Below, piece after piece: positions 1 through 32,299 of a stretch of DNA of 32,299 bases. Origin of the DNA: a virus. Below the pieces are notes generated by a model. It saw only the letters and a program-made list of their open reading frames with translations. It searched no databases and was not told the origin of the DNA. Numbering within the stretch: the stretch's first letter is position 1; the number at the start of each line of letters is the position of its first letter. The stretch is from positions 7,352-39,650 of the IMG/VR virus record IMGVR_UViG_3300033143_001789, one strand, 5' to 3'. Position numbers and translations under genes: made by a program.

Positions 1-1623
1 AGGAGTTGTCGTGCTACTTGATACTACAACGTAGTCGTTAGTTCGTAAACCATGACCTACTGAATTTATAGAAGTTGGATTACCTAGAGTTACGGTATCG
101 CCAACAGAATTACTTGTTGAATAATGAATATCAAAAATTCCATCTACACTAGAAACAATCGCAATAGCGGCTTGAGTTGCATTTGTCAATTCTTCGTTTG
201 TAGTAACTCCAGCACTAACATCAACTTCTATAGGTAACATACCCACCAAAGGAGAATCCGGTAAAGTTCCAGGATCAATAGAATCTACACTGTCAGAATA
301 CCAGATATAATATGTTTTTTCAGCATCAGGAGTATATAAAACAATTACTTTTTCGTTAACAGAAGCAGGAATTGTTCCAACATATTTTTCAAAATCAATA
401 TCCTGTATAGTCTTAGTATTATCATACCAAATATAATATTTACGTTTATCTCCTGCTGAGTTTATTAAACAATATTTACCGTCTAAATCTGTAGGAATTA
501 AACCACTATAAGGAGTAAAATTTAAATCAGTAACTTCTTCTCTACCGTAAAAGGTATAAGTTTGTGACGGATTAATATTATCATCAATTGTTATAGATGA
601 ATCTCCGCTAACAAAATTAGATACAGAAAGGAGTCCGAGATCTGCTCTAGCTCTACTTTCAGTATTTGCATAAAACACCGTGCTTTGGTACATTGTTAAA
701 TCTTTAGCTAAGGGAGGAGGTTCATTTGCTTGATCTATACCATCTCCCGAATTGGGGTTAGTATAAAGAAATAATCCACCTTGTCTGAAATCTTCAGGAG
801 CTAAGTCCTCAACTTCGACGACATCCCCAGGAGATAATGTAGTAACAAAATCCTCTATAACTAGATTCATTTCATCACCAGGATCTATGTCCTCTACAGT
901 CAAAGAACCTACAGCAGTAAATACCGCAGTTCTATATACTTGATAAAAATAAACGCTAGTGTCTACATTTTGAGGAATAACAAATTTTAAATTAACATTT
1001 GCATTTGCTTGAGTAAAGTTAGACATAACTAAACGAGAGCTTGGAGATCCTAATAAAAGATTATCATTTGTATCTTTATATCCCCATACTATTCTATAAG
1101 CAACTTCGCTATCTGGAGGTAAGAACCCGTCAGCATTACTAACCAAGTCTCCTGTAACATCTAAAGCTTTAGCTGCCCCAGCATCAATTATAAAATCAGC
1201 AGCAGTTGTGAAGTCATCTGCAGTTTTAGCTGATATCTTCTTAATGCCATCATTCGTTGTAAAATATAAGTTTTTATTTGATTCTTGTGATCTGATTCTA
1301 CGACCAGTCTCAGATTCTATATAACTTCCGTCAAATTCAAGAAAGTTACCATCATCTATATTATTGTGTTCATTATCATTAAATAATAGAGTACTATTAT
1401 AGTGGATTAATATTCGATCTTTATAACTAAGAAGTTGTTTAGATACGTCACTTTCAATACCAAACGTATTACCATATTGTGAATGACCTCTACGAGGTTC
1501 AATAATATCATTTCTATCTATAATGACATTATTAGCAACAGACAGCGAACCTTCCGGTATAGCTGAAAGTTGATTTGAATCAGTAAATAAGCCTTTGGCT
1601 TTTAGGAGCGTTCTTTGTGACAT
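1..1623 (-). CDS. Tail tubular/stabilisation protein, T7 gp12- or P22 gp10-like (C-terminus beyond window)
   Basis: The frame is open from an ATG at 1623 to the left edge, giving 541 codons without a stop. The N-terminus has the pattern seen at the start of podovirus tail tube/stabilisation proteins: MSQRTLLKAKGLFTD, then NNVIIDRNDIIEPRRGH at about residues 31-47, followed by short beta-rich repeats. In that family the protein sits below the head-tail connector and builds or seals the short tail. The neighbour just upstream (ending 1632) is a connector-like protein, which fits a head-tail junction pair. The assignment rests on N-terminal pattern and gene order; the missing C-terminus limits certainty. 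Confidence 0.6.
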   Translation of the reverse strand, partial: MSQRTLLKAKGLFTDSNQLSAIPEGSLSVANNVIIDRNDIIEPRRGHSQYGNTFGIESDVSKQLLSYKDRILIHYNSTLLFNDNEHNNIDDGNFLEFDGSYIESETGRRIRSQESNKNLYFTTNDGIKKISAKTADDFTTAADFIIDAGAAKALDVTGDLVSNADGFLPPDSEVAYRIVWGYKDTNDNLLLGSPSSRLVMSNFTQANANVNLKFVIPQNVDTSVYFYQVYRTAVFTAVGSLTVEDIDPGDEMNLVIEDFVTTLSPGDVVEVEDLAPEDFRQGGLFLYTNPNSGDGIDQANEPPPLAKDLTMYQSTVFYANTESRARADLGLLSVSNFVSGDSSITIDDNINPSQTYTFYGREEVTDLNFTPYSGLIPTDLDGKYCLINSAGDKRKYYIWYDNTKTIQDIDFEKYVGTIPASVNEKVIVLYTPDAEKTYYIWYSDSVDSIDPGTLPDSPLVGMLPIEVDVSAGVTTNEELTNATQAAIAIVSSVDGIFDIHYSTSNSVGDTVTLGNPTSINSVGHGLRTNDYVVVSSSTTTP

Positions 1624-1631
1624 TGATCACC

Positions 1632-2591
1632 TTATCGTCTATTAAATCGTTTAGTAAAAACTGAAGTTCTTATTACTCCGTGTCTGTTTACAACTTTTTG
1701 AGGAGCATCGTCAATTCTATTATCAATCAACATTCCTGCAGCTCGTTCCATTTGTTGTAGTTTTATTAGTGCATTTTGTAATCCCTGAGTATCTCCCATA
1801 GATTCTAATACTCTACATGCTACCATTTGAGCTAACATTGGGTGAAGTTCACTAGGAACTTGTGGGATATTTGCCTCACAAGCTAGAGACACATGATCTC
1901 CTTTTTTTAATTCTTTTGGGATATCTGTAGTATTAAATGTTATAGATTTACCAACAGTATCTAATGTTATTGGTTTTATATCTTTAGTTAATATTGAAGC
2001 TGGGGAATCGCCTTTATATAAATCATATATAATGCTAGTATTAAATTCTTCAGGTACAGAGTCTAATGCAACTTTACTAGTACCATCACCATTATCTAGG
2101 ATATTCTTTACTATCCCAACTTTGGAAGATAAAACTAAAGCTGAAGGTCTAATGTAGTAAACAAAAACTAAAGAGCCACTTGGAGTAGATTCAGCAGCTC
2201 CACTAAGTACTACTTTGTTTCCTTTAACATAAAACTGCTTAAGACTAACGCCAGTACTTCCGCCATATGAATTAAATCTTTCACCTATACCTATACGAGT
2301 CATTTCGGCAATATTACTTTCGTCAAATTTATGTTGAAGATCTCTTAGCTTATTTCCCAAAGCTCTTGCTGGAATTTCATAATCACTTCTATTTGCTTCT
2401 AACGCAACCTCTTCTTCATACAGAAGATGATCTTCATGTACGGACATAATACCAGGAACTACACCTAATTGAAGTTCTTCATTAGCAAAATCTAATAAGT
2501 CTTCTGATGTAAATGTTGCCTGATTTTCAGGAATTGAAGCTCTGCGTTTTATACTCTCAATAAGAGCATCCGCAGTTAATGGTTTAGACAT
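1632..2591 (-). CDS. Putative head-tail connector/adaptor
   Basis: A 319-residue soluble protein. The N-terminus (LIESIKRRASIPENQATF, about residues 10-27, then SEDLLDFANEEL) and a later IPARALGNKLRD stretch near residue 75 resemble connector-type proteins of podoviruses, which bridge portal and tail. The middle is beta-rich with a YYIRPSALV segment. It lies between the tail stabilisation protein and small structural genes, with only 8 nt to the downstream gene. The function is inferred from recalled family pattern and position; a hidden tail role is possible. Confidence 0.5.
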   Translation of the reverse strand: MSKPLTADALIESIKRRASIPENQATFTSEDLLDFANEELQLGVVPGIMSVHEDHLLYEEEVALEANRSDYEIPARALGNKLRDLQHKFDESNIAEMTRIGIGERFNSYGGSTGVSLKQFYVKGNKVVLSGAAESTPSGSLVFVYYIRPSALVLSSKVGIVKNILDNGDGTSKVALDSVPEEFNTSIIYDLYKGDSPASILTKDIKPITLDTVGKSITFNTTDIPKELKKGDHVSLACEANIPQVPSELHPMLAQMVACRVLESMGDTQGLQNALIKLQQMERAAGMLIDNRIDDAPQKVVNRHGVIRTSVFTKRFNRR

Positions 2592-2603
2592 TATAAACTC
2601 CTA

Positions 2604-2795
2604 TTACGCTTTTTTCTTAAGAAGTTCTTTTGCCTTTTCTAGTCCTTCTTTAAGACCTTTTTTGTTTTTAGCAGCAACGGTGACTTTTTGCATTTTATCA
2701 ACGTCATCACTCATCATTCCTGAAGCAAGACTATGTAGCTCTTTTAAAGCACACATTTTGCCTTCCATTTTACCGCTTCCTTTTTTCTTCTTCAT
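2604..2795 (-). CDS. Small lysine-rich protein
   Basis: About 63 residues, with lysine clusters at both ends (MKKKKGSGK, ELLKKKA) and a helical middle; no recognised family. The start at 2795 is preferred because GGAGA lies 6 nt upstream. An in-frame ATG at 2807 overlaps the TAA of the upstream gene by one base (TAATG) and would add four residues. The charge suggests nucleic-acid or virion binding, but this is a guess. Confidence 0.55.
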   Translation of the reverse strand: MKKKKGSGKMEGKMCALKELHSLASGMMSDDVDKMQKVTVAAKNKKGLKEGLEKAKELLKKKA

Positions 2796-2806
2796 TTTAT
2801 TCTCCA

Positions 2807-3283
2807 TTAGATAAGATTAAGTAATATTGACATCACTAAACCGATTCCTAAAACTATATTTATATTCTTTTGCTTATTGATTTTTGCATTTAATTTAGCA
2901 TTAACTTCTTTTATATGTAGATCTTTTTTCACTAATCTATCGCTAAAAGACTTTAAAGCTTCCTCTATGTGAGTATTTTCTACAGCAACTGGCTGACGCT
3001 CATCTACTACTTTATGGTCGATATGAGCTAAAACTTGGTCACTTAACTTTTGAACAACTTTAGAAACTGAATGAGTTCTTTGATCTAAGGTCACTACATC
3101 ACACTTTATCATCTCTATATCGCTCTGTAACGGGCTTAAATCAACATGTACTGGTTCTTGTACTATAACTTCAACTACCTCTTTAGAAGGTACTATAACC
3201 TCTTTTTGAGGTTCTTTAGCTTCAGGAAGTTCTGGTAATTTAGCTTCTAGCATTAAACCTTCACCAAATGTAATTTTTGCCAT
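2807..3283 (-). CDS. Tail-anchored coiled-coil protein
   Basis: 158 residues: an acidic, valine- and proline-rich N-terminal third, then a long heptad-like helical region (about residues 50-135), and a single C-terminal hydrophobic segment (NIVLGIGLVMSILLNLI, residues 142-158) that ends the protein. The layout is that of a C-tail-anchored membrane protein with a coiled coil. It overlaps both neighbours by one base (TAATG), so it is translationally coupled. A lysis or virion-membrane role is possible but nothing in the sequence decides it. Confidence 0.6.
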   Translation of the reverse strand: MAKITFGEGLMLEAKLPELPEAKEPQKEVIVPSKEVVEVIVQEPVHVDLSPLQSDIEMIKCDVVTLDQRTHSVSKVVQKLSDQVLAHIDHKVVDERQPVAVENTHIEEALKSFSDRLVKKDLHIKEVNAKLNAKINKQKNINIVLGIGLVMSILLNLI

Positions 3284-3696
3284 TAAGATCTCCCAACTAA
3301 ATGAACATCACCAATAGCATCAACTGACACTATTTTTATGCGTCTAGCACATACATCAATTATCATACTTTCGGTACCAACTTTAATAAAGAAAGAACCA
3401 CTATCGTTTGGGCTAACATAAACCTCAACGCCTCCAGAACCATCAACATCAACTCTTACTTGCTTTAAAGACGAACAATCTAGGGCAGGAATTACTTCTT
3501 GTCCTGCGTCTGCAACTTCAACGCCTATAGCACTTGCTGTTAATTTAGCTGGGTGACTTGTTACGCTATCACCATCTAGATGATTTAGTTCCATATTCAT
3601 TTCAGTATCTGTTATTTTAACACGTTTAGCCTTTGAAACAGGATCGTGCTCGTCTCTTAAAATATGAGTTGTATCTTTTTTTATTTTCCCAGTCAT
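3283..3696 (-). CDS. Small phage structural protein, unknown function
   Basis: 137 residues, no hydrophobic segment. The N-terminus has a THILRDEHDPVSKAKRVKI pattern, loosely like the QVIRSVYD...LRV openings of other small virion proteins in this window (6373-6651, 19106-19804). The second half is predicted beta: VRVDVDGSGGVEVYVSPNDS then a short GDVHLVGRS end. It sits between a tail-fibre gene and a membrane protein, with one-base overlap downstream. Probably a decoration or fibre-associated protein; this is inference from context. Confidence 0.5.
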   Translation of the reverse strand: MTGKIKKDTTHILRDEHDPVSKAKRVKITDTEMNMELNHLDGDSVTSHPAKLTASAIGVEVADAGQEVIPALDCSSLKQVRVDVDGSGGVEVYVSPNDSGSFFIKVGTESMIIDVCARRIKIVSVDAIGDVHLVGRS

Positions 3697-3706
3697 TTAT
3701 TTATCC

Positions 3707-5236
3707 TTATACGCTTGTAGTTATTGCTCTACATTTTATTGTTCCAGAAACAAATCCAGCAAGATTTGCACTTTTATATTGTAACTGACCAGAGGTCGTT
3801 ATATCAAACAAAATTTGAGAATTATCTCCATTTACTGATTGTGAGATTATCCAATCAGCTCCACGTTGAATTGCTAGTATTTTACCAGATTCAAACAAAT
3901 CTGCAGTAGCATCAATGGATACTGAATATTCTATTTCTGCGGATCTTGTAACACCGTTAGCGAAAGCAACACCAGTTACGTTAGCAAAGGCAACCTGATT
4001 ATTAGCGACACTAAAACTAACTTCATCCAAATCTCCAACAACAAAAGATGTGTTATCATCTACATATTTCTTTGTAGCAGCATCTTGGTCCGCAGTTGGG
4101 TCAACTACATTAACAATCTTTACAACATTAACATCAACTTCACTACCATCTAATAATATTTTACCTTGTGCTCCTGCAGCAACTTCGTTTGTATTTAAAC
4201 TAAAATACATATCCCCTGTATTAGCGTTCCATGTATTTACTGGATTTTCATATTTAGTAACACCATCGGCATATCCACCAAAAACATCACCTCTAAATCC
4301 CCAAGATCCTCCTGTACCATTTGTCGCAGTAGGATATCTAAGCACCAACCAATATTGTGTTGCTGATGAAAGTAGTGGTGCTGAAGGGAAAGTTAAATTT
4401 ATAGTTTCAATGTTACTTGGAGTATTAAGTGTGTCAAAATCAAAACTATCTGATGTTGCTAAAACTGTAACACCAGGACTTCCTGCAACGTCTGGGCGAA
4501 TCTCAACATAGGCTAGGCCCGTTTGACTTCCGTTGCCGTTTGTCGTAACTTGAAAATCAAAACTTGCAGCTATGGTATCAACTCCACCAGTTAAAATACT
4601 TTGAGTTAAGGGGTATGCTGGTATTACATTAAAATAACCAACATTACCAATCAATTGTTGTATATCTACGGCAGGGCCAACTCCAGGAGCACTATCGGTT
4701 ACGATATTTATATCTCCAGCAGTATCAGTTGAAAGAATTGTATTACCATCAATCTGTATATTATCTACGTTTAACTGAGTTGCGCCACTTACTGCACCCA
4801 AATCGTCAATTTTTACTAAAGAATTTTGTACCAATTTACCAGTAGCGGTATCGTATCTAGCAATAGCTTCATCAGTCGCACTTCCTGGACCAACAATTCT
4901 GGAATTTATTTGAGTTTGAATAGAGGATGTAACTCCATCTAAGTAATTAAACTCGGTATTAGAAACTGCACCTGTATTTATTTTTGCAGCATCAATAGCT
5001 GCGCCAACTTTAATATCTGAATTTTCAATATTAGTGATAGTATTATTATCGGCATCAATAGTTTTGTTAGTTAGTATTTGAGAATCTGAAGTACCAACAA
5101 CATCTCCAACTGGAACCGCTTTTCCGCTAATTACTGCACCAGTAGCATCTCTTTCAATAAACTTAGAAGCATCCGCTAATTCAGTTTTTAATGAAGTAAT
5201 CGAGATGTCGGTAAAAGTATTATCATCACCATCCAT
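3707..5236 (-). CDS. Tail fibre, C-terminal part, separated from its N-terminal part by an in-frame TGA
   Basis: From the first ATG this is 509 residues, but the same frame is open without a stop for 62 codons further upstream, up to a TGA at 5423-5425 that ends the preceding fibre ORF. No Shine-Dalgarno sequence precedes the ATG at 5236, so it is unlikely to be an independent start. The segment carries tail-fibre signatures (SDSQILTNKTIDADNNTITN, AAKINTGAVSNTEFNYLDGV, DQDAATKKYVDDNT near residue 385). It ends in a roughly 110-residue beta domain (ISQSVNGDNSQILFDIT...GTIKCRA) also found in the gene at 10700-11182. It is best read with 5423-6370 as one fibre of 887 codons. Confidence 0.75.
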   Translation of the reverse strand: MDGDDNTFTDISITSLKTELADASKFIERDATGAVISGKAVPVGDVVGTSDSQILTNKTIDADNNTITNIENSDIKVGAAIDAAKINTGAVSNTEFNYLDGVTSSIQTQINSRIVGPGSATDEAIARYDTATGKLVQNSLVKIDDLGAVSGATQLNVDNIQIDGNTILSTDTAGDINIVTDSAPGVGPAVDIQQLIGNVGYFNVIPAYPLTQSILTGGVDTIAASFDFQVTTNGNGSQTGLAYVEIRPDVAGSPGVTVLATSDSFDFDTLNTPSNIETINLTFPSAPLLSSATQYWLVLRYPTATNGTGGSWGFRGDVFGGYADGVTKYENPVNTWNANTGDMYFSLNTNEVAAGAQGKILLDGSEVDVNVVKIVNVVDPTADQDAATKKYVDDNTSFVVGDLDEVSFSVANNQVAFANVTGVAFANGVTRSAEIEYSVSIDATADLFESGKILAIQRGADWIISQSVNGDNSQILFDITTSGQLQYKSANLAGFVSGTIKCRAITTSV

Positions 5237-5422
5237 TGATTTGTTTGTAATGGTCTGAGCTAAAGCTTTAACAACAATAGTATCGTCGGCATCTGGAACT
5301 GAAAGAGTTCTAGTAGTTGACGCAGTAATTGCTCCTAGTTCAAGTTTTAATTGCTTTGTATTATCAGTATTATCCTGTACTGTAAGATTTGTATCTTGTA
5401 CTGTGATAATATTTGAATTATC

Positions 5423-6370
5423 TCAAGTTTTATTTGATATAGTTTGGGTTTCATTTTCTAAAACAAAAGTATCAGCCGAAGCTGCATCTGGAATTGTTAT
5501 TATAGATTGATTGCCAGTTTCGTGTTTGATGTTATCGGCACTAGCCCCAGTAATTAAGTTAGTATCTGATTTAAGGTTCTTATTGATAATTGTTTGAGTA
5601 AAGCTTTCTAACACAAAATTATCAGCTATACTAGAATCTGGAATTGTTATAACAGACTGATTTCCAGTTTCTCTTTCAAGGTTATCGGCTTTGGCTCCAG
5701 TTAAGAGATTAGTATTACTCTTAAGATTCTTGTTAGTAACAGTTTGAGATGAACTTACATCAACAATTTCTTTTTCACTACCAAGAGCACCTAATTTAAA
5801 TTTAGAAGCTAAAGCGTCAGCATATATTATACTACCATCAGTTCCAGTACGTTCAATTGTTATTCCAGAACCTTCGGATGATGCGTCATTTCCATTTTTA
5901 TTATAAGTAACATTAGGATCTTCAATATCAACTGTTGCTGTATTTAAGATCGTTTGAGTACCATTAACTGTAAGATCTCCAGTAATAATTACATTATTAT
6001 CAAAGGTCTTATCTCCAGCAAAATTCTGAGCAAGTATAGATACTCCACCAGGATTTGTACTATCTGCAGGATGTAGTGTTATTTTATAATCGGATATACT
6101 TGGAGTACCTACGTTAGCATCTTCATTTATTGTTACACCTGCTGCGTTAGCTACCGCAGAAAACTCTGTAGGGCTCAATCTAGTATTGTGCCACTTATCT
6201 GCACTATTATCATATACAAAGATAGTATCTTCGTCTAGGACAGTTCGAGCTGCACCATCAACATCGCCTGAAGGTAATAATGCTCTTGTAGCTACCGGAG
6301 GAAGCCAAAAAGGAGACTGCCCCTCTACTATATCAAAATTACTTGTAAATACATTGAATTTGAAAGCCAA
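5423..6370 (-). CDS. Tail fibre, N-terminal part (ends at premature TGA)
   Basis: 315 residues. The opening MAFKFNVFTSNFDIV is a familiar tail-fibre N-terminus. A DLTVNG...DASSEGSGITIERTGTDGS...ALASKFKLGALGSEKEIVDVSSSQ module (about residues 130-210) is shared with the fibre at 8665-10686. Two tandem copies of a TGA(K/S)ADN...ETGNQS(V/I)ITIPD repeat follow. The protein stops at TISNKT-TGA, where fibres of this class continue with Leu or Ile. Changing TGA to TTA would join it to the downstream frame as a single fibre. It starts 2 nt after the stop of the 6373-6651 gene. Confidence 0.75.
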   Translation of the reverse strand: MAFKFNVFTSNFDIVEGQSPFWLPPVATRALLPSGDVDGAARTVLDEDTIFVYDNSADKWHNTRLSPTEFSAVANAAGVTINEDANVGTPSISDYKITLHPADSTNPGGVSILAQNFAGDKTFDNNVIITGDLTVNGTQTILNTATVDIEDPNVTYNKNGNDASSEGSGITIERTGTDGSIIYADALASKFKLGALGSEKEIVDVSSSQTVTNKNLKSNTNLLTGAKADNLERETGNQSVITIPDSSIADNFVLESFTQTIINKNLKSDTNLITGASADNIKHETGNQSIITIPDAASADTFVLENETQTISNKT

Positions 6371-6372
6371 TT

Positions 6373-6651
6373 TTAGCTCCTAATAACATCAGTTAAACGA
6401 CTTGAAGCATCGTATGTTAAAGTTAATATAGCAATATCAATTCCTGCTAATTTATATGTAGCGGTTCCAACTTCACCAGCACCGTCACCAGAAGCTATAT
6501 AAGTCAAAACAACTTGATCGTATTCGTCAGGAACTAGAGAGTTTAATACAACAACCCCGGAAGCAGTTCCACCTCCAGCTAAATCTACTGAACTTTTTCT
6601 TATAACCTGATTAGCATCTAAATTGTCTAATCCATTTATGCCTTTTGCCAT
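6373..6651 (-). CDS. Small virion-associated protein with QVIR N-terminal motif
   Basis: 92 residues, no signal or membrane segment. The N-terminus LDNLDANQVIRKSSVDLAGG matches the style of the 19106-19804 protein (LDFPQVIRSVYDVDKN), suggesting a shared short attachment module. The rest is beta-rich (YDQVVLTYIASG, TYKLAGIDIAILTLTYDA). It lies between two fibre/adhesin genes with 2 and 11 nt gaps, so it is probably part of the adsorption apparatus. Function unknown. Confidence 0.55.
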   Translation of the reverse strand: MAKGINGLDNLDANQVIRKSSVDLAGGGTASGVVVLNSLVPDEYDQVVLTYIASGDGAGEVGTATYKLAGIDIAILTLTYDASSRLTDVIRS

Positions 6652-6662
6652 AATTTATTCCT

Positions 6663-8672
6663 TTACGCTAAAACGCCAACATGCACATGCCAAACCTTAG
6701 TTGTATTATTATACACATAAATTTTTCCTTTAGGATCAGTCACAGAAGCAGTGGGGTTAGTAGTGGACGAACTAAGTAGAGGGTTACTATTTGTCATAGT
6801 AGATATACTTAAGCTAGCCCCTTGGTTTCTACCCTTAATATGAGAATTTGTTCTCACAGGCTTAGTTATAATTTCAACAACACAAGGTCCACCAAAATTT
6901 AGAGTACTACTTGACGTAGTAGCAGCTCCTGTACCATCATTCATTACAATAGACCGAGCAGTACAACCTGTGTCTAAAAATACATTACCAGCAGCTCCAG
7001 CGTTTCCACTAACCTGAGCGTCACCACCGCTATTGTTAATGTTATTTGCAATAGCTGTGAAACCTTTTACACTAATTGAGCCGCCTGACCTTCCGGTAGT
7101 TCTAACAGAGTTTCCCCCATCTGTAGTAAGGCCCAAACATGTCAGATTGCCGTGGATACTTAAATTTCCACCCTGCCCACCAAGCTCCGTACTAATAGAT
7201 AACCCGTCAGCGTTACCGCCCGTTGCTACACAATTACTACTTATTTTAGCATCACCTGATACGAGTAATGAACCGCCAGCACCGCCTCTTCCGCAAACAT
7301 TTGTAGTTCCATTTCTGATAGCTCCACCACCTCTAATAAAAATAGAAGATCCGCAAGCTAGGTAACTACAATACACGTTTCCGCCACGACCACCATCGCC
7401 AGTTCCTCTTGAGCCTCCACCATCTGAAAGTAATGTTCCAGAAAGTAATACTAAGTTTCCTCCAACTAAAATGTCTCCACCAGATCCTCCATCAGAATTA
7501 GCCCCAGAAGTTCCGTTACTAATAGTTGCTCCACTAGAAGTAATCGTACTGTTAACTAATAAATCACCGGACACATTAATAGAACCGCCATTTCCTGAAA
7601 CGCCAGTATTCACATTTATGGATGCTGAAGTATTTATTTTTAAACAATTTATATCACCAGAACAAACAATAGCTCCTCCATCACCTGAATCGGAACCAGT
7701 TGAACCAGTAAGATTCAGACCACTTCTTAAATCTATTTCTTTAGTATATACAGGAATGGATAAAGAGGCACCTACGTCATGGGTCGTATTAAAACCACCA
7801 ATAGTTAAAGAACCACCGCCACCACTACTATCAGCTATCAGGTTTGAATCACCACCAAGAGAAAATATACTTGCATCGAACATCACTCCTGAAACAGTTA
7901 AGTCACCACCTTTACTATTCTTTCCACCACCAAGATTAATCTGACCATTTAAGGTTAAATCTTTTCCATATAGGTTTCCACCGATTACAATACTTAAACC
8001 TGGAGTATTAATAGTTTCTGATTTACCATTAACTAAACCACCACAAACAAAATCTCCAATAATTGATAAAATACTACTATTACTTTTTGGAGGCATTTCA
8101 AAAGTTTTAGCACTTATATTACTTATTTCATAATCACTTCCATCAAAAACAAAAGTGGGAAAATCATTATCACTATTATCAATCTCAATTGTGTCAGTGA
8201 TAGGAATACCTGTTATAGTAAACACTTCTCCCGAAACAGGACCACTTGTCATTTCAATAGTAGTAACTCCTATAACTATTCCATCGTCAGTGAAGTCTTC
8301 ACCACCTGTGGTTAATTCCATAAAACCACCACCAACATTACTTGAGCTACTAATATTAAAGCCGTTAACACCACCTGTTACTTCTTCTCCCAAGACTTTA
8401 AAATCGCCACCAATATTAATAGGACTAATTGTACTTGCATGAGTAAAATCGCAAATACCATCAACAATTAAATCGTCAACGGTATCAACTTGAAAGCCTC
8501 CGGTCATAGTAAGATTACCTTCGACTTTTAAAAAACCATTAATCACTATAGCGGCCCCTATAGAAGCATTACCTTGTACTATAACGTCATTGTTGTATGT
8601 TCCAGAAAGAACTGAAGCGTCAGGAAGTATTGTTACTCCTCCACTAATTTTAAGATCAGATAATTTAGCCAT
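6663..8672 (-). CDS. Glycine-rich beta-helix adhesin/tail spike-like protein
   Basis: 669 residues. The N-terminal 120 residues show VIVQGNASIG...FLKVEGNLTMTGG-type turns typical of a solenoid. Residues about 245-575 consist of imperfect 35-45 residue repeats of the form G-G-x-(I/L/V)-x-V-x-G-(D/N)-(L/A), for example GGSINVSGDLLV, GGDILVGGNLVL, GGSLLVSGDAKI and GGNLSIHGNLTC. The C-terminal tip has KGKIYVYNNTTKVWHVHV, similar to the IFVYDNSADKWHN pattern in the neighbouring fibre. No catalytic motif is seen. Likely a receptor-binding or structural adhesin at the tail. The start overlaps the end of the upstream fibre gene by 8 nt. Confidence 0.65.
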   Translation of the reverse strand: MAKLSDLKISGGVTILPDASVLSGTYNNDVIVQGNASIGAAIVINGFLKVEGNLTMTGGFQVDTVDDLIVDGICDFTHASTISPINIGGDFKVLGEEVTGGVNGFNISSSSNVGGGFMELTTGGEDFTDDGIVIGVTTIEMTSGPVSGEVFTITGIPITDTIEIDNSDNDFPTFVFDGSDYEISNISAKTFEMPPKSNSSILSIIGDFVCGGLVNGKSETINTPGLSIVIGGNLYGKDLTLNGQINLGGGKNSKGGDLTVSGVMFDASIFSLGGDSNLIADSSGGGGSLTIGGFNTTHDVGASLSIPVYTKEIDLRSGLNLTGSTGSDSGDGGAIVCSGDINCLKINTSASINVNTGVSGNGGSINVSGDLLVNSTITSSGATISNGTSGANSDGGSGGDILVGGNLVLLSGTLLSDGGGSRGTGDGGRGGNVYCSYLACGSSIFIRGGGAIRNGTTNVCGRGGAGGSLLVSGDAKISSNCVATGGNADGLSISTELGGQGGNLSIHGNLTCLGLTTDGGNSVRTTGRSGGSISVKGFTAIANNINNSGGDAQVSGNAGAAGNVFLDTGCTARSIVMNDGTGAATTSSSTLNFGGPCVVEIITKPVRTNSHIKGRNQGASLSISTMTNSNPLLSSSTTNPTASVTDPKGKIYVYNNTTKVWHVHVGVLA
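6950..7940 (-). repeat. Degenerate glycine-rich protein repeats inside adhesin gene
   Basis: The region encodes about seven to eight copies of a 35-45 residue solenoid repeat centred on GG-x-hydrophobic-x-V-x-G-(D/N)-L. The copies are divergent at DNA level, so this is a protein repeat rather than a recent tandem duplication. Confidence 0.6.
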
Positions 8673-10686
8673 GTGTCAAAACCCTCCAGGTAGAACCATT
8701 GTAAACAAACTCAACATCTCCACCATCAATATCTAGCGTAAAATCTGAAGCTACGCTATCTATTGTTGATCCGTTCCGTCCAATGGTTACATTATTTGTA
8801 TTCCATCCACCACCAGTAATTGCATCAACAAAGTCAGTAAGTCTAACTTTATTTCCAAGAGACGGGGTAGCTGGTAAATTTAAAGTAAAAATAGCTGTTG
8901 TGCTATCAGCAAAAATATGATCATCTACAGCAAGAGTATCGCCAGTATCTACATTAGTTTTAATTAATACAGTTGGACCTCCACCAGAAGCCGCTGCCCA
9001 ATTACCTTCGCCAGTTACTCCAGTACTAGTCCAAACGTGACCGACAGTTCCTTCAGAGCCATCTTGTAATTGAATTTCACCTCTAGTTGTTGCTGCGCCA
9101 GTATTAAGTAAAATATTACCACTTGTACCAACACCAGCCGCACCAGTTTTTATAGACATAATGCCAGTAGTTCCGCCAACTGATTGCCCACTAGTAGCAT
9201 AAACTGCCCCAGAATTTCCAGTATCAGCAACATTGCCTGTTTCTAATGTAAGAAGACCACTATTACCTAATCTAGCTCCGCCAGTTGATACTTTAACTCG
9301 ACCAGTGTCTGCGGTACTAGTTAATCCACTTACTCCACCACTATTAATTAAAACTTCACCAGTAATTGATAAATTTTCTCCACTTGAAACACTACCAGAT
9401 CTCATATAGATTCTACCAGTATCAGTACTTCCGCCAGGAGTACCCGAAGTGTGGCTTCCAGTTAAAATGTTAACACTACCAGAATTGGTCGTATCAGTAT
9501 TATTTGCAGTACTTAAATCTAAATCTTGGTTTTGTGTATTGTGTTTTACTGCTAAAGGAGATGCCTTAGTTGTTTCTAAATCCGCACTTAAATCTACAGT
9601 AGAAATATTATTTAAATCAACATCAGCTTTATTTGTACCAAGACCATCTAATAATCCAGCAACTTCATTAAATGTTGCTTGACTCGTAGTTGCTGTTAAC
9701 GAAGACCCTGAAGGATCATGAGTAATGTTAGAAGCATCAGTAATAATAGAATTTGTTCCAGTAGCAGATGTTGCGTCAATTGTTTTATTAGTTAAAACCT
9801 GAGCATCACTTGTACCAACAACCGATCCAGTTACTCCGTGAACCCCACTTGAAGGGTCATCAACTTCAGCACCATGAGCTAAATTAGAAATCGTATTACT
9901 ATCAGCGTCAATTGTTTTGTTAGTTAAAGTTTGAGAAGAAGAAACATCAGCAATTTCTATTTCAGAACCTAAAGCTCCAATTTTAAATTTAGAAGCAAGA
10001 GCGTCTTCATGAACTATAGAGGCATCAGTACCGACTCTTTCAACAGTAAGTCCTGCACCTTCAGAAGATACATCCGATCCGCCTTTATTAACTGTAATAT
10101 TCTTATCAGTAACATCAGTATTGGTAGTGTTAATATGGGTAGTTGTTCCATTAACGGTTAAGTCTCCGGTAAGAATTGTATTACCACCAACATTTAAGTT
10201 CTCTTCAACACCAACTCCGCCTTGAACAACTAATGCCCCAGTGTCTTTTGTTGTTGAACTAGTTGTGCCTTGAATCTCAAGATCGTCACCAATTGTTTTA
10301 TTTGTAAGGATATCGGTTGTTGCTTTTGCAACTAAAGTATCAGTAGCGTCAGGAAGTGTTAATATTTTATCTGTAGTTTGACTAGAAAGTATTGTAGTCT
10401 TTGTTCCAGTAGTACCTGCAGCATCTATAACAATCTTCTTTGTATTGTCAACACTGTCAACTATTTCAGTTGAGCTATCTTCTAATTGTTTGTTTTTAAG
10501 TAAGTCTGTAGTTTCTTTACCAACAAGAGTGTCAGTAGCGTCAGGAATAGTTATTGTTTGATCAACGGTTTGCGAACTAACTATTGTAGTTCTTGTATCA
10601 TCGGTACCTGCAGGTTCGATAGAAATCTCTTTCTTTCTCGTTTCATCCTGCAGTAACAATCCTTTTATAATTGTCCATAAATTCAT
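8665..10686 (-). CDS. Large modular tail fibre
   Basis: 673 residues. Residues 15-135 hold two tandem copies of a module ending in DATDTLVGKETTDLLKNKQ / DATDTLVAKATTDILTNKT. Around residues 165-260 comes the DLTVNG...SSEGAGLTVERVGTD...ALASKFKIGALGSEIEIADVSS module also present in 5423-6370. The middle (about 400-560) is a repetitive Ser/Gly/Thr beta region (GRIYMRSGS, GRVKVSTGGA, GNILLNTGAA). The C-terminal tip, VDDHIFADSTTAIFTLNLP...VEFVYNGSTWRVLTHG, is a common fibre-tip pattern. It is the first long fibre after the late promoter element at 11211. A host-range determinant by family knowledge. Confidence 0.75.
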   Translation of the reverse strand: MNLWTIIKGLLLQDETRKKEISIEPAGTDDTRTTIVSSQTVDQTITIPDATDTLVGKETTDLLKNKQLEDSSTEIVDSVDNTKKIVIDAAGTTGTKTTILSSQTTDKILTLPDATDTLVAKATTDILTNKTIGDDLEIQGTTSSTTKDTGALVVQGGVGVEENLNVGGNTILTGDLTVNGTTTHINTTNTDVTDKNITVNKGGSDVSSEGAGLTVERVGTDASIVHEDALASKFKIGALGSEIEIADVSSSQTLTNKTIDADSNTISNLAHGAEVDDPSSGVHGVTGSVVGTSDAQVLTNKTIDATSATGTNSIITDASNITHDPSGSSLTATTSQATFNEVAGLLDGLGTNKADVDLNNISTVDLSADLETTKASPLAVKHNTQNQDLDLSTANNTDTTNSGSVNILTGSHTSGTPGGSTDTGRIYMRSGSVSSGENLSITGEVLINSGGVSGLTSTADTGRVKVSTGGARLGNSGLLTLETGNVADTGNSGAVYATSGQSVGGTTGIMSIKTGAAGVGTSGNILLNTGAATTRGEIQLQDGSEGTVGHVWTSTGVTGEGNWAAASGGGPTVLIKTNVDTGDTLAVDDHIFADSTTAIFTLNLPATPSLGNKVRLTDFVDAITGGGWNTNNVTIGRNGSTIDSVASDFTLDIDGGDVEFVYNGSTWRVLTHG

Positions 10687-10699
10687 AGTTTAATTCCTC

Positions 10700-11182
10700 T
10701 TATTGCTGTAAAGCTTTAGCTCTAAATTTAATTGTTCCGGTATAATTTAATGCACCGATATCATTTGACGTATATTGAAATTGACCTGTTGGGGTAATTG
10801 ATAATATAACTTGAGAATCACCAATAACTGCACCTTGGCCAGATGACCATTGTCCTATAGTGTTATCATATACAATTTTAATTGTCCCAGTCTCTGCGAA
10901 TCCAGAAGGATTTGCGCTGGATATACGAAATATTGAGTAATCAATGATAGCAGATCTAACAGACGCTACATTGAAATTTAGACCAATAATATCAACCTTA
11001 TCTGGTTGTTGGTTGTTTGAGATACTGAAAGATGTTTCTAATATATCATTAGGACCAAATAAGTCACTTAATACCTGAGTTACGCCTTCGGCCCAACCAG
11101 TTGCATCTCCGCCCCATCCAGGCTCATCTCCCGAAGTAGGATACTGGTATGGAGTATTATTTACGATTAAAACTTTAGACAT
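10700..11182 (-). CDS. Stand-alone copy of the tail-fibre C-terminal domain
   Basis: 160 residues. The first 45 residues are short and variable (GDEPGWGGDATGWAEGVTQV). Residues about 50-160 align by eye with the C-terminal domain of the interrupted fibre (3707-5236): FSISNNQ/FSVANNQ, RSAIIDYSIFRI/RSAEIEYSVSID, GDSQVILSITPTGQFQY/NSQILFDITTSGQLQY, GTIKFRA/GTIKCRA. It is the first gene downstream of a late promoter element, with AGGGGT 7-8 nt before the ATG. A virion-associated binding or trimerisation domain is likely; ligand unknown. Confidence 0.6.
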   Translation of the reverse strand: MSKVLIVNNTPYQYPTSGDEPGWGGDATGWAEGVTQVLSDLFGPNDILETSFSISNNQQPDKVDIIGLNFNVASVRSAIIDYSIFRISSANPSGFAETGTIKIVYDNTIGQWSSGQGAVIGDSQVILSITPTGQFQYTSNDIGALNYTGTIKFRAKALQQ

Positions 11183-11210
11183 TATTACCCCTGAAGATTG
11201 AAATAAGGCT

Positions 11211-11228
11211 TCATTTAATATTTGTTAA
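11211..11228 (-). promoter_or_regulatory. Putative late promoter element, copy 1
   Basis: On the minus strand this reads TTAACAAATATTAAATGA, identical over 18 nt to copies at 22790 and 24963. It sits 29 nt upstream of the ATG of the 10700-11182 gene and overlaps the back of the divergent plus-strand promoter at 11237. A TTGTCA hexamer lies 17 nt upstream of TATTAA on the minus strand. Confidence 0.55.
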
Positions 11229-11236
11229 TTAAATCC

Positions 11237-11264
11237 TTGACAAGTATCAAATCTATGGTATAAT
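11237..11264 (+). promoter_or_regulatory. Sigma70-type promoter for the inverted small-gene cassette
   Basis: TTGACA at 11237-11242 and TATAAT at 11259-11264 with a 16 bp spacer. The expected transcript start (about 7 nt after the -10) coincides with the ATG at 11271. It drives the plus-strand genes up to 13386. Confidence 0.75.
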
Positions 11265-11270
11265 ACACTT

Positions 11271-11471
11271 ATGGGAATAGTTTTTGTTTTTATATGTATG
11301 TATGTGTTATATATTTCAGTTACTGCTGGTGGCGGTGAACTTAATACACCGCTGAAGTGTCACGAAAAGAAAGAACCCCATAAATGGATTGAAAAGGAGC
11401 AAGATGGGAATATTTATATGGTTTGTGAAGTTTGTAAGGAGCTTCCAGGAGAAGGTAGTGAAGAAGGCTGA
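11271..11471 (+). CDS. Small membrane-anchored zinc-ribbon-like protein, possibly leaderless
   Basis: 66 residues. The N-terminal 20 residues are hydrophobic (GIVFVFICMYVLYISV). They are followed by a Cys/His cluster KCHEKKEPHKW ... CEVCKE, a C-x2-H...C-x2-C pattern like small phage zinc ribbons. The ATG lies at the predicted transcript start, leaving no room for a ribosome-binding site, so translation may be leaderless; an internal ATG at 11298 has no clear Shine-Dalgarno sequence either. It overlaps the endolysin gene at its 3' end. Membrane and zinc-binding features are visible; function unknown. Confidence 0.55.
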   Translation: MGIVFVFICMYVLYISVTAGGGELNTPLKCHEKKEPHKWIEKEQDGNIYMVCEVCKELPGEGSEEG

Positions 11472-11856
11472 GATACAGTTTAAAGATGATTCTATTAGAA
11501 TTACATCAGATTATGCTGATTTATCTAATCATAATGGACCTTTACGAGAGTTGATAGTCGATGTGAGTGAGTATGTATTTAGTGAATACAAGAAAAATAT
11601 AACAATTACAATGATTTACCGGACTCAAGCAGAGCAGGAAGGTATTTATGGGGTAGGTTATGCTAAGAAAAGTCCCCATCAATTCTGGCAAGCTATCGAT
11701 TTAAGGAGTAAAGTCTTTACAACAGAAGAAATTGATGATATAGTTGAGTATATTAATAATGGTTATAATAAGAGCAATTATTATAAATGGAGTGCTAAGA
11801 ATCACGAGGTTAATGGTCACGGTACTCATTTTCACATACAATACCTGGAGGTATAA
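11458..11856 (+). CDS. M15-family peptidase, probable endolysin
   Basis: 132 residues from a GTG at 11458 preceded by AGGAG with 5 nt spacing. An in-frame ATG at 11404 with AAGGAG 4-5 nt upstream would add 18 hydrophobic residues but overlaps the preceding gene by 68 nt, so I prefer the GTG. M15 metallopeptidase motifs are clear: IYRTQAEQ (about residues 53-60), SPHQFWQAID giving zinc ligands H74 and D81 (the usual Gly is Trp), and HGTHFHIQ with H124/H126. The family cleaves L-Ala-D-Glu or D-Ala-D-Ala links in peptidoglycan. Its place in a promoter-bearing cassette fits a lysis gene; the 11404 start would give a signal-anchor form. Confidence 0.75.
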   Translation: MKKAEIQFKDDSIRITSDYADLSNHNGPLRELIVDVSEYVFSEYKKNITITMIYRTQAEQEGIYGVGYAKKSPHQFWQAIDLRSKVFTTEEIDDIVEYINNGYNKSNYYKWSAKNHEVNGHGTHFHIQYLEV

Positions 11857-12149
11857 TGTTAAAATTCTGGGCATTTGTATTTAGAAGAACAGGGTATACT
11901 CATTCCAGTTTATTAGCTGCAGAATTTGAGAACTTACTTCATAGCTTGGACTACATTGAACAGAGATTCAAAGACGAGTTAGTATGTGAGGATGATGATA
12001 AGATGTCCTTAGAGAACCTTGTAGGGATCGAGATTGGAATGTACCAGATGAAGTTGGGCATGACTATTAACCATAAACACATAGATTGGGATGCAGATTC
12101 GTTATCTAAGAAGATTTTAATTAAAATAAGGAGATTATTAAATGTATAA
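11856..12149 (+). CDS. Small helical protein, unknown function
   Basis: 97 residues, beginning MLKFWAFVFRRTGYTH with a short aromatic N-terminus. A helical acidic middle (LLHSLDYIEQRFKDEL) and a basic C-terminus (KKILIKIRRLLNV) follow. The ATG overlaps the stop of the endolysin gene (TAATG), with GGAGG a few bases upstream, so it is coupled to the endolysin. No family recognised. Confidence 0.6.
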   Translation: MLKFWAFVFRRTGYTHSSLLAAEFENLLHSLDYIEQRFKDELVCEDDDKMSLENLVGIEIGMYQMKLGMTINHKHIDWDADSLSKKILIKIRRLLNV

Positions 12150-12528
12150 AGATCCATTACACATACCTAGCGCACGATATACTGTCGTACATAAAGGTAA
12201 AGAAGTTCTTACGTTGAATAAGGCACTATTAGATAGACAATTGGCGTGGCATAATTTAGATAAGATTCTGGCACTACATTCAGAAAAGTTACATTTATAT
12301 GATATGATGCTTGAAACAGAAGATAATGATTTTCTTATGCTTTGTGATGAATATTGCACATTAATTGAGTTTGAATTACAGGAAGCTTGGGGGTTTACTC
12401 AAGATAAGAATTTTCATATGTTTTGGCAAAGGCCAAGATGTTTATGCCCGAAACTTGATAATAACGAGAATTGGGGTACTAAATACTCCATTATAGTTCA
12501 TGACTGTCCTTTACATGGGTTTGAGTAA
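12142..12528 (+). CDS. Phage protein with CxCPxxDN...CPLHG motif
   Basis: 128 residues. The C-terminal third has FHMFWQRPRCLCPKLDN (about residues 95-111) and VHDCPLHG (118-125). This Cys/His arrangement recurs in small phage proteins and probably binds a metal. The N-terminal two thirds are helical. It overlaps the upstream gene by 8 nt with AAGGAG upstream of the ATG. Role unknown. Confidence 0.65.
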   Translation: MYKDPLHIPSARYTVVHKGKEVLTLNKALLDRQLAWHNLDKILALHSEKLHLYDMMLETEDNDFLMLCDEYCTLIEFELQEAWGFTQDKNFHMFWQRPRCLCPKLDNNENWGTKYSIIVHDCPLHGFE

Positions 12529-12692
12529 TGAAAAAGATGGGCGGAGTACTTCTTTGTGATGTATGTAGAATTATAATAAATGAGCACACTGGATATCCTG
12601 TGAGAAAAAGTAAATCAGGAAGGACTCTTCATTTCTGTTCTCTTAAATGCAAATATAAGGATACTCCACAAAAGAAAAAGGAAGTTGTATGA
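12528..12692 (+). CDS. Mini zinc-finger protein
   Basis: 54 residues. LLCDVCRII at residues 8-16 and LHFCSLKCKYKD at 34-45 make a C-x2-C ... C-x3-C treble-clef or MYM-like pair, with a basic linker. TAATG overlaps the upstream gene and ATGA overlaps the downstream one. Likely a small nucleic-acid or protein-binding factor; target unknown. Confidence 0.6.
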   Translation: MKKMGGVLLCDVCRIIINEHTGYPVRKSKSGRTLHFCSLKCKYKDTPQKKKEVV

Positions 12693-12889
12693 AAAGAAGT
12701 AAGATTTTAGATAAAATATCATGCTTTATCCATCAGAATCGCAGGGCGACTGAAGTATGGACTTCTGACGATATGGCAAATTGTATATTAGATATTATAG
12801 AAGAGTTAGGAATGCTCCCTCCGGATAATAAAACTGGAGATAAATGGATTTATGACCCAGTAAACGAATGGGAAGCTGAAGATGAGTAG
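12689..12889 (+). CDS. Small conserved phage protein (TSDDMANCILDIIEELGMLPP type)
   Basis: 66 residues: a basic helical N-terminus, then SDDMANCILDIIEELGMLPP (about residues 26-45), a pattern I recognise from many unrelated phage hypothetical proteins. The C-terminus WIYDPVNEWEAEDE is acidic. ATGA overlap with the preceding gene. Function not known. Confidence 0.65.
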   Translation: MKRSKILDKISCFIHQNRRATEVWTSDDMANCILDIIEELGMLPPDNKTGDKWIYDPVNEWEAEDE

Positions 12890-13208
12890 TATTGTCTATG
12901 TAGTAGAGATGTTGCGTTATGGTAACAGAGAAGCCCATTCATATATAGATGGGATTTATTCTGATAGAGATATTGCAGAAGCTAATGCTAAGTTACATAT
13001 GATATATCGTGCAGGAAAGTATGAAGCCGAAATTCACGAAATGCAGATAGATGGTGCTAAAGGTAGGGATACTGTCTGTAAAATTGGGGAAATATATGAA
13101 AACGAAGAAGACTTAGAATCGGATATTAAGTCTAGAGAAGACTGGTTAAAATATAGAGAGATTCAATCAATTGAGTTTCATAAGAAGTATGGAGATAAAA
13201 TTGAATAA
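12882..13208 (+). CDS. Small phage protein, unknown function
   Basis: 108 residues. It begins IVYVVEMLRYGNREAHSYI, followed by DRDIAEANAKLH, resembling small phage proteins made of a beta hairpin and helix. The C-terminal half is charged and helical. It starts inside the stop region of the preceding gene (8 nt overlap). No catalytic motif. Confidence 0.6.
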   Translation: MSSIVYVVEMLRYGNREAHSYIDGIYSDRDIAEANAKLHMIYRAGKYEAEIHEMQIDGAKGRDTVCKIGEIYENEEDLESDIKSREDWLKYREIQSIEFHKKYGDKIE

Positions 13209-13386
13209 AATAATACTAAAAGCGTGGCATTATTTAATGAAAGTTAAACCTAAGAAGTATCGTGTATGTTATAATGATGGTATATTAATTACAGAACTAT
13301 ATATGTGGCATTATGATAGTGGTGGTGGATTTAGTTATTGGACCGAAGTAAACGCAATAACAATGGAATGTGGTAGTAATGTATAA
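13189..13386 (+). CDS. Small phage protein, unknown function
   Basis: 65 residues from the ATG at 13189. A TTG at 13201 with GGAG 6 nt upstream is an alternative start. It has a basic N-terminal part (KVKPKKYRVCYNDG) and an aromatic middle (MWHYDSGGGFSYWTEV). Last gene of the inverted cassette; it ends 15 nt before the terminator hairpin region of the opposite strand. Confidence 0.5.
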   Translation: MEIKLNKIILKAWHYLMKVKPKKYRVCYNDGILITELYMWHYDSGGGFSYWTEVNAITMECGSNV

Positions 13387-13401
13387 AACATGCGAAAAGA
13401 T

Positions 13402-13430
13402 AAAAAAAAGGGAAGCATTGCGCTTCCCTT
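13402..13430 (-). terminator. Rho-independent terminator at the end of the capsid transcript
   Basis: Perfect 9 bp stem AAGGGAAGC (13408-13416) / GCTTCCCTT (13422-13430) with a 5 nt loop. On the minus strand it is followed by a run of eight T. It stops late transcription leaving the coat gene (ending 13478) before it would run antisense through the inverted cassette. The plus strand has no T-run after the stem. Confidence 0.85.
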
Positions 13431-13477
13431 AGAGTATAAAGAACTAAGAATAAGTTCTTTAAGAATTAAAAAGTATA

Positions 13478-14113
13478 TTAGTTTACTATCCCACTGATAA
13501 GTGTGTTTTTGCCCGGTGCATAACACAATAACGCTTGATCACTATAAGCTCTAAGCTCATATCCAGCAGCATTTTCTAACTCACGGAAGAAAGTGTCACC
13601 TTGATCAGGACGTCTGAAAGTGATGTCCGAAGAACCAATTCTCAACATTTCTTCTTCACAAAGAACATAAGAAAATCCTTCTTTAACATAAATACTAGGA
13701 ACGATTTCAACTTTACCGTTTTGACCGTAGAAAGTGATTTCTTGATGGCCAGCTTCAGCAACTGATACTTTATAAGAGCTATCAAATTGACGTAAAGCAG
13801 TTTGCTCAGTTAAAAGATCAGACCATGTTCTTGGGTTAACAAAAACACAAACTTTACTATCTAGCCCTTTTTCAACGGCTCTAGCAATAGCATCTTGAAC
13901 GCTAGCAAAAGATAAAGCAGCTCCACCTAAATCGATTTCGTTACCTTTCCAAAGATTAAATTGGGAAGCATCGATACCGAAAAGAACTCCAGTATTAGTT
14001 AAAATCTTATGAATTCCTGCAGCTTCTTTATTCTTAGCACCTTTGTAGTAGATTTTATCTCCAACAGCAATACCAACCGGAAGCGCATCTAAAGTAATTG
14101 ACTTATCGTCCAT
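13478..14113 (-). CDS. Major capsid protein, C-terminal half (split gene)
   Basis: 211 residues from the ATG at 14113, which is one base after the TAG of the N-terminal half. A TTG in the same frame lies at 14122. Typical coat-protein C-terminus: AAGIHKILTNTGVLFGID, VNPRTWSDLLTEQTALRQFDSSY, VEIVPSIYVKEG, FRELENAAGYELRAYSDQALLCYAPGK. With 14115-14645 it makes the expected length and order of one HK97-fold-like protein. No Shine-Dalgarno sequence precedes the start, so expression would need reinitiation or a +1 frameshift. In the genome or assembly the gene may simply be frameshifted. Confidence 0.8.
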   Translation of the reverse strand: MDDKSITLDALPVGIAVGDKIYYKGAKNKEAAGIHKILTNTGVLFGIDASQFNLWKGNEIDLGGAALSFASVQDAIARAVEKGLDSKVCVFVNPRTWSDLLTEQTALRQFDSSYKVSVAEAGHQEITFYGQNGKVEIVPSIYVKEGFSYVLCEEEMLRIGSSDITFRRPDQGDTFFRELENAAGYELRAYSDQALLCYAPGKNTLISGIVN

Positions 14114-14114
14114 A

Positions 14115-14645
14115 CTAATCAATGTTCATGTTTTCAGAACCAGCAAATATTCCAGGTGCCCATTCAGCATCCTCGATCTCAACAACAAGACCACCCGGTA
14201 ATGCTTTTACTTCAGCAATACCAACACCACCGTAGAACATACCAACTTCTAGGCGTCTAGCCATAGAACGAAGCATATTTCTAACTAAAAACTTAGTAGC
14301 GTTTTCGAAAGCTTTAGGCTCTCCACCAGCAGCTCTTGAAGCAGCAGCGATACCTAATCTAGATCTAAGCATCATTTGAGAACCTTGAACTGAAGCGTCT
14401 CTAATAACACCACTTACAGCGTCATCTAATGCGAAAGCATCGTCAGTTGGTCCAGCATATGTAATACCGTGCTCTAAACCAAGAATAACAGGTTGATGAT
14501 ATAAAGATCCTAATTCTCTTTTACGTCCCGAAAATGGAACTTTCTGCATGAATTTTGTACCTTCTGGGATTAAGTTTTCTAACTTCTCCGCATAAATTTC
14601 TTTAAATAAACCGTTTAGGGTTGATACCGTATTTTCTCCGGCCAT
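14115..14645 (-). CDS. Major capsid protein, N-terminal half (split gene)
   Basis: 176 residues ending ...GIFAGSENMNID-TAG. Sequence such as EGTKFMQKVPFSGRKRELG, ASRAAGGEPKAFENATKFLV and NMLRSMARRLEVGMFYG matches the N-terminal half of podovirus-type coat proteins. The remainder lies in the +1 frame immediately downstream. The start has AAGGAAAATATT upstream and a leader of about 125 nt behind a late promoter element. The scaffold gene lies directly upstream, the normal order for phage heads. Confidence 0.8.
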   Translation of the reverse strand: MAGENTVSTLNGLFKEIYAEKLENLIPEGTKFMQKVPFSGRKRELGSLYHQPVILGLEHGITYAGPTDDAFALDDAVSGVIRDASVQGSQMMLRSRLGIAAASRAAGGEPKAFENATKFLVRNMLRSMARRLEVGMFYGGVGIAEVKALPGGLVVEIEDAEWAPGIFAGSENMNID

Positions 14646-14755
14646 AATATTTTCCTTTTTTTAAATGTTTAATTATAAGTTAATTGTCTTGTTTTGTACT
14701 GCGTATATTTTAGAGAAGGTCTATCTATTAGCTCCCTGGGGTTTACTAAAGACTC

Positions 14756-14773
14756 CATAAATTAAAATTTATG
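14756..14773 (-). other. AT-rich palindrome in the coat-gene leader
   Basis: Arms CATAAAT / ATTTATG (7 bp) with a 4 nt loop lie just downstream of the late element at 14782-14799, near the 5' end of the predicted coat mRNA. It could form a 5' stem that stabilises the message; this is inference. Confidence 0.35.
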
Positions 14774-14781
14774 CTTTACAT

Positions 14782-14799
14782 AGAATATTTGTTAAAATT
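14782..14799 (-). promoter_or_regulatory. Putative late promoter element, copy 5
   Basis: Minus strand ATTTTAACAAATATTCTA; the 12-base core TTAACAAATATT (14784-14795) is identical to the other four copies. It lies about 137 nt upstream of the coat gene start. Confidence 0.5.
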
Positions 14800-14801
14800 A
14801 C

Positions 14802-14830
14802 TTGACAACTATATAAAATAATGATATAAT
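14802..14830 (+). promoter_or_regulatory. Consensus sigma70-type promoter antisense to the scaffold gene
   Basis: TTGACA (14802-14807), exactly 17 bp, then TATAAT (14825-14830), a perfect match to both hexamers. It points rightward into the 3' end of the scaffold gene on the other strand. No convincing plus-strand gene follows. Confidence 0.7.
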
Positions 14831-14859
14831 TGCCAAGAATAGTGTATTATCTGTTTAAA

Positions 14860-15870
14860 TTAAAAGTTTTTGAAGAAATCAGCAGCACTTTTCTTTGCTT
14901 CAACTTCTTTATCTTTAGCAGCTTTCTTAGTTTCAGATTGTCCTGTAGGCTTAACGTTAGCTGCACCTTCTGGAGTTTTCTTCATTTTCTTGATTCTACG
15001 CTTCCTAAGTCTGCTAGAAACGTCATTTCCGAGTATCTTTTCGATAACATCTTCAGGCATAGCCTCAAACATCTGTCTAAGTTCACCGTTTATTTGCTTT
15101 TCTACTACCGGAAGGATATCTTTTACTGCTACATCCTCATTACCTTGCTCAAGAGCAATCATAAGGTTTTCAGCAATCCTTTTAACAACATATGGACTTT
15201 TAGGCAATGTAGACGAATCTAGAGCGTCTGTGATCTCTGTATCAAGATGCCTGGAATACTCTTCCTGGGCACGAGATTGTTCAGCACTCACTTTTTCCTG
15301 CTCTAAAGCCTCTCTAAGATGTCTTTCTTCTTCTACTTGCTTTTGAAGGTCTTCTAGTTGTTTTTGTTCAGGAGATTTCTGCAAGTCTTTAATACGCTTC
15401 TCCATATAAGTCTCTGCAACTTTGTCAGGATCTAGTCCTGCGGCCTTTAGTGCTTTCATTGGGTCATCTTGTAGCGACTGAGCTAATTGTTTCATTTTCT
15501 TCTCAGTAGCAGATGATTGTTGAAATTTCTCATCAGCAGCGAACCCTTTTTGTAGAAGTTCCTGAATTGCTTCGATATCACTTAAATCTATATCTTTTTC
15601 AACGTCTTTGCCATTAACTTTAAAAGTCATTCTACGCTTTAATTCAAAAGCAGCTTCCTGAACCTCTTCTTCGCTGGCATCTTCGTCTCCTATAACTTCA
15701 GCTAACTCTTCTTCAGTTGCATCGGACGCTTCAATACCTTCATCAGAAGCTTCAACTTCTTCTGAATCAACTACTTCTTCTAATCCACTATCGATTGATT
15801 CTAATACTTCATCGGCAGATGATTCTCCACCAGTTTGTTCTGCGGACGCAGATGTATCTTGATCGGACAT
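14860..15870 (-). CDS. Capsid scaffolding protein
   Basis: 336 residues. The N-terminal 75 residues are extremely acidic and low-complexity (SADEVLESIDSGLEEVVDSE). A long charged coiled-coil region follows (about residues 155-205, KQLEDLQKQVEEERHLREAL), and the C-terminus is basic (RLRKRRIKKMKKTPEG near 290) with a KKSAADFFKNF end. This acidic-coil-basic layout immediately upstream of the coat gene is typical of internal scaffolds that bind coat through a basic helix. AAGGAG precedes the ATG. A consensus promoter on the opposite strand reads into its 3' end. Confidence 0.8.
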   Translation of the reverse strand: MSDQDTSASAEQTGGESSADEVLESIDSGLEEVVDSEEVEASDEGIEASDATEEELAEVIGDEDASEEEVQEAAFELKRRMTFKVNGKDVEKDIDLSDIEAIQELLQKGFAADEKFQQSSATEKKMKQLAQSLQDDPMKALKAAGLDPDKVAETYMEKRIKDLQKSPEQKQLEDLQKQVEEERHLREALEQEKVSAEQSRAQEEYSRHLDTEITDALDSSTLPKSPYVVKRIAENLMIALEQGNEDVAVKDILPVVEKQINGELRQMFEAMPEDVIEKILGNDVSSRLRKRRIKKMKKTPEGAANVKPTGQSETKKAAKDKEVEAKKSAADFFKNF

Positions 15871-15890
15871 AATATTCTCCTTAATATCCC

Positions 15891-16115
15891 TTATAGGGGT
15901 AATTGGTTAATTAGGCTCTCCAACACTGGAGCTACCTGTTTGTTATATATTCTATAAATATTTGTTAAATGTCCATGCTCATCGGCATAAATATATGTTA
16001 ATCCTAAATTAATCAATAAACTTAATCTAAAAGCATATTGGCGCAACTTTATATTAAAGTGTCTCAATTTCTTTTTTCTTTTATGACCTAATCTTACAAA
16101 ATTAATTCTCGCCAT
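15891..16115 (-). CDS. Small basic protein with one hydrophobic segment
   Basis: 74 residues. A very basic N-terminus (RLGHKRKKKLRHFNIKLRQ) precedes a hydrophobic stretch (FRLSLLINLGLTYIYA, about residues 28-44) and a polar tail. The ATG lies 14 nt inside the end of the C92 papain-like gene. A late promoter element lies within its coding region and serves the scaffold gene downstream. Possibly a small membrane protein; no family recognised. Confidence 0.5.
   Translation of the reverse strand: MARINFVRLGHKRKKKLRHFNIKLRQYAFRLSLLINLGLTYIYADEHGHLTNIYRIYNKQVAPVLESLINQLPL
15952..15970 (-). promoter_or_regulatory. Putative late promoter element, copy 4
   Basis: Minus strand reads ATTTAACAAATATTTATAG with the identical 12-base core at 15957-15968. 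It lies about 82 nt upstream of the scaffold start, inside the 3' half of the 15891-16115 gene. Confidence 0.45.
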
Positions 16116-16590
16116 CTTTAGACCAATCCTTCAATAATTTAGCTGGACTATGCATGGAGCATTTATGGCCAGACAATACTTCAACAAATTCTGAACAAAA
16201 ATATAGATCAGGTTTTTGCCATTTATTGTTCTTAGGCATAGGTTTCTTAAATATAATTAACTTTAAATATGATAATCCGAAAAACAAAATCCCAGACCAG
16301 TCGTATTTTTTCCCCCATAAAGAAGTTAATTCTTTAAAAATGTCCATAGATGGTCTATATATATTATCACAAGGGATTCTTGCGACTTCATTATTTTTTT
16401 CTAACCACTTTGCATAAGGAATAATTCTAACTCCAGTTGAAAAAGTAGATTCAATTACTAAAGTATCATTTAATAATACAGCAACATGGCTAGGATTTTC
16501 TTCTAATCCTAAATTTTCATATTTAGCTGCCCAAGCAATAAGCCTAGATCCTATCTTTTTATTATTACTAAATATATATTCGACTTTCAT
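16102..16590 (-). CDS. Permuted papain-like (C92, YiiX/YebB type) cysteine hydrolase
   Basis: 162 residues. It has the circularly permuted NlpC/P60 arrangement: histidine in NPSHVAVLL (H35), acidic residue in LVIEST (E47), then the catalytic cysteine in YFCSEFV (C132). Enzymes of this clan cut amide or thioester-type bonds in peptidoglycan, lipids or proteins. The hydrophobic segment FFGLSYLKLIIF (about 103-114) may be membrane-facing. It starts one base inside the upstream gene stop. In this late operon it may be a virion-borne enzyme acting at the host envelope; the substrate cannot be told from sequence. Confidence 0.65.
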   Translation of the reverse strand: MKVEYIFSNNKKIGSRLIAWAAKYENLGLEENPSHVAVLLNDTLVIESTFSTGVRIIPYAKWLEKNNEVARIPCDNIYRPSMDIFKELTSLWGKKYDWSGILFFGLSYLKLIIFKKPMPKNNKWQKPDLYFCSEFVEVLSGHKCSMHSPAKLLKDWSKDGEN

Positions 16591-17237
16591 TAATCTTTAA
16601 CCTCATGTAAGCCTAGATTTACTGAAATAGTTACTGGATCTGGTCCGTTGTTTGTGTATTCTACGCATACGTGAAGCCCTAAGAATAAATCCGCATCATA
16701 ATCATATTTTTTAAAATACCTACTATTTGGCATATTAACATTAAAACCGAATTGATTAACTGGATATAATGGAATAGTAGTTAATAATCCAACATCAGTA
16801 TCTAATATTTTAAAATCAACAGTATCTCCTTTTTGGCATCCAATAATTTCAACGTCTGTAATTTTTACTAATTCATAAGGAATCTCAAAAACAAGAGACC
16901 CAGTATTTCCTGAATTAATTGTTGCTTCAGGGATTCCGGTTTCCCTCGCGTATAGTTTCTTGCCGTCTGGAAGTATTTTATTAGAAAATGCGGTTGTTGC
17001 TTCAATGATGACTTCTGTTTTTAATTTTTGATTTGCTGATACAAGATAGTTTGTTTCAAAATCTTCTTGATCTGAATCAACTTCGGAGTCATCTAACTTT
17101 TGTATCATAGTTGATAACATAAATGCTCCATCTATTGCGTATATGGAATAAAACCCACCCAAATCAATAGAGTGTATATTTAAATTTCTTTCGCTAATAA
17201 ATGTTTTTAATTGATCCCAATTTACGTTAACTACCAT
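16590..17237 (-). CDS. Virion structural protein, unknown
   Basis: 215 residues, soluble and beta-rich. It opens with VNVNWDQLKTFISERNLN, has an acidic SEVDSDQEDFETNY loop near residue 75, and ends with VEYTNNGPDPVTISVNLGLHEVKD. No motif recognised. One-base overlaps with both neighbours show tight coupling in a structural operon. Possibly a fibre accessory or baseplate-like component. Confidence 0.55.
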   Translation of the reverse strand: MVVNVNWDQLKTFISERNLNIHSIDLGGFYSIYAIDGAFMLSTMIQKLDDSEVDSDQEDFETNYLVSANQKLKTEVIIEATTAFSNKILPDGKKLYARETGIPEATINSGNTGSLVFEIPYELVKITDVEIIGCQKGDTVDFKILDTDVGLLTTIPLYPVNQFGFNVNMPNSRYFKKYDYDADLFLGLHVCVEYTNNGPDPVTISVNLGLHEVKD

Positions 17238-17746
17238 TAACTAACTCTCCATATACAAAGTCGCGCTCTTCTAATTTCTACTGTAGTTTCTGGTGCTCTA
17301 AAATCTATATCAAAAGTTTTAATTCCAGAAATTCCAGTTAGATTTTTAAAGCCACTGGAAGGTCTCCACGAGTCTATACCTCCTGGCTTTTTATGTGCTC
17401 CACTTTCTTCAGAAATAACCAATGAATCGTCTTCGTGAACTCTTGATTCGTGCATATCATCATTTGTTGTATTTCTTATTTCATAAAACCAAGTAAGATT
17501 ATAATTTCCAGACGGAAGAGATGTTGTTGTTAATTTTAATTTCTCAACATACGAATTGGACGCAGTTGATGATGTCCCTTCGCTCTCAGTACATTGATAT
17601 TCCGATCCAAATACTGAAGGTGAATGTATATACTGGAAATCCACTTGTTTAGTTTCTCCAGTACTAATATCAACTATAACTAGAGCGTCAGTTTGTGAAG
17701 GTGTCTCTCCTAATTGTGTTAATTCTGTTATTTTTTTATCAGCCAT
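17237..17746 (-). CDS. Small fibre-like structural protein
   Basis: 169 residues. The N-terminus KKITELTQLGETPSQTDALVIVD is a recurrent tail-fibre head module. The rest forms a beta-sandwich-like region (SYVEKLKLTTTSLPSG, FDIDFRAPETTVEIRRARL). It looks like a one-domain fibre: an attachment module joined directly to a jelly-roll type tip. AAGGAAAATTATT precedes the ATG. Confidence 0.55.
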   Translation of the reverse strand: MADKKITELTQLGETPSQTDALVIVDISTGETKQVDFQYIHSPSVFGSEYQCTESEGTSSTASNSYVEKLKLTTTSLPSGNYNLTWFYEIRNTTNDDMHESRVHEDDSLVISEESGAHKKPGGIDSWRPSSGFKNLTGISGIKTFDIDFRAPETTVEIRRARLCIWRVS

Positions 17747-17759
17747 AATAATTTTCCTT

Positions 17760-18131
17760 TTAAATCCACCTTAATCTGTCACCAGATTCTGTTAAAATAA
17801 TTCCACCATCTTCTAATTGTAATAATCCAACTCTTTGGACACACCACTCAGGAGCTATTCCTGTAACCATAAATGAATCAACTAATATATCATTGCTATA
17901 AAAATTATATATAATCGAATCAATCAATATATCTTTACAAACTTTATCATAAAATAAATTTAATGATTCAACTATCGGAATAATAACATTAAGAGCCTTA
18001 TCTTCGTCTATAGACGATACTGTAAGCCTTCCTTCTTCAGTAGACTGTACTGGAGTTTGTTCTGTTCCATCTAAATCAGCACCGACAAGTTTTGTAGTCA
18101 GTGCTGCATCTTTATCTTGAATATCGCCCAT
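17760..18131 (-). CDS. Small structural protein, unknown
   Basis: 123 residues. The N-terminus has DAALTTKLVGADLDGTEQTP followed by EEGRLTVSS, similar to openings of the neighbouring 18144-18932 protein (GLDERVQTKIVD). The C-terminal half is hydrophobic-polar alternating (IIPIVESLNLFYDKV, VGLLQLEDGGIILTES). Probably part of a set of small decoration or fibre-attachment proteins. Role unknown. Confidence 0.5.
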   Translation of the reverse strand: MGDIQDKDAALTTKLVGADLDGTEQTPVQSTEEGRLTVSSIDEDKALNVIIPIVESLNLFYDKVCKDILIDSIIYNFYSNDILVDSFMVTGIAPEWCVQRVGLLQLEDGGIILTESGDRLRWI

Positions 18132-18143
18132 TAATTAATCCTA

Positions 18144-18932
18144 TTATGTATTTCTTTCCACTCCAATAATTGTGGTAGATAAATCTTGAACTTGATTATC
18201 TCTATTTGTTCTGATAACCCTAACTGTAGTTCCATTAGCTGTTCCAATAACCTTTAATGCTACCTTTAAATCTATATCGGCATCTGGTTTTGCTGTAGAA
18301 TTAAATCTAACTGCTTTTTTAGTAAAAACTTCACTAACCGCACCATCACCAATTTGTAATTCAACTTTCATTTTACCAGAAGCACTACCTAAAGCTTGAT
18401 GAACTAATAGTGTCTTTCCTGAAGCAACTACTAAGTCGTGAGTATCTGTAGCATCTTTAGCGACATCTACTGCAGTATCTTCATCATGAATTTCATCACC
18501 TTCTGATTCTTCAAAAGTTACAGGAAGTGGGTTGTTAGCAGAAAACGCCTCACCATCTTCATCATGTAATGAAATATCTAAAGCTCTTACTTCGCCAGCA
18601 GAATCTTCGATAGATGTTAATCTCTCAGTAGATTGTGTATCTCCCGGTGTTGCATTTCTAACGTGACCAACTACAGCAATGTTTGCTGGATCAGTGTTTG
18701 TTGTACCATCGTGAATACCACTAACACTTGTATGACCTTCTTCTGACAAGCGTTGAACTCTATCAACTCCTGTAGGATCATTACCGTGTGACTCAACGTG
18801 AGCATTATTATCGGTATCTACTTCCATTTGTTGTGAATCTGGATTGCTGGCGTCAACAATCTTTGTCTGTACTCTTTCGTCTAGGCCATCGGCCTCGGAT
18901 CTTATCGGTAATCCGCTATTGTAATCTGACAT
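18144..18932 (-). CDS. Structural protein with C-terminal beta domain
   Basis: 262 residues. The first 150 residues are polar and acidic with recurring short strand-turn units (AHVESHGNDPTG, IAVVGHVRNATPGD, DISLHDEDGEAF, NPLPVTFEES). The last 100 form a compact beta domain (DLVVASGKTLLVHQALG through VIGTANGTTVRVIRTN). GGAGGACATT gives a good ribosome-binding site. Virion protein by context; no enzyme motif. Confidence 0.55.
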   Translation of the reverse strand: MSDYNSGLPIRSEADGLDERVQTKIVDASNPDSQQMEVDTDNNAHVESHGNDPTGVDRVQRLSEEGHTSVSGIHDGTTNTDPANIAVVGHVRNATPGDTQSTERLTSIEDSAGEVRALDISLHDEDGEAFSANNPLPVTFEESEGDEIHDEDTAVDVAKDATDTHDLVVASGKTLLVHQALGSASGKMKVELQIGDGAVSEVFTKKAVRFNSTAKPDADIDLKVALKVIGTANGTTVRVIRTNRDNQVQDLSTTIIGVERNT

Positions 18933-18947
18933 ATAATGTCCTCCCTA

Positions 18948-19106
18948 TTACTTTGTTAATTCTTGTTTGCGTTCTTTTTGTAACTCAATATGAGCTTCAA
19001 TTCTTTTAATATCTTCAAATCTTTCTAGAATTTTATATTCTAGTTCAGCGATAGCAGCTTCTATTTTTTTAAGCTCCATTTCTTTTTTCTTTTTTGCTAA
19101 GTCCAT
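18948..19106 (-). CDS. Short coiled-coil protein (52 aa)
   Basis: 52 residues, almost wholly charged helix: MDLAKKKKEMELKKIEAAIA at the start, then heptad-spaced I/L through ILERFEDIKRIEAHIELQ. The ATG overlaps the TAA of the 19106-19804 gene (TAATG) and no other frame explains the gap, so I consider it real. Perhaps a trimerisation or bundling peptide for virion proteins. Confidence 0.6.
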   Translation of the reverse strand: MDLAKKKKEMELKKIEAAIAELEYKILERFEDIKRIEAHIELQKERKQELTK

Positions 19107-19804
19107 TAGGTCACCTCTATGTATTGTATTTTTCCGTTAAAATCTCCAACTTGTGGTCTTGGATGAATTACTGTAACTGTTACAACATCTCCAACAAAAA
19201 CCTCAAAGCCAGGGTTAAATTCTCCATTAAAAACAAATTCTTTCTCTAAATCTCCACCAAAATGAACTCTTTTCAAATCGATAGTTGTTCCATTTATCTT
19301 AACTCTATACTTCGCTATATTATCACCAGAAACACTGGCTCGTTGTATAAAAGTTCTTCTTCCTCCAACTACTGTATGAGTAACAATTGTAGCCTCTATT
19401 CCAGATGCAAGAGAAGATATCTCATTATACTTCTTTAATCCATTAATATTATTGCTTATAGTATTTCTAGTTACTATTGAACCATCAGAAAGTATCTCTA
19501 ACTGGTCACCATCACTATCAGCAATTGCAACATTATCTTGTAACGAACTCAGATCTCTAATATCTAAGTCTTCATTTATAATATAAACATCACAACCAAT
19601 CTTACCACTAAGGGTAGTACTTGTTATAAAATCCGTGCCGTTTCCTAAACGAACAGAATCTTCAGTATGATGAATGGCAACTTCTATTCCACCACCGGGA
19701 CCGCCGCTAGTATCTACAACACATACACGAAGACAATTCTTATCTACATCGTATACGCTTCTAATAACTTGGGGAAAATCTAATCCCTTTAGGTTATTTG
19801 CCAT
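19106..19804 (-). CDS. Virion protein with QVIRSVYD N-terminal module
   Basis: 232 residues. The N-terminus NNLKGLDFPQVIRSVYDVDK then LRVCVVDTSGGPGG is a recurrent opening of small phage virion proteins and is echoed in 6373-6651. The middle has DVYIINEDLDIRDLSSLQDN. The C-terminal 110 residues make a beta-sandwich-like region (RASVSGDNIAKYRVKINGTT, FEVFVGDVVTVTVIHP) that resembles a small carbohydrate-binding fold by pattern only. Likely a decoration or receptor-contact protein. Confidence 0.55.
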   Translation of the reverse strand: MANNLKGLDFPQVIRSVYDVDKNCLRVCVVDTSGGPGGGIEVAIHHTEDSVRLGNGTDFITSTTLSGKIGCDVYIINEDLDIRDLSSLQDNVAIADSDGDQLEILSDGSIVTRNTISNNINGLKKYNEISSLASGIEATIVTHTVVGGRRTFIQRASVSGDNIAKYRVKINGTTIDLKRVHFGGDLEKEFVFNGEFNPGFEVFVGDVVTVTVIHPRPQVGDFNGKIQYIEVT

Positions 19805-19835
19805 TATTAATTCCCATATCCATTATGCAGTTAAC

Positions 19836-20060
19836 TTACGGTGCCTTTTTCTTAGCTCGCTTATCTCCATAATATGCAGACTTCATTCCCTTTTTAAGCT
19901 TCTTCCAGTTACCTTTTAATTCCCATATTTGCTCTCTAGTTAAACCTGAATTTTTACTGTTTTTAATAGCTTTCTGTTCTCTTAAAGTTAAATCTTTATC
20001 ACTATCATATTTTGCACCAAATGTATCACTAAATCCTTGTAAGAACTTCTTTTTATCCAC
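19836..20060 (-). CDS. Small basic protein, unknown
   Basis: 74 residues, strongly basic C-terminus (YYGDKRAKKKAP), with FLQGFSDTFGAKYDSDKDL near the N-terminus and a helical middle (LTREQIWELKGNWKKLKKG). One-base overlap with the upstream lysozyme-like gene suggests virion co-expression. No family recognised. Confidence 0.5.
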   Translation of the reverse strand: MDKKKFLQGFSDTFGAKYDSDKDLTLREQKAIKNSKNSGLTREQIWELKGNWKKLKKGMKSAYYGDKRAKKKAP

Positions 20061-20584
20061 TATTTATCCCCTTTATATTTTCTAAATTTATTTACATAGT
20101 CGTGAGATCCATAATCTCTAGCTTCTACTTGCTCAGGACTTAGGTTGTGTCCTTGGAACCAAGAATATGCAGCTTTTTCGTCATTACCTTGTCTATCTAG
20201 AACTTGTCTAGCCATGTGTCTTGCTATGAGTTTTTCTAGTTCAGGATTAGTTTCTATTGCTTGTTTCATTTCTATTGGACCTAGAGAACTCAATCCTTCG
20301 AGTTCTGGTGTAATTTGTCCCGACATTCTCATTCTATTTAAAGTCTCCGTTATTGTATTAGGCATTAACCCATACGTTCCTGTAGCACGGTGACCTTTAT
20401 GCATTCCGCCCTGAATCATTTCGTGATCAAAATTCTTACCACCACTAGATTCAATTTGACCTATAACATTTAAAAAGTCATCCTCTTCAGTACCTCTTTG
20501 ATTATTCTCCAAATCAACTTGTTGACTATCCATCTGTTGCGCTTGTCGATATGCGTCTAGTAGTTTTTGATTGTCGTCTGGCAT
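20060..20584 (-). CDS. Lytic transglycosylase-like virion protein
   Basis: 174 residues from the ATG at 20584, which has AGGAA 6 nt upstream. An in-frame ATG at 20629 overlapping the portal stop (TAATG) would add FVELLILFFTIGTS, a hydrophobic leader. Soluble lytic transglycosylase signatures: NVIGQIESSGGKN with catalytic Glu at residue 45, TGTYGLMPNT (68-77) and KAAYSWFQGHN (137-147). The fold cleaves the glycan chain of peptidoglycan. Position directly after the portal gene suggests it is packed in the particle to open the wall during DNA entry rather than used for lysis. Confidence 0.7.
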   Translation of the reverse strand: MPDDNQKLLDAYRQAQQMDSQQVDLENNQRGTEEDDFLNVIGQIESSGGKNFDHEMIQGGMHKGHRATGTYGLMPNTITETLNRMRMSGQITPELEGLSSLGPIEMKQAIETNPELEKLIARHMARQVLDRQGNDEKAAYSWFQGHNLSPEQVEARDYGSHDYVNKFRKYKGDK

Positions 20585-20628
20585 TGAGGTTCCTATAGTA
20601 AAAAATAAAATTAATAATTCAACAAACA

Positions 20629-22764
20629 TTACTCTGGTAATACGTCTGCTGGGTCTGTTGGTAAATTTTCAAATGGAGCAGGTGGACTTGCTGGTTGTGG
20701 TAAAGTTTGATCTGGAGTAGCTCCTGGTTGTTCCATTGCGCCTTCAACTGAACCGTCCATACCACCTTGATTAACTAACTGATCTGGTCCTGGTTGATTT
20801 GCAGGAGATCCACCTGGAGGTGCTAAAGGCTGTTCACCGATATGCATCAACGTATCTGGATCAACATTTCTAAGAGCGTCAATATGCTCTTGAACATGAT
20901 TTAAAACTCTTGCAACTAATTCAGGATCTTCTTTTAATGAAGGATCTGATAAAACGTCTCTATGTTCTTTTATGTGAAGAGAATGTGGTTCGATTGCGAT
21001 AACTTGAATTTCTCCGCCAGCTACCATCTTTTCGTTCTCGGCTTTAACTAGCATTAACTGTCTATCAATACCATCAGTCATTGTCTCAAGCTTACCGCTA
21101 TTAATAACGCTGATATATTGTTCTGGTGTTTTAATTAAATTCATTTGAAGCATTTGCTCCGCCATCTGAACTCTACCTGCTGTAGTTTTTGCTAAAGGAT
21201 TTCCAACATCAACAATCACTCTATTAATTTGAGATAAATCGTCACCAGTAAATTCTTCCATATAAGTTCTATTAGCTTCACCAACAATTGTTGCTATTCT
21301 AGGAACAGAAGCAAAATCTTTTAATAGATTAACTAGTCCAGTACCAACATCTTCAATTAAAGTAACATAAGAATGTTGTAGTCCTGAGATAAATTGTAAA
21401 GACATACTTTGCACTAAAGCTAAAGCGTTACCAGATTTAAGAGATGATTCTGGATTACCACGAGATACAGAGTTTACTCCAGATACTGTTTCCATTGTTT
21501 GTTCTAACATTTCGATAAATTTAAAAACTTCTGGAGGGGTTGATGTTAAATTAAGAGCTTCGGGTTTCCCTATCTGTGCATTATATTCAATAATATTTAA
21601 TCCACCACTTATAGATGACGGGTTAATATCAGCACCACGAGGTATCATTACATTTTGAACGGCAAATGCGTTTTGGTTACTAAGAACTGCACTATAAAGT
21701 CCATTTAATGCGTCTTGAATTGGTAATAAATCAAAGGTATCAGTATATCCGTATGGAGTTCCAAGAATATCTCCAGGAGAAACTCTATATATTGGAAGTT
21801 TTCTATAGGGATTAACTGTGTCCATTAATACTGCATCAGATTCAACAAAAAGTAAATAACGACCATCAGGCATAGATTCAGTCTGTCTATGGTAAAATTC
21901 ATAAACAGCAATATCATCAGTTTCATCGTGATATACTCCACTGAAATCAAATCTTTCTTTTTGGTCTTTAGTTTCCTGTAAAAGAATTTCATCTTTCATT
22001 TCAGGATATTTAGCGGCCAAATCAAATCTGTTTTTAAATTGTCTAATTAAAACCCAATCTTGTTTTTGATTGTCTTCTTTTGTACTATCAAATACAACAT
22101 CAAAGGGCGATACTGTACTAAATACTACATCACCTTCATATATAGGATATCCAGCTTCGTCTTCTACAACGTTACCGTCTTCGTCAACTTCGTGGGTCTG
22201 TTCTCCGTTTTCATCAAGAACATCTTCCTCTTCGCCAGTTTCTTCATTCATTTGTCTTTGTATTTTATTTTTAGGCTCAACATAATCGTGAACTTCACCA
22301 GCAGTTGCGTTCCATTCCATTTTTACATAACCGGAACCAAATACAATTGCATGTTCTATTGCAGTTGAAAGATAGTCTTCGAGTCGCTTTTCTCTCATAT
22401 AATAGTCTAATAGTCCATTTGCTAATTTAGTCTGAACTAGAGATTTATAATCAGTATTAGTAGCTCTAGCCTGCATAGCTGGACGAGTCGCAGTAACCAT
22501 TGTAAGCATATGACGACATATATTACGATAGTGATTTACTGGAAGATTTACTAGTTCTCCCTGTTCTCCAGAGAATGTAATTCTGTGACCAGACCCAATA
22601 TCAGTGTAATAAGCTCCATGATATGCTGACCATGCTTCTTTTAATTTATCTAAATATCCATTAACAGCAAATGTGTGGAACCATTTGTTGGCTTTCTGAA
22701 GTACGATACGGGAGGTATCTTCACCTTCTTTTGATGCAAAATATTCATTATCTTTACCAGCCAT
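20629..22764 (-). CDS. Portal protein
   Basis: 711 residues, the size class of P22-like portals. The N-terminal core has NLPVNHYRNICRHMLTMVTA, TRPAMQARATNTDYKS and IEHAIVFGSGYVKMEW. Further on come NPYRKLPIYRVSPG, GTPYGYTDTFDLLPIQDALN and VSRGNPESSLKSGNALALVQ (stem and crown helices). The C-terminal 80 residues are Pro/Gln/Gly-rich. Portals form the dodecameric vertex through which terminase packs DNA. It lies just downstream of the large terminase and behind a late promoter element, with AAGGCGG before the ATG. A Glu/Asp-rich insert occurs near residues 160-200. Confidence 0.9.
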   Translation of the reverse strand: MAGKDNEYFASKEGEDTSRIVLQKANKWFHTFAVNGYLDKLKEAWSAYHGAYYTDIGSGHRITFSGEQGELVNLPVNHYRNICRHMLTMVTATRPAMQARATNTDYKSLVQTKLANGLLDYYMREKRLEDYLSTAIEHAIVFGSGYVKMEWNATAGEVHDYVEPKNKIQRQMNEETGEEEDVLDENGEQTHEVDEDGNVVEDEAGYPIYEGDVVFSTVSPFDVVFDSTKEDNQKQDWVLIRQFKNRFDLAAKYPEMKDEILLQETKDQKERFDFSGVYHDETDDIAVYEFYHRQTESMPDGRYLLFVESDAVLMDTVNPYRKLPIYRVSPGDILGTPYGYTDTFDLLPIQDALNGLYSAVLSNQNAFAVQNVMIPRGADINPSSISGGLNIIEYNAQIGKPEALNLTSTPPEVFKFIEMLEQTMETVSGVNSVSRGNPESSLKSGNALALVQSMSLQFISGLQHSYVTLIEDVGTGLVNLLKDFASVPRIATIVGEANRTYMEEFTGDDLSQINRVIVDVGNPLAKTTAGRVQMAEQMLQMNLIKTPEQYISVINSGKLETMTDGIDRQLMLVKAENEKMVAGGEIQVIAIEPHSLHIKEHRDVLSDPSLKEDPELVARVLNHVQEHIDALRNVDPDTLMHIGEQPLAPPGGSPANQPGPDQLVNQGGMDGSVEGAMEQPGATPDQTLPQPASPPAPFENLPTDPADVLPE

Positions 22765-22789
22765 TTAACCGCCTTATGAGATTATAGGT

Positions 22790-22807
22790 TCATTTAATAT
22801 TTGTTAA
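22790..22807 (-). promoter_or_regulatory. Putative late promoter element, copy 2
   Basis: Minus strand TTAACAAATATTAAATGA, identical to copies 1 and 3, sits 26 nt upstream of the portal ATG. It overlaps the last codons and stop of the large terminase gene. Confidence 0.55.
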
Positions 22808-24234
22808 TTCTTAATTGACTTACGGACTTTAAACAATTTAGTAATTGCCTCGAATTGATCGTTGTCTGGAGTCCTACTGTATGCATTATCAGGAGATAAT
22901 ACACCATAATTGTTGGGATATGGGTTTTTACCGTATATTACGTTACGAATAAGGTATATAACCGCATCTAGAGCATCAAAGTGACCACCATCGGCACTTC
23001 TGGCAAATTGCTTATAATTACTCTGATTCATAGCCTTCTCAGACCGCCTAGCCCAGCTTCCCGACTTTAAATGATAGATTAATGTCTTACATCTAGGGTG
23101 TATTGACACCTCACGGTTCATTACCTTGAGTCTGACGTTGTTTATTGCAGCTTCTTTGTTGTCTTTCTTGGTTGGAAGGAAGTTTTTATCGGCAAACATC
23201 AAATATGGCTGTTTTTCGCCATATAGCTCTTCCATCTTCTTTTTAATGTTAGATGCGATATCCTTGCTATTTTGCTTGGTTCTCATCACAAATTCATCTT
23301 CAATAACCACTGTATTTTTCAGGAAATCGTAATATGCAAAGAGAATAACGGTGAAATCCTTGCCTCCGATATCCATTGATAGATATACGTCATAAAATGG
23401 GGGACGCTTATATTCGCCATTTACTATCTCTTTTTCGGCATCATCGTCAAATTCAGGAATTACTGTATTCTCGGCATTTCGTACAATTTCACAAAGATAC
23501 TCTGCTCGATATTTTGGATGCTTTCTGCCGCCGGGATATTGCTCCTCAATGGCCTTTTTGCGAGATTCGTCAAGTAGTGGATTGTCATCAATCGTATATT
23601 TATGCAATCTTCCTGCTAATTGCGCAGGTTCAACAAACTCTTTTATAAAATCATGCTCTGGGTTATCAGGATCTGGCGTAGAGGCTAGAATGCCTCTACC
23701 ATCAGTAGTTAACGTTGTTGGAGATAAAACCGATCTAACAACCGTATCGAGATCGTTACAGAATCCAGCTTCGTCTACTATCCAAAGGTCAGATTTACCA
23801 CCACGAATAGAATCATAGTTTTGGTTATCTGTTCCAGCCATCTGAATCTCGCTTCCATTAGGAAAAACATAGATCTTATCGGCTTCTTTGTATTCTGGTT
23901 TTATATCTGGGGGGCAATCTTCTAATAATTGACGCATAATCGGCTTAAGAATAGTTTTCACCATTCTTTGTTTAGGGCATACATATTTTACGATTGCATT
24001 CTTTTTTCGTAGGCAAGTCTCTATTGCTAGAGCGCACATAAGGTATGACTTACCAGTTTGGCGACTAATTAATAGTGTAGTAGTATAATCGGTACCGTTA
24101 TAGTACTTATCATAGATTACTTTTTGAAGATCGTGTAGTTTCCACTTTAAAACTCCCTTATTCCATAGGATTTTTATCGCTTGTTTTCGACTTACCTCTG
24201 CGCTTTGTTTTTTTGTTAGGGATTTCTTCGACAC
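22804..24234 (-). CDS. terL: Terminase large subunit
   Basis: 476 residues. The packaging ATPase has a variant Walker A ISRQTGKS (residues 56-63), Walker B LWIVDEAG (150-157) and coupling motif STP (185-187). The RNase H-like nuclease domain follows, with metal ligands in YLSMDIGGKD (D288), MFADKN (D349) and GHFDALDAV (D420/D423). It cuts concatemeric DNA and pumps it through the portal. The start is GTG at 24234 with AAGGAT 9 nt upstream; it overlaps the upstream small-subunit-like gene by 77 nt in another frame. Confidence 0.9.
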   Translation of the reverse strand: MSKKSLTKKQSAEVSRKQAIKILWNKGVLKWKLHDLQKVIYDKYYNGTDYTTTLLISRQTGKSYLMCALAIETCLRKKNAIVKYVCPKQRMVKTILKPIMRQLLEDCPPDIKPEYKEADKIYVFPNGSEIQMAGTDNQNYDSIRGGKSDLWIVDEAGFCNDLDTVVRSVLSPTTLTTDGRGILASTPDPDNPEHDFIKEFVEPAQLAGRLHKYTIDDNPLLDESRKKAIEEQYPGGRKHPKYRAEYLCEIVRNAENTVIPEFDDDAEKEIVNGEYKRPPFYDVYLSMDIGGKDFTVILFAYYDFLKNTVVIEDEFVMRTKQNSKDIASNIKKKMEELYGEKQPYLMFADKNFLPTKKDNKEAAINNVRLKVMNREVSIHPRCKTLIYHLKSGSWARRSEKAMNQSNYKQFARSADGGHFDALDAVIYLIRNVIYGKNPYPNNYGVLSPDNAYSRTPDNDQFEAITKLFKVRKSIKN

Positions 24235-24583
24235 TTCCTGCTATCCTTATTAGATCCGACTCTGATAATCCATCGGGTACTTTACTATATTCAGCCTCTA
24301 TTGGTTCTTTGCCTGCCAATAAACGTTGATTTTTTATATGTAAGTCTAGAGTTCTAGTTTCTTCTAGAGTTAATAGTCTATCTTGAGATAATAAATTAAG
24401 ACGATAAATCTGTGTTTCTAATATCACTTGCTCTGGAGTTTGTGCTTTTAGAATTATACTAGGTGTATCATTTTGTCTTACATTATCTAATTCTTTTAAT
24501 AAGATTGTGACTGTATCTTTCAATGCCTCATTCTCTTTTTTAATTTCTAAATTTAATGTTTCTAATTGACCTTTAGTTGCCAT
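24158..24583 (-). CDS. Putative terminase small subunit
   Basis: 141 residues. An N-terminal coiled coil (LETLNLEIKKENEALKDTV) is followed by LETQIYRLNLLSQDRLLTLE and TRTLDLHIKNQRLLAGKEP, a helical pattern I associate with small proteins preceding terminases in marine-type phages. The C-terminus is very basic (PNKKTKRRGKSKTSDK), suitable for DNA. It lies directly upstream of the large subunit and overlaps it. Assignment by position and pattern; no helix-turn-helix is evident. Confidence 0.55.
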   Translation of the reverse strand: MATKGQLETLNLEIKKENEALKDTVTILLKELDNVRQNDTPSIILKAQTPEQVILETQIYRLNLLSQDRLLTLEETRTLDLHIKNQRLLAGKEPIEAEYSKVPDGLSESDLIRIAGSVEEIPNKKTKRRGKSKTSDKNPME

Positions 24584-24591
24584 ATTTTACC

Positions 24592-24861
24592 TTAAAAGTA
24601 ACTTTTGGTTTTTAATCGATCAGTTGATTGTGACATTTTTAATGTACTCAACGCACTTTTAACTTCAGCTAGATCTTTTAAAACCGCTTCATCTAAGCTA
24701 TATGGCTGGAATCTCTTTAAGTATTGAGAATATCCATATAATGATGCTAGAACTAAAACAATTATACTATCAGCGAATGTTGGCTGAAGTATCATCATTT
24801 TGGCGACAAACGCTAAAAAAACGATTAGGGAATAGTTTATAACTAAGTTTTTCAACTTCAT
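24592..24861 (-). CDS. Small membrane protein with two hydrophobic segments, holin candidate
   Basis: 89 residues: hydrophobic segments at about residues 8-27 (INYSLIVFLAFVAKMMIL) and 30-47 (ADSIIVLVLASLYGYSQY), then a charged helical tail ending SQSTDRLKTKSYF. Size and topology suit a holin, but similar small membrane proteins next to terminase genes also occur with other roles. First sizeable gene of the packaging-structural transcript, 102 nt downstream of a late promoter element. Confidence 0.5.
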   Translation of the reverse strand: MKLKNLVINYSLIVFLAFVAKMMILQPTFADSIIVLVLASLYGYSQYLKRFQPYSLDEAVLKDLAEVKSALSTLKMSQSTDRLKTKSYF

Positions 24862-24875
24862 AGTGTATTATCCTT

Positions 24876-24962
24876 TTATAAAAATAAAACAATCTCTGGT
24901 GTAACAACCTTGGTGCTTTCGCAATCTTTCCCTATTGGGTCGTGTTTCTTACCGTTCATCAT
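24876..24962 (-). CDS. Possible 28-aa leader peptide gene
   Basis: A 28-codon ORF starting ATGATG directly at the end of the late promoter element copy 3 and ending 15 nt before the 24592-24861 gene. It reads MMNGKKHDPIGKDCE and ends in a hydrophobic IVLFL. It would be nearly leaderless. It may be only a chance frame in the leader. Confidence 0.2.
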   Translation of the reverse strand: MMNGKKHDPIGKDCESTKVVTPEIVLFL

Positions 24963-24980
24963 TCATTTAATATTTGTTAA
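24963..24980 (-). promoter_or_regulatory. Putative late promoter element, copy 3
   Basis: Minus strand TTAACAAATATTAAATGA, identical to copies 1 and 2. It stands at the upstream boundary of the whole packaging and head transcript, back-to-back with the plus-strand promoter at 25054. Confidence 0.55.
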
Positions 24981-25053
24981 ATCCTGGCACAAATCGTGCA
25001 TATATCAATTATGTCTAACTTTTAGACACTTGTCAAGATAATAATAAAAATAA

Positions 25054-25082
25054 TTGACAATACATCATAATCGTGATATATT
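25054..25082 (+). promoter_or_regulatory. Sigma70-type promoter of the rightward accessory region
   Basis: TTGACA (25054-25059), 17 bp, TATATT (25077-25082). It drives the rightward gene block beginning with the subtilase; the predicted leader to the ATG at 25279 is about 190 nt. Confidence 0.75.
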
Positions 25083-25090
25083 GATAATGT

Positions 25091-25219
25091 AAGGCGGCGT
25101 GGGAAGCTGTTGGTGGTGGTCTTAGAGCCTTAAAACATAATGGTCCACTAACTGGAGACACGCTCTTGGTTACTGTTCATAAGCCAGATGAAGCTAGAAT
25201 ATATGCTGGATTTGAATGA
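25091..25219 (+). pseudogene. Protein-like frame without a start codon (C-terminal remnant or 1-nt-broken mini gene)
   Basis: 42 sense codons from AAG at 25091 to TGA at 25217-25219 read as a plausible small protein: KAAWEAVGGGLRALKHNGPL, then TGDTLLVTVHKPDEARIYAG. No in-frame start exists because TAA lies two codons upstream. However, an ATG at 25087 is exactly one base out of frame (ATG-T-AAG). It could be a broken leaderless mini gene, the tail of a lost gene, or chance. Not recognised as any family. Confidence 0.3.
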
Positions 25220-25278
25220 TGCGCAAAAGTACTTTGCCAGAGTCGCGACTGGCCCTTACCTTTTTTAAGGAGATTATT

Positions 25279-25926
25279 ATGAAATGGATTTTATTAATAT
25301 TATTATTTTCGATACCACTGCAAGCGAAGACATATCGAGTAGCTGTTATTGATACTGGACTACAGAAGAAATATATTTCAGAAGCCAATCTTTGCATAAA
25401 AGGACATAAGTCTTTTGTTAAAGGCGAAACTATTGTTGATAATCACGGGCATGGAACTAACATTGTGGGCTTAATTAAGAAAAACGCAGGAAATGCTGAT
25501 TACTGTATTGTCATTGTTAAATATTATAGTACATACAATCCTGCAGTAAATATGAAAAATCTTATTAAAGCTTTGGATTATGCTTCGACAATTAAACCGG
25601 ATATCATAAATTTAAGTTTAGGTGGCGGAGGTATAATAGTAAAGGAAAGATTATTAATTCGTAAGTTACTAAACGCTGGTACAATTATAAATGCGGCAGC
25701 AGGTAATGAATATACTAATTTAGATAATAACTGCAACTACTATCCTGCATGTTACGATAAGCGAATAAATGTGATTAGTGCTAAAGATTTTGATTCAGCA
25801 AATAAGGGACATGTCGTTTCAATATATGTAGATGGTAAAGATAGAAGTGCTTTTGGTTTTAAAATGACAGGAACCAGTCAGTCTACTGCAGTTTATACTG
25901 GGATGCTTATAAGAGGGATGAAATGA
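25279..25926 (+). CDS. Secreted mini-subtilase (S8 serine protease)
   Basis: 215 residues from the ATG at 25279, chosen because AAGGAGA lies 5 nt upstream and it begins a signal peptide (MKWILLILLFSIPLQA, likely cut after A16). The subtilisin triad is intact: VAVIDTG (D25), NHGHGT (H58), GTSQSTA (S200), with oxyanion Asn in AAGNE (N143) and the substrate strand INLSLGGGG (110-118). It is small for an S8 enzyme and lacks an N-terminal propeptide: the catalytic core starts directly after the signal. The 4-nt overlapping downstream gene also encodes an exported-looking protein and could be a partner. Probably acts in the host periplasm or outside the cell; target unknown. Confidence 0.85.
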   Translation: MKWILLILLFSIPLQAKTYRVAVIDTGLQKKYISEANLCIKGHKSFVKGETIVDNHGHGTNIVGLIKKNAGNADYCIVIVKYYSTYNPAVNMKNLIKALDYASTIKPDIINLSLGGGGIIVKERLLIRKLLNAGTIINAAAGNEYTNLDNNCNYYPACYDKRINVISAKDFDSANKGHVVSIYVDGKDRSAFGFKMTGTSQSTAVYTGMLIRGMK

Positions 25927-26174
25927 GCCTTATAGGGACGTTTATCCTAACGACAGCCATTAGTATAACTGCATCAAGAAGTCCGGCAAGTAACGAGGGA
26001 GACGCATATAGGGCGTTAACTAAAGCAACCTTCTTACAAACTGGCGTAGATGTAAAAGTTAAAGAGTTTGAAGAAGAATATATAAACGAAGATGTGAGGA
26101 AGTATACCGGATGGACAATGATAGTGATAAAGATATCAAGCGAGAAGAGAATAGGTTACGAATGGAAGTTCTAA
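25923..26174 (+). CDS. Exported small protein coupled to the subtilase
   Basis: 83 residues. The N-terminal SLIGTFILTTAISITA (residues 2-17) looks like a signal peptide or anchor. The mature part has alpha/beta character (AYRALTKATFLQTGVDVKVK, WTMIVIKISSEKRIGYEW). It shares ATGA with the protease stop, so the two are made together. Given that subtilases normally need an approximately 80-residue propeptide-type inhibitor/chaperone, a trans-acting propeptide is possible, but I see no I9-family signature. Confidence 0.55.
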   Translation: MSLIGTFILTTAISITASRSPASNEGDAYRALTKATFLQTGVDVKVKEFEEEYINEDVRKYTGWTMIVIKISSEKRIGYEWKF

Positions 26175-26290
26175 GCGAAGCCGTTGAGCGTTATAGAATG
26201 ATGGCTCATGTCTTTTTTAGAAGATTAGATCATAAAGAGAAAATTGATGCAATGATTGAAGTTGCCGAATTAATAAAAGAGGAGAAATAA
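26111..26290 (+). CDS. Small charged helical protein (59 aa)
   Basis: 59 residues from the ATG at 26111, preceded by GAGGAAG 8 nt upstream inside the end of the previous gene. MDNDSDKDIKREENRLRMEV at the start, then AHVFFRRLDHKEKIDAM, ending in IKEEK. No family recognised. TAATG with the next gene. Confidence 0.5.
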   Translation: MDNDSDKDIKREENRLRMEVLSEAVERYRMMAHVFFRRLDHKEKIDAMIEVAELIKEEK

Positions 26291-26475
26291 TGTATAAATG
26301 CGAACAATGCGGAAGTCAATCTAAAATTGGTGAGAAGTTAAATAGAAAGATAACTAAGTCTAGACCAAAGACTTATGAGAATGTATTTAAAGATGATCGT
26401 AAGCGAGAAACTAAGAAAATTACTGAAGGTAATGAGATAGTTCAGGAATTGTTGGTTTGTGGTGGTTGTAGTTGA
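26290..26475 (+). CDS. Zinc-ribbon-like mini protein
   Basis: 61 residues with Cys pairs at both ends: YKCEQCGSQ (residues 2-10) and LLVCGGCS (54-61), joined by a basic linker (GEKLNRKITKSRPK). Probably a zinc ribbon. GGAGAAATA precedes the ATG. Coupled to both neighbours by short overlaps. Confidence 0.6.
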   Translation: MYKCEQCGSQSKIGEKLNRKITKSRPKTYENVFKDDRKRETKKITEGNEIVQELLVCGGCS

Positions 26476-26636
26476 AAGTAAACAACACTGAAGCAGTTTA
26501 TGCTTTACTCTTTATTGCGTTATCTTATCTTTGTGGGACTCAATTCATAGATACTGGGTATATATCGTTTTTCATTGCACAAATGGCTTTTATGATTGTT
26601 GGTGTAATTAGAGCTGCGAACATAGTAGAAAAATGA
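26472..26636 (+). CDS. Small two-helix membrane protein (54 aa)
   Basis: 54 residues from a TTG at 26472 overlapping the previous stop. Two hydrophobic segments: YALLFIALSYLCG and YISFFIAQMAFMIVGVI. The Shine-Dalgarno sequence is weak (GGTGG), so the start is uncertain. ATGA overlap with the next gene. Confidence 0.45.
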   Translation: MKVNNTEAVYALLFIALSYLCGTQFIDTGYISFFIAQMAFMIVGVIRAANIVEK

Positions 26637-26851
26637 AGAAGTTTATTATATATTTTTCGTTTATTATGATGTTCCTTAATGGGTTATTGTTAAATTCCAT
26701 ACAATTTATAGCACATTTTGAATTATATACATTTTCAGAATATACATTAAATGTCATTGCATTGTGTTTATTATTATCTTTTTGGTTGACATCAGTAATT
26801 CCTGTGTGTTATATTATAGCAATACTATATGATAAAGTGAGTGATTTATGA
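26633..26851 (+). CDS. Small membrane protein
   Basis: 72 residues with two hydrophobic spans (about residues 4-26, FIIYFSFIMMFLNGLLL; and 40-66, LNVIALCLLLSFW...CYIIAILY). A member of a run of tiny coupled genes in the accessory region. No family recognised; phage inner-membrane proteins of this size often alter host functions or exclude other phages. Confidence 0.5.
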   Translation: MKKFIIYFSFIMMFLNGLLLNSIQFIAHFELYTFSEYTLNVIALCLLLSFWLTSVIPVCYIIAILYDKVSDL

Positions 26852-27066
26852 AAGATATTTTAGAGGGCCAACTATTAAAAAGAAACCAAAAGGGCATTAT
26901 CATTAAAATACATAAGATTTTTGAACAAACTGATACAATATTCAAAGCTGATGTTTACTTTTTATTTAAAACAGGAACTGGTGATTATCATAAAATAAAT
27001 AAAGATCCATTTATGTTAAAAATACACGATGATGATTTTTCCTATTGGGAAGAGGTAATAATATGA
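26848..27066 (+). CDS. Small soluble protein, unknown
   Basis: 72 residues, beta-rich: GQLLKRNQKGIIIKIHKIF, then FKADVYFLFKTGTGDYHKIN and HDDDFSYWEEVII. Overlaps both neighbours by 4 nt. The closing FSYWEEV is similar to FSYWTEV in the 13189-13386 protein, a hint that the two are distant relatives. Confidence 0.5.
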   Translation: MKDILEGQLLKRNQKGIIIKIHKIFEQTDTIFKADVYFLFKTGTGDYHKINKDPFMLKIHDDDFSYWEEVII

Positions 27067-27281
27067 GCGATAAAAAGAAAAAGCCTGAAGAGTATATATT
27101 AGAGATCCAATTAGCTTGCGCGAAGCTTGGATGGAATATTGGGATTACTAATGAAGATGATCTTAGCGGATTAATTATAGGAAAAACTAGTTTCATTAAA
27201 GAAGTAGTTAGTCAATTAGAAGAAATAGAAGAATATGAAATATGGAGTTGTCCCGAAAAGGACGATAAACTACTACACTAG
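27063..27281 (+). CDS. Small soluble protein, unknown
   Basis: 72 residues from the ATG at 27063, with AGAGG upstream. Opens SDKKKKPEEYILEIQLACAK and continues GWNIGITNEDDLSGLIIGK; an alpha/beta layout. No motif recognised. Confidence 0.55.
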   Translation: MSDKKKKPEEYILEIQLACAKLGWNIGITNEDDLSGLIIGKTSFIKEVVSQLEEIEEYEIWSCPEKDDKLLH

Positions 27282-27290
27282 GGAGAGTAA

Positions 27291-27503
27291 GTGACTTTTT
27301 TAACATTTTTATTATATTTTTTAGCATCAATGGTTATATATGATTTAAGTACATTCTTGGTTCTAACAACCATAAAATTCTTTGTACACAAGAGACTTCA
27401 AAACTCAATGCAACAAAACATGGAAGCTAATACAATAACATTAGAAGAATTAGTAGAGAAAATTAACGAATCTAAACAAGGGGACGATGGTACATGGCAT
27501 TAA
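27291..27503 (+). CDS. Small membrane-anchored protein, GTG start
   Basis: 70 residues from GTG at 27291 with GGGAG 5-6 nt upstream. One long hydrophobic N-terminal region (TFLTFLLYFLASMVIYDLST) then a helical, polar cytoplasmic tail (LEELVEKINESKQGDDG). Its end overlaps the metalloprotease gene by 10 nt. Confidence 0.55.
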   Translation: MTFLTFLLYFLASMVIYDLSTFLVLTTIKFFVHKRLQNSMQQNMEANTITLEELVEKINESKQGDDGTWH

Positions 27504-28042
27504 GATTCCTGATTATATCTTTTCTATTATTAATGGGATGCGGTACTCCCTTTTCAATATCTGGACCGAAGGTTGATCCTCAATTTGATTCATATGTCAA
27601 GACATATCTTGAACATAAGAGTAAATATGCTGGAGAAAGTGAAATGAATAACATAAGTATAGTATTCGCTTCACTTGAGGGTAATGTAGTTGGTACATGT
27701 TATTATCCTGGATTAATTGAGATAGATGCTACCTATTGGTTCAATACATCTGAGGCTAAACGTGAGATTTTAATTCACCACGAGTTGGGGCATTGCGATT
27801 TGAACATAATTTGGCATAGAGACCCTAAATCAATAATGCAACCACATATTATAGGATCGAATGAGTATGTAGACAATAAAGACTTCTATTTAAATGAATT
27901 ATTCTTCAATTATCCGTTTAATTCTCTTGACTATCTATACGAATCGGTGTATTATGAAACAAAGGAGAAAAAGCATGGAAATAGAAAAAGAACTCATACT
28001 TCTTGTCGGTCCCATAGGATCGGGGAAGACCACATTCGCTAA
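27494..28042 (+). CDS. Lipoprotein zinc metalloprotease (HELGH, metzincin-like)
   Basis: 182 residues. Signal peptide with lipobox LLMGC (acylated Cys16), then IHHELGHCDLN with the HExxH zinc motif at residues 96-100. A third ligand candidate is H108 or D110, and SIMQP (113-117) resembles a metzincin Met-turn. The protein would sit on a membrane facing the periplasm or outside. The last 20 or so residues (GNRKRTHTSC onward) are read over the start and P-loop of the next gene in another frame (68 nt overlap), so the C-terminus may be a recent read-on. The target is unknown. Confidence 0.7.
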   Translation: MALRFLIISFLLLMGCGTPFSISGPKVDPQFDSYVKTYLEHKSKYAGESEMNNISIVFASLEGNVVGTCYYPGLIEIDATYWFNTSEAKREILIHHELGHCDLNIIWHRDPKSIMQPHIIGSNEYVDNKDFYLNELFFNYPFNSLDYLYESVYYETKEKKHGNRKRTHTSCRSHRIGEDHIR

Positions 28043-28409
28043 GAGTCTACAGAATGATAACTATATACGTATATCGCAAGATGAAATGGGCCGGAAGGCT
28101 TATCTTACTCATTTTAAATCCGCAGTAAGAGATGGCGTTCCTAGAATTCTTGTGGATAGACAAAACTTCAATAAAGAACAACGAGAACGCTTTATCACGC
28201 CAGCTAGAGATGCAGGTTACTGTGTTACTATATTCGAATTTAAAACTAATAGAGAGGTATGTGCTGAACGTGTAGTTAATCGCACAAACCATCCAACGGT
28301 TCGTGGCGGAGACGTTGATCTTACTATGGATATTATTAAAAATTATGAAAGACTTTACGAACAACCTACTCCAGATGAGTATGATAATTATAATGAGGTA
28401 ACAGGATGA
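27975..28409 (+). CDS. Polynucleotide 5'-kinase-like P-loop kinase
   Basis: 144 residues from the ATG at 27975, with AAAGGAG about 10 nt upstream. P-loop VGPIGSGKTT (11-20), acceptor-side ISQDEMGR (33-40), VDRQNFNKEQRER (60-72) and lid arginines in VNRTNHPTVRGG (101-112) fit the Pnk/AAA_33 kinase group. The final HPTVRGGDVD...YERLYEQPT segment matches T4 Pnk-type kinases. There is no attached HAD phosphatase. With the ligases and phosphoesterase that follow, it probably phosphorylates 5'-OH RNA ends for repair. Confidence 0.75.
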   Translation: MEIEKELILLVGPIGSGKTTFAKSLQNDNYIRISQDEMGRKAYLTHFKSAVRDGVPRILVDRQNFNKEQRERFITPARDAGYCVTIFEFKTNREVCAERVVNRTNHPTVRGGDVDLTMDIIKNYERLYEQPTPDEYDNYNEVTG

Positions 28410-29332
28410 GTAAGAAGTTTAAAAGATATAATTCAATAGAAAATTCATATAGACAAAAGTATTTACTAAATTGCTTGGCAGCATATCCTGAATTACAAAA
28501 TATTAAATACTCTATTAGGGAAAAGATTGATGGTTCTAATCTGCAACTATACTTTGAACCTAATGTTGAAATGAAAGTTGGAAAACGTTCAGGATTTATA
28601 TCTAAAGACGATAGTTTTTTTGACGTATGGACTGTATTAGATTCCTATATGGATCTATTATTACGCATACAGGCAGACGTTGATAATGGTGATGTTCCTT
28701 TAAGACTATACTGCGAACTGTGTGGTCCTGGAGTACAGAAAAGAGTTAACTATGGTGATAAAAAGAAATTAGTATTTTTTGATATCGAGATTGATGGAGA
28801 GATGGAATCTCAATTGTATTTTGAAAGATTTTGCTCAGTCTTCGGTATAGAGGACGTTGCTCCTCTATTGGGATACGCAGAATCATTAACAGAAGCTTTA
28901 GATTTTGATGTAAACTTTGATAGTAAAATTCTTGGTATAGAAAATAACGCATCTGAAGGTGTTGTGATTAAACCGTATCTTGAGGAATTTACTATGGGTA
29001 ACGGATCTAGATTCATCCTTAAAAAGAAGAGCGAAAAGTTTGCAGAGAAAATGAAGGTAAAAGTTCCGAAAGAAGAACTGTCATCAGAAACTGTTAAATA
29101 TATGTTGGAATTTAAAAGTTACATAACCGATAATAGAATCTTGGGTATATTCTCGAAGCATGGTGAGATACAGGAAATGAATCAGCTTGGTACATATATA
29201 AACTTAGTAATAGATGATGCTAAAGAGGATTTTTTAAAAGATAATGATATATCAGCTTTAGATTCTAAAATTACTAAAAAGATATTTAACGTTGGCGGAA
29301 AAGTAGTAATTATGTTGAAAGGATATTTATAA
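28406..29332 (+). CDS. RNA ligase, T4 Rnl2-like
   Basis: 308 residues. Nucleotidyltransferase motifs in order: REKIDGSN with AMP-accepting K40, GKRSGF (59-64), LYCELCG (E104), FFDIEID (124-130), ASEGVVIKP (182-190) and ILKKKSEKF (204-212). About 95 helical residues follow, the size of the Rnl2 C-terminal domain. Rnl2-type enzymes seal 3'-OH/5'-phosphate nicks in duplex RNA. The gene overlaps the kinase by 4 nt, which supports a joint RNA-repair role. Confidence 0.85.
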   Translation: MSKKFKRYNSIENSYRQKYLLNCLAAYPELQNIKYSIREKIDGSNLQLYFEPNVEMKVGKRSGFISKDDSFFDVWTVLDSYMDLLLRIQADVDNGDVPLRLYCELCGPGVQKRVNYGDKKKLVFFDIEIDGEMESQLYFERFCSVFGIEDVAPLLGYAESLTEALDFDVNFDSKILGIENNASEGVVIKPYLEEFTMGNGSRFILKKKSEKFAEKMKVKVPKEELSSETVKYMLEFKSYITDNRILGIFSKHGEIQEMNQLGTYINLVIDDAKEDFLKDNDISALDSKITKKIFNVGGKVVIMLKGYL

Positions 29333-29565
29333 TGAATAAGGTAGAATTAGATTTATATGATTTTGACAAGCTAAGAGAAGATCGTAAAAGATTGAATCGC
29401 ATACAAGAATTAATGAAAAAACTTCCAGTAGAATTTACCGGACTTTACAGAAACGAAACCTCGGCAGGTTATGGAGGAGGGCAGCCATTTGTTAATCTAG
29501 AAGTTAAGGAAATGGATAACTTACTATTGTCAATTAGACGAGAGTTGGGTAGAGTATATGACTAG
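29332..29565 (+). CDS. Small protein between the two RNA ligases
   Basis: 77 residues: YDFDKLREDRKRLNRIQELM helical start, then FTGLYRNETSAGYGGGQPFV and LEVKEMDNLLLSIRRELGRV. No motif recognised. It overlaps both ligase genes (1 and 8 nt), with AAAGGAT before the ATG, so it is co-translated with the repair cassette and may be an accessory subunit. Confidence 0.55.
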   Translation: MNKVELDLYDFDKLREDRKRLNRIQELMKKLPVEFTGLYRNETSAGYGGGQPFVNLEVKEMDNLLLSIRRELGRVYD

Positions 29566-31219
29566 GTGGTTCACTGCAGATCTTCACTTTGGTCATCGTA
29601 ATGTCATCGGCTTTTGCCAAAGACCATACAAAGATATCCAGGAAATGGAAGAGAAGATAATCGAACAGTGGAACTCTCAGGTTGCTCCAACAGATGAAGT
29701 TTGGTTTTTAGGCGACTTCGGCATCAATAAAAGAAAATGTTTTGATACTGAGTTAGTGTCTAAACTTAATGGTCATAAATTTATTATTGTAGGAAACCAT
29801 GATTCGTTCTTTGTTAGAGGACATGAAAGTGTGCTTAAGTTCGAAGCACAGTATCGTGAGAAATATTACAAAGCAGGATGGGTTGGTGCCTATACTGAGT
29901 ATTTAATGCAACTAAAAAATGGAGACTTAGTTAATCTGAGTCACTTACCTCCAAGCAACGAGCACGATACTAGATATTCTCATTTTAAATTACAGAATTA
30001 CCCAACTATAACGTACCTGCACGGCCATCTTCATGCGCATTATCTCAAAAAGGATAATATGATAGATGTTGCTTTCGATACTGAACTTAAACTATGGTCT
30101 GAGGATGACATCATAGAGATTATGAAAGATAAGAGAACATTTATTCCAACCAGATTAACAAAAGATTATACCGAAGTATCATTATTTTTAAAACCATTTG
30201 AAGAAGAAGTAAAAAAGAAGAACTTAAGAAAGTCAGTTAAACAAGATCTCGTCCTTTATAACTACACAGACCAATGCGTATTTAATAAAGAATGGAATGA
30301 AGTGACTAGACATTCTCGTGGAATTATTATGGATAGAAATACAGGAAAGTTTGTGGCTATCCCTTTTCCAAAATTCTTCAACCTATCCGAGCAACATGAA
30401 ACTCGCATAGAGAATCTTCCTGACGAACCATATACTGTCTCTAAGAAGATGGATGGATCATTGGGTATAATTTACTTCCATAAAGATAAATGGAACGTGG
30501 CTACTCGTGGTTCATTTGAGAGCGAGCAAGCTAAACGCGCAGAAGAGATACTTAAAAAGTATGATATGACGGAGATCCCGACAGAGCTAACACTTTTAGT
30601 TGAGATCATATATCCTGAAAATAAAATAGTAGCCAATTATGGTGATGATGAGAAGCTTGTGTTACTCTCTGCAGTAAATGTTGAAACTCAAAAAGAAGTT
30701 GATAGGAATACTTGCGAATTAATCAATAGAGATTCAGGAATTGAGTTGGTTGAAGAGTATGATTATACAATTGATGAAATGATCGAACTTCAAAAGACCT
30801 TACCTAAAGATGAGGAAGGATTCGTTGTTAGATTTGAGTCTGGTCTTCGAGTAAAGATAAAAGGCGATGAGTACTGTAAGATTCATAGACTAATTTCACA
30901 TATGACACCTCTTGCTTTCTGGAATTCTATGGATAATGGTAAAGTTAAAGTTGAATACATACAAGAACTCCCAGAAGAGTTTCGTAAAGAGGCCGAAGAC
31001 TTAACTGAGCGTCTGGAATATGAATACAAAGATACTTTGAAGTATATACATAAGTGTTATGACCTCGCACCAACAGATTCAGCTAAAGAGTTGGGTCTAT
31101 ACGTTCAAAATAGTTTACCAAAACATGGCGGAGCATTCTTTTCTATATTTAATAACGATAAAGAGCGTCTAGATAAGTATGTGAGTAAATATATAAGGCC
31201 CACAGGAAACGTTATATGA
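29558..31219 (+). CDS. Metallophosphoesterase-RNA ligase (Rnl1-like) fusion
   Basis: 553 residues. Residues 1-190 are a calcineurin-type phosphoesterase: TADLHFGH (D8, H10), FLGDFG (D53), VGNHD (N80, H81), LSHLPP (H129), HGHLHA (H157, H159). Residues about 230-553 are a covalent nucleotidyltransferase like T4 RNA ligase 1: HSRGIIMD, FPKFFNLSE, VSKKMDGSLG with K297, ATRGSF, LLVEIIYPENKIV (E349), EGFVVRF (420-426) and LRVKIKGDEY (430-439). The phosphoesterase can be expected to remove 2',3'-cyclic or 3' phosphates so that the ligase can join ends. It resembles a rearranged bacterial Pnkp, with the kinase encoded separately at 27975. Confidence 0.85.
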   Translation: MTRWFTADLHFGHRNVIGFCQRPYKDIQEMEEKIIEQWNSQVAPTDEVWFLGDFGINKRKCFDTELVSKLNGHKFIIVGNHDSFFVRGHESVLKFEAQYREKYYKAGWVGAYTEYLMQLKNGDLVNLSHLPPSNEHDTRYSHFKLQNYPTITYLHGHLHAHYLKKDNMIDVAFDTELKLWSEDDIIEIMKDKRTFIPTRLTKDYTEVSLFLKPFEEEVKKKNLRKSVKQDLVLYNYTDQCVFNKEWNEVTRHSRGIIMDRNTGKFVAIPFPKFFNLSEQHETRIENLPDEPYTVSKKMDGSLGIIYFHKDKWNVATRGSFESEQAKRAEEILKKYDMTEIPTELTLLVEIIYPENKIVANYGDDEKLVLLSAVNVETQKEVDRNTCELINRDSGIELVEEYDYTIDEMIELQKTLPKDEEGFVVRFESGLRVKIKGDEYCKIHRLISHMTPLAFWNSMDNGKVKVEYIQELPEEFRKEAEDLTERLEYEYKDTLKYIHKCYDLAPTDSAKELGLYVQNSLPKHGGAFFSIFNNDKERLDKYVSKYIRPTGNVI

Positions 31220-31392
31220 TTTTACTAACCTGCGGATTAACTATTATGATTAACTTATCTGGTATTCCTTGGAATAAGACAGATAATATGAGCAAGAAAC
31301 GTGCCATGTATGTTTGTCAAGCAAATTATAATGCTTGCTTATTTAAGTTTATAAAAAAAGAAAAATTAGTCTATAGAGCTGTTTGTGGTTGA
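31216..31392 (+). CDS. Small cysteine-containing, possibly exported protein (58 aa)
   Basis: 58 residues. The N-terminus MILLTCGLTIMINLSG is signal-like; the core YVCQANYNACLFKF...YRAVCG has three cysteines in a spacing I associate with small phage proteins of unknown role. ATGA overlap with the ligase stop; AGGAAA lies upstream. Its stop overlaps the -35 of the next promoter. Confidence 0.55.
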   Translation: MILLTCGLTIMINLSGIPWNKTDNMSKKRAMYVCQANYNACLFKFIKKEKLVYRAVCG

Positions 31393-31417
31393 CATAGTAA
31401 GTTTAATGTAGTATATT
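31389..31417 (+). promoter_or_regulatory. Sigma70-type promoter upstream of the AAA+ ATPase
   Basis: TTGACA (31389-31394), 17 bp, TATATT (31412-31417); transcript start expected near 31424, followed by AAGGAGAAATA and ATG at 31441. Confidence 0.75.
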
Positions 31418-31440
31418 AATAATATAAACAAGGAGAAATA

Positions 31441-32299
31441 ATGGGATATAAAGATTACGTAAAAGTTCATGATAAGTATTTAGTACAATACGACAGCAAC
31501 AGAAAAGATAAGGTTCCGGATGGGCATTATCAATTATCTTATATTCCAGATATGGATCAATTAATTTTTGAAAAGATTAAATTTAATCACGATGAGTTAT
31601 TGGAGTTGCCAAGTAAAGAATTTGCAGAAGCTGCATCTCAAGTTGATACATTTTTGACTCCGGAAAGTAAGCAGTTATTTGAAGATTACGGTTTTGTTTA
31701 TAAAAGATCTCTTCTTTTTCACGGAGTTCCTGGAACAGGTAAAACTTGTTTGGTAAATAGAATTGATAACACGGTAGTATCTATTGGTGGAGTTGTTCTT
31801 TTTAACCCCAATCCTGCCATGCTACATAAAGCGTTTAAAGCTTTAAATGAAATCCAACCAGATACGAAGATTGTTATAGTTTTTGAAGAACTAGATCAAT
31901 TAGTTAAAACGTTTGAACATGAACTTTTAAATTTACTTGATGGTGAGATTCAACAGGATAATGTTATCTATTTAGCTACTACTAATTATATATCTCAAGT
32001 TCCGGCTCGTATTATGCGCCCAGGAAGATTTCCCTCCGTTGTTGAGATTAAATATCCTGATGAAAAGTGCAGAGAGTTTTATCTTAATAAAAAGATAGGA
32101 CACATTGATACTCAAGAAGAAATCAAGAATATAGTTAAAACAACTGCTGGATTTTCTATTGATGAATTAAAAGAAGTAGTGTTATCTACTAAGTGTTTGC
32201 AGATTCCACTAAAGGATACTGTTGATAGGATTAAAGAAACTAAAGAGCTTTGTAAAAATGATAAAGTATTCAGGGAATATGATGAATGGAATCAAATGG
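31441..32299 (+). CDS. AAA+ ATPase (runs past right edge)
   Basis: 286 codons are visible, open at the edge. An N-terminal 80-residue region without known motif is followed by Walker A HGVPGTGKT (94-102), Walker B-like IVIVFEELD (144-152, with Glu in place of the usual Asp), sensor-1 ATTN (179-182) and the second-region arginine box MRPGRF (192-197). These place it with single-domain classical AAA ATPases such as proteasome/FtsH/BCS1-type remodelers. It has a dedicated promoter and strong ribosome-binding site. Substrate unknown. Confidence 0.8.
   Translation, partial: MGYKDYVKVHDKYLVQYDSNRKDKVPDGHYQLSYIPDMDQLIFEKIKFNHDELLELPSKEFAEAASQVDTFLTPESKQLFEDYGFVYKRSLLFHGVPGTGKTCLVNRIDNTVVSIGGVVLFNPNPAMLHKAFKALNEIQPDTKIVIVFEELDQLVKTFEHELLNLLDGEIQQDNVIYLATTNYISQVPARIMRPGRFPSVVEIKYPDEKCREFYLNKKIGHIDTQEEIKNIVKTTAGFSIDELKEVVLSTKCLQIPLKDTVDRIKETKELCKNDKVFREYDEWNQM

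Follow-up and report, generated by a model that had tools for sequence, protein, structure and literature searches.

The virus-derived DNA analyzed here encodes a small subtilase that is probably, though by no means certainly, an early-expressed, stand-alone exported protease of the host envelope, consisting of the catalytic core only. The stretch (32,299 nucleotides, hereafter the window) corresponds to positions 7352-39650 of a 39650-base IMG/VR virus record. At least 18 further phage contigs in public metagenomes, recovered by alignment-based scans of viral contigs, carry a mini-subtilase of the window design, and a literature search whose coverage left out most subscription journals returned no paper on exported phage mini-subtilases.

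The protease gene (25279..25926, plus strand, as are all features within it) encodes 215 residues. Its product matches the S8 model PF00082 (E 5.3e-11, 42.8 bits against a curated cut-off of 21.8), its best phage family match is phrog_3677, described as 'protease' (E 2.7e-28), and subtilisins of solved structure were matched by phmmer (E 3e-13). The S8 triad and the oxyanion-hole Asn are present as Asp25 (25351..25353), His58 (25450..25452), Asn143 (25705..25707), and Ser200 (25876..25878, in the motif GTSQSTA), and all four are invariant in 19/19 members of the family described below. Residues 1-16 (MKW..LQA, 25279..25326) form a predicted signal peptide, with a Lys before the hydrophobic core (2.99) and a cleavage site read by eye; the relatives look alike in this respect. 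Because just 24 residues precede Asp25, signal peptide included, the protein has no propeptide, and the pre-pro-mature layout of subtilisins with an N-terminal I9-type propeptide does not apply to it. The description given in the initial annotation, a complete triad right behind a signal peptide with no propeptide in 215 residues, was therefore accurate, and the product is, from its sequence, an S8 enzyme with predicted proteolytic activity and predicted export.

The subtilase is the first rightward gene, and a sigma-70-like promoter on the plus strand (TTGACA-17-TATATT, with TG before the -10 box; 25054..25082) lies ahead of it, in agreement with the earlier claim that it is the first gene behind a rightward promoter. 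A divergent sigma-70-like site on the minus strand (25008..25036) points towards the packaging genes. Both have 11/12 consensus matches; promoter-like sites numbered 13 against 6.8 expected by shuffling, so the two sites at 25008-25082 are to be taken as consensus matches only. Promoter and protease are separated by a leader some 200 bases long (25083-25278, plus strand), which contains an open frame stretch without a start codon and, immediately ahead of the protease's ribosome-binding site, a terminator-like hairpin (25236-25253); Rfam matched no RNA element in the leader or elsewhere in the window. Attenuation or a gene remnant are possible explanations of this leader. The surrounding genes include phage packaging, structural, and RNA-repair-like genes, the last forming a cluster at 27894-31219 (plus strand) with a P-loop kinase, a T4 Rnl2-like RNA ligase, and a 553-aa protein with a T4 Rnl1-like ligase domain. 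Genes for a large terminase subunit (22804-24234) and a portal protein (20629-22764) run leftwards, and on the minus strand there is also an 89-aa protein with hydrophobic stretches (24592-24861, minus strand) beside a small terminase-like gene; this protein looks holin-like by eye and has relatives in records L008, L034, L037, and L041. The large terminase subunit and portal have their nearest relatives in a phage of Silvanigrella aquatica, with only 28% identity, which suggests an unsampled Gram-negative bacterium as the probable host. Replication genes surround the protease in records L011-L015, which, together with its divergence from the packaging genes, argues for early or middle expression.

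The family comprises 19 phage mini-subtilases, namely those of the window and of records L008, L009-L018, L020, L021, L025, L028, L034, L036, and L037. The first alignment scan gave 25 loci, from which L019 was left out as a copy of L018, and L022, L023, L024, L026, L027, L029, L030, L031, and L032 were left out as larger or intracellular-type subtilases; L033, L035, L038, L039, L040, and L042 are the same loci as L008, L016, and L034 and were not counted again. Only alignment-based scans succeeded, as single-sequence scans of viral contigs with the protease or its partner as query returned no relatives, and one bacterial genome contig scan returned two ordinary large subtilases only and no bacterial source of the family. 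Record L006 served only as a comparison and outgroup row outside the 19 members. It encodes a 265-aa lipoprotein mini-subtilase (2890-3687, plus strand) on a faecal contig labeled bacteriophage, which looks bacterial and by eye bears a tryptophan-synthase-like gene.

Across the 19 members, 16-56 residues precede the catalytic Asp, signal included, and there is no room for a propeptide in any of them. The catalytic Ser is followed by 15-35 residues in 18/19 members and by 76 in L037. Lys or Arg precedes the hydrophobic core in 15/19 proteases; for L010 and L018, whose start codons are uncertain, this count used starts at 2243 and 5812, respectively, and the alignments used 2264 and 5878, while one alignment has the L034 row beginning a codon too early. 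A lipobox Cys was read by eye in six members (L011, L012, L017, L021, L025, and L036). The closest relative, in L008, is 55% identical to the window protease. Divergence by codon position was that of coding genes, with the third position changing most, in all six comparisons for both protease and partner. In the protease tree, the window and L008 group together (100/98), followed by L034 and L010; its deeper forks lack resolution, and therefore the number of partner gains or losses is not readable from the tree.

The standard example of a protein that needs its propeptide for folding is the secreted mesophilic subtilisin, and the high-affinity calcium loop of subtilisin lies at residues 75-83. 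A structural model of the L037 protease, built with the family alignment, has core blocks mostly at pLDDT >90, and a fold comparison (VIA) aligned model residues 21-225 with subtilisin chain residues 25-243 at Z 25.5, with calcium-independent BPN' variants among its best fold matches. Nothing in the mini-subtilase core of this model corresponds to the initial 24 or roughly the final 32 residues of mature subtilisin. Helix 59-71 of the model runs into strand 76-82 within four residues, so the calcium-A loop is missing from it. In the window protease, Cys39 (25393..25395) is proposed to form a disulfide with Cys76 (25504..25506); both are Cys in 12/12 proteases of subfamily A, and the Cys76 position is Cys in 19/19. 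A further disulfide is proposed between Cys152 (25732..25734) and Cys158 (25750..25752), as both residues occur together in five members and neither occurs in the other 14. In a second group of proteases, all 7/7 share four Cys that make up another set. Such matched sets are what disulfides in an oxidizing periplasm would give, with the pairing deduced from co-occurrence over few independent events, not from coordinates, and with the tree silent on how often the sets arose. The matched Cys sets and the missing calcium-A loop together make the family look built to fold alone. When its calcium loop is removed and a disulfide is engineered in, subtilisin reportedly refolds far more quickly in the absence of the propeptide, and QhpE, a small subtilase compared below, is not known to have a propeptide, consistent with its 219-position profile. 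According to one report, Bacillus subtilisins made without propeptides remain inactive, whereas for some archaeal ones calcium is enough to bring about folding (PMC10580911). From QhpE, the calcium-folding archaeal subtilisins, and the loop-deleted subtilisin, it follows that a missing propeptide alone demands no helper in trans.

The gene that follows the protease (25923..26174, plus strand) shares ATGA with it (25923-25926) and encodes 83 residues, as the initial annotation had noted. Clear homologues of this partner occur in L008, L034, L016, and L041. The L015 and L020 records encode weaker partner-like proteins at a distance from the protease (E 5.6e-5 and 3.9e-5). Of such small proteins away from the protease, those in two large phages, at L043 2422-2670 (minus strand) and L044 1957-2301 (plus strand), end in WEF and WTY. 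A C-terminal W-x-F (W-x-Y once) is kept in 7/7 partner-like proteins. The N-terminus had been called signal-like; it is indeed hydrophobic, but Lys or Arg precedes the hydrophobic core in 0/7 homologues, which sets it apart from typical signal peptides, and it may rather be a membrane anchor. The partner has no confident match to any Pfam, PHROG, or PDB profile, and a PDB profile search with the seven partner-like proteins gave a best hit of E 1.8, to an unrelated protein. Its AlphaFold model is all-helical, at low confidence (pLDDT 63, pTM 0.31). An outer-membrane protein of beta-hairpin type, considered on the basis of its C-terminus by eye, was rejected, as the low-confidence model is helical and no match in a viral fold search had an E below 1.7.

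The pair recurs in L008, L034, and L016, always with the partner directly downstream and its start inside the protease gene; the overlap is 13 to 23 bases in these three and 4 in the window. This recurrence answers the earlier call to look for it in other phages. L016 is a distant phage, its protease being 33-36% identical, and since the pair is kept there, protease and partner may travel as a unit. Adjacency in four of the five clear partner loci, distant L016 among them, suggests more than accident. A bolder reading, which we regard as doubtful, would see in the family a natural counterpart of the engineered subtilisin, able to fold without a propeptide thanks to disulfides in place of a lost calcium loop and serving as an early envelope weapon of phages that infect Gram-negative and perhaps predatory bacteria; in one lineage it would have become a mobile two-gene module, whose partner, with a WxF tail like that of outer-membrane proteins, might dock in the protease or engage the outer-membrane assembly machinery.

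It is unlikely that the partner replaces the propeptide as a chaperone and inhibitor acting in trans, with its conserved C-terminal WxF tail placed in the active site. The overlap in 4/4 adjacent pairs, the retention of the pair in L016, and the W-x-F/Y ending of 7/7 partner-like proteins are consistent with this idea, and Phe is a P1 residue favored by subtilisins. However, the initial annotation had named protease genes without the partner in related phages as the finding that would count against it, and this is the prevailing arrangement: the partner directly follows the protease in 4/19 members, and 15/19 have no adjacent partner, a count based on 12 neighborhoods (duplicate L019 left out), L037, and whole records including L036, several of which are fragments, so that an absent partner may sit beyond a record end. 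In L041, the partner is present at the same syntenic place and there is no mini-subtilase in the 70.8-kb record. The I9 inhibitor/propeptide fold is mixed alpha/beta and ferredoxin-like; propeptide models including I9 of Pfam matched none of the seven partner-like proteins at E up to 10, in a run without a proven-I9 positive control, and the helical low-confidence model and the lack of a basic n-region also speak against this role. The C-terminal extension of the L037 protease resembles the partner as a weak lead only: considered as a fused partner, it scored 5.8 bits against the profile and was beaten by >10 of 1000 shuffles, it is modeled as helical (pLDDT 49-83), and it went unreported in the partner search of the 19 records. 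Taken with the QhpE precedent, these findings leave the trans-chaperone idea weakened and do not bear out the claim that folding or inhibition must come in trans; the partner is a frequent companion of the protease in one lineage and non-obligatory.

An improbable alternative is that the partner is the substrate, trimmed by the protease as QhpE trims QhpC. The report on QhpE describes a small single-turnover subtilase that removes a leader peptide in the cytoplasm and whose substrate, QhpC, is encoded in the same operon (PMC7876137). QhpE is the nearest named family of the window protease, and the overlapping genes would give similar amounts of protease and partner. Against this, most family members have no partner, L041 keeps the partner without the protease, and the window protease carries a signal peptide whereas QhpE, in that account, is cytoplasmic (PMC7876137).

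Further probable envelope proteases occur near the mini-subtilase. In the window, 27494-28042 (plus strand) encodes a lipoprotein with a PhageMetallopep domain (PF18894, E 8.3e-06) and an HExxH motif, probably a second exported protease, which belongs to the rightward gene block of the mini-subtilase and lies 1.6 kb downstream; it has relatives in L008 and L041. In L009 (5965-7925, plus strand), the mini-subtilase gene is overlapped by that of a 90-aa lipoprotein, and next comes a trypsin-like protease with a membrane anchor (Trypsin_2, E 3.8e-12); the three make up an envelope-protease cassette in which another small protein takes the partner's place. Relatives of the L009 trypsin-like protein were found within 5.5 kb in 6/20 neighborhoods compared and those of a ClpP-like protein in 7/20, with Pfam consulted for the trypsin-like protein in L009 and L017 and for the ClpP-like protein in L009. 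Phages with mini-subtilases seem to invest in envelope proteases. An anti-phage defense role was set aside, PADLOC having given weak matches to subtilase entries only. That the protease would help lysis by attacking envelope proteins at the end of infection and so free the progeny is improbable. Export, the lipobox forms, and the probable lipoprotein metallopeptidase downstream would suit such a role, but the transcript runs opposite to the packaging and structural genes, replication genes adjoin in L011-L015, and an endolysin-like gene lies elsewhere in the window (11389-11856).

Under the preferred reading of an early, stand-alone envelope protease, the enzyme would be made from the first rightward transcript, early or mid infection, and would reach the periplasm via Sec, or a membrane in the case of the six lipobox members. 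The loss of the calcium-A loop and of both ends of mature subtilisin would let it fold there with no propeptide, disulfides holding the core, and it would cut or trim a protein of the host envelope. The partner would be a small protein, exported or in a membrane, that evolves on its own and in the window lineage is translated together with the protease; it may modulate a protease that works without it in the rest of the family. The benefit to the phage, the least certain step, could be envelope remodeling or exclusion of other phages. Small exported subtilases would thereby join the products that phages apparently deliver to the envelope of their host, and subtilases exported without room for a propeptide offer natural material for testing what replaces it.

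The phrog_3677 profile has 1125 positions, of which the window protease matches 598-804 only. Annotated phage-borne S8 proteases are those of Bacillus phages Goe3, Goe8, SP-15, and BcoS-136 (283-375 aa); the BcoS-136 and Goe3 peptidases have no signal peptide at the N-terminus and seem to be intracellular, and those of Goe8 and SP-15 are annotated features. Mycosin is an exported S8 protease, and its model (TIGR03921) gave a weak match of 36.5 bits, below the cut-off of 278.75; no type VII secretion genes were recognized by eye in the window. QhpE (NF049966) was matched at 50.8 bits, far below its curated cut-off of 165, with residues 20-210 of the window protease covering positions 1-188 of the 219-position profile. 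The two share an S8 core of about 220 residues and a gene beside that of a small protein, but QhpE lies in the qhp operon, whereas the window protease has no qhp genes around it. With Subtilisin Carlsberg and BPN' (S8A), the mini-subtilases share the fold (Z 25.5 for L037), the catalytic residues, and the oxyanion Asn; unlike these subtilisins, they have no propeptide, lack about 24 N-terminal and 32 C-terminal mature residues, and possess a shorter calcium-A region, with cysteines instead.

Follow-up and report, generated by a model that had tools for sequence, protein, structure and literature searches.

Does this phage locus hold the dismantled parts of a bacterial Pnkp, and how could a kinase that has no phosphatase domain and a phosphoesterase joined to a ligase repair RNA between them? 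The window, that is, the whole stretch of DNA analysed here, spans 32,299 nucleotides (bases 7352-39650 of the 39,650-base IMG/VR virus contig IMGVR_UViG_3300033143_001789). Terminase and portal genes of tailed-phage type lie on its minus strand, and the closest annotated terminase, from a Silvanigrella phage, was 28% identical. The repair genes lie on the plus strand, opposite to the structural genes, where a metallopeptidase gene precedes the four overlapping ORFs of the repair cassette (Table 1). The first-pass annotation had described three overlapping genes; its domain assignments were all confirmed by search, while its gene count had missed a 77-aa ORF. tRNA genes were sought in the window and none was found; as the contig is a 39.7-kb fragment, the absence of genes proves little.

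Table 1 Features of the RNA repair cassette (positions are those of the window)
Feature	Position	Strand	Evidence
5′-OH polynucleotide kinase, P-loop, no phosphatase domain, 144 aa	27975..28409	+	AAA_33, kinase-HAD_PNKP relatives, AAAGGAG
Rnl2-type RNA ligase, 308 aa	28406..29332	+	TIGR02307, T4_Rnl2_C, 2hvq
Small ORF, 77 aa, no Pfam family	29332..29565	+	homologue in L014
Metallophosphoesterase (MPE)-Rnl1 fusion, 553 aa	29558..31219	+	fused homologues in L014, L015
MPE domain, residues 1-203	29558..30166	+	phrog_547, 1xm7, metal-ligand columns
Low-confidence inter-domain stretch, residues 200-209	30155..30184	+	AlphaFold pLDDT <50
Rnl1 ligase domain, residues 217-545	30206..31192	+	phrog_562, 5tt6, invariant motif columns

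The kinase was assigned to the ATG at 27975, which has the Shine-Dalgarno sequence AAAGGAG just upstream and agrees with the starts in two related contigs, L014 and L015; the program-made ORF begins earlier, at 27894. The protein matched AAA_33 in Pfam (1e-17), and polynucleotide kinases ranked top among the named NCBIfam families (PNK-3′Pase 3.5e-7, bacterial Pnkp 1e-4). A nucleoside-kinase identity of the P-loop protein, named earlier as the competing assignment, was rejected because polynucleotide kinases scored best. The GPIGSGKT, QDEMGR and DRxNFN motifs were common to its relatives, the closest of which were five kinase-HAD_PNKP fusions (L073, L060, L055, L057 and L059; E 3e-31 to 2e-19), after which the next match fell to 4e-7; a tblastn search of INPHARED gave no match. 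In the tree, three HAD-less kinases and the five kinase-HAD proteins formed one clade with support of 100/99, and in the alignment the window kinase ended exactly at the inter-domain linker, where its relatives enter the HAD domain. Searches of the window contig and its two relatives (G000, G001 and G002) gave no match to PF25109 (HAD_PNKP), nor to the 2H and HD families. The earlier description of a kinase without a phosphatase domain was thus upheld by the end of the protein at the linker and the lack of PF25109 in the contig. The window kinase probably derives from a T4-type Pnk through loss of the HAD phosphatase; this direction is based on kinase-HAD proteins being widespread, as the kinase tree is not rooted.

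The N-terminal half of the fusion was covered by phrog_547 'phosphoesterase' over residues 1-203 (6e-39). Modelled alone, this domain reached a pLDDT of 89, and its best structural match was 1xm7, Aquifex aq_1665 (Foldseek 1.5e-9; VIA Z 17.6 over 162 residues); the second-best VIA match, LpxH, lay far below at Z 12. The family profile also found 1xm7 by sequence (5.9e-20). The metal ligands D8, H10, D53, N80, H129, H157 and H159 were present in the window protein, and their columns were invariant or nearly so in alignments of 27-31 sequences. These results place the MPE in the aq_1665 (1xm7)/phrog_547 phosphoesterase family, which we take to be COG4186. The PDB title of 1xm7 reads 'protein of unknown function', and we found no aq_1665-type member with a demonstrated RNA 3′-end activity.

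The C-terminal half matched covalent nucleotidyltransferase profiles in the domain search proposed earlier as a check: phrog_562 Rnl1 covered residues 217-545 (8e-58), Pfam RNA_lig_T4_1 matched at 1e-20, and comparison with T4 Rnl1 (5tt6) gave Z 25.4 over 232 residues. K297-x-D-G, E349, E420-G and K433/K435 were invariant in 23 Rnl1 sequences, and the adenylylation lysine is K297. The ligase half is therefore Rnl1 and not a Pnkp ligase domain. Residues 446-553 were helical; the T4 Rnl1 alignment ended at 445-448, short of the tRNA-specificity domain, and fungal Trl1 alignments reached 553. phrog_562 takes its full name, 'RNA ligase and tail fiber protein attachment catalyst', from T4 gp63. With phrog_547 and phrog_562 on one chain, the earlier observation of a calcineurin-superfamily domain on an Rnl1 ligase, a blend of T4 and Pnkp features, held. 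So did the statement that the motifs for three activities are intact, since the kinase motifs, the MPE ligands and the KxDG-type ligase residues were all present.

The separate Rnl2 gene encodes both a nucleotidyltransferase and a T4_Rnl2_C domain (Pfam RNA_ligase 5e-16; T4_Rnl2_C, PF18043, 9e-10). It matched TIGR02307 at 5e-33, yet under the NCBI full-length cut-off, and the T4 Rnl2 structure 2hvq at 7e-26. Its motif I is KIDG and its motif IV EGVVIK, and its start overlaps the kinase stop by 4 nt.

A kinase scan of viral contigs recovered the two contigs L014 and L015, of about 70 kb each, whose kinases were 70% and 64% identical to that of the window. Each encodes the kinase, Rnl2 and an MPE-Rnl1 fusion (L014:7208-8899, 563 aa; L015:6298-8025, 575 aa), with 63% and 54% identity to the fusion of the window. 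The recurrence of all three genes in two more IMG/VR contigs indicates that the fusion is real and not a chance event, and its presence in three contigs led us to reject an assembly artefact. Gene order varied, with Rnl2 upstream of the kinase in L015, so the set stays together although its order is not fixed. Across the fusion dN was 0.30-0.41 with dS saturated or near-saturated, and the two halves gave similar values; by this sequence measure, both are under purifying selection. The fused ligases formed a single clade (support 98) and the fused MPEs a separate deep clade. An origin of the fusion from the overlapping MPE/Rnl1 pair of L055 (8-nt overlap) was unsupported because the MPE clades differ, the L055 MPE grouping with that of L059. 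The fused alignment was scanned against genome contigs and found nothing. AlphaFold prediction, another check suggested at the outset, returned two well-folded domains, the MPE domain 1xm7-like and the ligase domain T4 Rnl1-like (pLDDT 83.7 overall, <50 at residues 200-209), with a pTM of 0.53 that leaves their relative placement open. The MPE-Rnl1 fusion is new to us, though the Burroughs and Aravind RNA-repair survey may mention such a fusion.

The first-pass annotation had read the cassette as a split, re-assorted Pnkp. The functional part of this reading stood, but the ancestry did not: the kinase is T4-type, the MPE aq_1665-type and the ligase Rnl1. Direct descent from Pnkp was rejected for the MPE, which belongs to the aq_1665 family and reached an hhalign probability of 8% against the PPP-type MPE of a single-chain kinase-MPE-Rnl1 protein, and for the kinase, which falls in the kinase-HAD clade. 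Pnkp phosphatase chains were not among the matches listed in the sequence or VIA searches of the MPE. As kinase, MPE and ligase are all of non-Pnkp kinship, the cassette is a product of convergence, put together anew from the RNA-repair toolbox of phages.

We consider it likely that these genes form a phage RNA repair cassette in which the kinase heals 5′ ends, the MPE heals 3′ ends, Rnl1 seals and Rnl2 acts on other breaks. A cut RNA strand would carry a 5′-OH plus a 2′,3′-cyclic phosphate or 3′-phosphate. The stand-alone kinase would put a phosphate on the 5′ end, and the MPE domain of the fusion would turn the 3′ end into a free OH. Rnl1, joined to the MPE in one polypeptide, would then adenylylate and seal the break in tRNA or other single strands, and Rnl2 would close other breaks, probably duplex nicks. 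With 3′-healing and sealing on one chain, the healed end could be passed straight to the ligase. Most likely, the fused MPE took over from the HAD phosphatase that close kinase relatives still carry. The sequences establish which genes and domain families are present, that their motifs are intact, that the fusion is conserved, that the kinase is kin to kinase-HAD proteins and that the MPE family associates with Rnl1; beyond that, we infer catalysis on RNA, a 3′-end-healing role for the aq_1665-type MPE, and tRNA as the substrate. By analogy with T4, the cassette may serve in anti-defence by reversing host anticodon-nuclease damage.

The neighbourhoods of Rnl1 in other phages bear on the role of the MPE. 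Among 80 contigs with a KxNG-type Rnl1, the window's MPE family lay within about 6 kb of the ligase in 60, and 62 had a HAD-less kinase, which in 8 cases was fused to the ligase; HAD was near the ligase in none, with no HAD_PNKP in whole records of such phages either. Around the window's own KxDG type, HAD was found in 20 of 80 contigs, MPE in 13 and both in 4. After de-duplication to 63 KxDG loci the counts were 12 for MPE, 20 for HAD and 4 for both, close to the roughly 3.8 expected, so the two occur independently. A general rule that MPE and HAD exclude each other was rejected: Fisher P was 0.006 over all de-duplicated loci, but the effect was driven by the two Rnl1 types. Whole records placed an MPE no more than 6.5 kb from Rnl1 in 23 of 23 cases (2.6 expected), and in 6 of 11 (1.1 expected) for the window's Rnl1 type. 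None of the 80 cellular loci from the Rnl1 scan of genome contigs had the window's MPE family nearby.

Because L055, L057 and L059 hold a kinase-HAD as well as an MPE, the MPE may do something that HAD does not. This co-occurrence suggests a division of labour, and the nearest solved fold is uncharacterised. The MPE might then be only a 2′,3′-cyclic phosphodiesterase (or 2′-phosphate cleaner), with a host or undetected phage phosphatase removing the 3′-phosphate; the cassette would still repair RNA. We regard this as unlikely, since KxNG-type phages usually carry the MPE and no HAD_PNKP, so that the MPE must suffice there unless another phosphatase is present, and since the HAD of T4 performs both 3′-end steps (PMC2610378). 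Somewhat less probable again is an MPE that degrades a small molecule, such as a cyclic oligonucleotide or nucleotide alarm signal, its fusion to Rnl1 reflecting joint expression as counter-defence. Its strong proximity to Rnl1 and kinase in many phages and the covalent link with the ligase seen in three contigs speak against such a role, even though the family also occurs in phages without a nearby Rnl1 (e.g. L010, L018, L020) and the calcineurin-like superfamily has nucleotide-acting enzymes, such roles being predicted for T5 A1-type phosphodiesterases (PMC7824862). That the Rnl1 half is a non-repair enzyme (for tail-fibre attachment as T4 gp63, for which phrog_562 is named, or for single-stranded DNA joining), with kinase and Rnl2 incidental, is very improbable, because kinase, Rnl2 and MPE-Rnl1 lie together in all three contigs despite differing gene order, the active-site residues are conserved, and cassette and structural genes lie on opposite strands.

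The repair reading links a widespread phosphoesterase family, known structurally from a protein titled 'unknown function', to RNA 3′-end repair through phage gene neighbourhoods and a conserved ligase fusion. We give about even weight to the broader proposal that aq_1665-type MPEs are a further, unrecognised RNA 3′-end-healing class replacing HAD in many large phages, with the fusion as a bifunctional heal-and-seal enzyme. The fusion offers a one-protein assay for the function of this family, and the cassette suggests that phages swap the 3′-phosphatase module of the T4 tRNA-repair design.

The repair parts themselves are already known; the layout and the MPE family of the window differ from known systems. 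In T4, a kinase-HAD Pnk heals cut tRNA-Lys and Rnl1 seals it (PMC2610378). The window resembles this pair in its kinase and Rnl1, in the kinship of its kinase to kinase-HAD and in the healing-then-sealing logic, but has no HAD, and its phosphoesterase is of the calcineurin superfamily and fused to the ligase. Bacterial Pnkp (with Hen1) likewise combines kinase, calcineurin-superfamily phosphatase and ligase activities, but on one chain with another MPE family and another ligase domain, whereas the window kinase is a separate gene. Pnkp-Hen1 and Pnkp1-Rnl-Hen1 draw on different phosphatase superfamilies, an MPE within the single chain of bacterial Pnkp and a HAD in the split design of Pnkp1-Rnl-Hen1 (PMC4411300), a precedent for exchanging the phosphatase from one repair system to another. 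Pnkp1-Rnl-Hen1 also places repair activities on separate proteins, with swappable phosphatase superfamilies, but keeps kinase and HAD together, the ligase separate and Hen1 present.

Single-chain kinase-MPE-Rnl1 proteins (phrog_8238) occur in Lactobacillus phage 3-521 (UCC3521_0128, 781 aa) and in three Planctomycetota genomes (L227, L230 and L231). They cover all three activities as well, using an MPE and an Rnl1 ligase, but on one chain with an N-terminal kinase and a PPP/Metallophos-type MPE, in contrast to the aq_1665 type of the window. An unfused MPE beside Rnl1 and a HAD-less kinase is common in large phages, annotated examples being Aeromonas phage 2L372X, Pseudomonas phage phiK7A1, Escherichia phage arall and Vibrio phage K354. 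These sets share with the window the MPE family, Rnl1, a HAD-less P-loop kinase and the neighbouring position of the genes, and differ in their separate ORFs, KxNG Rnl1 subtype and other kinase clade. A jumbo-phage survey predicted calcineurin-like or HD domains as 3′-phosphatases in a few phages (PMC7824862).

The 77-aa ORF matched no Pfam family; its homologue at L014:6056-6277 was 39% identical over 71 aa (E 2e-14).

The kinase-Rnl1 proteins, in which an N-terminal kinase is joined to a C-terminal Rnl1 of the KxNG subtype, represent a further fusion layout drawn from the same RNA-repair toolbox. Single-chain proteins combining kinase, PPP-type metallophosphoesterase (MPE) and Rnl1 measured 742-794 aa, and the one in the Lactobacillus phage is labelled 'phosphatase' in its record. 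Kinase-HD fusion was found beside MPE and Rnl1 in one locus, and a Bacillus phage PJN02 protein (L007:5747-6772) also looks like kinase-HD when judged by eye.

In six surveyed loci (L032, L037, L038, L041, L045 and L046), the MPE family of the window closely followed a different small P-loop kinase, and Rnl1 was not detected near these kinase-MPE genes. This small P-loop kinase and the MPE form a recurring pair.

Inside the cassette, a domain-family search with the 77-aa ORF matched no known family. The AAA ATPase gene of the window extends past the contig end; in the related viral contig L014, an AAA ATPase gene likewise lies downstream of the MPE-Rnl1 fusion, and the upstream region there carries a protease gene similar to the subtilase-family gene of the window.

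Features in the window and in surveyed loci (L numbers)
Feature	Location	Remarks
Subtilase-family protease gene	window 25216-25926	upstream of cassette
77-aa ORF	window 29332-29565	inside cassette; homologue in L014
AAA ATPase gene	window 31441-32299	directly downstream of fusion; PF00004 match
Kinase-Rnl1 fusion proteins	L169, L171, L174-L179	~430 aa
Single-chain kinase, PPP-type MPE, Rnl1 protein	L222:2898-5243 (MK504444.1)	Lactobacillus phage
Single-chain kinase, PPP-type MPE, Rnl1 proteins	L227, L230, L231	Planctomycetota
MPE, Rnl1 and kinase-HD fusion	L035:6001-8862	adjacent genes
Second calcineurin-like phosphoesterase (PF00149) and 208-aa ORF	L055:10312-11689	downstream of Rnl1
HAD and kinase domains in one protein	L075:5018-5947	inverted order
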